From assembly GCF_000189635.1 (NCBI RefSeq), contig NW_002476379.1, forward strand, positions 62,001-126,000: DNA of 64,000 nt, given 5' to 3'. A model generated the notes under the pieces. It worked only from the letters and a program-made list of their open reading frames with translations. It did no database searches and was not told where the DNA came from. A program made the translations under genes and the position numbers. Below are positions 1-64,000 of this stretch, piece after piece. The stretch is from Tetrahymena thermophila SB210. Its lineage: Eukaryota; Ciliophora; Oligohymenophorea; Hymenostomatida; Tetrahymenidae. The number at the start of each line of letters is the position of its first letter. The first letter of the stretch is position 1.

Positions 1-200
1 CCTTGTTAGTTTGTCCAAATGAATCAGTATTACAAAAGTATAGAGCTAACTTGTTAGATATTAAGTTAAATTGATATTAAATTAATTAGACAGTTGTTTT
101 TGTTGTAAGTTAATGCATTGGTTTATTTGTAAATTTCTTGTAGTTTGTTAAATAGGAAAATAATTATTGCAAATATTAAGAAAGTGTTTCAAAAAATATT

Positions 201-3088
201 TCAATATGCAGAGCTAAATTGAAGTCTTTTTGAAACATCATCAAGTTATTGAGAAGTATTTTCAGGATTAATGTTTTCTTAATTCTGCTAAGCGCCTTCT
301 TATGAGCTCAATTTTAAGCTTTGCTACTTTTCTAGCTTTATATTAGCTGGTAAGTTAGATTGTTTACTATTTTATTTACTAAGAACCTTATCAGTGATAT
401 TTTGAAGAGCTCTATTTTTGTTTGCAAGTACCTTTTCTTGAAGTTGATTTATAGTAAAGTCGTTGCTTAACTTTGAAATATTTGTTTTAATTGGGACTAT
501 GCCTGTTGCATCATTAAGCTTTAAAAGCTTTTCTGGACTTCCAGTTTGTTTGTAGCTTTCATCTTCCATTCCCTCTCCACTCATATCTTCATATTAGTAC
601 TCTTACCCTGCTAGCATCTTGGTGCCTAACTTCTTCTTAAAGGTCTCAAGTCTTTTTTTCTTTTAATCCCAACACCATTTATATACCTATTAATAAAAGA
701 ATTTTATAAGCAACTGAATAAAATATAATTTTTTTTATTTACTTATGATTCTGAAAGCCCTGTAATTTGTGCAACTTCTAATATTTTCTCTTTTCCCCAA
801 AAACCTCCTTTTTGATATTCTATTTTTAAGATTTTGAGTTAATCGTTATTTTTTCTCTTTCTCTTTCTTATTTCATGGCTTGTGCTTTAGTTTTGCAAAG
901 AACTCTCTTAGTTATCAAGCTAGTCACAGTCATTATTGTCTCCCTATTCGTTTAGTAGTTAATTTTATGAGTGCTTTTTGCTGTTATGACTATTTGATAA
1001 ATTTGAGGATGCTATTTTTTAAATTTCTTTATTATTTTTTTAATCATTTTTTTCTTTGCTTAGTTAATGATTTTCTTTTGATGATTATGAGTTTGACTTA
1101 TTCTAAATATTTTCTTTATCACACTAGCTTTAGTGATTTGGTTTTTTATAATTCAATGATGAAGACTTTTATTATAATTAGTTTTGTGCATAGTACGAAG
1201 AGTCGCAGTAGATTCCAGATGAATGATGTGGGTGCATTCCATAGCTGTTATAAGATGGTTCTATTGGATGAAGGTACATATCCTATCCTTATTCGTATTT
1301 TGAAAAACTACCTGTTGAGTTCTGTCCCTTTGCGCTAGGATAGTGAGGCAATGAGATGTGAGAATGATAATTATTGCTTGAGGAGGTCTTTTTAGAATTT
1401 TTTTTAGTCTGTTAATAAGGATTTCCTACATGCATTTCATTCATAGGAGGATAATAATAAGAGTGTGGAGGGTAATATCCCTTTGGATCATAATAACCTC
1501 TCATGTATGGTGAGTGATCATATTTTTCTTATTAATGAATATATTCGCTATTTTAAGGAGGTGGCACCATGCTTATTGCATTTTCAGCAGAGGTGTTTGC
1601 TTCACATTTAGTAGGAGCTAAAGGAGAAGTTTAAGATACTCCACCAGCTTGAGTGTTATTTTAAGTATTTGTTGTAGGAGGAATCGAATAGTATCCATAT
1701 GAGGAAGGACCATGACCATAGTAATATTTCTTATATTCTTCACTTTCTAAAATTTCAGATGGCTCACTACCTTCACCTTCATACTTTTTGCTGTCTGTTC
1801 CCTCTCCAATAGGTGGCATTTGATGGTAAGGATAGTAATATCCATACATGTCAGTATATCCATAATCCATATCATCTTGAGGATAAATAGGAGGCAAGTG
1901 ATGATGAGAAACAGGACCATGAGGAGGATACATAGGTTATTGAGATGAAGGGTGATTAGGGTAATAAGAATAGTTACTATTGTTGCTATTATTAGAAGTA
2001 GCATTAATAGATTAAGTACTAGAAGAATTTTAATATTGCTACTATTGCAAGCTACTATTACTATATCCTCTGTGGCTAGTAGATACTAGGGAGGATGAGC
2101 CTGGATTGTGGTAAGAGTGACTGCTGTGATGATAATTCATGTTGCCTGAGCTACTTCCATTATAGTAGTAGGGGTTGTGATGTGAGCTACTAGAAGTAGC
2201 ATTAGTGGCTTATCTTTTTAGATGCTACTTATTTGTGTTAGCTTATTCGGCTGCACTCAACTACTTTTAATTTGGATGTTACTCTCCAAGAATGGCTTTG
2301 CTGTTTTGATTACTAGTGTTGGAGCGACTTGAATGCTAACTATTCTGTTAGTGTGATTAGTATTTATCAGCTCCATTCACTGCTATTGCTGACTGCTATT
2401 TTTGCAATGCATTTTAGGAAGAAGCTATTACTGAATATTTTGGATCGAATGAAATTTCTTTCTTAAGGTTGGAAGTGAAGTGAGATACTGTATTTTTAAC
2501 ATCGCATTCAGAGGTATCATTGGTAAATAACTCTTTCTTTGTGATGCAAGAAAAATATTGGGTATCAGCTTCTTTAGCTTCAAGGATTTGCTTATCTTCT
2601 TATTTAGCTTTTACATCAACGTTATAGGCATCAGCATTTTTTTCATGCTCGCTTGGAGTAGATTATTAGTTCAAGAACATTAATTTTTTGCCTTATGGAT
2701 AATCATTATTTGGAATTTGTACTCCGCTTTAGAAGTATTTACTATCCGATGGAGTGTCGTACGAGGTTAATTAGTTTTTGATTTGTTTAATTGCAGAGTT
2801 AAATATATCCTCGGTATCTAGTTTAATAAGATGATTGGTTGCTCCTTTATATTATAGACTATTTTCGGGTATTCCCATTTGGTTAGGATTTCTTATTCTA
2901 CTAATGTCATCTACTCTACTATCGTTAACAATTTTAGTATTCAGAGTGTGTTAGTTATTATTATGCGGATTATTATATTGTGAGTATATGTTTTTTTAAT
3001 CTGACTGGAAGAGATTCTTTTGGTCTAATCCATCAGCATATTAGCTATCAATAGGGCTATTCTAGTATCCAGCTTATAATGGTATCAT
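201..3088 (-). CDS. Homeodomain protein with long low-complexity flanks
   Basis: Probable DNA-binding transcription factor. With TAA/TAG as Gln the frame is open from the ATG at 3086-3088 to TGA at 201-203, with one 56-bp intron (687-742, phase 0); this gives 943 residues. Residues 741-746 are a basic run (RKRKRK), followed at about 747-794 by a homeodomain: first helix with LKILKIEY, then AQITGLSESQ, then the recognition helix VYKWCWDQKKKR. The intron falls between Gln782 and Val783, just before helix 3. The usual WFxN core of helix 3 reads W786-C787-W788-D789, so the nearly invariant Asn51 position is Asp. The rest is Asn/Ser/Gln-rich, with a Tyr/Pro/His-rich stretch near residues 360-550. 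The start is the first in-frame ATG after the upstream stop at 3305-3307. Family call is from motifs; targets are unknown. Confidence 0.82.
687..742 (-). other. Intron inside the homeodomain coding region
   Basis: On the minus strand this 56-bp segment starts GTAAAT and ends TAATAG. Removing it joins Gln782 to Val783 and restores the homeodomain third helix in frame. Its AT content and length are typical of introns in this window. Confidence 0.85.
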
Positions 3089-5008
3089 CAAATGTAGAAT
3101 TGATTACGAGTCTGTGAGGATTTCAGTACAGCTTTGCTTTCTTTTTCTCGTGATAAAGTATGTCTTGAAAGAGAAAATATAGCGAGAAATAAATTGTGTT
3201 TTTATATTATTTGTTTGTATTATTTTTGTTATTAGAGATCTGAACTATCTTAAACGTCTCTTTTACTATGGGATTTGTTAATAAATGAACAAAAAATTTA
3301 AATTTCAATTTTTGTTTTTATTTTTTTTATTTATTATATCAGCTTTTTGAATTCAAGTGATATAAGGGGCATTTACGCTAAAACTGTTTGTTTTGATTAA
3401 GTAAAAATACATAGAAAGTATTTGTTCCTATTGTTCACTCTATAGATAAAAAAGGGTTCTATTATCAAAATCAAACACATATAAATAGATATATATATAT
3501 CTATCTATCTATATATATATTAAATAAGTATTCATTTATAACTTTACAAACTTTAATATTTGATTTTCCCCAACGGATCTTTTGATAATTTGTATCTATA
3601 TATTAAAATCTATATTGAGAGGATTAACAATAATACTGACTTCTTATTTTGTTTTGGCTGATGGAATCTCATCATTTTTGCATTCTAAATCCATAAATAA
3701 AAGACTGCCCATATAAATTAGAGTATTTATTTTAACAAGCATCATTTATAAATATGAACGATTAGCTGCATTGTTGATTGTTGTTTAATTATCATTTATG
3801 GAGCATCTAAAATTTAAAATTAACCTAGTTTTAGAGTAAATTAAAATAAACAATATTAATTCGCTAATAAAAATTAAACACCAAAATTTGAATTTAAATT
3901 TATAATTGCTTTTGATAATGTATTTGTTTGTAAAATTTGCAATTATTTATATTTTGATTTAAATTAATTTACTATTCTCTTTTCTCCTAATTATTCCTAC
4001 ACACATTTCGCTGACACAATATTTTATCTCTTTTTTAATCTCAAATACCGTCATTTTAATAAGTACATTTTCGTTTTTGGAGATTCAAATCTTCTTTTCT
4101 TATAACAGATTCGATAAATTTTAAATTACATTCAACCTTTTAATAAATTAATCAATCAATATAGATTATTTATCACATTTCGAGAAAGAATATTTATTTA
4201 TTTATTATCTATCCATCTATTATTACTCAGTCACTCACTAAAAATAATGTTTTTATATTTAAATATTTGTTAGAAGTATATTTGAATTGAATTTTAAACT
4301 ATATTTTTTAAAATATCTCTTTATTAATAAACAATATAAGCGTCTTAATTTTCTCAGTTAATTTATCTCCAGACAATAATTTAAGTACTTAAAATCCCTT
4401 TTGTTCTTGAATATAGATTTTATTTTAAAAAATATTTTTTTCAATTAAATTTTTCTGATATTCTTTTAATAATTTAATTTTAAATAAAAGAAAAGTATTT
4501 TGTAAATATTTTAATTTTAAGCTATTTTAAAATAAAAAAATATTTAAATATTATTTTTATAACTAATTTCAAAAAAAACAAATTGATTATTTTTAATAAA
4601 CTCTCAAAGAATTATTATAAATTGTTTTATTATTATTTTTAGTATCAAAATTAATACTTAGAAAAAGTATTGTTTATTTAATTTAAATAGATTATTTATA
4701 TTCATTTTAATTGAAAGCATAACATTATATTAATTTTATAATTTATCCCTCAGAATATTAATTATTTAAAATTATTATTTTAGATTTATGAATATGAACA
4801 ATTTATTGAAAATTAAAACCAGGCACATAACACAAAAACTAGCAAAAAAGCATTTTAAGAATTATATTTTTATCGTTATTTAATATTAAAAAAAATGATT
4901 TCCATTTTATACAAATATATTTTGTTAAAAAAATATGAAATAATTCATATTTCATTTCTAAGTTGATGATAAACGCCTTTCCCTCCTATACGGTTTTTCA
5001 TTAAATAA

Positions 5009-5017
5009 GGCGGGACT
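5009..5017 (+). promoter_or_regulatory. Partial E2F-like site upstream of the CDC6-like gene
   Basis: GGCGGGACT lies about 335 bp before the ATG at 5348. It shares the GCGGGA core of the E2F/DP consensus GCGSSAAA but ends CT instead of AA, so it is only a partial match. It is listed because an exact match lies 34 bp downstream. Confidence 0.4.
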
Positions 5018-5050
5018 AAATACTGTAAAGCTGACAATTTTAAATTAAAA

Positions 5051-5058
5051 GCGCGAAA
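5051..5058 (+). promoter_or_regulatory. Exact E2F consensus upstream of the CDC6-like gene
   Basis: GCGCGAAA fits GCGSSAAA (reverse complement TTTSSCGC), the E2F/DP binding consensus, and lies about 290 bp before the ATG of the ORC1/CDC6-type gene. Such GC-rich octamers are rare in this AT-rich DNA. CDC6 and ORC1 are classic E2F targets in animals and plants; use of this site here is inference. Confidence 0.5.
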
Positions 5059-5347
5059 TACTATCTTATTTAATTAATATAAAAAGATAATATCAAAAAT
5101 TAACAATATATATATTCGCATATTAAGCAAAAATTTCTTTAATAAGTAAATAAATACAAATAATATTTATTAAAAGCCAATTTCAGACTTTTTATATTTA
5201 CCAAGTCTTTTGATTTACAATTATTAATAATTAAAAATATTAGATTTAAAAAACAACTAATATTACTCATTATTACCTTTGAGTACTTAAATCCCTCTCA
5301 ACCACTCTAACCAAAAACCTTAAAACTTTAAAATATTTTATTAAGCT

Positions 5348-7460
5348 ATGAATATATAAAACTTCAAAAGAAAAGAATGCATTGCTAGCTAAAAAAGAGA
5401 ATTAGAAGAGGAAAACATATCTAATAAGAAGAAAAAAAAAGATTAAAGCTTCTTAAGCAAAATTAATGCAGTTACACATCAAGAGGAATTTCATTCAGAA
5501 AGCAGTACTATGGATGTTTATCCTTTTTAACAATTGAAATAAGAAAAATTATAAAGTATGGATAAGCTTGAAAGTTTAAATGAAAGCGGAACATCTAGTC
5601 CTTGTTTAAGTAATAAAAAGATAGATTAATCCCCTTAACAATGTGAAAATGATACTTAAAATACTTAAAGCAAAAATAATAACTAAAATAAAGACCAAAA
5701 TATAGAAGAAGAGGACTTAGATTATTAAAGGATCAATAAGCCTTAAGAAATATTTGATTGTAAATACAAACCCAGCCTAATTAACTTTAGAGATAAAGAA
5801 AAAAATGAAATAAAGAACTTTCTTTAAAGGTAATATATATAAATAAAATACAAATAAATACTTCTCCTTTATAATATTTAGTTTGACAAATCTTCATTTA
5901 AGATATACCAAATAAAGATAATTTATCTATCAATCATTCAATAAATCGTTAATTATTTATTATCTTGTTATAAATCTTATTTCATAAATTTATAATAAGG
6001 ATTTCATTTATTATTAAATTAAAAATATATTGATAAATTTATATTTTAAATAAATTTTTTAATTTTATTTATAGATGCATTGATAATAAGTAAAAAACTA
6101 AGTGTCTCCTTATAACTGGAATGCCTGGGTGTGGTAAAACTTTGACTACTACTTCATTATTAGAAGAATTATCTGTCAAGTAAAAAAAATTTGAGTACAT
6201 AAAATTTAATGCTATGAGCTATAATAATCAAGAAAGTTTTCTAAGAGATCTTCACTTTAAAATATTTAAAAGCAGAATGCAAAGTTCTTGTTAAGATCTT
6301 CTAACTTAGATTAAACAATCTAAAAGATCTTCGCACCTGTAAAATATTTACTTACCTACTTATTAATTTTAATTTTGATAAATCAAATTTAAATTCAAAT
6401 AAAATCAAACATCTTATTAACTTAATTAAATAAGTGTTTGACTTAAAATTATAATTTTTGATTATAAATTTTCCAAATTTTAGTAAAATTAAATTATCTC
6501 ACTCAGAAAATTAAAAGACAAATTTATTTTAGTTTTAACATTTATTAACTTATTTATTTTTATTATAAAACTAGGACAATATTTATAGACGAATTTGATA
6601 ATTTATTTCATGGAAGTAGCCAAGATATTTTTATCCTCTTCAATATTGCAAGTTTAGAAAAAGCAAATATCTCTATAATAGGAGTTTCAAACTCAATGGA
6701 AATGGTCTTTGACTTATCTAAAAAATATAAAATTATTCTACCTGACATCAAAAATCTTGTTTTTGAGCCTTATTCTTAAAAAGAAATTTATTAAATTATT
6801 CAATCAAGATTGAAAGAAATGAGTGAAAAATTAAATGTTCCTCAGGATATAATAGATGATAAAGCTTTGCGCTTGTGCTCTGGAAAAATGTATAACTTAA
6901 AAGGAGGAGATATCAGATGCTTATTTGATGTCTGTAAAAAGGCACTTGAGGAATCAAAGAAAGGAAGATAACAAGAAGATAACAAAGATACTGATGAATA
7001 AAATAATGACAATTTAAATGAATTATAAAAAATTACTATCCCTTAATTGAATCAAATTATTGATAAACTTTACAAAGTAAGCTATAAGTTTATTGCTAAG
7101 ATGCCAATTGAATAGATATTGACCATTCTATCCATTTATTCTATTATTAAGTAAAAAGAAGGAATAGTTGAAATTTCTGTAATTTAAGTTAAAAACCAAT
7201 TAAACAACATATGTAATTCTATGGGAATACAAGTTTCTGAAATAAGCAAACTTAAGGAGATTTTAGAAAATTTATAATCTTATTAAATTCTATAAATAAG
7301 AAATAAGGAAAACTCTGCATAAAATGCTAATAAAAGAGGATAGAACAATAAAAATATTGAAAATATGACAATTTTTCTAAAGATCACAACTGAGGATGTA
7401 GAAGATGCATTAAGTGAGGAAAGTAAATTTTCTGATTTCTTCGAGTAGTATATTAAATGA
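5348..7460 (+). CDS. CDC6: ORC1/CDC6-type AAA+ ATPase (replication licensing)
   Basis: Probable origin-licensing ATPase acting with ORC to load MCM helicase. Exons are 5348-5829, 6075-6338 and 6575-7460 (introns 245 and 236 bp), giving 543 residues and a TGA stop at 7458-7460. Residues 1-160 are polar and low-complexity. The AAA+ module follows: Walker A GMPGCGKT at 176-183, Walker B FIDEFD at about 252-257, and a sensor-1-like IGVSNSMEM. After it come an all-helical lid region and a C-terminal region (PIEQILTILSIYSIIK and onward) that fits the winged-helix domain of Cdc6/Orc1. There is no room for the BAH domain of a full ORC1, so CDC6 is favoured over ORC1, although a short ORC1 paralogue is possible. 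E2F-like sites lie upstream. Confidence 0.85.
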
Positions 7461-8002
7461 AACAAGTTCTCTAAAAATTACTAAATTGATAATTAAAAAA
7501 ATAAATAGCTAATATAATAACATAAATATCATAAAATAAAAAATTAAACATTTTAGATTGGATTTAATTTGTGAGAAAATAAAACTCAAATCAGTAATCC
7601 TCTAATAAATTTTCAGCATCAAAAATTCTTAAAATAGCTTTTTAGAAAAATATTTTGATGTTTTTAATAACAAATCAATAAATAAATAAATACAAAATTA
7701 TATTTTTTACTTTATATAATTGTAAATTAATATCTATTTCATACACATAAATTTTGACATTGTATGCTTTTCAATTAATAAATTTGTATAAATAAGTTTG
7801 ATGGAAGACATTAATAAAGGAATTAACAATTTATTTGTTCATTAGCTTCTTTCTTTTATCATTTTTAATCACTTTTTAAATTGCTTACTTTTAGATATAT
7901 TCGTTTATTTTTTAAATAGGTAAAATAAAACAAATTCAAGGTAAGAATTATTTCAAAAATATAGAAATTCTTAATGATTGAATATTTTGGTTAACAAACG
8001 AC
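7461..8002. other. Intergenic region between convergent 3' ends
   Basis: AT-rich sequence between the stop of the CDC6-like gene and the stop of the minus-strand WD40-like gene. It should hold both 3' untranslated regions. I see no gene or clear repeat in it. Confidence 0.6.
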
Positions 8003-9805
8003 TCAAAGCTATATAAAAATCAATTAAATTTCTTCAAGTTTCACGGAGGCTATTTAGCTTTGATTAAATATTTAACCACCAATAAGTCCTTAACTTCCAA
8101 GCAAAAACTCTTTATTTTCTTCTTCATTTTCTTATTCTACATAAGTGTTTTCTAATTCTATTTCTTTCTTTTAATTTTTTAAATTATAAATTTCCAAACT
8201 ATCTCCTGCTACTAGAATATAATCTGTTTTTGGTATACTTTCAAGGCAAAGTATTTCAAAATTTATTTTTATTTGTTAGTATTTTTGCTTAAAGTAAAAA
8301 TCTCTGAAATCATGAATTTAAATTATGTTGTTATGTGTTACTGCTGCTATATGATATTTGCTCAATTATCTTATTCTTGAATATGAAATTACAATAGAAG
8401 AGGTGCTGCTATTAGTTTCCCAGTCTTCATCTTCTATGTCATCTTCTTCTTCTTCTTCACCATCTTCATTCTGTTATTCTAATTCCATATTACTATCTTC
8501 TTATACTTTTTCATTCTATTCAGTATTGCTATTTTAATTTTATTCTGATAAATCTGCCTAATTATTAGCCATTTAAATAAATTGCTCAAAATATTCTTAA
8601 TCTAGTTGTTAAAATTAGTTTTCGTTGGCTCCTTACAAATAGTTATTTCCAATAGATTCAAAAAGAGGAAACTAAATATAACTGTTTAGCATGTGAGATC
8701 TAATTATTTATCTCTTTTTCCAATTCCAGAAATTTAATCTGCCATCTCTGTGTAAGGCTATAATTTACTTGTTCATGTAAAGTATTCCAAACACATCACT
8801 GCTTTATTCCTCAGGAAAGTTCAGTTTTTTTTCCACTTTAATTTACTAATTAGAAATGTTAAGAATAAATACTGAGCAACCCTAGTTACAGGCTATTCGA
8901 TTTTCATCCATCTTTTTTAACCTAAAGACTATCTAATCGAGTCTCATCTTATCTAAAACAATGAGTTTATCTTAAGGATTAATCTTATATAAAATAACTC
9001 TCTAATCAAGAGCTCCTGAACAAAATATGTCTTCTTTTATTTTTTCTATAACACATACTTAATTATTATGTTTTCTTTTCACAAATTAAACATCTGTTTT
9101 ACAATTATAGTAATAAATAAATCCATAATTATCTCCAAAAATAAATATTTTCTCCTAAAATTTCATTAAGTTACTCTTTATTTATTGATCAGGAAAGTCA
9201 GAATTTTTTTAGAAAATAACTTTTTTTACTTTAACATCATTATTTTTAGAAATTTAGAATGGCTTTGTTGAAGATTTATAAACTAACATGCTAGGAAATG
9301 AGGTAAGTAATTCTTACGCTTCATTTGAAAGCTCATAAAAATAAAATTCTTCAAATTCAATTACGGCCTTCAGTTTGTAAAGTTGAAGAAGCCTTTATGA
9401 ATATTCAACTTAATGTTTGTTTATAGATAGAAACTCTTCTTAGCATTATTCAAATTCATCTATAAGCTTTTCTTTAATTGTAGAAACTAAGTTCTTCTAT
9501 ATTACATTCACTTTTTTTTATTTATTACTTACCATTCCCTCATTTTGGGAAGAGAGGACTTTAACTAAAAGCTTTATTTTTTCTAATTGTTGATATTTTT
9601 TTGCTAAAACTTAACTAAAGTTATCATAATTTGTAAAATTCTTAACATCTTAATTGCTAACAACTATACAATAAGAGCATTTACTATTATGTTTAACCAT
9701 TTAATCCTTGGGTTATCCATACTATTGTTTACTAAAATTAGTTTAAACGAACATCAATTGTTAATCATTGTGAGCAGAGCAGAGCTTATAAAAATCTTCT
9801 ATCAT
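8003..9805 (-). CDS. WD40-like beta-propeller protein with acidic insert
   Basis: A single uninterrupted frame (TAA/TAG as Gln) of 600 residues from ATG at 9803-9805 to TGA at 8003-8005. Residues 1-110 contain two close Cys (SKCSYCIVV) and a helical Lys/Gln-rich stretch. From about residue 190 the sequence shows repeated beta-strand blades typical of WD40 proteins, such as KIFIFGDNYGFIYY, IFCSGALDQRVILYK and IIALHRDGRLNFWNWK. An acidic low-complexity insert (GEEEEEDDIEDEDWE) interrupts the propeller, and a blade-like LVAGDSLEIYNLK follows. The blades are degenerate, so the count is uncertain. I do not recognise an orthologue. It is convergent with the CDC6-like gene, and a tRNA gene lies 113 bp upstream of its start. 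Confidence 0.75.
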
Positions 9806-9918
9806 TTTATCTAATTATTACAAAATATTTAAGCTAAATTAAAGTAAATTAAAAAAAATAAATTAATCCTAAAAATTTTTTAAAGATTATTTTTAAAAGA
9901 TTACTAAAAAAAGTTAAA

Positions 9919-9989
9919 GGTCGTACTGGGATTCGAACCCAGGTCAGAGGATTCAAAGTCCTCGGTGCTAACCGCTACACCATACAACC
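9919..9989 (-). tRNA. tRNA-Gln (anticodon UUG), copy 1
   Basis: On the minus strand the 71-nt sequence starts GGTTGTA and ends TACGACC, forming a 7-bp acceptor stem. The anticodon arm is GAGGA-CTTTGAA-TCCTC with anticodon TTG at 9954-9956, and the T arm is CTGGG-TTCGAAT-CCCAG. No intron is present. A T-rich run follows on the transcribed strand (TTTAACTTTTTT), fitting a Pol III terminator. It reads CAA (and CAG by wobble); UAA/UAG need other tRNA-Gln genes, not seen here. Confidence 0.97.
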
Positions 9990-10311
9990 CCAACGAAATA
10001 TAAACCCTAATAATCAGTATTACCATTTAAGCTTTGATAATATTTTTAATTTTTTTAAAATAGTTCTTAAATTATCTGAGAATATTTTAATTTACTATAA
10101 AAAGAAGAAAAAATATTTTCATAAAATAATATTTAAATGTTTACTTTAATATTTATGTTTTGACTTTGATTATTTTAAACAAAAACAACAAAAATTAAGC
10201 TATCTATTTAGATATTTGAAAGATATTATTTAATTCTAGAAAAAACCATCAATATCTCAATAAATAATAAATTAATTCATAAATTAAACAAAAACAAATA
10301 TATTAAATAAA
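9990..10311. other. Intergenic, AT-rich
   Basis: A 322-bp gap between the first tRNA-Gln gene and the ATG of the TPR-like gene. It presumably contains the promoter and A-rich 5' leader of the latter. No other feature is visible. Confidence 0.6.
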
Positions 10312-11502
10312 ATGATATCTAAACAATTTTCCAAATATTCTAAATTAGCTTAGAAGATTAAATTAGGCAACCCTAGCTGTACATTATTTTTCAATTAATG
10401 TTCAAGATATAGCTTTATAAATACTTATAATGTTTCATAGGCTAGCAAAATGGCAATTTAAAACAAAAATCTTTTGTGCCACAATAATAAATATCATTTC
10501 TCACAAAACTAAGAAACTAAATCAATCGAATAATAAATAGAAGATCTCAATAATAAGTTTGATTAGCAATATGATGAGAGAAAATACGAAGAAAGCTTAG
10601 AGACACTAAGACAACTTGTAGAAATCAAGTAAGAATAAGGATTAGATATTGGATATGAAGTTCAATAAATAGGCCATGTTTTGATTAAAAATAAAAGAGT
10701 TTAAGATGGATTAGATGTTTTATACGATTTAAAGTCATAGTTAGAATCATTAAAAATTGATGATGCATTGCTTTTATCCAAAATCTCAGAAAATATTAGT
10801 AAAGGTGAAATGATCAACTCTAACTTAGAAAAAGCACTTAGTATATTGAATGAAGCTATTCCTAAAATTGAAAAAGCTGTTAGCTATGAAAATCCTACAT
10901 TGTATGATATGTTAGCTAGAAATTATTCATAGAGAGGTAATATTTACTCTCTTGATAAGGAGAAAAAATAAGATTTCATTGCAGAATACTCAAAAGCCAA
11001 AGACATCTATGAAAAATTCGAGGAATTAATTCCAGAATAAAAAAAATCATTTGCAATTATTTTATAGAAAATTGCCAATGCCTGTATAGGTAAAAATGAG
11101 CTCGATCTTGCTGAAACTCACATTGCTAAATCAAGATAATTGTGGATGGAATTAGAAAAGAATGAACCTATTGATCCTAGCCATTTCACTACTCTTATTA
11201 CATTTGGAGTTGTTGAACTATACAAGGGTAGAGTACACTAAGGTATGAAGGTTATCAATCAATCAAAAATAGAATTAGCAAAGAAAATTAAATAAGATAC
11301 ATCTTATTCAAATAGTTATATGGCTACTATCACAATCGTTGCTGGTATTTTGAAATCAAACCCTGCTGCTAAGCAATTGTTAGAATAAGTTAAACTTGAG
11401 TATGATGAAGGATTAAAGATTCTTGAAGGCTCTGATGAAGATGGTCCAACAAAAATACTTCTTGAAGAATATAAGCAAATGAGAAGTTAACTTTTTAATT
11501 GA
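10312..11502 (+). CDS. TPR-like helical repeat protein, possibly mitochondrial
   Basis: One uninterrupted frame of 396 residues (ATG 10312, TGA 11500-11502). The first ~20 residues (MISKQFSKYSKLAQKIKLGN) are basic, Ser-rich and free of acidic residues, fitting a mitochondrial targeting presequence. From about residue 85 to the end the protein is a series of amphipathic helices with spacing like tetratricopeptide repeats, for example YEESLETLRQLVEIKQEQG, LEKALSILNEAIPKIEKAV and LDLAETHIAKSRQLWMELE. TPR proteins act as protein-interaction scaffolds. I do not recognise an orthologue, and both localisation and function are inference. It sits between two tRNA-Gln genes on the opposite strand. Confidence 0.8.
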
Positions 11503-12365
11503 ATCAAACATTAAAAATATAAAATAAAATAATTTTATTAATTAAGAGTACTCTTTATAATTTATATTTAGGTTAAAATGTTTAATGAAAATTTTTGATA
11601 ATTCTTAAATAAATTTATCTTTAATCTAACAAAGATAAAAATTAATTTATTGAATAATTAATTATTTATAGGATATTAAAAATGTAAGTAAATTAAAGAT
11701 CCTATTTATGTTTTTACAATTAATTTATTATTGCTATCAAAGAAAATAGTTTATCTTGGTTATTATTTTATTTTTTTTAATTACATAGATCAAAATTTTT
11801 ATTTAATTAAAAATATAGGCAACAATTAATTAATTTATAGCTAATTTTTAATATAATAATATTTCTAGACATTTCGCTATCGAATAAATATAATATTATT
11901 AAATAAAATTAAAAAATTTTTTTTTTTATAATTGGTATATTTCATAAAAATATTATTTCTCTTATTGTTTTATCCTATTAAATATTTAACATTCCTAAAT
12001 AAATATTCCAACAGCTTAATTATTAATTAAATATTAAATATTTCAATCCAGTGTTAACTCAATAAAATGAATATTTACATATTTAAAGTAAAAATTCAAA
12101 AGAAACTGATATCCTATATCTTTATCTGTATCAAAATTATATTTTAAATTTAATAATAAAAACTTATTTTCATATTAATAATAATAGTAATAAAATCAAA
12201 TCTGCTCTTAAAATTAATATAAAAATTTATTATTTTGTCTATTAAATAAGATCATATAAAATATTTAACTATTTTCTTAAAACCAATTAAAAATATGCAC
12301 AAAATAAATTTTTAAAATACCGTAAATACAGCATGATTATTAGGTTTTTTTTTTAAATTAAAAAA
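11503..12365. other. Intergenic, AT-rich, no gene seen
   Basis: Very AT-rich DNA between the TPR-like gene and the second tRNA-Gln gene, with many homopolymer A/T runs. I see no coding potential under either the standard or ciliate code. Confidence 0.6.
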
Positions 12366-12436
12366 GGTCGTACTGGGATTCGAACCCAGGTCAGAGGATT
12401 CAAAGTCCTCGGTGCTAACCGCTACACCATACAACC
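12366..12436 (-). tRNA. tRNA-Gln (anticodon UUG), copy 2
   Basis: The 71-nt sequence is identical to the copy at 9919-9989, in the same orientation, with anticodon TTG at 12401-12403. The flanks differ apart from a short A-rich stretch, so only the gene itself is conserved. A T-rich run follows on the transcribed strand. Identity of dispersed copies is usual for tRNA genes. Confidence 0.97.
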
Positions 12437-13373
12437 GTAATGATATTTTAAATAAAAAATTAATATATTCGTAATAGTTTTGAGAAAAAAGCTTAAGAAA
12501 AAAAAATAAATCATAATTAATTATTTTAAAACGCCAAGTAATATTTCGAATATTCTTTAATTCTACTTTAGTTAACTTATTTAAACTGCATATCATTAAG
12601 TTTGAAAGAAAATTAGCTGACTGAGATATTTCAAATTTAAATTTGCAATAAATGATAATTTAGTAAATCTAATTTAAAGTATTTATGATAAATATTTTTA
12701 AATTAAAATGTTTATAAAAAAAATTCTTATTTCACAAATTATAAATTTGATTTATTTTCTTAATTTATTCTATTTATTATATTTTTTTGAATATTCGATT
12801 GCAAAATATTATTTCTTTTTGCTAAAGTTAAAATTTTTAAAAATCATATCTTATGTCTTTTAAGCTACTAAAAATCATCTTTGTTAATTGCAAATAATTA
12901 TAACTTTAAGTACTTAAAAAATATTTCAAACCAAATACAAATAAATTAAAATTTACTTTTGTAAATATTTTAACTAAAAAATTAATTTAAAATTTTTGAA
13001 CTTTTAAAGTCAAGAATTTATCTATTTTATTCAATCAAAAATGAATTTTGATACTTTTTAAATTTAAAAAAGAAAAGATTAAAAATTATGAAATGATCTT
13101 TAAGAGTATTAATTTTTGCATTATCATTGGTTCAATTTTTTAATTTTAAAGAAAATCTTTGTGTTTATTATTTGATTGTGTGATAGTAATTGAGCTTAAT
13201 CAATATTTAAAATTTTTGATTTATATTTAAGAAAGAATCAAATTTAATTTTTTTTAGATAAGATATAAGAAGATTTCATTTATTTACTTTAAAATCATTA
13301 GCGTTATATAGTAATAGAAGCTACTAATAGTTTTATTTATAATAAAAATAGTCCTAAACTCCTAAAGATAAAA
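12437..13373. other. Intergenic, AT-rich, likely promoter of TOG gene
   Basis: Featureless AT-rich sequence upstream of the TOG-domain gene. I see no open frame of note beyond chance, and no repeat. Confidence 0.6.
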
Positions 13374-16300
13374 ATGGAAGGAAGTCCTTATAGCAATTAA
13401 GGTTATCAATCTTAGTATTAATATAAATCAAATTAATTTAATTCAGCTATAGCTATGAGTAATAATAATGATTATTATGAGGAATCAGTTTCAAAATATG
13501 ATTCAGAGTACAATTAGTCTAGCCAATAAACCTTCTAGATCAGTCAAGAATAAAAGAATTTACCTACTTTGGAAAAGATATAATGCAATTAATGGTAATT
13601 AAGGAAAATTGGATACTAAGAGATTTAATAGGTTTTTTAAGGAAAATAATTATAAAATAATGATATGAATGGATAAAATTTGAATGATTTATCGCTTGAA
13701 AATTATGCTCCTTGGCTCAAAAATATTATTAATGAGAAGAATTTATTTGCTTTAAGTGAAGGATTAAAGGCTATAGAGATATATATAGGTAATTATAAAG
13801 GATCAATGAGTAATCAAGTTCTGAAATACTATGTTGGAGATTTAATAGAAAAAGCTCCTTTATTAAAACCTTTATAATAAGTAAATTTTTGATTTCAAAT
13901 TAAATGAAAAAATATTAATATTTAAAAAAAAATATTAGTAAATGGCTTCTAGCATTATTTGTAATAGCTTATTAAAAGGAGATGCTTAGTTTGTGGTTAG
14001 TGAAATTATAAAAAGATTAGACAGCACTCAACCTAAAATAGTGCTATTTGGATTGCAGTTGATAAAATTAAATCTAGAATATTAGCTTGCTACACAAGAA
14101 ATTATACTTTTAGATGAAACTATGCGCTAATTATTTAAATCTAATTTATCTGTTTTGAAAAATACAAATAAAGATATTAGAAGCACAGCTATTGAAAATT
14201 TAAAATTAATATATATTCAGAGTAAAGAGTCTTACGAGGAAATATCAAAAGCATTTTTGAGTGGATAAAGGTCAGTTCATTAGAAGGAGATTTAAGATAT
14301 TTTCAAGAAAGCAAAAAAAGTTGTATCCAAAAATTTGTAAGTAAAATTGATTCAAGAGGAAATGTAAAAAAATCTAGATAACGAAAAAATAAATAAATAA
14401 GTAATTTCCAAAGGATAAAAAGTTGATTTGTAAGCTATCATCCCTGAAAAATTCTTAGAAATACCTTCATTTTAGTAGCCAAACTAAAAAAAGAATAAGC
14501 TGGAAGAAATGTGGTAAAATATCGAAAAGCTTATTGTTAATTAAGTTCAAGTCTATAATTATAAGGACAATAAAGATTATTCTAACATTTACAAAATTTT
14601 AATTGGCTGCTTAGAAGAAAGTAACTTTTTAATTTTTAGCGAAGCCTTAAAATGTGTGCAAAGCCTTATGAAAGTTATGAAAAATGGAATTCCATTCCCA
14701 ATTTTAAAACATTTTTTGCTTCTAATTCTTGATAAATTCAGAGGACCAAAAGCTAGATAGTATAATTAGATTGTTTGGTAAATATTTATTATTTTTTTGA
14801 TTTATTTAAGGATATTTTTTTAATTCATTTAGGTAAGCTTTAGATGATTGCTATTTTAATTAATGCTGCACTAACGAGCAGCTAATTGATATTTTGCTAA
14901 CATAATGTGATAATGAAAAAAATCTACACATGAGAATAGGTTGCATAAATTGGTTAGGTGGCAGATTTATCCCTCATTCTTTAGAGATTGTTAAAGATTC
15001 GTTAGATTTATTAAATATGGATGCTTAAATTTAAACTTAAAGAGGAGAAAAACTTTAAAAATTGATAGATACAGTTGATAAAAAAATTGAATAAATATTG
15101 AAAAAAGCTTTGAACCTTTAATTAAAAGAGTCTTGCTAATACCTACTTGCTAGAAAAGCGAACGAGTATTTTAACGAGTATGACAAAGAAAATACAAACT
15201 CTCAAAATTACTAAGAAAGTTATCCAAGTAATAACTTGAGTTCTTAGAATGTTAAATAAATGAATAAATAATCAGCCAACTCTTAATAGTAAGGAGGAAT
15301 TGTGAATTAACAAGGTAAAAGCAATTAAGCCCCTTAAAAATAAGTAGAAAATGTAAATTTGCTGGACAGAGATTATGATGATGAAGATAATTTATAGAAA
15401 TAAAAGCCTTAGAAATAATAATAGTAAAATCAAAATATAAGCAATTTGCTTGAAGATTTTGATGATTTCAATGATAATGTACAAAACTATAATCAAGATA
15501 TTTAATCCAATGACTCTCGCCTAAAAACTGAAGGTAATAATAGTAGAGTTCTCTTGAATAAAGATTAAGAGACTATAGCCCAATCAATTTAAAATGAATT
15601 ACATAATCTTAATCAATTAATTCTAAAACAATGCAAAATATAATAAATGGAAGTATTTTGCTAAGATTTCTTAAACTGGTTGTAAAACATTTAAAGTGAT
15701 GACATGTAGGCAATATAAGATCTTTGCGTGAGCTATTTATTCGCTTTTTCATGTGCTGTTTCTTCAAATAAAAATGATATAAAATCCTCTCATTATGACA
15801 AAGCATCAGAATTAGTTTGCAATAGTTTTATTATCATGAATAAAGTAATATATTTTTATGAAATTTTTCATTTAATTTTATTTTTTTTCAATAACTTAAT
15901 AGAGCTGCGTATCTGTAAACTAAGAAAACATATAAAGAGAAATAGAAGTTATTTGTGGAATTTTATATTATGGGCATAATCAAAGGATAAATTAATTATT
16001 TGATAGTGCATATTTTGTTTGCTCTTTAGAAAAGCTCTTATAGACAACTCACAACATCGTTAAAAAATACTAAATTAACAAAAGCCTTTCGCTTTTTATT
16101 TCATGGATTTCTTAAAAGCTTGATAAAACAACAAAAGATATTGATATGAAACTATTACAATCTCTTTTAAATACTTTAGAGTTTTATGATGAGCAAACAG
16201 ATGGTAAATATAGAATTCTTGTTGATTCAATAAATTTTAAAATAGACTTTTAAAATTAGAGATCTTATGGATAACCATAAAATTTTAATAGATAAAATGC

Positions 16301-19300
16301 TCATAAAAATACTAAAGAAGAATATAATAATACCCCTAATCAAAACCAAAAATATGTATAAAACTAAAAATAACAAACTTACCAGTCAGAATAAAATGAA
16401 TACTATGATTCTTAATAAGAAGAAGAATAACTAGAAGAATATAGCAATAACAAATAGAAATCAAACCAAGTGGTAAATTACAATAGCAATTAAAATACTA
16501 GCAGATAATAATAATAACAACAATAACAACCAAATAATTCTTTAATTTAAAATTCCACTTAATCTTTATCTAAGTAGATAGAAGCAGACTTAAATAGAGA
16601 TTTTGAGACAGGAATAGAAAATCTTGTAGCATATCTTCAAGAGATTAATGAGATACAAAATATATCAATTCAGTAAGAATCTAATAGAAATGTAAGCAAG
16701 AAAGACGTCTCTCCATCTAAAAATTAAAACTCAATTTCTCCTGGAAGACCATGGAGAAGAGGTATAGGTAGAGAATCTAACAATCAAACACCTTCTAGAG
16801 CAGCAGGTGAGAAAATTAAAAAATTTAAATTTATTTATTTATTAGCAGATTTGTTTTTATTAATTTATTTATTATTATTATTGTTAATATTCTTTTCTAT
16901 TTATTTTAAATTTAGAATAACAATTGAGAGAAATAAGGCATTTGGCTGAAAAGGTATGTTAAATGACTAACTCTGATGATTTAATAATGTGCTAGTAATC
17001 TTTTTACGCTATATTGCAAATTAAGCACTCTCTACTTTAGATAAGCTAACACCCTAATCAACAAATGGAATATTTATTTTTTAATGTATTTAACAATATT
17101 TGTAGATAAAGCTTTAAGACAATAGAATAAAAGTAACTATTAAGGGAGTTCGTAACTTAACTTGAATAAAATGTTTACAAGCAGGTGATATACACTGCTT
17201 ATAAAAATGCTTTTTCTATAATTTTAAAAAATTATAATTCTTTTGCATAGAATTATTTAATTAATGTATTTATGCATTTAGTTTATAAAATATCAGATGA
17301 TCAAAATATACAAGTTTAAATTTAAATCGACTTGAGAGATGTGCAATACTTTGTTGAAAGTATTGTATACTGCTTAAGTGAGTAAGGGCTCTATCAAATG
17401 GGTCATGAAATTATGTAAAAGTTGTTTACTGAGTATGATAACAATACTCTCAAAAGAATTTTTGAGACTGAGCTAGTCAACTCTATGAAATACTATTAAG
17501 TCTATGAAGAATGGTAAAAAGATTTTATAAATATTGATTCTTCAGCAATATAGCATGCAGAAGATCATAATAATATCACTGATATTTCAAATAATAACAT
17601 GCATCTTGATTTATATGCAGAGTTGAAAAACAATAATAATAACAGAGATCACAGCAATGATAAAAGTTTGGCTTCTATCCTTTTGAGAAACGATGAAATA
17701 AAGAGTGATTTACCCAAATAAAATTTAATATATAATTAAAATAAATAAGGCATAAATGCAAAGAGCCCAATATAAAATGTAAGACAAAGTACAGAAAATA
17801 TGTAAGGAATGAAAAAAAATGAACTATAATAATAAAATTTTTAGCAACATTATTAAAGAAATATTTTAGAAGATGATTTTATGAATGAATAGTAACATTT
17901 TGAATAAGTTTAATATTAATAAAATCATAACTTCAACAGAAATAAATCTAATAGCAACAACAGTGGTCCAACACCAAGCAATCAAGGAAATAGAGTTTCA
18001 TAGAATTCTGTAGATATCAATGTCTACAATACAAATCAAAATAGTGTAGGAATGATTTCTGAAGAATCTATCCTAAATTACTATCCTAGTACACAAAGCT
18101 AGAGAGGAAATAACATTCTTGTAAGTAATTACAATAGCAATGGTGGTAACAATAACATTTTCAACAGACCTCCTTAACCATAATAAGGAAGCAATCACAA
18201 CATAAACAGCACCAATAATTTAAATAATTAGCATCTTTTAAATAGTAATAACATTTTATAAGATGGAAGTGTTTACTCTAATAATCAATTAAATTTAGAC
18301 TATTCTAATTCTATTTTAGATAGTATTAACTTAAATTAGTAAGCATAAAATGGAAACCCTCACAGTATTAACAACAACAATAATAATAATAGTAGCAATT
18401 AAAGAAATTACTAACAATAGTAATAGAAATAATAAATTTACAATAATAATAACAACAACAATAGAAGCTTTCCTAATTTGGCTAATTAAAATAACAACAA
18501 CAGCTCTAATTCTAGCATAAGTAGAATTACTAATAACACTGATCTATAAATAAATTAATAATAGCCATAACTAAAGTAATAAAATGACTAATATAATTTC
18601 AATTAAAATAATAGCAACAATAATAACAGAAGTTTAATAAATAACTATCTTACATAAGAATAGCACGATGCAAAAATTTTAAAATAATTAAATGAAATTC
18701 AATAATAAAATTCTTAGATTGTAGGCATTAGTAGCAGTAATCTTACAAATCCAAATTAAAAAAATCAATAAGATGCAAAGAATTCACCTATAAATAATAA
18801 AAATTAGTAGCACAGAAATGCTTCAGTTGAGGGAGTGAATTAATCTTCATTATATGATTATCTTAGAGAAAACCAAGATAATAATTCTTCTAATTTATTT
18901 GATGGCTAAGAAAGGGTAATCTCATAACCAAATTCTAATATAAAGATGTATAAAACTAATAGAAATAATATTAGTAATTCTATTTCTGTATCTTAATTTG
19001 CAACAAATTAGAATAATTAAAAGAATTAAAATGTTAATTTAGCAAACTACGATAGCGTGGAAGATCATACTATCCCATCTACTATAAGAAACCCTCACTA
19101 AAATATTTTAGATTATGAAGAGACAGGAACTAATGAGCCTGGTTCTGCAGAGAGATATTCTGGAATGAATTCACGTTTACCAAAATCTGGATAAAAGCAG
19201 AAATTAACAAATAGACATGATTTGAATTCTGTATCTCCAATAATCAAATAAATAGACTAGCTATCTTCAAATAGACATTATTATGTTTCTTAGGATGGTA

Positions 19301-20793
19301 AACTCAATTTTTCAGATATGAGCTATTTACTACCAACAGGCATGAAACAACCATAAAATTTCCATACTATTTAGTAATACAACTCTAATGGATAACAAGA
19401 TGAAGTTTGGCACTTAAGATATTAAGAGGAAAGAGATTTGCATCAGAGGACAAAAGAAAATCTTTAAAAAATATAATAAGACATTCAAGAAAAATAGAAA
19501 CAAGAGTCAGAATTGCTTTAAAAGTTAGAAGAAGAAAAAAAGGAAAAATAATTGCTATCTGCTTAAATTTCTTAGCTATAAAACTAATCCCTCTAACAAA
19601 ATATCTCTAGGACAACTACTTATGATTCCCAATAAACAGAAGCTTCCAAGGTAAATGGAGTTTCTTTGTAAGAATAATATATAAGCTACAATTCAAGAAA
19701 TGCGATTACTAACCATGCTAAGAGTCCATTCGAGCTTGTACCCTAGCGCACAAAAGAGAAAACTGATTGCATAAAATAAGTAAATTTATTTTAAAATGAT
19801 TAATTTTAAGTATTAATTTTATTTTTAATTAAAAGCTTTAAGAAATACTCTTGACTTCTGAATAGCTTTATAACGATTTAGGAGAACAAATAATCTTACA
19901 CTATGAAGGTTTAGAAGAAGTTATTGACAAAATCGATTTTGTAATAGATTTAAAACTTGCTATTGTAGATAAAGTACTGCTTGAAAATATGTCAGAAAAT
20001 AATTTCAGAATTATCTTAATGATTACCCTTAGACTTTGTACATCTGTAAAATTGATATTTTATTTGAGACAGTGTTTTATATTTAAAATTATTTATCAAT
20101 TTTATAGTAAACAACCCAAAAAGAAATATATGCTGATAAAGATTAAAGGACTTACCGTTAAAATGATTTAACAAAAGAATTATAAACCTTACTTGATAAT
20201 TTATTGAGTGCTAAATCAGTAAGCACAGTTTTAATAAGTGGTTTGAAAATTTTGAATTCATGTGTGCCATAAGATCTCTAAACTGTCTACTCAAAAAGTA
20301 AAATTTTAATATTTTCAAAATTTATTTTTTTATATCTAACAATTTTATTAAAGATGAAAAAATGCTCTACAGACTTATTTTGAAATGCTTAGAAAAGTTA
20401 TTAGGCTGCTATGATGATAAAAAAGAATTGAGAGTATTTGAAGTCTTAACTGAAATTTACAAGTTCTTTAAATGTCATCCTCCAGAAAATTTAAATGTAA
20501 AAAATAAAAATACTTTTAAAATTTTGATCGTTTATTTAATTTATTCATTCATTTTAAAATAGGAACAATTACCTTGTTTAAAGGACTTAGAATTTATATT
20601 TAGATCTTTAAAAACTCTCTCTGACTAAATGGTAAGTGCTAATCATGAAATGGCAAGTGAATTCGTTGAATTTATAATGAGCAAGCACAGAAAAAGCGTT
20701 TATTTAGATTATCTGTAGTCGCTTGTTTATAAAATTAATGAATCTATTAAAGAGAGCTAAATTTACAAAAATTAAATATTAAAATCTGACTGA
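13374..20793 (+). CDS. XMAP215/ch-TOG-like microtubule-associated protein
   Basis: Probable microtubule plus-end polymerase or regulator. Nine exons are inferred, with introns at 13881-13938, 14778-14832, 15845-15902, 16807-16915, 19780-19835, 20046-20107, 20298-20353 and 20497-20562. The spliced length is 6,900 nt, or 2,299 residues. Residues ~65-290 align by eye with TOG1 of the XMAP215/ch-TOG family: QWQLRKIGYQEI, then APWLKNIINEKNLFALSEGL, KRLDSTQPKIVLFGLQLI and DIRSTAIENLKLIYIQS. Further helical repeat blocks lie at ~370-560, ~740-900 and ~1090-1300. Residues ~1306-2015 are an extreme Asn/Gln/Ser-rich tract. The last ~280 residues are helical again (LEEVIDKIDFVIDLKLAIVD), as HEAT/TOG repeats would be. 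It has a long disordered segment where family members carry more TOG units. CLASP-type membership is the main alternative. Confidence 0.8.
17570..19700 (+). repeat. Asn/Gln-codon low-complexity tract in TOG gene
   Basis: About 2.1 kb of AAT/AAC/CAA/TAA-rich coding sequence with runs such as AACAACAACAAT. It encodes roughly 710 residues dominated by Asn, Gln and Ser. The frame is free of TGA throughout, which argues that it is coding and not an intron. Confidence 0.85.
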
Positions 20794-21311
20794 CCTATGA
20801 ACTAATTGACTAACTTTTATAAATATAATTATAATTAAATTTTATTATTTATTTTGTGTAACTTAAATTCATCTATTAATTTGTATCATAATTTCTAAAA
20901 ATTTAAAAAAAAACTGTTTATTTGCCAAATTTAATTTTTAATAAAATCATTTTAAATTTCATTTTTGAGGATATTTTTTTAACCAAAAGTAAAAAGTCAA
21001 ATTAAATAAATTATTTGTTTTTTATTTTTAAACAAAGAAAATTAAATTTTCTGTCTTTGATTTGCTTAGCAAAATATCAAAAAATTTTGGGTATTTATTT
21101 AAGTAAGAGAAAATATTATTTCATTAATTAATTAGTGCTTTTTAATCAATTTTAATAAAAAATTTATTTCTGTAAAGGTTGTCAGATTTTATTGCTTAAT
21201 GCTTAAAAAATTAATAATTACAAAACAAAAGTAAAAATTTTAATCAACAAATTTCTTTTAATTAAAAGTATAAATATTTATTTTAAAATTGGTATTTTTA
21301 ATAATTTTATA
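20794..21311. other. Intergenic between convergent genes
   Basis: AT-rich sequence between the stop of the TOG gene and the stop of the minus-strand selenium-binding protein gene. No gene or repeat is visible. Confidence 0.6.
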
Positions 21312-22769
21312 TCAAACCCAGATATCACTTGAACAATCACCACCAGGATATCTAACTTCGTGAGCAACTGAAGGACCATGAGGTTCATTTGAGAGATCTA
21401 CTATGAAATTTGTATCGAGCTTCATGCCTCCGTTGACTGTATCAACATCAACCTTGAGAATTTATCCACCATTTTTAACCATTTCAGGATAGAATTAGGA
21501 ATCCCAAGGTCTCAAGAGAGATGAAGTGACATAAAGACGTTTGCCATCACGAGAAAGTTGGAGCATCTAAGGTCCACCCTCAATTTTCTTTCCTTTTACA
21601 ACTGGAACTTCATTTAAGAGGTCTTCTCTTTCCTTACCATTTTCATCAATAATAGTAACAGAGCCACCTTTTATAAGAGAACCACCCAAGTATATAGTTG
21701 AAGCAAGCTTAGGGTGATCAGGATCAGTAATATCATACTAGTTAACACACCCATGGAGCCAGCATGAAACATATATGAAACGGTCATCAAGGGAAATTAA
21801 GATGTCTGTTATCAATCCAGGCATGGTAGGTAGAGCCCATCCTTTAACATTTATAGGAGCAACTTCAGCAACTTTCTTTGCTTCATATAAACCTGTTTAT
21901 TCATTAGGCTAGAATTTAATTAAAGTTGAGCTTAAAGCTGCACCAACAAAACCATAATTAACTTAAGGGTTGTGAGGGAAACGGACCTCCAAAGGAATTA
22001 ATCCATCAGATCCTAATTCAACTTTATTAATGAGCTTTCTTTTTTGCCAATCCCAAAAGAGTAAAGAATTGCCATACATATCCTTAACTTATTCAGGGTT
22101 AAATCCATACCAAAAAGCTTTTGGGCAACCAAACTCTGTGGAGACCATAACATTATGATTAGGTTAATACCAGAAGTCATATCCAAAATTTTAAGCATCT
22201 TCCTAGCTTTCCCATCTATTCTTGACTTCGAATGTGTGGCCATCTATCAAGACAAAACCACCACCACCTTCTTCACCATTTTAACCCATCAATGAGATCA
22301 TAATTTCACCGCTAGGGAGACAGTGGGTTGTATGAGGAAATGAGCCACCATTAGTTTTACGGGCAAGTTCTTCACCAGTAATTTCTGTCTTGATGGTAGG
22401 GTTAAGAGGATCAGAAAGTACATCTACTACATAAATGTTAGCACTCTTCATAGAGGGAAGTACAAGGTAGCGATGTCTATTTTGAGCATTTCCTTTACAG
22501 CTAACACAAGCGTTCCAGCCAAAGTGGTGAAGTTCATCACCAACACGAGGCATATCAAGTCTATGTATAATTTTAGAATAAGTTTCGCTAGTAGGATCTA
22601 CATCTATAGTAGCTAAGTAGTCAGGCTTAGTTTGATCTGAGGGAAGCATAACTGTATAGAGAATCTTTTCAGGTTAACTCTTCTAGTATGCTTCTAAAGG
22701 GGTGCTAAAGAAGGTGCACTCGTTCTTGCTGGGTAAACAGCATGAAGACTATTCTTGGACACTATTCAT
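21312..22769 (-). CDS. SELENBP1: Selenium-binding protein 1 / methanethiol oxidase
   Basis: Family members oxidise methanethiol to hydrogen sulfide, hydrogen peroxide and formaldehyde, using a copper-containing beta-propeller. This is a single uninterrupted frame of 485 residues (ATG at 22767-22769, TGA at 21312-21314), close to the 472 of the human protein. Conserved blocks include [54 protein letters not shown] (Cys88 and Cys91 match the conserved Cys pair), [18 protein letters not shown] and [15 protein letters not shown]. The C-terminus [17 protein letters not shown] is the family's signature ending. The start is supported because the conserved STPLEA block lies about 20 residues into the protein. 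Function is from family knowledge. Confidence 0.95.
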
Positions 22770-25763
22770 TTGCTAGAACTATTAGTATTTTATTTTTTCA
22801 ACTATTTAATTAAACAATTTATTTTTAGTTAATTGATAAATTTTTTGGTTTTAATTAAGATACTGCTTTTTAAATAGAAGCTGTTTTAAACCATAAATAA
22901 GATATTTTTAGTGAATTTTGTAGGAAAAGTTCTGTGCTTATTCGAGAATGAATTATCATAATGTTATTTTTCTTTTATATAAAAATTAGCGAGACTCTAA
23001 ACACTAATTTTTTAGTAAGTGATATTAATTAATATATAAAATCACTACTCTGTTTTAATCCTGCACTGATGTAACTTTGATTTTAAATGTTCTAAACTCA
23101 AATTTTATTATTTTTTCTAAGCTTTTTTTTTACGAAGGAAAAATTGATTAATTGTGAACAATATTAGATTTTGCTTTCTTGATAAAAATATAAGCAAATT
23201 CTTTCTTTAATTCAAATACTCGATTTAAGTCTTAATATATTACATCAAACAAATCTAATCTATGTGTCTATTACCATACAAAAATGATTAGAAATAAATC
23301 ATCAATTTCTAATATTTTTGTGAAATAAATACCTCTAAAATAAAATTTATAATTTTATCTAATATAATGTAATATAAACAAAACACCTTAAAATTATAAA
23401 CCAAGATGACATTTTTAAAATTATTTTGATCAAAATGTATTAGTGTAATTACTAATATTTTTTGATGATTACAGTATGTCAATACTAGATGACGAATTAG
23501 GTATTTTAATTAGTAATGTGTAATATTTATATATATATCCAAATTTATGATTCGATTAGAATGCTATAAAAGAAATTCAATTTGTATTATTCTAAATTTT
23601 ATTACCTAATCTCAACATCTCAAGTTATTAGTAAATATTGTTTAGTATTAATAAAGATACAAATCATCAATCAAGATTCTTTTTTGTCTTAAAAAAATTA
23701 AATATAAAAGGTAAAAATAAAAATCTTAAAACAAAATAATATGATTTATATCAAAGTATACCTATGAAATAAATATCAAAACAATATTTCCATTTGATAT
23801 TACAATTATAAAAGATTTTACAATTCAACTACTAATTTAATTAAAAATCTTAAAAAATTATTTATTTATTAAAAACTAATATTTAGACATTTATAAAATA
23901 AATAAGTAGTTAAAAAGAATGTGTTTAAAATAAGTTTATAGTAGCATACAATTAATTTCTTCTTTTAAGCAACCTTTTATTAATTAAATACTCATCTAAC
24001 TTTAAAATTAAAAACAAATGTTTTATTTGAACAGAAATAGTATTTAAAAATAGATAAATAAAAATATTTATTCATTTAGATAGAAAAAAAATTTATTAAA
24101 ATTTATAAGATTTTAAATTTAGCTGATTTAAAACTCTATTCATAACATTGAACAAATTTCAGAATAATTACCATCTATAAAATATTATATAATTATTCTT
24201 CAATAACATTAAGAAATTTTTCATGCTTCATTAAATTAACTAGCTTCTTTATGAATTTATTTAGTAATCCTTTTAATTAAAAATGTATCAAAATTATTAA
24301 TTAAGTTTCAAATAAAAAATTGAGTAAAACAAAAGATATCTTTTTAAAATTAATTTAAACATTTTACTTTCAACTTTTATATTGATATTTTATTTCTAAA
24401 ATGCTAATACATAACTATTAGATAAATGTTATTTTATTTTTAATCCCAAACAAATATATATTAAGTGTATCAACTATTTGAATTCAATTAATTAATTTCA
24501 TTTTCTAGCTTAGAATTTTTTTAATAAAATAGATGGTTTCATATAGATTTAATAAACCTTTCATATAATATTTCTTCTATTTTAATCATAATCAATTTTT
24601 TTCAAAATAAAAATGTCTACTCTATATAACACACTTTTTCAAAATTTTTCTGTTAAATAACAGATCGTTTGAATACTACCTAATGTAGAGTTCATTTCAT
24701 ATTTGATTTTTCTCTATTCAACTTAAACTTAAGAATAAGATAGTACATAAAAATAAATTAAATATTATAATGTAAAAGTTTTTTCAATATGGTATTGAAA
24801 ATAGTCGTTATATATTTTTTAAAAACATTTCTTAATAAACAAAGGAGGATTTAATAGCTTAAAGCTAAAAAAGCTTTAGCAAATATAATATTCAAAAAAT
24901 TCAAAAAGTTATTTAAAAATAACTCAACAAAAAAAAAATGATACGTTAACTGAGTATTTTGAAAATAATAACGATAACAAACCAAATTTTAAATTTAAAA
25001 ATTTTTATAACTCAAAGCTAAAAATTTAAGATTTATTTTGTTAAAGCGTCATCATACAACATTGTATAATCACATTTATTAATTTTATTAAGGTAGAATT
25101 TAGATATTTTTAAAATAATAAAATAGTTAATAATTAATACGCTATCTATATATTCACCTACATAGCTAAGTAGATTTATTTTTTCTACCATCTATATAAA
25201 TCATCATCTTTCACCTTTATTTTTTAAAATTGATTAACTTCTACTTTCTACTTATGTAAATAAATTCTTATTTTAAGTAAATTGTACTTGGCAATTCTAC
25301 TTCAAGCACATCTACTTCTATTTTATTTTTAAACTCTAAGAAGATGATGAAAATTAATATTCAATAGACAAGCACTTACTTATCGAGGATAACTTCAAAA
25401 TTCAACAAAAGTTAAAAAAGAAATGACAAATTTTAATCAAATTAATTTATTAAAATGCCATTGAAATATTTATAAATTTATACACCTTTCTTTTGAGAAG
25501 TTGTCATAATTTTTCATTTTATTTTTGGTATTTTTAATAATTGGCAATTAATTAAAAAAAAAAACTAAAACACTTTAAAGCAAAATGATGAAAATGATCA
25601 AAGCCTAAATTTGTAATAGAAAAAATAACAAAATATATTTTCGTTGTTACATGGTTTTAGTAAATATATATTCTATTCTAATTTTACACACTAGGTATAA
25701 TATAAATCTATAATTTACTTTTTTTCTAAAATTCTTGAATTATGAAAAGAAAGTATGAAAAAC

Positions 25764-25785
25764 AGACACAGTCAGTCCTGTGTCT
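25764..25785. other. Perfect 8-bp hairpin in intergenic DNA
   Basis: AGACACAG, a 6-nt loop TCAGTC, then CTGTGTCT form a perfect 8-bp stem with 50% GC pairs. It is followed within 5 bases by a T run (TTTTT). A stem of this composition stands out in the surrounding AT-rich DNA. It could end a small RNA or be a protein-binding palindrome; no RNA family is recognised. Confidence 0.4.
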
Positions 25786-26082
25786 ATCACTTTTTATTTA
25801 TTTGCAATAAATAGATAAACAAATGCCAAACAAAACATGCACAAACTATTACTGGATTTTTAAAAATTTTATTATACTCTAAAGCTAAAAATAATAAACA
25901 ACAGCAGCTTGCTATTTCTATAAAAAATATTTTAAAAGTATTATGTAAATAAATAGGTTGTTTCATGCATTTTAATCTTTTTGTAGTAGATAGGTAGTTT
26001 ATATTGATAATTTTTGGATGTTCTATTCCTAAAGAGAATTTTGATTTTCTATCTGGTTATAAATATTTTTTACAGCAGTGGG

Positions 26083-26090
26083 GCGGGAAA
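26083..26090 (+). promoter_or_regulatory. Exact E2F consensus upstream of CDH1/FZR
   Basis: GCGGGAAA (within GGGGCGGGAAAG) is an exact match to GCGSSAAA and lies about 490 bp before the ATG of the Cdh1 gene at 26578. The surrounding sequence is otherwise AT-rich. Regulatory use is inference. Confidence 0.5.
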
Positions 26091-26577
26091 GTTCAAAAAT
26101 GAATTTTAGATAGCTGTTTATTATCTCTATTTACTAACTTCTTATAAGGAAATTATTTAAAAATTTTTGAAAGAATGATGGATCACAAAATTGTATACAA
26201 AGAGGTGATAAACACGATTGTTCTATACAAAATGTGGAAAATATATATACAGCTTTTCTATTAGATAAGCTAAGTGTTTGTAAAATTTACTATTTTGATA
26301 GCTGCAGATTCTTTAATTTTTGAAAATAAAAACCTGTAAATAGCAATCTCAAAAAGATAATAATAATTAAAAAAAAAACTAATATTTACAAAACAAAAGT
26401 AAAAACCAATAATTTGTATATAAAATATTACAAAATTGAAGAATAAAAAGAATCAAGATATATATATCTCTATCTATCAATATATTAATATATCCTGTAG
26501 CTTAGCAAAAATAATAAAAAGATCTCATTCTCTATAAAGTTTTTTTCAAAATAGAACCCTTTCATCATATTTCAAAA

Positions 26578-28305
26578 ATGAACTTTACTTCCCCACTCAA
26601 GTCAAATAAAGCCAATAATCTGTTTGAAAGCCCTTCTTGCTATATGTCTCCATCCGCTTTTGATAAAAAGGGCGATTAAAATACAAATACTTTAAATGTA
26701 ATTAATGCACCATTCTGCAACTCAATTCAGTAAAATAAGAGTCCTCAAAATTCTTAGTTCAAAACCCCTACAAAGTACTCTGATCGCTTTATTCCCGCAA
26801 GAACAGATTCTATTAGTAAAACTCTGTTCGATTTAAAAGATGAAATGATTGTAGAAGAATAACCTGCAAATAGAATGCTTACAGAGTCTCCTTTTCTTTT
26901 TTAAGGATCAAGATAATCTCATGCAAATAATTCAAATAGTTAGAGCACAACCATCAATGGATTTTCTAATGGACATACTCTAAATTCTTCTCAATAATTG
27001 ACAACCCCAAGTAAAAAAGTCAACTTCTTAAGTTAGTAAGATGAAAACACTAAATCTTATAATGAGTTAATTCAAAGAGAACTTTTTGGTAATTACGAAG
27101 GATCTAATAATAAAAAGTCCTCAGAGGAACTTTAAAAAACACCCATTCTCAAATTTCACTGGGACTAAAAAAATGCAACTACATCTCCTCTTCTCAACAT
27201 TTAGCAATCACCATTCTAGATTTCTACCCCAGATGATCGTTCAAAAGAGTAAAAACGTAAAATATCTAAAACACCTTTCAAAGTATTAGATGCTCCTTAA
27301 CTCTAAGACGATTTTTATGTTGATTTACTAGACTGGAGTTCACAAAATTTGATAGCAGTAGGATTAGGAAAATCTATCTTTATTTGGAATGCTGCCACTG
27401 GAAGTGTATAAAAACTCTGTGATAGTAAAGCTTCCAACTTTGGAACTAATATCGAAAATTGCTAAAACTAATCTCAACTATCTTAATACACAAGCTTAAA
27501 ATGGTCACCTAACGGTAACTAAATTGCACTCGGAAATTACAACGGATAAGTTGAACTTTGGGACTTAACTACCAGACAGCTTATTTCTGAGTTCTCTGCA
27601 TAAAAAGAAAGAATAGGATGTATTGATTTCAACAACAATAATGTTTTTGCAGCTGGCTCTAAAGATAAAAGCATCCTTATTCAAGATATTCGTGACCCAA
27701 AAATTTTAAGAATGGCTAGAGGTCATAAATAAGAAATATGTTAAGTCAAGTGGTCTCCAGATCAACAATATCTTGCTTCAGGAGGTAATGATAACATGGT
27801 AGCTATATGGGATATAGCTCGTTCCTATAGCTAAAACATAAATGGCTTTGGTTCGAATGAAATTAGTCCCTACCAAAAACATAATGAACATTAGGCAGCC
27901 GTAAGAGCTCTAGCATGGAATCCTCATTAGTATGGAGTATTATTAAGTGGAGGTGGATCAAGAGATTAAACTATAAAAGTATGGAATATAAATACTAATA
28001 GTTTACTTGGATCTGTTGAGGTTGGTTCTTAAGTTTGTAAATTACTATTTTCTCCAGATTAGAATGAATTTGTTTGTGCTCATGGATTTGAATATAACAA
28101 AGTAACAGTCTGGAAATATCCTACTATGAGCTAAATCGCAGAACTTGAAGGACATTAAAGCAGAGTTCTATTTATGAGCATGGCACCTGATAATCAGACT
28201 ATTGTTACTGGTGCTGGTGATGAAACTCTTAAATTCTGGAAGATCTTTTAAGGTAGACCTGTTTCTAAATAACAATCATTGCTTAAGCATTCTGATTTAA
28301 GGTGA
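26578..28305 (+). CDS. CDH1: APC/C activator Cdh1 / Fizzy-related
   Basis: Substrate-recognition co-activator of the anaphase-promoting complex, which targets cyclins and other proteins for ubiquitination in late mitosis and G1. Single exon, 575 residues, TGA at 28303-28305. A C-box, DRFIPAR, is at residues 69-75. The sequence just before the propeller, RKISKTPFKVLDAPQLQDDF, is the hallmark of Cdc20/Cdh1 proteins and favours Cdh1. Seven WD40 blades follow from about residue 245, for example IAVGLGKSIFIWNAATG, ASGGNDNMVAIWDIA and VTGAGDETLKFWKIF. The protein ends SDLR; the family's C-terminal Ile-Arg tail is here Leu-Arg. The N-terminal region is Ser/Asn/Gln-rich with Ser/Thr-Pro sites, where CDK phosphorylation acts in other species. 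Confidence 0.95.
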
Positions 28306-29793
28306 TCAAAAGTGATTGATTTATTCCTTTAATAAAACGATTTTTCATAAAAAATGTCATTTCAATTAAAAATAGCTTCGTTGCTTTTTGGCATGTTCAA
28401 TAAATAATAAATAAATTGCATAAAAAAGAGATTATTAAAAAAATAATCTTTTAATAAATAAATTAACTAATTAACAACAATGAATTCAACCATAATAAAT
28501 ATTGTAATTAAAATATAAACCATATAATAACTAAACAAATTTACTCTATAACTTATCTTTTTAATATTTATTTTATTATTATAATTATTATTATATAAAT
28601 TGGTTTTATGTATTTTGTTATAACTTTAATAATTAATTCTAAAATTTCTTGATTGCAAAAATAAACAAATAAACTAAACTAAGCTCTTATTAATTTTGAA
28701 TTTCAAATATTTAATAATTTTATTTTGAACTTTTTATTTGCAAATTGAATGTATTCTAATTTGAAAAATTTATTAATTTGAATACTAAATTATTATTTTT
28801 TTCTTAAATAAAATGTTCTTTCTCTTTTCAAAAAATATTTCTTTAAATTATTTAATTAAAATATTGCATAAAATAAATATTATTTCTATATAATAAAGAT
28901 TAAATTAAGATTAAATAAAAGGAAAACATGTGAAAAAGAGTGAATAGCTAGTCTAATAAATTATAAAACTTTTTATTTGAGTATTTTACTCAAAGGTATG
29001 TGAAAATAGCCATTAATTAAATCCTACATGCCAATCATATTTTTTTTATTGCTTGTAACATTTTAATAGTTTAATAAGCAAAATATAACTCATTTTTTAA
29101 ATTTAAAGATAATGACTCTATTTTTAAGTAAACTTATAATAAACACTGCTTTTCTATTTATTTTAAATTTTTATTTGTAGGTTTATTTAAGACTTAAGAA
29201 AAAAATAAAAAAGAAAAAGCTTAGATAAATTTTAAAAAAATAAAAATCATAATTAAATTAATATTTATATAATTATTCTATTAAAAAGGAAACTTTTTTT
29301 TTATTTAATTATTGTTAATTTGGAATATTTAAATAAATCATTTTTTTTAGTTAAAAACATTAAAAAAATTCAGATTAAGTAGTATTAGTTAAGGTTAAAA
29401 AATATTTAAAGTAATAGTGTTTTTATTAATCAATTTTAATTGCCTTGTTAGTATATAAAATATTATAATATTTCGCACTCTAAAAATTCTTTTTTCTTAA
29501 TTAAAAGTAAGAATTTTATTAGGGTAATTCAATTATTATGAAATAAAATTTTGCGTAATATTTATAGAAAGTCTTCGCTAGAATCAATCAAAAAAGCAAG
29601 CAAAACAACTAAACAAACAAAAAAATAAACATTTGATTTAATAATCTAAGCTTATTTTCAAATAATAATTTGTATTCACTTTGTTTGATACATATATATT
29701 TTATATATTTTTTATGCAATTATAATAAAAAAAAAGACAAAGAAATATACGATAAAAAACATAATAGTATAAAATAAACTAAAATTTAAAGAG
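28306..29793. other. Intergenic, AT-rich, no gene seen
   Basis: AT-rich spacer between the Cdh1 gene and the first SHIPPO-type gene. I see only homopolymer-rich sequence without a convincing open frame. Confidence 0.6.
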
Positions 29794-31411
29794 ATGTCAG
29801 TAACAGTTTCCAGCGGATTTTAAATCTGCAATTCTCCATTAAATAATTCTAAATCCAAGCAGATGTATTCATTTCCTAAAGAAACTAGATTTAAAAATAA
29901 TGCTAATTCTTAGTAAATAATTATTTTTCTTTTCAATAAAATTGTTTCATTTAGTTTTAGTTGAAAGATCAACTTCTAAAAAACATTTTTAATACTATTC
30001 TAATAAATAAATATAGATCTGCAAACGTTTTTTATGATTTACCTTCAATGAGGATGACAAGATCTACAGCAATAGGCTATGGATCAAAGTGTAATTTTAA
30101 AAAGATCATATTGAAATCTTTAATGCTGAATTTAATTTAATGATAATTAATTAAAGACGATTTTACAAAGTAAAATACAAGAACACCAGCTCCTAATGCT
30201 TATGAACAAAAAATGAATACAATATAGCAAGTAGAAAGGAAAGGATGGTCCTTTGGTCTTAGCAGAGAAGTAATTCTTAAAATAATTTTATTTTTATTAA
30301 ATTTCTCATAATTAATTCTTATTGTTTACTGGATATTTATTATTTATCAGAATATGGCAAAGACAAGTGGGCCTCTAGGATAATTGAATTTATTTAGTCC
30401 TGGGCCAGGTAAATTTTTTAGTTTCAAGTTATTTGCTTTGAATTATCACTAGGAAGAAGCATTTGCTAAATATTCAAATGCAATATGAGAATTTGCATTA
30501 TGATTACAAATTTTTAGAAAAATAATTGTGTTAAAAGTTATAAAAATCTATAAATAGGCACATATCAAGTTCCAAGCGCTTTGAGCAAGTAAGCCTTCAC
30601 ACTTAGACAGAGAACTGCTTCTCCAGGTAAAAAAATATGACTAAAATTATTTATTAGAAAGAGAATTAATAAATTAAACCTCTCAAAGAATAAAATCTTT
30701 TCACTATTTGTTAAAAAATTAATACAAGTTCTACTACTTTCTGAAACTAATTTGAAAACTAATTAAATTTATATAACTTATTAATAGATGCTAAAAATAC
30801 TAACTTGAAGTCACCTGGACCTGGTGTAAGACTTTATTCAATTAGATTATAAGTCAAGTCTTTTAATTAAGAATTAATATTTACTTTAAAAAGGCATATG
30901 CTTCGCTTCCAGCAATTAAAGAAGATGGTAAATACTTTTTGTCTAAATATAAAAGGTAAAGTTTTTTTATTTGCTGTGTTTAATTAATTAATTTACTTAA
31001 TTAATTTATATTTTTGATAATGAATAGCTCTGGGTGTATAAGCTTTAGTCCCTCATCATCTTAAAGATTCCCTAAATCAAGTGCAGATCAAACTCCTGGA
31101 CCTGGGTAAAAATAATACTTTCTTTGAAATAAAAAATGTTAATAAATATTAAAATTAAAAGAACATATAAACCTATTGTATCTATAAATCCTGACGGCAG
31201 GTACTTCGTCTCTAAATTTAAATCAAGCAATTCCAGATCATTTACCCATTCCAAGCGTATTACTAATGGTGTATCATAGTTTACTCCAGGACCAGGTACA
31301 TTTTTGCTCTTACAAAATAACTTAAAATTTAGAAAATAACTTTTTAAATTAGGTTCTTATAGACTTCCTAGCGAATTTGGTTATTATGAATCTAAGCCTA
31401 ATAAAAGCTGA
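29794..31411 (+). CDS. SHIPPO / sperm-tail PG-rich repeat protein, copy 1
   Basis: Member of the sperm-tail PG-rich (STPGR, ODF3-like) family, whose characterised members associate with axonemal or cortical microtubules. Translation starts at ATG 29794 and ends with TGA 31409-31411. The gene is split into many short exons by AT-rich introns. Readable segments, in order: FYDLPSMRMTRSTAIGYGSK, TPAPNAYEQKM, LGQLNLFSPGPG, TYQVPSALSKQAFTLRQRTA, NLKSPGPG, AIKEDGKYFLSK, SADQTPGPG, SINPDGRYFVSKFKSS, FTPGPG and SYRLPSEFGYYES. The PGPG motifs sit at exon ends. The spliced protein is roughly 250-280 residues; exact joins are partly inferred. Its neighbour downstream is a clear paralogue in the same orientation. 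Confidence 0.85.
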
Positions 31412-32140
31412 GGAAAATAGCTGCATCATAATAAAATAATAAAGAAATAAAGCTTCATATAAAATCAACAAATATATATATAATAGAATTTAATTATTAA
31501 ATGTGATAAATTTATACTACTAAATATTGCATTAAGATTAGTCAATGGTTTAACATTTAGTTAGTAAATAAATGTAAAATTTATCTTTTAAAATTATTTT
31601 TAAAATTGTTTAATAAAAATTGATGTGAAAAAGTAAAATAAATATATAAAATAAATAAATAATTCGTAAGTTTTAAATGAAATATAAAAAATGAAAAAAA
31701 GTTCTTTTAAACAATTTATAAATAATAATTTTAATTGAAAATTTATTTAAAAAATGTTAACATGTATGTATGTATGAAACCACTTTATCCATAAAAGATG
31801 ATTCCTATGACAGAATTAGGTTTATAATAAATTAAATATAATGAAAAAAAAACCGACTCTTTTATTGAAAAGATTATTTTTAAATGATAATATTCAATTA
31901 GTTAGAAAGTTTAATTAACTCTAAGAATTATCTTAAAGTTATGATTTACCCAACAAAAAAAGAAAAAAAATAGATAAAGTTATCAAATAAGCATCAAAAG
32001 GAGTTATTGATTATATTCAGAATAAATTATATTGAATAAATCAATAAAATAGCTTAGATTGATTTAAATAATAAATAAGAAATATATTTAAAAGCACCAA
32101 AAAAGAGTAATATTAGTAACATAGATAGATAATTAGGAGA
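31412..32140. other. Spacer between the two SHIPPO-type genes
   Basis: About 730 bp of AT-rich sequence that should hold the 3' end of copy 1 and the promoter of copy 2. A short GTAT repeat occurs near 31763. No gene is visible. Confidence 0.6.
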
Positions 32141-33713
32141 ATGTCCATCACTGTTTCAACTTGCTATCAAATATGCAACTCTCCATTAAACTAATCTTAG
32201 TCCAAATAACTTTATACCTTCCCTAAAAGTATGAGATTTAAGGACATTGGTAAATCCAAGTAAAATATAGCTCGTTTAAAAATATTTTTTTTTAAAAACT
32301 ACATGAAAAAGCATCTTGATTAAAACATTAAAAACATGACTAAAATCCTTTTATTTGATGAAACTAATTTTATTTATAATTCATAATTGCGTACTTAGAC
32401 ACATTTTCATATTTAACTTTATTTAATATTTAAAATATGTTAAGCTGTGAGAAGTTTTGCTATGATTTACCTCCTGTCAGAGATCATAGAATGACTGGAA
32501 TTGGATATGGTACTAAGTACGATTTTACCAAGCAAAATAATAAGGTATTGCCTTTAAACATGCTAATAAAATTATTTTTAAATAGTCTCTAATAGCATTA
32601 AAAACTTAAAAAATCTTTTTTACTTACACACTAATGAAAAAAAATAAATAATATAAATTTTATAAAATAGACTCCTGGCCCTAACACTTATGCATTATAA
32701 TCTGAACTTGATAAAAATGTTAAAAAACACAGAGGTTTCCCTTTTGGTGTTTCTAGAGAGGTAAAATTTTAATTGTTTAAATAATTGGTTAAATCTTTGT
32801 TAAAATAGAATATGGCTAGCACTGGTATTATGGGAAATTTGAACTCAAAAAATCCTGGTAATTATTTATTTAAGTTCTTGTAATGTAAAGTGAATTTAAG
32901 AGGAATTTGGATTGATAAACTGTTACAACACTTCTCTTTTTAATATTCACAATTTAATTAAAACCCATTAAAAGTTATAATTAATTAAAAGGTCCTGGCA
33001 ATTACTAGTTACCAAGAACTTTAAGTAATATTTCTTATAGTATTAGACAAAGAACAGCCCATAATGACCCTCTTAGCTCATTTGCTAAGAACGTACCAGG
33101 ACCTGGAGCGTAAAAAAAAACAATTATTTAATTTATTAAAAAAAAAAAAAATTATTTTTAAAATTAAAATAAATAATAAAATTTTATTTTTGTATTAAAG
33201 TTATCCTATAGCACCTTCTATTAGCTCTGATGGCAAATATTTTATTTCTAAATTCCGTTCTTCAGGAGCTTTGAGCTTTAATCCTTCTCGCTCTAAGAGA
33301 TTCCCAGATGGACCTAAAGGTATAAATTTATTTATTTTATTATTGATATTAAAATCGATAAAAAACAATTATTATACTCTAAAAGCTGGACATCAAAACC
33401 CTGGGCCAGGATAGTATGCTCCTAATACTGGTATTACCAAGGATGGTTAATACTTTGTTAGTGGATACAAGTCATCATAATGTAGAAGTTTCCCTCACGG
33501 AGTTCGTCGTACTCTTTCTTAAGAACAATTAAGTATATTATTAGTTAGAAATAATTTTTAGTTTAATTAAAAATAAATAAATAAAAAAAAGGAGGCTCAC
33601 CTGGACCTGGATAATATAGATTACCAAGCGAATTTGGTTATTATGAAAGTGCTGTTAAAGCAAATAATACTTCTACTCAAGAAAAGAATGAAACAAGTTA
33701 ATAAAATGAATGA
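32141..33713 (+). CDS. SHIPPO / sperm-tail PG-rich repeat protein, copy 2
   Basis: Paralogue of the preceding gene. Start ATG 32141 (MSITVSTCYQICNSPLN; copy 1 starts MSVTVSSGFQICNSPLN), stop TGA 33711-33713. Segments in order: KFCYDLPPVRDHRMTGIGYG, TPGPNTYALQSELDK, GFPFGVSRE, NMASTGIMGNLNSKNPG, GPGNYQLPRTL, SIRQRTAHND, NVPGPG, SISSDGKYFISKFRSSG, HQNPGPGQYAP, KDGQYFVSGYKSS and SPGPGQYRLPSEFGYYES. The C-terminus has an extra polar tail absent from copy 1. Intron positions correspond in several places to those of copy 1, for example after SRE and around PGPG motifs, so this is a tandem gene duplication. Predicted role is microtubule-associated, by family. Confidence 0.85.
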
Positions 33714-34614
33714 AAGATATTTTGAATTAAGCTTACTTATCATATTAGAATGTTTTGTCACTTTAATTAGAAATATATAAATAGAAGTAAAAGGTAATTA
33801 GCTTTATTATATTTTTTAAGCTGCATCTATCTTTAAGAGATACAGTTTATTAAAATTAAAAATTATATATACAACTTTTAAATAAAAATATATGTTTGGA
33901 TTCATATTGTATTAAAACATTACTTTAATTTTAAATACCTTGCATTTGTACTTTTAATTTTCATTTTTCTTTATTTTACTTTTCTTATCAAATTAGTCAA
34001 TCAATATAAAAATTCTTATTGGTTTATTTTTAGAGAAACCAAAAGGTTTATTTTTTTATAGATGGATAAACCAATAAAAAACTTATGCCAGTAAATATAT
34101 TAAAAAAAACAAAATATAATTTTTGAATCTTAATTTTGACTTTAGCTATGCAGCTTATATTATCAATAAAATAATCTAGAAAGAATTTAATATTAAATTA
34201 TGATTTAAAATCGTATAAATTTAATTAATGATTTAAGCAATAAATTAATTAATTGGTTCTAAAATATCTAAATTAAGTTTTTATTTTAAGTATTTTTATC
34301 TTTTAAAAATTAATTTTGAATTGATTTTATTAAAAAAAATTCAATAATAATTACTAGTTGAAGCAAACAATAACAAATAAAAAATAATTTAATTTAGTTT
34401 TAAAAAGTAATAGTTTTTGTTTTTATCAGGAATACTAAATATTATTTAAAAATTAATAGACATTAATATACCTACCTTATTTCTATTAAGAGTAAGATAG
34501 ATAATGATCCATTCTCTTATGTTAAAAATCGATCAAATATAAATCAAAAAAATTATAAAAAATAAACAATAAATTAAGCTTAATTAATATAAATAAAAGA
34601 ATTCTGATTAATTT
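33714..34614. other. Intergenic, AT-rich, no gene seen
   Basis: About 900 bp of AT-rich spacer between the second SHIPPO-type gene and the four-helix membrane protein gene. No repeat or open frame of note. Confidence 0.6.
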
Positions 34615-35511
34615 ATGGAATATTTTTCAAAAAATAAATAATCTCTTAATAAGAGCTTAGGTCTGGAAGAATCAAAAAGCAGCTCAAATACTCAAGATAG
34701 ATCTAAAATGGAAGAACCATATTTTAAAAACAAGATTAATAATTTAAATAATAGCGATAACTATACCAAGAATAAGATTTCATCAAGTGGAGCCGATTAA
34801 AAATAATCTTTCCATAGCGATTCAAATTAGAGTGATACATCAGCAATCATAAGAATGAATTAAAATATTAAGAAAAGGATTTTAAGAAATCATTTAATGC
34901 TAATATTGCTACTCAATTTGGTGTAAATAGGTTCTTTACTATTTTCTATCATATATCCCCCTTGGTATAACGATTCAGAAAACTCACCAACTACGAATGG
35001 TTCTTTCCAAGAATAAACCTACTATGGTTTATTATTTCATTACAATAATAATTCATACTAATTAAATGGATTTTACAGCGAAGATAATAAAGAAATAGGA
35101 GGAATCTCCTCATTTATAATGTTTAGCATGGGAGTAGCTATTTAATTTATTTATACTTTCTAATTGCTTGCTTTTTTTAAATCTTATCCTGAAAGTATTT
35201 AGAATAGAGGATGTAAATTATTAAAATTTAAGACTTGTAGATGGCTCTGCTTATTTCTATACATGGGTGCCATACTGTATTGGGTTATGGTTGTTTACTT
35301 AGTATAAGTTGTAGGCGATACTTCAAATACGAAATAACTCCAATATGGATTCTGGATATCTATTAGCTGTATTGCTAGCTTTTTATTGATCTGCATTTAC
35401 TTTAACTTCGTAAAGAAAAAAATAAAGAAAAATGATTTAGTCAGTAACTTATTAAATGCTAATCGCTATTTAAAAATGAATGAGGAAATTGATAGCTCTG
35501 AATAATTTTGA
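34615..35511 (+). CDS. Four-transmembrane protein, unknown function
   Basis: Single exon, 298 residues, TGA at 35509-35511. Residues 1-85 are polar and Ser/Asn-rich, presumably cytosolic. Four hydrophobic helices follow: about 92-115 (LLLNLVQIGSLLFSIIY), 165-190 (FIMFSMGVAIQFIYTFQLL), 205-230 (LCLFLYMGAILYWVMVVYLV) and 245-268 (FWISISCIASFLLICIYF). The loop after helix 1 is the longest (about 50 residues, with PPWYN near its start), a layout like claudin/PMP22-type tetraspan proteins. The resemblance is topological only. The C-terminal tail is short and charged. I do not recognise the family. Confidence 0.75.
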
Positions 35512-36337
35512 TATAAAATAAGTAAAAACAGAAAGAATAATAACCATTAATGGAACTACAAATAAATAAATAAACTTTTATTTATTACTTTCAGATTGAT
35601 AATTATCATAATTTAAACTTATTAGAATTTTTATATAGAGCAGTCAGTCTATTTCATTTTAGGATTAATTGATAACTATTATAGATAATTTTTAAAATCC
35701 AACTATATATAATAACCTTTAATTAAGAATTTACTTTAAAACAATTAAATTCTAATCAAATAATGTTTATACATATTTAATATAAAAATATTTGTTATTT
35801 ATTCTTCCATTTGTAATAAATCAATCAATCAATTAGTTAGTTTTACGAAACATAAAGATGCACTCTTCTTTACCATTGAAAGTATGTTTTTAAAATGAAT
35901 TCTAATCAAAAATATTTATACTTATTCAATATAAAAATATTTGTTATTTATTCTTCAATTTGTAATAAATCAATCAATCAATTAGTTAATTTTACGAAAC
36001 ATAAAGATGCATTCTTCTTTACCATTTGAAAGTATGTTTTTAAAATAAATTCTAATCAAATAATGTTTATACTTATTCAATGTAAAGATATTTGTTATTT
36101 ATTCTTCAATTTGCTATAAATCAATCAATTAGTTAGTTTTACGAAACATAAAGAAGCATTCTTTACGATTGAAAGTATGTTTTTAAAATATAAATATGTG
36201 TTTGAATAAACTAAAAGTAAATACTCATTAAAATATTATTATATCAAGTTAATACCAATTAAAAAATATACAACTCAAGTTGCTTTCTCTATAAAATAGA
36301 GACTTGATAAAGAAAATGTTAATTATAATATATTAAA
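35512..36337. other. Intergenic between convergent genes, contains tandem repeat
   Basis: The spacer between the stop codons of the four-helix protein gene and the giant TPR gene. About half of it is the tandem repeat at 35748-36190. The rest is AT-rich and featureless. Confidence 0.6.
35748..36190. repeat. Tandem repeat, three ~150-bp units
   Basis: Three consecutive copies begin AATTCTAATCAAA at about 35748, 35898 and 36048. Each contains TATTTGTTATTTATTCTTC, AATCAATCAATTAGTTA, TTTTACGAAACATAAAGA and GAAAGTATGTTTTTAAAAT. The third unit is about 5 bp shorter, with small deletions. The copies differ at few positions, indicating recent or homogenised duplication. The unit has no open frame. 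Confidence 0.9.
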
Positions 36338-39300
36338 TCATTCAATATTTTCTTTTAAAATACGTGATTAGCTACCTTTATTATATGATTTGCCATTTCT
36401 TTCTTATCTTATAGATAGATCCATGTTTTCTTTGAAAACCTAAATAGATGCTTAACTGTATTTTATTTAACTTGCATCTGACTCTAAATCCTTAGAGGCT
36501 GAAACATTAGAGTCTTTGTTTTGACTATTACTTTTGTTAACTGGAGCAGGATTAAGCTCTTCATATAATCTATATGCATCATCATTATCTGGATCTATCT
36601 CTACAGCAACCTGAATAAAAAAAAATTATAATTTATAATTTAAGAAAAAATATTTTTACCTTTATGTATTGACGTGCTTCGGATAAATTTTATTGTCCGT
36701 AGTAAGCCTAAGCAAGTTTAAAGCATGTATCAAAGTTGCTTGTACCATCATCATATGCTTTAAGTAAATGTTATATTGCTTTATCAAATTAATTATTATC
36801 TATATACAATCCTGCAATATAATTTCTCCATTCAACATTTGAAGGGTCTTTTTCTATGGCTAATTCAAAATTAATCAAAGCGTTCTCGTAATCATTTTAA
36901 ATGTAATATACATTTGCCAAATTATAATATGCAGAAGCATTAGTAGTATCTAATTATATACACTCTATGTAGGCTTACTAGGCCTCTTCATAGTTATTTT
37001 AAGTACAATATGCATTACCTAAATTATATAAGCAATTAGGTCTTTTGGGGTTAATTTCAAGACATTATTTGTAATAGTAAATAGCATTTTCCACATCATC
37101 TTTAGTGTAATAGCAGTCAGCTAGATATTGTAATGCTTCATCATCTTATTTATTCTTTAAGAGGTTCTCATATTTTTCTATTGCTGTATCATAATTTTCA
37201 GTAAAATAATAACAGTTAGCAATTCCTTTCTGAAGTTAAAAATCATTTGGATTAAAAACTAAACCCTTTTGGAAATACATAAGAGCCTTTTCAGTGTTAC
37301 CAGTTTCTTAAAATATGGTACCTTTTATATTAAAAAAAAAAAATTATCAATAATTTAAATCATGTTAAAATATATAAATACCTAGCTACTACCATGCATC
37401 TGCATTATTAGGATTTATACTTATACATTATTTAAAGCACTCAGCTGCCAATTTAAAATCTTTTCTCGATTGGTATGCCATACCCAGCTAGAAATGTGCC
37501 TTACTATACTTAGGTTCGATGCTTATAATTTGCTTGAAGCAATCAATAGCACGATTTATATTGTTAAGCTTATTTAAATATATCTTGCCTAGTCTTAAAT
37601 TGCAAATTAAATTATTAGGATCTTTGGAAAGAGCTATTCTATTAATAATTTATTTATTAAAAAATTTAAATGATATAAAAATAAATTAATTTAAAAATTT
37701 ACTTAAAGTATTTTTTTGATTTCTCAAATTCTCCTTTCAAGCTTAAAATAGTAGCATATTCTATCAAACTTGGGATATGTTCTGAATTTTATTCTTTTAA
37801 AAATAACATTTGAATAAGAAAAAAATTTTTTTAAAATAAATAATTACATAAAACTTTTTTGAAACATTCTCCGGACTTAGTTATTTCTTTATTTTTAAGG
37901 TATAATGTGCCTAGGTAATACATTGAATTTATATTGTGTTCAGGCCTCTAAATAGCAAGTTCTGTGAATTTAATTGCATTTTCTAATTCTCCCTATTTAT
38001 CATAGAGTTTTCCTAAACTTATCAAACACTCATAATTATTTTCATCTAACTGTATAGCATCAGTGAGGTATTAGAAAGCTTCTTAAATACTATTTTCTTC
38101 TTTATCTTACTCTAAATAAATCTGTCCAAGCTTTACTAATATTTTAATATCCTAAGCGTTCAGAGAAAGAGCCTTAGAAAAATTATCTATGGCTTCTTTA
38201 ACTTTGTTTTCTTAAAAGAAAATTGAACCAAGTTTGTAAAAGCATTTATAGTCTTTTTAGTCATTTTAAGCAATAGCGTTTTCAAAGCTTTTTTTAGCTT
38301 TCTCTAAATTATTAAGCTTTTTAAAGCACTTTCCGATTCTTAAGCAAGAGGTATATTTATCTTGAGAATATTTGTATTAAATTTTATAGTGTTCTAAAGC
38401 TTATTCCCAATTTTATGTTTGAAGGAATATTTCTGCTATTGCAAAATGAATTCTTTCAGGCATGAAATCAGGCTATAACTCAGCCACCTTTAAGAAGTTT
38501 AACTTTGCATTTTCAACATCATTATCTTCAATCGAAATTATACCTAATTTATAATGAGCCATATAAGCCTTTTCGTCTTAGTTTCTAATCATATTTTCAC
38601 ATATTTACTTAGTCCATGAATCAAATTCAGGGGGTAATTATGATTAGAGATTTTTCTTACTCTTTTTACTTTTACTTTTTTTTGTAAGATTATTATCACT
38701 CATAAAAGAGTCTCTGTTAGATTCTAATTCTTTAGCAGAGCTGTGTAAAGTAAGGAGCCCTCTTTTCTCATTTTCTTCGTCATTAGAGTTATTTTAAATT
38801 AGTTTATTGACTAAATATTAATTTTAGTGATTATCATTCTCGAGTACGTTATCTTCTTAGGATTTGCTTTTAGAAGGAGGGGATTTCTCACCTTAAAGCA
38901 TTTTAACAATATCTTACTCTTCAGATTAAGTTCTTCCTTACTATTCTAATCCTTCAATATTTTAAATGTTCTGTTAATTTTCCTGGTTTTCTAAAGCATT
39001 AGAGATCAAATTTTCTTAATTATCATCTTTATTAATTTAGAGAACTTGCTGTTCTTTATTTTCTTCAATATTATCTTATTTTTCTTCTTTTTAGTCATTT
39101 TCTTCATCTCCATTTAATTATGATGCCTTTTATGTATCTTCTAAATCTTATTATTACTCATGATCATTAGGTTTTATTTCATCTTATTAATTCAAAACTG
39201 TATCATTCTTATCATTTTCATTTATAACAGGTTGGGCTTCAGATTCTTCTTTATTTTCAGATTAATCTTTTTCAACATCCTAAGCTTATTCTTCTTAATC

Positions 39301-42300
39301 AGCATCTTATTGTTAATCATCTAATTGTTTTTCTATTTAATTTTCCTAATTTTAGTCTTATTATTATTCTTCTTCTAAATTTTATTATTTATTTGATTCT
39401 TCCTAATTTTATTGATTTTCATCTTTATCCAACTATTCCTATTAATCTTCATTACTTCTTTCTTGCTAATCTTCCTAATTTTTAATCTCAGAATTTTATT
39501 CTTATTCATCTTATTATTTTTCTTATTCATCATTATCTTATTAATCTTAATTCTCTTTATCTAAGTCTTCTTTATTTTCAATATTGCTTTACTCTTCATT
39601 CTAATCTTAACCTTATAAATTTTACTATTAATCTAATTCTTACTAGTTTTATGGAGAATTTTGATCTTTTTCTTGCAATTCATCGTGTTATTGTTATTCA
39701 TCTTGTTAATTAAGTTATAAATCTTATGCTTATTAATCATCTTACTCTTATTTCAAATTTTAGTTTTAATTTAACTCGTCTTTTGACTCTTATTAATTAA
39801 ATTGTGTTTATTCATTCTAATTTTATTCTTCTTATTCATCTTAATTTATTATTTACTCATTTGATTAATTATTATCTTGGATTTATTCATGCTATTACTA
39901 TTCTTTTTCATCTTAGCTTATTGATTATTCTATTTTTTATTAATCTTAGATTTCTTTTTCACTATTTAGCTTATCTTATACTTCTTATAATTTTGATGTA
40001 CTATCATTTAGATTTTTTTCTGAATCATTGTCTCTATTTTATTAATTATTTTCAATTTCTTCGTTTTAACTTTACTCATCTTCCAATTATTCATTTTCAT
40101 CTTCTTTTTCTTATTCATGAGCTTGATCTGACTCATTAATATTATCTTATTTGATTTATTTCTGATCTTAAATTTGAATTTACGATGCTTGCTTACTATT
40201 TTCTTATTAATTATCCTAGTTTATTTGATCAATTTATGTTATTTATTAACTGTCTTTTTCATTTTATTAACTATCATGATTTTGTTCTATAATTTTAATT
40301 TCTTTCTCTTATTAATTTTCTAAAATTTCATTAGGGTTTTCAGAAATATTGTTGTTATCACCTTTATCGTCATGTATTTATTGTTATTTCTATTATAATT
40401 CCTCTTAATTTAAATCAGATTAATCTTATTTTTATGAATCAATATGTTTATCTTAATGATGCTCTATTTCTTAAATACTTTCTGTTTAACCTCCAATAAT
40501 AAAATCTTAATTTTAATTATTATGTGCAATTTCTTAACTTATATTATTTAATTTACTAGATCTAGCAGAATCCTATAAGCTTTCGTTTAATTTTTCAACA
40601 GATTTATATTATGTTACCATGATCATATACTCTTATTATTTTTCTAATTATTCATTAAATATTCTCTACTATTCTTCATCAAGTTATTAATTATTATTTT
40701 AATCTTTAAAAAAATTGATATTATCTTTATCTGAGATGTCATTTTATTACAGTTACATCTTTTCTTTTTTAGGTGTTTATGGGATTTATGTTTTATCTTC
40801 TTACTTTTAATCCTATTTCATAGAATTTTCAAAATTTTACTCTTCATGAGATTAATTTAAATTTTTTGGGGAATCATTTTTTTATTTCTAATTTTACTCT
40901 ATTTCCTATTAATGATCATTTTAATTATCAAATTAATGATGTTTATTTTGATTTTCTAAATTATTTTAAATAGTTTCTTATTCTTATTTTTTATGTTCTT
41001 AATGAGAATTTTAATTTTCTACTTAAACAGGTATTTGCTCTTGGGAATTATTATTATTTTATTTAGGCGCTTATTCTTACTAATTGATTGTTTAATTATT
41101 TTCTTTTTTGGCTTCATCTTCGTTTATTACATTTTTAGATTTAATTTATTAATTATTATTTTATTAATGGTTAATTTGAACATCTTTTTCTTAATTACTA
41201 TCTTCTAATATTTTCGATTCTTACTTTTCTTCATGTTTTTTATCTTAATCATTATCTACAGATTTTTTAGATTTAACTTATTATTAGAATTCTGCACTAT
41301 CTTTTGATTCCTTTTATTATGGATGCTCTGTTGATTACTTCATGTCTTCTGTACTTTTAGATATTTCTTATTTTTTATTTAAGTTATTTTCTGACATTTC
41401 TTTTAAATCTTTATTTTTTTAATTTTAACTATCTTAATGAATAGTTGGAATGTTTTTAGATTCATTTTAATGTTATTTTTCTTAATTTTTATCTTTATCA
41501 TGATTGGATTCTTTTTATTCACCTTTAGGTATTTAATTATCACTTTTAACATCTTTTTGTTATTAAACTTCAATAAGTTATTTGTCTTTTAGGATTTAAG
41601 AATCATTAAGCTATTCAGGGTCATCATCTTAAACTTCTTCTTTAAATTCTTCGCTTTTTATCAAGCTACCATTTTCTTAAATTATATTTATTTAAAAACC
41701 TATCTAATGTCTTGATCTTTATCCTTCTCCATGGTGTCGAGAATCCATCGAACTATATTATTATTACAACTAAATAAGTGGCTAGCTAGTATTATTTTCT
41801 TTAATGCTTTCTTAATGATCTTTAATTAATTATTAACTACTATTTTCTTCTTTCTCTTCAAAAGTGCTTTTTTTGTCAATTTTCTTTTAATTTGGAGTTT
41901 AATCACTCTATTTTTTTTATATTATCTATTCGGAATTTTTTTATTACTAATCTTGTTTTTACTATTCATTCTTATCTTAATTTTACATAACTTACTCTTT
42001 CTACTAATGCTTGGTATTATCTTATTATTGATCCTAAACTCTATTTTCTTTTACACTACTTTCAATTTATTAATTACTTTCATGTCTTTCAGGATGCTTC
42101 TCCTCAACCTACTATTTTGTATTCTATTAATCAGTTTTATCCTTTTTATCTAACTCTACTTCTTTTTTGCTGATAGCTGATTAATTATTACTCAAGTTAT
42201 CTTAGGTTTCATCCTTACTTACAACTCCTTCTTTTTTATTTTTTGTTTCTTCTACTTTGTTTTCTTTTTAACTATGCTCATTCTAATTAGTTTCATGATT

Positions 42301-45300
42301 ATTTTTATCATTTATATTTTTATTTTTTAATTATTCTTTTATTTATTAACTATTTTGATCTAATTAATTTTTAGAGATATCATTTTAATTGTCTTTTTAT
42401 TATTCAACTTTCATTTCCTTTACCTGATCATCTTTGTTTTGATTGGTATTTTACTAATTGTTTGTATTTTATTCATCTTTTACAAGACTTTAATTCTATT
42501 CTTTCTCTATCTTTTGAATATTTGGTTTTTTTTCAGTTTCATTAATTTCTATTTATTTTTATATCAAGCTTTACTTTCTTTCTTATTCTTATTATGGGTT
42601 ATTTTCTTTAAATGTTGAATGCTTGCTTTCTCCTTTCTAATTATCTTTTTAGATTTAATCTTATTTTAGAGATTCTGAAGTAAAATTCTATTCTTTTTGT
42701 TTCCCATGCTAATCAGCTTAATTAGGTGAATTTAATCCACTTTCTGACTATTATCTGGATATATCATCTTCTTCTTTTTCTTCTTTAATTTTTTAATGTT
42801 AGATAGGAGTTGAAGATAAATTATTTGTTTCTTTGAGGGATTTTTATGAGCCTATTGAATTCTATTTATTAATTTATTAGTTATTCACTTTCTTATTTTA
42901 ATTTTAGTCTTCGGCATAAGCTTTTTATTACTTTTAACTTTAAGGTGTTTAAACCTTTTCAGGCTAGTTTGATAAAACTTTTTGTTTAGGAGTCGACTAG
43001 TTTTATGGTGTTTCTGAATTTTTCTAATTTTGTTTTTTAGAAGGAGTGGAGGTTTGTGAAAATTATTATTCTGAAGCTTTAGAAACACTTTAAGATGCTA
43101 CATTGTTATTTTTTTAAATTGTAATTTTTGAGTTCTCTTGAATTTTTAGAGGTGTTTTGTCTTCTAAATTTACTTAATTATCAGAATTATTTATTTTTTG
43201 AGTTTACCCATTTACTTATTTTTACTGATCTAAATTAGATTACTATTATTTTGGGTTTTATGCAGAATTCTAAGCATTTTAGCTTTTATCAGTTACACTT
43301 ATTTACTTTTCTTTTTCTTCACTTCTTTCTTAACTTTTTGTTTGTTTAATTTTACTTTATGAATCACTCTGCTTAATTGCAAATTCACTTTTAACTTAGG
43401 GCTTAGATTTTTATTAATTATCTAAGTTCATTAAATTATTTTACTTTATGCTAGTTTAGCTACTCTCAGCTGCCATAGAATTGTTATCCTTTTTTGAAAT
43501 TTAATTTTCTGCTTTTTACTAAATTTATTTGCTGCTATCAATACTAGCAAGCTTAATTTATTAGTTAGGCTTAATTGTAAAATTAGAATTTGACTCTTTG
43601 GTTTAGTTTTATTTATGAGCATTTAATAACGTTTTATTGCTTTCTGGAGATTAACTTAGCTCAACTTAAGGTTATTTTGGTTTAGTAAGTCTATCAAATA
43701 CTGGGTTGTTTACCTAATTTTGCTAACTCCAATTCTTATTTATCTACTTTGGAGCTAATTCTAAAGAGGATTTAACATTAGGATCTTCTTTAGGTAGTTT
43801 TTTAGGTTTTGAAAGCTTATCTAAATAATTAAAATTAAATTATCTACCTTCTCTATTTGGTTAAGTCATATTTCCTCCATAATTATTACTTAAGTTTTAT
43901 TTATCACTATGTGAATTAAGTGATGTCTTTAGTTCAGAAGATCCCTTTCTTAATAAAATATTCTTTTTAAACTTATTTTCATGAAAAGAAATAGATAAAT
44001 TTTGTTTATTTTATCCCGTTAAAGGCTTTTCTAAAATAATTCTTTCTCCTTAATGATTATTATTATTATTATTGAGATTATCACTATTTTTAAATTTATT
44101 ATTTTTAAAGAAATTATTAATTTTGATGTCATCTTTCTTGCTATCAGGAGATAATTTATTTATTTATTATGTTTTTAATTAAAATTAGAAAGAACCTTTA
44201 TTAAATCCTTTTAATCCATCAGTTTATGCCATTTCATTTTACTTCTAGTTAAATAGAATTTTTGTTCCATTTGATTCTAAAGATTGTGGAGTTTAGATTT
44301 AGCGGAAATTATTGGAGCTCAGTTAAAATTAATTTGATTGAGATCCTTTCTATTTGACAGGGAAGAGTCTTTTTTGTTATGAGTTCAAAGGAGGCATAGT
44401 ATCATGATTTTAGCTAGAAGAATAAAAAGTATATTACTATCCTTGAGGTGGAGGATTGTTATAAGAAAAATGATAATTTTTTGTTGAGAGCCTTTTAAGT
44501 ATTTTATCTTTCATTTCTGCTATCTTCTATTCAAACTCCTTGCAGTTAACTATGTCACTAAAATTTTCTAAAATCTTTTTAAATAAATAATTTTTAATTA
44601 AACACGAAATTTTTGAAGAAAAAAAAATATATTAATAATTAATTACTGTCTCGTATACAGTTAATGAGCTTTCATATTATCCTAATTTTTCAAAAATAAG
44701 TCCTTGATTAACATACGAGAGTAGATTTAAAGGATCTCTTTCTTCAACTTCTGGGATTTAAGTAAATTACTAAAAGGCCTGGAGGGCAGATATTAACTTA
44801 TTTTATTTAAAGAGTAAGACACCATGATTGTAAAGAATAGAAGGAGTGAATCCATTTTACTTTCTAAGAATCTTTTTAAAAAGAATATCGGCCTATTTAT
44901 CTTATCTTTTTTCAGCTAAGATAATGTTTAAATTATTGATAGCTTTTTCATCTCTTGGCTAGTATTTTAAATGACTTTCTAGCAAAAGTCTTGACTGCTC
45001 TAATTCCCCTATACGAATCAGCAAGTTGCTATAATTTACTACAGCCCCACTGAAAGAGCTATTTAATTTTAGTGTCTTTTAGTTATTAAAAATAAAATTT
45101 TTAAATAAATAACTATGCTAAATATTTATTTACCTTATCATAGTTCACTTAAGCATTGTAAGTATCATTAATTTTTTCATAAGAAAGAGCTAGGTTAAAA
45201 TACACTCTGGCATCTTAAAAATTTTATTTACTTAGCATCTCATAATATTTAATAGCGTTTTTATAATCACTCAACTCATAATAGCAAGTTGCGATATTGA

Positions 45301-46313
45301 AAAGAGTCAAAACATTATTTGGTTCAAGCTTAAGTATTATTTTTTAAATAAAAATACTTAATTTTTTTAAACTAATAATCAATCTATCTATTTTAAATTC
45401 TCACTAGATTATGAAAGATTTTGCAATTCTCATTTAGAAAAATATTAATTACTTCATTTTTGAATAATGAATTTGAGAATCTTATTTGCAATATAAATTG
45501 CTTTATATTCAATAATGAAATTTAATTTATTACCTCTAACGATTTCTTCAGCTCTTCTATGCATTTTCTATTGAGGTTGTTATCCTTAGCACCTTTCAAT
45601 TACTTTAAACAATTCACTTTCAAATTAATTGCTTCAACACTTTTTGGATTTAATCTTAAATACTCTTCAATTTGGACAAGCTTTAAATGAAATATTTTGA
45701 AATAATATTTAATAATTATTTTAAATTTTTTATTTTATATTAGTCTCTTTTTGATAATAATTCTCTTTTAATTGCTTTATAAGAAAATTAATTAATATTT
45801 ACTGCTTATTAGAATTGCTTTTCTATTATGTTTGATCTAATTTTATTGAATTCTTCTGAAGTATCTGTAAATAGTTTACTCTGTTTACTATTTTAATGAA
45901 TTTATTTTTCAACAATTTCCTTTTCTTCATGAGAAAATGACACGTATGAATGATTCGCTCCAAAATCAGAATCCTTTTCTAATTCTCCTAATATATATAA
46001 ATATTTTATTGATTACACCTATGGTGTCGATTCATCTAATAAATAAATAATTAATTTATAGTTAGTTCTCTACCATTATTTTAAGAGTTTTGTCCTTCTC
46101 TAGGTGAAACTGCTTAATTTTATTGAAATTAAGAATCTTCATGCCTTTCGATTTCCTACGATTAAGGTTTTTCATCATTCACTGTTTTAAGTTTACAAAA
46201 AAAACTTTAGAATTTATAAACCGTTTCATCTAATTTATGAACTAATAAGGTATGATTAAATTAATCTAAGTTTTACAATCGCTAAAATCCTATTCATAAT
46301 CATAATCTGACAT
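36338..46313 (-). CDS. Giant TPR protein with Gln/Glu/Asp/Asn-rich core
   Basis: About 3,000 residues on the minus strand, from ATG 46311-46313 (MSDYDYEQDFSDF) to TGA 36338-36340. The N-terminal ~500 residues (46313-44600) are spread over several exons and contain TPR-like helices such as LNLLSYVNQGLIFEKLGQYE. Next comes a single very long exon, open from about 44570 to 37860. Its first ~1,950 residues (to about 38650) are low-complexity: Lys/Asn/Gln/Ser-rich first, then Gln/Glu/Asp/Asn-rich. The C-terminal ~650 residues (38650-36470) are classical TPRs, for example DYKCFYKLGSIFFQENKVKE and NPKRPNCLYNLGNAYCTQNN. C-terminal introns include 36611-36659 and 37322-37381. Some N-terminal introns are less certain, notably a 35-bp one at 46242-46276. 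TPR scaffolds of this kind occur in ciliary transport and other complexes; the role here is unknown. Confidence 0.8.
38650..44530 (-). repeat. Gln/Glu/Asp/Asn-rich low-complexity coding tract
   Basis: About 5.9 kb without any in-frame TGA on the minus strand. The part at about 38,900-42,800 is dominated by TAA, CAA, GAA, GAT and AAT codons (Gln, Glu, Asp, Asn); 42,800-44,500 is richer in Lys and Ser. There is no regular repeat unit. The plus strand here shows Leu/Phe/Ile-rich frames that are merely its complement. Confidence 0.85.
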
Positions 46314-47113
46314 CTTATTTAATGATAATTCTATTATTTTAAGACCTAATGTTCTGTATTGGTATAAGTTTAAGTTTATATTTCTTTTTGTTTTAGGAAA
46401 ATATTCTACTTGATAAATTTAGTATTAGCTATTCCCTTTTTTATTAATAATTTAGAAGATTTAAAGTTAAAAACAATAATCCAAAGAATATATATATATA
46501 TTTGTTTTGAATTATTTTAATAATAAAGCAATTGATTTAATCTGCCTCTGAAAATCGATTTAGTTATTTTTATTTGTTACTATTACCATATCAAGAACTA
46601 TAAATTTTTACATTCCTTAATATGATATTTTTTATTATTAATATAATATATTTTAATAAAAATAATTCAGTAAATTATATTTTACAATTAAAAAATCTAA
46701 CTGTAATCAAACATAAATTTTTAATTTATAAAAATATAATTTTAAAAATTAAAAATGAAATAGCAAACAGCAATATTATTTGAAAAAAAGAATTCCTCAA
46801 TAGACATGAATATCAAGCAAATTTCATTGTTGAGGATCATCAATGATTTAATAATTTTAATTAAATGATCATTCAATTCCTTTCAATTGTATATTATTAA
46901 GTTATTATCATTTATTAATATAAATTTTATTAATTACTGTCTGTTTTAAGTATATTTTAATTAAAACTGAATTCAAATTTTTTAAAAAGATTCATTTTTA
47001 AACATAGAATTTTACATTCATTAATCAAGTGATAATTTAAAATTTTAGTTTATGAAAGGTATTTTAAAATAATCAGAGTTAACTTAAAGGTAAAATATAT
47101 CAAAAGTTTAAAC
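46314..47113. other. Intergenic between divergent genes
   Basis: About 800 bp of AT-rich DNA between the start of the giant TPR gene and the start of the coiled-coil gene, so likely a shared promoter region. It includes a short (TA)n run near 46490-46500. No gene is visible. Confidence 0.6.
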
Positions 47114-50100
47114 ATGCTAAATAAAAATAATCATTTTAATCTAAATAATATGTAAAGTTTTCAAGCAGGAGCTGGTGCTTCTCAAAAATTATCTTTAACT
47201 GCATAACCAAATTAGATTAATAATTAAAAATAATTGAAGTTTTCTTAAGAGAATGCCTAACAAAGAGCATCTTAATCGTTATCTGTTAAATAAAACACTT
47301 AAAGTATACTTAAAAAGAACTCTTCGTATGCAACTTAAGATAATGCTGTTAGGTATTCATAAAAATAGCCTAAAAAATAACAACTAAAACATTGTTTTTC
47401 ATAAATTTAGTTTTTCAAATAATAATACATACACTATGGGAGACAAAGAGAAAAGAATTGAATAAGAATTTTTAAATGCTATAGAAAAAGAAAAGAAAAA
47501 ACAAGAGGAATTAAACAGACATGAGGTTAAAGACCTTGGAAGAGATACATATAATTTATTGAAAGTAAATTTAATAAAAACATTTTTATATTTATTTATT
47601 TTTTTAGCAAACTATTAAAACCACTTATATTAAAAATAGAACTTATACAAGCAAAAGAATAAAATTTCATAATAAGATCCACAAATTCTATTTGATTTCT
47701 GGAAAATAATGAGTAAATCTGTAAGTTGTATAAAACTAAATAAATATATCAGAATTTACTTTAAGTTAAAATAATTGTTTTAATTTTTAAGGAAAAAATG
47801 AGTTCTGCAAAAGTAGAAGAAGTAAAACCTTTAACTCAAAAAGAGTTAAGAACATTAAATGTATTTGAAGTAATAAAAATTTCTTAATTTTTTAAATAGT
47901 TAATATATTTTTCTTTATTACTTCTATTTACATTAGATTAATTAACACAACTTAATGGAAAGAAAATACAAAATAAGAAAACTTGCAAATCAACATCCTG
48001 ACGATATATTATTAACATTAACTACTTATAGCTAAATTGAAGCAGAGGAAATGGAAATAAACAAATAGGAATAAGCATAAAAGATTTTTATGAGAACAGA
48101 AAATTTAAGAAGAAAATAATAAGATAAAATAATTGAAATGAAAGCTAACTAAAAAGAGAGGATGGAACAACTTTATAAAAATTACAATTTTGATGAAGAG
48201 GAAGAAGATGAAGATGAATAAAATATAAAACCTAAAAAATTAACTCCTGAAGAATAAAAATAGAAAGAGCTTGAAATTCAAATAGAAAAAGAAAAAGTAG
48301 ATGCTAAAATGAGAGATGTTTTTGTGGAAATGATTATTGTGCAATACAAAAAAAGATACCCTATTCAAAAAGTTTACAAAAATAGATCTGATTTGATGGA
48401 ATTTTGGGTCGATGACTTACCGAACAAAGTTAATATTTTTTGATTTAGTTATATTCTCACAGCTTTCCTTACTTACTTTATTATATCTTATAGAAAGAAT
48501 TAAACTTGGATATTTCAGAAGATGAAGCAAGGAAATATATTGATGACTACTTCTTTTACAAATGTTTGGATTTTTTGTACTTAAGAAGAGCAAAACTTGG
48601 ATATGACACAATGGATGTTTAGGAACTTGTTTAGTTTTATTTTACTTTGACGGTAAAATAAGAATTGTTGGTAGTTTTATTGTTAATGAATTTTTTTAAT
48701 TTAGAAAGGAGAAAAAAAAAGGAGGGGAATTTTCTTTGAAAGCGAATAAGATGTAAATAGTATGATCACTTACTATTTAGAAAGGGCAGAAGAAGAAAGA
48801 CAAAGAATTGAAAATGAGCAGAGAGAAGAGGAAGAGAAAAGAAGAGAATACTTTGAAAAAATACAAAATGAAGTTTTTGGAGTACTTTTAATTTAGAAAA
48901 ATTATTTTCTTAATTAAACTTAAATTAGGGTAAAGAAATAGTAGCAACTGATCTTGATACATTAGCTCAACCCAAGGACAGATTAACAATAGGTAAGCAG
49001 CTACTCTACTTAAGGAAATAATATCCTAATGATAAGATCCTGAGGAAAATGATTTTAGAGGAATTTTAAGATAATAAAGTGGCTAAGCATCCTTTGGAGT
49101 ATGACTGGAAAGATGAAGTTAATGAAGCAAAAATTTAACACAGAGAATTAGTGGAAGTCAGACACTCTGGTAAAGGAAATTTGAGCTTAACAGATTTAGA
49201 AGAACCATTAGTTTAAAGGACAAAAGTGCTTGCAGAGTTATTTGATGAAGAAATAAACAATTATTATTATCATTTAGAAGATCGAGTACATAGGAAGGAT
49301 GAAGAGAAAAAAGAAATATAATAATAAATGAAAAGTTTACATAAATACTTAGAAGGAGAAGCATAACGCTTTATTTAGCTTAGAAAAAGAAGATTTGTCT
49401 AAAAAGTTCCAACTATTAATGAATTCTTAAGCTAATTATATAAAAGCTGTAAAGAAAGCCCCTCATATTGTTTAGCCATTCAAAAGAATTTTTACAATTT
49501 TAATCACGGAGAGTCAAAAAGACTTAAAAAGAGATCTTATCCATACAAATTTAAAAGATACTTCTTTGAAGTTGTCCGTTCATATGCTGCTAATATGCAC
49601 AAGGATGCTGTTAGAAAATTACCTTTCTGGGCTCCCTCTGGAAGAAATTATAAAACTCTGAATTATAAAGTAAAATAAAATTTTATAAAAACTATTTTTC
49701 AATATTTTATTTTAATCAATTTTAACAAGGTTTAAAAGCACAGTAGAGATGAAAAAATGATGAAAAGGTATGAAAAATACTTAGAAAGTTAGAGTTTGAG
49801 TTTATGGGATAACAAAAGACTAGAAGAGGAGAAACTGAAGGTTATGATGAAATTCGAAGAAGCAAAAGAATGCAGATTCGAACCAATGGTAGGTTTAAGA
49901 GCACCTTTAGAAGTAAAAAGCGTTTTAAAAGATAGACAGCTTGAATATGGTGAATTGATATAAGAAATATTATTCTCAAGGTAGCCTAGCTTTGAAAAAT
50001 GGTTAGAAAGAATGGGACCTGATTTTAAAAAAAGATATCCTAAAGTGTACAGATTTGGTATTTATAAGAGGTGTTTATCTCTTGTAGAAACAGGATAGTA

Positions 50101-52050
50101 TAGAGAGGCAGCTATTCTCTTGTACGAAAACTTTAAAGTAGAATAAATAAGAGCTGAATTTGAACCTCTTTAGACAAAAAATTCTACCTAAAGAGTTATG
50201 TATTCTATTTAGAACTTAGCTCCTGACTAAGAAAAAATGAAATAGCTTAAAGATGAAGATTTTGCAGATTTAAAAAATAGACGCTTTTTAGAAGACATTT
50301 ATTTTAATATAATTCGTGTTATGGATAAGCATGAAGAAAAATTGAAGAAAGATGAATAGATTATTTAAGCTGCTATAGAGAAGGTGCATGGAGGTATGGA
50401 TACTTTTGATAAATCTCTAAATAACAGACTTGGTAACAATACTCAAGGTTAGTTATCCCACACTTAATAGCTTTCAAAATCTTAAGATACCAAAAAAACT
50501 ACAAGCTATAATCAAAGGTCATAGTAGCCTAAAACTTATATGTGTCCTCTCAAGTAATTTTGTTCTAAAAAATAAATATTATAAAATTTATTTACTTTAA
50601 AAGATCAAAATGTCCGAGTGCAGTAAAAGACAAATGGCCAGTAGGAAATAGGAGTAATTCTGTTCCAATTGGAGCTGATTGTGAATATGCTCATACTTAT
50701 GCAGAGCTGAAGTTTATAAATGAAAAAAAAGTAAATAAAATAAATTTTAAATATTTTATTCTTAAATTAAATATGTGATAATAAAGGCTAAACTAAAAGC
50801 ACTAAGTCAGAGGATTAATGTTATATAAAATTAATTAAAAGACGCTTCTTAATCAAATTAAAAAAGCTGGAATCCTGCAAATAATATTTTTGTGAAATGT
50901 CATGGATGCGGACCTACAGGACCTTGTTCAATTTGCTAGCTTAAAAACGCAAATATTTAAAAGATAACAGCTCTCAAATAAAAATCCGATGCTGCATATA
51001 AAAGGTTATCTAAATCTAAGTCTATTTAAATTAAGTAAGAAGATAAAGAAAAGAGATACAATTCTATACATTTTAAAATATCCTCACTGTAAAAAGCAGA
51101 CATATTATATAAAAAAGGTAATTAAAATGATTATCCAAAAAAACATAATAATTATTTATTTAATTTGTAGAAAGATACAGTGAAGCCTTTGAAATCATAA
51201 GCTAAGCTGCATTATTTGTTAAGTAAGAACTAGAATAAAATTAGGTTGAATAAGAAAAATTAAAAAATACATGGTCATAGAAGCTTCATGCCTTTGAAGG
51301 TAATTACTTATCAATTAAAAAAATCACCAAATTTAATTAGTTCTATCAATATAATTTTACTAGTAAGAAATATAACTACTGAAGAAGTTTACAAGAGTTA
51401 ATCCCAAGCTAATGCTGCTTAGATTACTTTGTATGCTTAGAAAACAGGAGTAATAGGAAGCTAAAAGCCAAACACTAACGAATTCTTAAATTATCAAATT
51501 CAATTAATGTATCTAAAGGTAGAAAAAGCTCTAAATTAAAAGAAAAAAGACATACAAATCATGAAAAATAAAATAGAAAAACTTGAAGAATAGGAAGAGA
51601 AAAAAGATTAATAAATAAGAGAGCCTTCAGCTGATCAGAAAAGCTAATCTAAAAAATAAGGATCTCTATTAGATTAAAAGTATGCAGATTTAGTCTCAAC
51701 ACAAAGAAAAATAAAAAATTTGTAGAATGCTATACAAAAGACTGAAGAAGCTATGCTGTTTAGCTAAACACCAGCTCCCTGGAGACCTTCAAGTGCTTAA
51801 GATGCTGTGTTAGGTAATTTTATTTTAGTATCTTTTAAATTAATTCTTTCAAAAAATAGATTTAGAAAAATTAAATGACTAAATGATGATCAAAAACATG
51901 TTATCTACTCAGAATTAATTTATGAAAAAAACAGATGCTTTAGCAAAGAATACAATATAATTAGGGAAAAGTATTTATGAAAGATAAAAAGAAGACTTGC
52001 TTACTAATCCTTTATACAGAGAAGAAGTTGCAAGGAATCTTGTTAATTGA
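47114..52050 (+). CDS. Large coiled-coil protein with CCCH-like and CxxC clusters
   Basis: Multi-exon gene of roughly 1,370 residues, from ATG 47114 to TGA 52048-52050. The first intron (47353-47410) joins a Gln/Ser-rich leader to MGDKEKRIEQEFLNAIEKEK. The body is charged and mostly helical with Glu/Lys coiled-coil stretches (YYLERAEEERQRIENEQREE) and an acidic patch (DEEEEDEDEQ). Near nt 50540-50720, across an intron at 50554-50603, there is a CCCH-like cluster: MCPLKSKCPS followed by GADCEYAH. At 50905-50940 a second cluster, KCHGCGPTGPCSICQ, has C-x2-C-x5-C-x2-C spacing, as in a small zinc module. The C-terminal part is coiled coil again. I do not recognise an orthologue. A CCCH finger would suggest RNA binding, but a cytoskeletal protein cannot be excluded. 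Minor exon joins are uncertain. Confidence 0.75.
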
Positions 52051-53421
52051 TTACTATATTTGCAATTATTAATTAAATTTTATTAATAAAAGTTGAGGTT
52101 AAGAATACCTCAGTTCAATTAATCCTTCTATTATTGAATTTAATTTTAGCTTCAATGTTAAATTTATATATTGCAAATAAAAATATATTTTATTGCTAAT
52201 ATTATTTAACTTAGTAATATTTCCTATATAAAGTGTTGTATTATTGGTTAAAGATTTGACTTACTTATAGTCTTAAAATTAGCAAAAAAATTAACTGATT
52301 AAATTGGTCATTTCATATATTCTTAATTTAGTGCAACATATGTTTTCATTTCCATATTTAATATGTATGCTTAAATATTTTTTGTAGGGAAAGACTTAAA
52401 TAAATACTATTATTTATTTATATCGTATTAGTATTAATCATCCCTACCTTCTATTATTATTGTTGAATTTAATATGAGCTTCAATGTTAAATTTATATAC
52501 TGCAAATAAAAATATATTTTATTGGAATATTATTTAATTTAGTAAAATTTCCTATATTTTAAATATAGTGTTGTATTATTAATTAAAGATTTGACTTATA
52601 GTCTTCAATTTAGCAACAAAATTATCTTATTAAATTGATCATTCCATATACATTTTCTTTATTTTTTCTATTATTTTAATACTTCTATTGCTTTCATTTC
52701 CATATTCAATATGTATTATTAAAATTATTATCAATATTTTAGTTTTTTGTTGAGAAAGACATTAATATTGAATTTAATTTTAGCTTGAATGTTAAATTTA
52801 TATTTTGTAAATAAAAATATATTTTATTGGTAATATTATTTAACTTGGTAATATTTCATATTTTTATTAATTAAAGTTGTATTCTTGATAATATTTCATA
52901 TATATTATTATTGAGTTATAGTCCTCAATTTAGCAACAAAATTATCTGATTAAATTAGTAATTCCATATATTCTTTATTTTTTCTATTATTTGAATACAT
53001 CAATCTAGAGCAGCATATGTTTTTATTACCATATTCAATACGCATGCTTAAAATTACTTTCAATATTTTTGTTTTTCATTCAGAAAGAGTAATTTTTTTT
53101 TATCGTATTAACAATACCACTATTTTATATTCTAAATTAAGGCTTTAACTATTAATTCGTATACTATACTCTTTTATATTACTCATTTTACAAGTCATTA
53201 TGTTGAATTAACATTTTAATATTTTTTTAGATACTAAAATTAATTATCAATGTCATTTCGTTTAATTAATAATAATTAATAGCTAAATAAAGCTTAAACA
53301 TTTTTGGTAATGCTAGATGGTAATTAAAAATTGAAAACTGGATCTAATTTTGTTTATTATATATAATCAGTAATTAAATTAAAAAATATAGATTTTTCAA
53401 AATATTAAATCGACAAAAAAT
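52051..53421. other. Intergenic, largely occupied by a tandem repeat
   Basis: The spacer between the coiled-coil gene and the amino acid transporter gene. Most is the degenerate ~320-bp repeat at 52124-53092. The last ~330 bp is AT-rich and should contain the transporter promoter. No open frame is visible. Confidence 0.6.
52124..53092. repeat. Degenerate tandem repeat, three ~320-bp units
   Basis: Units start at about 52124, 52447 and 52766. Shared blocks in the same order are: GAATTTAATTTTAGCTTC, AATGTTAAATTTATAT, GCAAATAAAAATATATTTTA, TAATATTATTTAACTT, ATAGTC(T/C)TCAATTTAGCAA, TGATTAAATT and TTTCCATATTCAATATG, ending with GAGAAAGA or GGAAAGA. Units carry substitutions and insertions or deletions, so this array is older than the one at 35748. 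It has no coding potential. Confidence 0.85.
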
Positions 53422-56094
53422 ATGGGCGGTGTTGAAATAGATAGAAATTAAGATCCTTCAACTTATCAAACTAACTCTTTAATGTCAACAGTTTTCTCGC
53501 TGTTGAATTCTATGATAGGTGGCACAATGCTTTTCCTTCCCTTGTATTTTAATCAAACTGGAATTATTACCTCGATAGTAATCATGATAATTATGGGTAT
53601 AGTTTCAATGAAAGGATGCGATATATATGTGTAACATTTAAAGAAGGATGAATTCGATATTCAAGAAACTCTACATCGTATTATGGGTAATTAATTAACT
53701 AATTAGCACATTTTAAGAGCTTTTTTTTCTAATTTTACAAAATTAAATTCTATTCTCAAAAATTTTTATAATAACTAAATAAATTGCACAAAATTATTTA
53801 TTACTTAATTCATATTAAGTGTTTTAGCAAAGATGATAATATAAAAAGTTATTATTGCCCCTATTAACTAAAGAGTTAAATAATTAAGATATTTAGCAAT
53901 AAAAAAGATTTATTCTCAATCTTAATACCTTATAAAATTCAAAATTTTAAGCAATCCTTAAAAAATTATCCTATCTAACTAAAATAGTTTGAAATATCTG
54001 TCTATTTATTAAATTTTTAAAAAGATAAAAAATCATATTCAATATACCACTAAATTTTTCAATTAAGATATATTTTAAAATGGTCAAAATTAGTAAAATG
54101 ATAAATATAATATTGCTTATTAGTTAGTGATAAAAAGTGAATTCATTTTTGATTTATAAATATAAGTAAATATTTTGTTTAAATTAAATAAATCCAAGAA
54201 AGTAGGATTATTAATTAAGAAAAATATAGTTTTTTTGATTTATTCAATAATATAATTTATGAGTTAAAATTTACTTAACTATTTATGCATTTATTAAGGT
54301 GCTTAGACATAAATCTTTAGTTTTTTGAAAAATAAATAACCTAATGATTATTCGAAAGATGTATTAATAAAAGAATATCTATTTTAATTTTAAAGAATTA
54401 AAAAGGAAAAAAGATATTCTTTGGTAAAAGAAAACAATTATAAGTTAGAGTTTATTTAGAATTATTTATGATGACATATACTTATTTTGCAATATTATCT
54501 AAAAATAAATTATTTCGCATTGTTTTTATAAAAGATTTTTTAATTTGCATAATATAGATAAATTTTGCTCAATCTATTTCAAATTTCGAACAATTGGAGA
54601 AAATTGATTTTTTAAAAGAAATTTACTTTAATCCCTCACATATAAAACTAAATTATATTATGACCAATTTTCCAGTTTTTTTGTTAAAATGCCTTAAAAT
54701 TATAGGCTTTGTTTAGATAAGAAGGTGGCCTTGGTATGTGAGGATTTACAGTTTATTAATTTGAACATTTTCAATATTTTTTGACATTTTATATTTTAAA
54801 ATATTCTTCATTCTCATTAAAATATTAACTAATAACAATGATTTTTTAAAACAAACTAGGTAACAGATGGAAAATGTTTTTCATCATAATATCTACTATT
54901 TATATGATATTAGTCACCTTACTTTACTACTCCTTTTCAATTGAAATGGTTTATAGCTTAATCACTTTTGTTATGACTCACTCTGGAAGCAAAAACTACG
55001 CAGACAAGGCAGATGTCTCTTATAGCCAATTTTCTATTTAATACACTGTTTTAGCTACTATACCTATCTTTTTAGGACTTCTTTTCTTGAAAAAATTGGG
55101 TTTTATGATAAAAATAGCTGAATTAGGTGTTTATGCTATCTACTCTTATGTTATTTTTATTTTCTATACATTCATAAGCAATCTTACTTCAGGCACTTTG
55201 TAAGATAATATAAGTGATGTTAAGCTCTGGTCATTTGATGTTGGAACACTAGCTAGTACTGCATCTCTTGCATATTAAATTCACACTAATGCTTGTCCTA
55301 TGGTTAAATGCAATAAGGATTAATCAAAAAATCGTCTAGCTGTCAAGATTACTTATGCTATGGGTATTACTATTTATCTTATTATTGGACTCATTGGTGG
55401 ACTTGGAGTTCTAGGACGTGTAAGTTCACGTAAGGATGGAAAGGCTCATAACATAAATGACTATTTTGCTGATGATGCATGGTAACCTTTGATAGTAGAA
55501 CTTCTCTATTTAATTCACTTAGTGAGTATGTATCCTATCCTTGCCAATATTTGTAGAGTTCGTGTCTTTGAAATTGTCTTTAAAAAAAATGGTGGTGTCC
55601 CTCCTTAATGGGTATTTGTTAGTGTAAACATTTTCTTTATTATGGTATGCTCAGGTGTTAAGCTTATTGGAGTTTCACCCAATACCTTAGTTGATATTAA
55701 TGGTGCTTTTAGCTGTTTCTTTATTGTTTACTTAATTCCTAGTTTTATGCATCTTGCCTGCTATCACGGCTCTAACAAATTTTTGAGATCTATAAGAAAA
55801 ACTTTTGTCAAACCATCCTAATCTGAAATGCAATAACAAGAAAACCTGTTGGATAACGAATAAGAATCAGTTAGCTACTTAGATAGTGATTAAGAAAAGA
55901 GTTTCTAAAAAGAAACAAATGGACTTAGAGCTTAATAATCTTACTCTTGTAATAGCCATACTGAAGATATTAACAGTGTTCCTAAAACAGTTAGACTTTC
56001 AATTTATGCTGCCATTTTAGTGGTTGGTTTTGCTATCTTTATTTATGGTATGTACTCAGTTATAAAAAATGCAATAGATGGTGACTCTAACTGA
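53422..56094 (+). CDS. Amino acid transporter, AAAP/SLC38-type
   Basis: Probable proton- or sodium-coupled amino acid permease in a cell or vacuolar membrane. Two exons (53422-53686 and 54860-56094) give 499 residues and TGA at 56092-56094. The N-terminal block (MSTVFSLLNSMIGGTMLFLP) is the typical first helix of the AAAP family, with the N-S-x-I-G-G unwound segment that binds substrate. Nine to eleven hydrophobic segments follow; other conserved-looking parts are LASTASLAYQIHTNACPMV (family helix 6 region) and VDINGAFSCFFIVYLIPS (near helix 10). A polar, Gln/Ser/Glu-rich insert of about 80 residues precedes the last helix. The 1,173-bp intron is unusually long for this window. Substrate cannot be told from sequence. 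Confidence 0.88.
53687..54859 (+). other. Unusually long intron (1,173 bp) in the AAAP gene
   Basis: Starts GTAATTAATT and ends AAACTAG; splicing it out joins Met-Gly to Asn-Arg-Trp in frame and gives an uninterrupted permease. Other introns in this window whose limits I could place are 35-245 bp. It contains two inverted repeats: AAAGAATATCT (near 54375) with AGATATTCTTT (near 54410), and ATCCCTCACATA (near 54631) with TATGTGAGGAT (near 54735). I see no open frame inside. Confidence 0.75.
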
Positions 56095-57140
56095 TAAGAT
56101 TGTTTATATATTAAATTATAATTATTTAAAAATTAATATAAAATATTTCAAGATCAGTATTAAAAAATCTTTTTTTGTATTAAAATAAAGTATTAAATTT
56201 GATTGATGTAATTAATTTTAACAAAAACCTTTTAAATTTATCCAGTTTCAGAAACTTCAAACAAAATAATATTATTAATGCATAATTAATAAATAAAAAA
56301 GCAAACAAATTCATAGCAATCTTATAATTTTATAAGTTTTTTAAAGTAAAAAGTTTTTGGTATTTTTATTTCCTTTTAAATTCTGGAATTTTTATTTAAT
56401 TACAGGGTAAATTTCATAAAATTTCTATAAATATATGAAGACATACATTCTACTTTTTAAACTTATTTTCAAAAATTATCATAATTTCAAATTAGTTAAA
56501 ATATATATTTTCAAATTCCTATAAATATTTGACTTATCACATATAAAAACAGATATATATATTCATATTTTTAATTTGTAAATAGCTATAAATTCACTTC
56601 TGGAAATTTTAATGAGAGATTTCGGTTTTTTTCTACAATTCCTTATTTTCTTTTTAAGATAAAATTTTATTTTATGTTACAAAAATATATTTTGAAGAGT
56701 TAACTTTAATTTTTGATAGAGATAAGTCAAAAATATCCTATATCACTACTATATACATGAAATATAATGATTTAACAATTCACATAGTATTTAATTATTA
56801 TTCAAATAATAAATACATAAAATAAAATAAAAAATACTTAATACTAAAACAAAATTAAAGTTTTTTAAGTTATTATTTTTGATATTTCTTTTAATTTCTG
56901 GTAGTTATATATTAAATTATAATTTAATAATTGATGATTATTATATTTTTATTAAATATTGAATAAAAAAATATTTTCTGTTTTTTTGTAAGAAATTTAA
57001 AGGAAATTAAGAAGTTATATTTATCATTTAAAATATTTTTAAAGAAGTTTAATTCAAATAATAAAATAAAAATTTGTTACAAATATATTAAATGCAGAAT
57101 ACTCTTAAATTAAAAAAATTTTTTTAAAAGAATAATAATC
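56095..57140. other. Intergenic between convergent genes
   Basis: AT-rich sequence between the stop of the transporter gene and the stop of the minus-strand redox gene. No gene or repeat seen. Confidence 0.6.
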
Positions 57141-60100
57141 TCAGACAATGGTTATTTGCATTGAGCTTAGTCCTATTTTTTGTAAGGCATCAGGTGCATT
57201 TCTATTGAGACCTGGAGGTCCACAGACATATGCTCTATTTACTATAAGATTTCCTAAATGTTTTTCAAAATATTCTTATGTAAAGTGCTGATTATCCATA
57301 GTAATATTTCTTGAATGATATCCTTTAACAGATAATACGGCATCGAATAAATTAAGATTATTATCAAGATCAATTTATTTCATGAATTCTAATAATTATA
57401 TAGCACCACAATCATCATCAGAAGAATTAAAAGCTGCAATAACTTTAATCTTAAAATCTTAGCTTATGAATCTTGCAAAATTATCATTAGCAATATCGAA
57501 AAATTTAGCTACTTATTCACCATGCTTTTTTTGAATAGCCTTGAACATCAAGTACTTACAGTAGTAAGTTAATAAATCATAAAAAGGAAGTATGCCAGTA
57601 CCACCTGCAACGAATAAATGCAAACCAGAAGATTTACTGCTTAATTCTAAACCTCTTCCCTATTTAAATGAATATAGTTTAGAATTTATATGAATTTAAA
57701 ATAAAATATTTACCAAAGGACCCTCAACAAGCATTTCTAAAGATTATGCTTAATTGCTAGTTTCGTCATGTATATATTGAGATAATCCAGTTGGAGATTC
57801 ATAACGCTTAATGACAAGAGGTAAAACATTACTTTCTTAAGGAAGTGTACTATCTATAGTCGATTAGGGTTCTTAAATTAGTTAAGAATAGTTTTATTTC
57901 ATTTTTTGCATCAAAAGAATATTATAAGGAGTGAAACAAAGGCAGTTTGTATAAATTCTAGTAGATTTTTCATTTGCTAAATCTGAAAGAGTATAATGTC
58001 TGCCCATCCATTCCATACCCTTTTAGGCATTTTATACTTTAATACGATTAAGAGATTCGAATTAGAAGAGAGCAGTGGACTTTGATAGATATTTTTCTTT
58101 AGAAACTCTCCAAACATGATGAGATCCGCTCGATTCACTTAATATGTTTGGTTAAGACAAGACTCCAATTTAGTTTTGTTTCAAAAGCTAAGTTGCATAT
58201 AAAGAATGAGTATGAGGAGGCATATTAGTGTTTTCTAATCCGTATGAACCGTTCATGAACCTACTAACATCTCTTCCACGAACAGAGTTAAAAATGAATT
58301 TACCCCCAGGATGACTAATTTTGTCAAGAGAATAGATATTATCTTTATATATCACATAGTTCATATTTGGATATGTAGAAATGATCTCTGAAGTAGTTTC
58401 TATTTTTTTAAATTTTATTGTTAAAAAATATTATTTATTTAATAGTAAATTTTACTTGCTGAGTTAATCATATCTACTAAATTAGCATATCCTTCTTTAG
58501 TTGTGAGTAAGCTGTTAGTACTACTTAATGTATCAGAGCTTTCATCATCTACAGCAGACAAGAATAAAATCTTAACAAAGATTTTTGGTTGCTTTCTGTA
58601 AAGATACTCTAATATCAAACGTAAAACTATGAAAATTGTGTATCCACTAATGCATGCAGTTCTAGTTTTTTTAAAAAAAATTTAGATTTTGAAAAGGAAA
58701 AAATATTCTATTACTATTAAGCATCGTTTTCTACCATTCTGACTCCTAAGAAAACATTGATTTTTCCAATAACGTAGAGTAAATATCCAAAATACTTATG
58801 GAATGACTTGATTTTCAAAGATGTTGCATCTCCTGTATTCTTAAAGGAAAGTAGGAAATTTAAAAATGAGCCACCGACGGCTTCTAAAATAAAGAAAATG
58901 AGGAAGATGAAACCCATAACTGCATGTGCTCTGTTCATTTAGTCTTTAGTATCAAGTTAACCATTGAAAAGTATATCCTCTGTATAAATTAAGAAAATGA
59001 AAATGTTTAAATAAAATTAATAATTTTTATAAAAAAATAAATGAATAAATTTTACTCTTTGTGATCATCCAAATCTCTACAAATGCAGTAAAGACAACTA
59101 TTATGCCCATCATAGCACCATGAATTTCTTTATAAAATCTTCCTGTTTTGAAAAAGCGAGCGATTACGAAAGCAACATCGACTACAAATCCCCATAATAC
59201 AAAATTAGACCAAAAATGGAACTATTTATAAGTGTCATCAATAGCAATTCCTGTTATGGTACCTCTGTAACCTTATTATAATGGGAATTTTGCTAAAGCA
59301 ATGTTTTAGTGATGGTAAGTCATAGAACCATCTGATCCCCAAGCATATACAATATTTAACATTTAGTCTTTCTACAAAACGTAATCGTATTTATCTCCTG
59401 TGTCGAGCTTACGAGAAAATTTGAATGTTAACTATTTGTCTGTCAACTCATAACCTAACAAATTTAAATTGTTTTATCCTCCCAAATTTGTATCTGAACT
59501 AGGAGTTGCTTCTTTTTAAGAATAGTTGTCTGATAGAGTAACAACACCTGAATCATTTTCGGCTACAATCATATCAACATTATTCATACCTTAGCCAAAT
59601 CCAAAACCAAACCAACCAGTATTCTAGACAACAATCATAAAAGTTACACTTCCTTCTATTGCTAAATCAAACTAAACATTTAAGAAATTATCTTGAGCAT
59701 AAGATGATAAAGGCTTAATATCGTTGGTTACGCAATTTTCTCCTATTAAAACTTAACCTGTTGGACAACTTTTAGGGTTGTAATAAAAATTAAGAATGCC
59801 ATTTCCTGTGTTTTTACCATGGAATTGAATATTGTCAACTGTATTCATCCATGCATAAATAATACCAACTTTAGAATTTTTCACAAATTGATAATCGTAT
59901 TTATCTCCAGTATTTATTTTACGTGACACCTTTACTTAAGTTTATTGTGTTTATTTATTTATGCTATAACCTAACAAGTTATAATCTGATGTTCCTTTTA
60001 ATGAAATATCTAAATTAGGGACAATATTTTTGTTTGCAAAAGTGTCCTAAATATAAATAGCAAGTGATTCATCTTACAGAGTGATTGTATCAAATATTAT

Positions 60101-61534
60101 GATATCAACATTTGTCATATCTTTTTTCCAATTATCATCAGGTTGTTATAAACTAAAACCAAAGCCAAACCAACCTATATTATTTATAGTGAATACAAAT
60201 TCAATAGTATCATCATTCACTATTCCGTATTATACATTTAATAAACCAGCATTGTAATTAGCTTTCTAGTCAAGACCTGTTGTAGAAAGGTTGTTATCTA
60301 AACACTAAGTGTTAATGTATACTTTATTAACAGCAGCGCAGGGTTATGCATCTGAAGCTTGCAAAACAAGAGTACCCCAACCTATGTTAAATTTATGATA
60401 AATTAATGTCAAACTAAAAGCATCAGCAGGAGACAAAGCATAAGCAAAAGGAATTTCTTAGTTATATTAGAATTAGAAATCATTATTGACATCCTAATTT
60501 GCCATTTTACGAACATATTTTACTGTAACTTAGTTTTATTCTACTAAATAACCTAGAACAGTAATATCATATGTACCACCAAGCATAGTGTCGTATTTTG
60601 GTGATCCTGGACCTGAAGAGAAAGAATCATCTACAATAACAATAGGGAAATTTGGGTTATCTATATTTACGTTAAATATGTGCATATCCATATTAGACAT
60701 GAGATTGCTTCCCCAACCTATACCAAAATACCCATTAGTTAAGCACCTAACTAAAAAGGTAATATCTCCGCCTTAAGTAGTTTAATGACTTATGAAAAGG
60801 AAAGGATTAGCGTGGTTGTATGCTATGTAAGGATCTCCAATAGGAGTCAAATCGTTTTAGACGCATGTTTTTCCATTAAAAATTTAATTATTTTAACATG
60901 GCTAAGTGGCAGCATTTAAAACAAAGAAGAATGAACCAGTGTACCATTGATCTCTAGGATCTTTAGCAACTTTAGGAATACCAAATAAGACTCTGTTTAA
61001 CTATATTTGGTTTGATTAAAATAAGGTATCATATTGATCTTAAGTGTTATATTTTCTTCTTATTTTAACTAAGAGAGTAGGATTATTTGGGTCTGAATTA
61101 TTTGCAAGATAACCAAGTAAAACTATATCTTGAGTTCCTCCTAAAGAAACATCAGAAACAGGTTTTTAGGGGAAAGGTTGTTAATAAAAACTATCTATAG
61201 CAGTTACTATAACTGGATTATCTTCATCGCTTGATAATTCAAATTAAACAGCATCTGAGTTAATGTAAGTATCTCCAAATACTATATAAAATTCATCAAT
61301 TGTAGTCACAATAAATAAGATATCTAAGGAATTAGGGTCTCCTTAAGTTTATGCTATTTTTAAGGTCATTCTTTATGAACCTTGATATGAAGTATTAGCT
61401 TATGGTGGGACTGAAACATCATTAGTAGCACAAACTCCGTTTATCACTACTTATCCTTGCTAGCACTATAGTGAATTGGCAACTCCAAGTAATAAAACAA
61501 AAAGTAAAAAAGGGGTAAAAATTGCACCTTTCAT
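57141..61534 (-). CDS. DOMON-cytochrome b561-cytochrome b5-FAD/NAD reductase fusion
   Basis: Likely a membrane electron-transfer chain in one polypeptide. ATG 61532-61534, TGA 57141-57143; introns at 57660-57713, 58400-58455, 58662-58714 and 58980-59055 leave 1,384 residues. A signal peptide (MKGAIFTPFLLFVLLLGVANS) is followed by about four tandem DOMON-like modules up to ~residue 770. They repeat GYFGIGWGSNLMSNMDM, then GWFGFGFSLQQ, then GWFGFGFGQGMNNVDMI, with Met where heme ligands are expected. Next, ~residues 780-940 are a cytochrome b561-like helix bundle with His in IHGAMMGIIVVF, NRAHAVMGFIFLIFF and FHKYFGYLLYVIGKINVFLG. About residues 1000-1060 are cytochrome b5-like (KISHPGGKFIF and a later HTHS). 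The last ~230 residues are an FAD/NAD reductase with FVAGGTGILPF and RAYVCGPPG. Electrons would pass from cytosolic NAD(P)H to lumenal or external heme; this direction is inference. Confidence 0.85.
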
Positions 61535-63143
61535 TTATTTTTTATTTTTGTTAAACATAAATTTATATTAATTTATTAATTAATTAGCAGGTTCGTTCTT
61601 GATATCTGTGTTTAAATCTGATAGCTAGTTATCAAAATTAGAGGCAAAAGATCATTTTTTTTAATGCAATAATTTGATTAAAAAATAAGTAAATAAGCCC
61701 TAAAATTATTAGATAAACGGAATAATTAATTACCAAATGATTACATAATTTCATTTATTAGTATGATTATAAACAAAAAGATCTAGATTTCTTCTATTTT
61801 ATCATAATTACTAAATAGAAACGCACATATTAATAGAAAGTGTTAGGGTATATTGTTAAGTCTTTTATAATTATCATAAATCTATGATTTTAAATGTATA
61901 GAATCACTTTCGTTTTTAAGTACGCATTTTAAATTGATCATTTTTGCAGTTGCACTATAAATAATTATGCATTTTTCATTTTTGTTGGATATCTATCTTT
62001 GGTATAGTTATAGTAGCAATAGTTTACTTATGATTTATATTTATACCAAAGCCAAATTTACTGATGCTAAAAAACATTCTTAATTACATGAATTAATTAC
62101 TAAAATTATACTATTCATAGAATAGTTCCTTAAAAATATATTTTCATTAAATTTCTTTAAATCTTCTATTTATCTAAATATTAAGATATATCCAAGATTA
62201 CAACTCTCTTAGATTAAAAACCAAGTATTTAAATTTTCTAATTAAATAAAAAGAGATTTAATGGTTTTTGTTAGCTTTAATCCTAAGTTAAAGCTACACT
62301 GACTCTATTACTATACTTTCCAATATGAATATTTTAATAGAGCTAAATTATCATAATTAATGATTTCATTAATATGTAATGGGTTTATTCGATATTCTTT
62401 TATATTTAATCATAATTTTTTCTAATTTAATCTCAAAAAAAGATTTAACTTTTTGTTGATGAAAATATAAATAAATATGTAAAAATGTAATATTTAAGTA
62501 TTAAAATGATAAAAAAAATATTTTAAAGAATGATTTTATTTCATAAAATACTCATACGAAAAAAAATCATTTGCTTATAAAGAGAGAATAAAATATTAAA
62601 ATTCTCAATATCTTTTATTCATTTTTTTTAATAAAAGAATTAAAAATATAACAAAAGCAGTTAATAGATTTGTTTCTATGTTTTTCTTTCTAATTCACTA
62701 GGATATTTAAATATTATTTTGCTGAGTAAAAAACTTTCTTATGAATTTCTAAAATGTGTCTAAAATAATTACTAAAATCATAAAAATTTAATTAATTTTA
62801 AAAAGAAAATTAGTCTAATATATTCATTTCTTTGTAATAAATTTTATTTTCTATTTATCAAATTATTTTTCAAAATAATCAATCAATTCAAAACCAAATA
62901 TTTTTTTTATACGGTCAATCAAAAAATAAGTTTTAATACATATTTTTGAATAAGTTAATAGTATTCACAATTTTTGTTTCAAAATATGTAATGAATAAAA
63001 AATTTAAATTATATTTTAGTTGAAAATATTATCTGTTAAAATTTAAAGTTAATATACAAATTATATGCAAAATTTTTTTATTAATTTTAATTTTAAATAT
63101 TTGTTTGTAAAAACTCAAAAATTTTTAATAGAGTTTATTTAAA
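61535..63143. other. Intergenic between divergent genes
   Basis: 1.6 kb of AT-rich DNA between the starts of the redox gene and the last gene of the window. I see only homopolymer-rich sequence, no convincing open frame and no repeat. Confidence 0.6.
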
Positions 63144-64000
63144 ATGTAGTAGCTAAAGGATGCTTTAACGCAAGATATGCAAGATTTTTTGCAAGAATCA
63201 AAGTGGGAAAATCATATTAAGGAATCAGTTTCAGAGATATTAGAATATAAACCAGAAAAGCCTTTAGTTCATTTATATGAAAAGTTTTAGATTAAGCAGA
63301 AATTAGATTCTTAGAATAAACTTTCAAATTTCATAAGTGATCTTTCTTTCTACGCAACAAAAATAGATCCATCAATTTATAGCATTTAGTAGTGTTAAAT
63401 TAAGCTACTTAGCATAATAGTAGATAAATACCAATAGAATAAAATTAAAAGTATTAAATTTTATTATTCAATTTCAATAACAATTAGCTAATGTTTCAAC
63501 GTTTAAAAATAATGAAACCATTTTTTAAAATAATGATTAGAGTTTGATGGGTTGAAGTGTTCATTAATTATTCTATAAGAAATACCAAATAATAAAGAGA
63601 TAAAAGATTACTTTTTAAAAAAAATATAAAGTTAATATGAAGATATTCTAACAGTAAATAAGCTTAGCGAGTTGATTTTAAAAACAATAATAATTTACAG
63701 AATAATCAATGAGTTAATATTAATATAAGATATAATAGAAATGAAAGGATCAGTGCTAAGTACATAAAGTCTATTCTTATTTATGAATGAAACTTCTGAT
63801 TAATAAACAATGTAAATTAAATTAATGAGATCATTTTAAACTATTTTGCTTTATTTTTATAGTATTTTACTTTACAATATTTTAGTTTAAAAAATTCAAG
63901 AAAGTGCATTTTAAATGTTAATATGAATCTTTTTTAAATTTTATTAAAAGATTCAAAAAATTCGAAATTCAGCAAATAGTTGAAAAGTTACCTCCAGAAC
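63144..64000 (+). CDS. Unrecognised protein, 3' end beyond the window
   Basis: Starts at ATG 63144 (MQQLKDALTQDMQDFLQESK) and reads through several TAA/TAG Gln codons. A likely intron at about 63452-63541 joins YQQNKIK to KFDGLKCSLII, and a second near 63918-63951 leads into FKKFEIQQIVEKLPPE, where the window ends. Residues 25-45 (SEILEYKPEKPLVHLYEKF) resemble the RIIa/Dpy-30-like helix pair in which a short R/KPExPL motif precedes an aromatic helix. That type of dimerisation domain is common in ciliary and cAMP-signalling proteins. The similarity rests on one short motif. The rest is helical and Ile/Leu/Gln-rich. Product unknown. Confidence 0.6.

Follow-up and report, generated by a model that had tools for sequence, protein, structure and literature searches.

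NOX/FRO and STEAP proteins are single-chain transmembrane pyridine-nucleotide reductases. The CYBDOM proteins have been described as ubiquitous yet poorly characterized (PMC10784544, PMC10784552). In 2024, according to the same two reports, the Arabidopsis CYBDOM proteins HYP1 and CRR were shown to function with ascorbate, with HYP1 reducing ferric and cupric substrates and CRR reducing ferric substrates. Laboratory yeast lacking FRE1 and FRE2 is described in PMC10784552 as producing ascorbate only when a precursor is supplied. Here we analyzed a window (the whole stretch of 64,000 nucleotides of Tetrahymena thermophila DNA) in which a gene of the minus strand, 61534-57141 in window coordinates, encodes a protein of 1384 aa. 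Judging from the sequence, this protein is likely a transmembrane metal reductase of the CYBDOM type, equipped with an NAD(P)H-FAD-b5 electron supply of its own. The original prediction had proposed a four-part fusion of DOMON, cytochrome b561, cytochrome b5 and FAD/NAD reductase. We found every named module in the window protein and the same fusion in five paralogs of its genome (C418A, C418B, C115, C13 and C122; identity, 24-34%); the six genes agree in the order of their modules.

The signal peptide that had been claimed was recognized by hydropathy and by eye (about aa 1-21, MKGAIFTPFLLFVLLLGVANS; 61472..61534, minus strand, as are all features below). The repeated DOMON signatures were recovered as four stretches matching the Pfam DOMON model with 156.1 bits (cut-off, 32.7). 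The ligands for the extracytoplasmic heme suggested with them, the Met/His pair expected of a CYBDOM protein, are present in DOMON2 (aa 232-394; Met279 and His380; 60353..60841), DOMON3 (aa 417-586; Met473 and His572; 59777..60286) and DOMON4 (aa 610-755; Met650 and His741; 59270..59707), but DOMON1 (aa 44-208; 60911..61405) has neither the heme Met nor the heme His. Met and His occurred together in 10 of the 11 aligned DOMON domains, and both were absent in the eleventh, DOMON1 of the window protein. The idea that every DOMON carries heme is ruled out for DOMON1, since both ligands are gone, and three of the four DOMON domains thus look heme competent from their ligand residues. DOMON1 is probably a spacer or a binding domain.

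The missing ligands of DOMON1 would also fit a different reading, in which the DOMON array, as an ectodomain, would mainly bind sugars or surfaces, with electrons exiting at the outer b561 heme and any DOMON hemes lying off the path. DOMON domains are described as binding heme or sugars (PMC10784544, PMC3591440). The DOMON heme ligands of HYP1, as presented in PMC10784544, were based on docking and the ligand mutants were mislocalized, so that on this account a DOMON heme in the electron path is unproven even in HYP1. Fe-Fe distances of 20.9 and 23.5 Å were modeled for HYP1 (PMC10784544). C13 and C122 keep b561-b5-FNR with no DOMON recognizable in the Pfam scan and no Met/His pair, which suggests that the b561-b5-FNR core may work without DOMON. 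However, the Met/His pair is retained in DOMON2, DOMON3 and DOMON4 of the window protein and in the aligned domains of C418A, C418B and C115, and we regard a mainly binding role of the array as unlikely.

For the CYBDOM-type metal reductase that we favor, the membrane module would be the cytochrome b561 core (58595..59218, a span that includes introns 1 and 2), to which five helices were assigned. The window protein passed the Pfam Cytochrom_B561 model (PF03188) with 25.5 bits (cut-off, 23), as did C418A and C122 among the six genes scanned as proteins. The four heme His residues expected of a CYBDOM b561, H773, H805, H845 and H887, lie on successive helices and are invariant in all six genes, which bears out the predicted b561-like helices with His. 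When the b561 family profile was compared with solved structures, one chain only was matched, Cytochrome b reductase 1, and weakly (E 0.15). Four of these helices were picked up by the hydropathy scan, whereas the fourth in order was placed from H887 and the alignment. Hydropathy and loop charges were compatible with DOMON outside and b5-FNR inside.

NOX enzymes have NAD(P)H and FAD inside and two membrane hemes, and the chain of the window protein would be topologically alike. The protein could accordingly be a NOX-like producer of superoxide or radicals or an oxidative enzyme, with an unchanged path and with oxygen or a radical, e.g., monodehydroascorbate, as the acceptor. The acceptor is not readable from sequence, and a strong ALO-family match in the genome makes ascorbate chemistry possible. 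Nevertheless, the membrane module is b561, and the Ferric_reduct transmembrane domain (PF01794) that characterizes the NOX/ferric reductase (FRD) superfamily was absent among the Pfam matches of the window protein at E up to 10. The discussion of PMC10784552 suggests that a DOMON relay would suit acceptors farther away. We consider a NOX-like function quite improbable.

The ALO match bears on the electron donor as well, since ascorbate or an analog is possibly made and would be a candidate donor; the proposal that the fusion arose in an organism without ascorbate is unsupported for the same reason. On the other side, the places of the ascorbate-contact residues R307 and N311 of HYP1, which were found by counting from H314 with HYP1 itself unaligned, are occupied by S/V/I and an invariant Lys in all six genes, and this difference from HYP1 hints against cytosolic ascorbate as the donor of the family. 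The genome also has separate ferric-reductase-type genes, and the notion that this family is its sole transmembrane reductase is unsupported.

The cytochrome b5 domain (aa 985-1066; 58152..58397) has the expected signature with two axial His residues, H1013 in HPGG and H1048, both invariant in all six genes. The window protein scored 19.1 bits with the Pfam Cyt-b5 model in the whole-protein scan, below the cut-off of 23.7, but its b5 exon scored 24.2 bits in a six-frame search of the genome, and four of the five paralogs scanned as proteins passed the cut-off. A b5 profile built from the six genes matched cytochrome b5 2ibj (E 2.6e-7) with both His residues aligned. The region of aa 760-1384 contains 16 His residues, of which 7 are invariant, including all six preset ligands; the probability by chance is 8.7e-4, a value that is not fully independent, as H1048 was preferred to H1046 using the family profile. 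When collections of prokaryotes and of viruses were scanned with this profile, no relative emerged (14 and 11 pattern matches, respectively, none confirmed). The one ciliate genome among the collections searched was that to which the window belongs. While the domain shares HPGG and the second His with 2ibj, its best solved-structure match, its heme loop is 11 residues longer in the profile alignment, and it sits fused behind a transmembrane b561.

The reductase consists of an FAD-binding part (aa 1085-1215; 57651..58097, including intron 4) and an NAD(P)-binding part (aa 1222-1384; 57144..57632). The window protein has all three FNR motifs: the FAD motif RxYT (R1131-T1134) and the NAD(P) motifs GGTG (1231-1234) and CGPPG (1358-1362). 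RxY(T/S) and GTG are kept in all six genes; CGPP is lost in C115, and the first Gly of GGTG is replaced by Asn in C115 and by Ala in C418B and C122. The predicted FNR-like C terminus is supported by these motifs and by the family profile, but not by Pfam cut-offs. In none of the six genes did an FNR-type Pfam model for FAD or NAD binding reach its cut-off: NAD_binding_1 gave 14.4 bits in the window protein (cut-off, 22), and the closest match was FAD_binding_6 in C418B (20.0 bits versus a cut-off of 21.1), covering the motif equivalent to RxYT. With NCBIfam, FNR-type electron-transfer subunits were matched by C418A at up to 37 bits (E 2.8e-9) and by the reductase piece of the window protein at up to 20.3 bits (E 2.6e-4), far below the curated cut-offs of these particular families. 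Single-sequence searches of the PDB were not significant for either b5-FNR (best E 0.22) or DOMON-b561 (best E 0.21) of the window protein, so that family profiles were needed. The reductase profile of five genes matched NADH-cytochrome b5 reductase 2eix (E 1.2e-6) and other FNR proteins; 2eix was the best solved-structure match, and RxYT, GGTG and CGPP are shared with NADH-cytochrome b5 reductase. Fusions of b5 and reductase occur naturally.

The single continuous spliced frame that had been predicted proved exact in its coordinates. Read with the ciliate code, the gene starts with ATG at 61534 and ends with TGA at 57141; its frame contains 70 in-frame TAA/TAG codons for Gln, and TGA occurs once, at the end. 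The five exons join in frame around four introns, all GT-AG. Exon 1 (59056..61534; aa 1-826) encodes the signal peptide, DOMON1-4, b561 helix 1 and most of helix 2, and is followed by intron 1 (58980..59055; 76 nt, GTAAAA...ATACAG). Exon 2 (58715..58979) encodes the end of helix 2 and helices 3 and 4, and exon 3 (58456..58661), beyond intron 2 (58662..58714; 53 nt, GTAATA...AACTAG), encodes helix 5 and the linker. After intron 3 (58400..58455; 56 nt, GTAAAA...AAATAG), exon 4 (57714..58399) covers the b5 domain and the FAD-binding part, and after intron 4 (57660..57713; 54 nt, GTAAAT...AAATAG), exon 5 (57141..57659) covers the NAD-binding part and the stop. Intron 4 preserves the frame, which would allow its retention, but C418A, C418B and C115 read through this place with no insertion, and retention is disfavored; introns were assigned there in C13 and C122 and removed in their gene models. 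DNA tandem repeats within the gene amounted to four short rows only, with periods of 10-20.

In both C418A and C418B, the second part of DOMON and the complete b561 and b5 modules lie on a single exon of about 1270 nt, unbroken by introns, which makes a wrong splice or two genes unlikely. A false merger of two adjacent genes, DOMON-b561 and b5-FNR, could draw on intron 3, which separates the fifth helix from b5 in a predicted splicing model based on the reading frame and paralog comparison, but it is effectively ruled out by these uninterrupted exons and the same module order in six concordant genes. C418A and C418B are a tandem pair with a dN of 0.23 versus a dS of 1.23, and this, together with the recurring order in six genes, indicates that the fusion is more than chance.

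The sequences directly give the order of the domains, the presence of the expected ligands and a fusion common to six genes; from these we infer the electron flow, cofactors and substrate of the metal reductase. The protein would carry up to six b hemes and FAD. On the cytosolic side, NAD(P)H would bind to the FNR-type module at the C terminus, and its electrons would pass via FAD to the b5 heme (H1013/H1048), then to the inner (H805/H887) and outer (H773/H845) b561 hemes and on to the DOMON4 heme (M650/H741), from which a relay of DOMON3 and DOMON2 hemes could possibly lead to an extracytoplasmic acceptor. The likeliest acceptors, whether located at the cell surface or within food vacuoles, would be ferric or cupric ions or chelates. 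For the self-contained transmembrane conduit originally suggested, perhaps a ferric, cupric or radical reductase, the expected ligands are in place, while its role and substrate are still predicted ones. It is a tentative extension, and one we doubt, that the genes form a ciliate family of ascorbate-independent single-chain conduits from NAD(P)H to the outside, in which three heme-bearing DOMON domains would lengthen the wire of the window protein to six b hemes plus FAD on a single polypeptide, a eukaryotic route by which electrons could be exported to distant or insoluble acceptors, e.g., ferric particles in food vacuoles.

In NOX/FRO/STEAP proteins, electrons pass from cytosolic pyridine nucleotide and flavin through membrane hemes to an outside acceptor, and a similar path is proposed here, but with another membrane domain; among transmembrane reductases that use pyridine nucleotides in a single chain, the window protein would thereby represent one more membrane scaffold. 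The eFRE subfamily, ferric reductases of Naegleria and oomycetes that carry a DOMON (PMC3591440), also have an outside DOMON, membrane heme and FAD/NAD modules in a single chain; however, their membrane module is a ferric-reductase domain instead of b561, and the eFRE passages of that paper mention no b5 domain. With the CYBDOM proteins, as HYP1, CRR and animal SDR2 are described in PMC10784544 and PMC10784552, the window protein shares the signal peptide, a DOMON with Met/His that would lie outside, and a b561 with two His pairs and a predicted five helices, but it adds three DOMON domains and the fused b5-FAD-NAD module. It could thus offer a natural CYBDOM protein with a joined NAD(P)H reductase, in which the passage of electrons along the b561 and DOMON hemes would be assayable in one purified protein, and a DOMON array testable as a eukaryotic multiheme wire of noncovalent b hemes.

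The window gene is modelled as five exons on the minus strand at 61534-57141 (exon 1, 61534-59056; exon 2, 58979-58715; exon 3, 58661-58456; exon 4, 58399-57714; exon 5, 57659-57141). The four introns between them are 76, 53, 56 and 54 nt long, and all have GT...AG ends. With TAA and TAG translated as glutamine (56 TAA and 14 TAG within the frame), the product has 1384 residues, and TGA is the sole stop of the reading frame. Introns 1 to 3 shift the frame by their lengths; intron 4 is in frame. Elsewhere in the window, a 2532-aa open frame (37543-45141, minus strand) is largely rich in Gln, Glu, Lys and Asn, and its C-terminal part looks TPR-repeat-like by eye.

Pfam scans of the window protein found DOMON in four stretches (156.1 bits summed) and eukaryotic cytochrome b561 at 25.5 bits against a cut-off of 23, which bore out the DOMON array and, by the HMM check, the b561 domain of the original prediction. 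Hydropathy analysis placed a signal-peptide-like N-terminus where a signal peptide had been claimed, and membrane helices C-terminal to DOMON4; the scan listed four of the five b561 helices, and helix 4 was assigned from its histidine and from the alignment. Because a short Cys...Cys segment precedes each DOMON (starting at residues 24, 213, 399 and 590), the predicted ectodomain comprises four copies of a unit made up of a Cys pair and a DOMON. These segments are 12-13 residues each (window 59732-61465), which suggests disulphide-stapled linkers between the DOMON repeats.

We found five further genes with the same module order in the same 101-Mb genome (G000), which is that of a ciliate by its code: C13, C418A, C418B, C115 and C122. 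In all five, a start that looks signal-like by eye is followed by an ectodomain, helices of the b561 type, b5 and an FNR-type reductase. They are 24-34% identical to the window protein across the part that was aligned, from which its first three DOMONs are excluded. The paralogue gene models were built by hand, with the choice among several fitting splice options made by eye, and the C122 model is without a short FAD-region exon. At the site of window intron 4, coding continues without insertion in C418A, C418B and C115, and C13 and C122 carry their own introns. In C418A and C418B, a single exon (1272 and 1266 nt, respectively) spans the second part of DOMON, b561 and b5 uninterrupted, so the DOMON-b561-b5 join does not depend on a splicing guess. 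Together with the five exons and one TGA of the window gene, these exons support the single spliced frame that had been proposed for the modules.

In protein scans, b5 exceeded the Pfam cut-off in every paralogue but C13 (23.3 against 23.7 bits), and PF03188 did so in two, C418A and C122 (C418B, 22.4 against 23). DOMON was above cut-off in C418A and C418B, under it in C115, and absent from the Pfam matches of C13 and C122. C418A and C418B form a tandem pair of single-DOMON fusions (G000:C418:243.7-246.3 kb and 248.2-250.8 kb; loci L003/L004); they are 65.6% identical (dN 0.23, dS 1.23), with dN below dS in all four domains. C13 (G000:C13:542.2-545.4 kb, L005) and C122 (C122:548.9-551.8 kb, L007) retain b561-b5-FNR, and their ectodomains have neither a Pfam DOMON nor the Met/His pair described below.

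Across the six genes, 58 columns are invariant. In seven of them the window protein has a histidine: H773, H805, H845 and H887 at the expected b561 haem-ligand sites, H1013 (of HPGG) and H1048 in b5, and H1194 in the reductase. Given 16 histidines in residues 760-1384, the chance that seven invariant ones cover six preset positions is 8.7e-4, a generous figure since H1048 was chosen over H1046 after the family profile was known. The six-gene b5 profile matched a solved cytochrome b5, 2ibj (E 2.6e-7), with H1013 and H1048 aligned to its HPGG and GHS histidines, which we take to be the axial pair, and 11 additional residues between them. The proposed b5 domain was thus supported by this profile and by a six-frame genome search, in which the b5 exon scored 24.2 bits, but the whole-protein scan gave only 19.1 bits against the cut-off of 23.7. 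The b561 profile matched one chain, Cytochrome b reductase 1, at an E of 0.15, which is not significant by itself.

The five-gene reductase profile matched NADH-cytochrome b5 reductase, 2eix (E 1.2e-6; best single stretch, E 0.0015), and also other FNR proteins. The R-x-Y-T/S and GTG motifs are invariant in all six genes, and CGPP is present in five. The FNR-like C-terminus of the original prediction therefore held at the level of profile and motifs, but in all six genes the FAD- and NAD-binding FNR models of Pfam stayed below cut-off; the NAD-binding domain of the window protein scored 14.4 bits against 22 in the whole-protein scan, and the nearest match was FAD_binding_6 in C418B (20.0 against 21.1 bits), over the RxYT motif. 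The first Gly of GGTG is replaced by Ala in C418B and C122 and by Asn in C115 (G000:C115:111.1-114.2 kb, L006), which reads NGTG and has SGSY where CGPP is expected; the C115 reductase perhaps no longer binds NAD(P)H.

We then aligned 11 DOMONs: four from the window protein, one each from C418A, C418B and C115, and four from single-DOMON proteins. A frame-split fifth single-DOMON match on C40 and the C13 and C122 ectodomains, which have no Pfam DOMON, were excluded. Met and His occupy the columns of M650 and H741 of window DOMON4 in 10 of the 11; both are missing in window DOMON1. In the Arabidopsis CYBDOM protein HYP1, M90 and H174 were proposed from docking as DOMON haem ligands, and replacing either residue mislocalised the protein, which left their part in electron flow untested in HYP1 (passages of PMC10784544). 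In the PDB, the DOMON profile gave modest matches to dopamine beta-hydroxylase (E 0.00096) and nitrite oxidoreductase subunit C (E 0.0019). The small single-DOMON proteins at L008, L009 and L010 (two genes) carry the Met/His pair; by eye, they begin with a signal-like segment and end in a hydrophobic tail. They resemble plant AIR12 and are possible partners. A split DOMON at L011 is similar in look.

The inner loops of the window b561 carry more positive charge than the outer loops. From this charge pattern, the signal-like start and the five assigned helices, the b5 and reductase modules are expected on the cytosolic side. The module order would then most likely trace an electron path, in which electrons from NAD(P)H would pass through FAD to the b5 haem, then to the inner and outer b561 haems, and then through the DOMON haem(s) to an acceptor outside. 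For HYP1 and a second Arabidopsis CYBDOM, CRR, passages of PMC10784544 and PMC10784552 give cytosolic ascorbate as donor, modelled close to R307 and N311 of HYP1 (PMC10784544), and as acceptors ferric ions and, for HYP1, also cupric ions. At the equivalent positions, set by offsets from the published numbering with HYP1 itself outside the alignment, all six ciliate genes have S/V/I rather than Arg (7 residues before the fourth b561 histidine) and an invariant lysine rather than Asn (3 residues before). Since a genome search gave a strong match to ALO, a family of enzymes for ascorbate-type synthesis, these residues give only a hint that the fused reductase replaced ascorbate as donor.

All three b561 Pfam matches in the genome (E up to 10) and all seven b561 protein matches, in six genes (E up to 1), belong to the fusion family; the Pfam search overlooks three known members, and a separate divergent b561 could escape likewise. 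The fusion family would not be the sole route, because the genome also carries ferric-reductase-domain matches: seven have an E of 0.01 or less, of which six lie on C125 and one on C341. The six PF01794 matches on C125 lie in a row (G000:C125:211-236 kb), apparently as tandem genes.

A single-chain DOMON-b561-b5-reductase was described neither in the titles and abstract openings of the literature matches listed, which cover the literature in part, nor in the passages of related papers searched. This is no proof of novelty, and eukaryotic protein databases may list such a protein. DOMON is often fused to further redox domains, such as FAD/NAD-binding oxidoreductases (passages of PMC10784552). 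The nearest proteins described in these sources are the CYBDOMs and, from Naegleria and oomycetes, ferric reductases that bear DOMON. The CYBDOMs share DOMON and b561 with the window protein, whereas the Naegleria and oomycete ferric reductases, as portrayed in passages of PMC3591440, have a membrane domain other than its b561.
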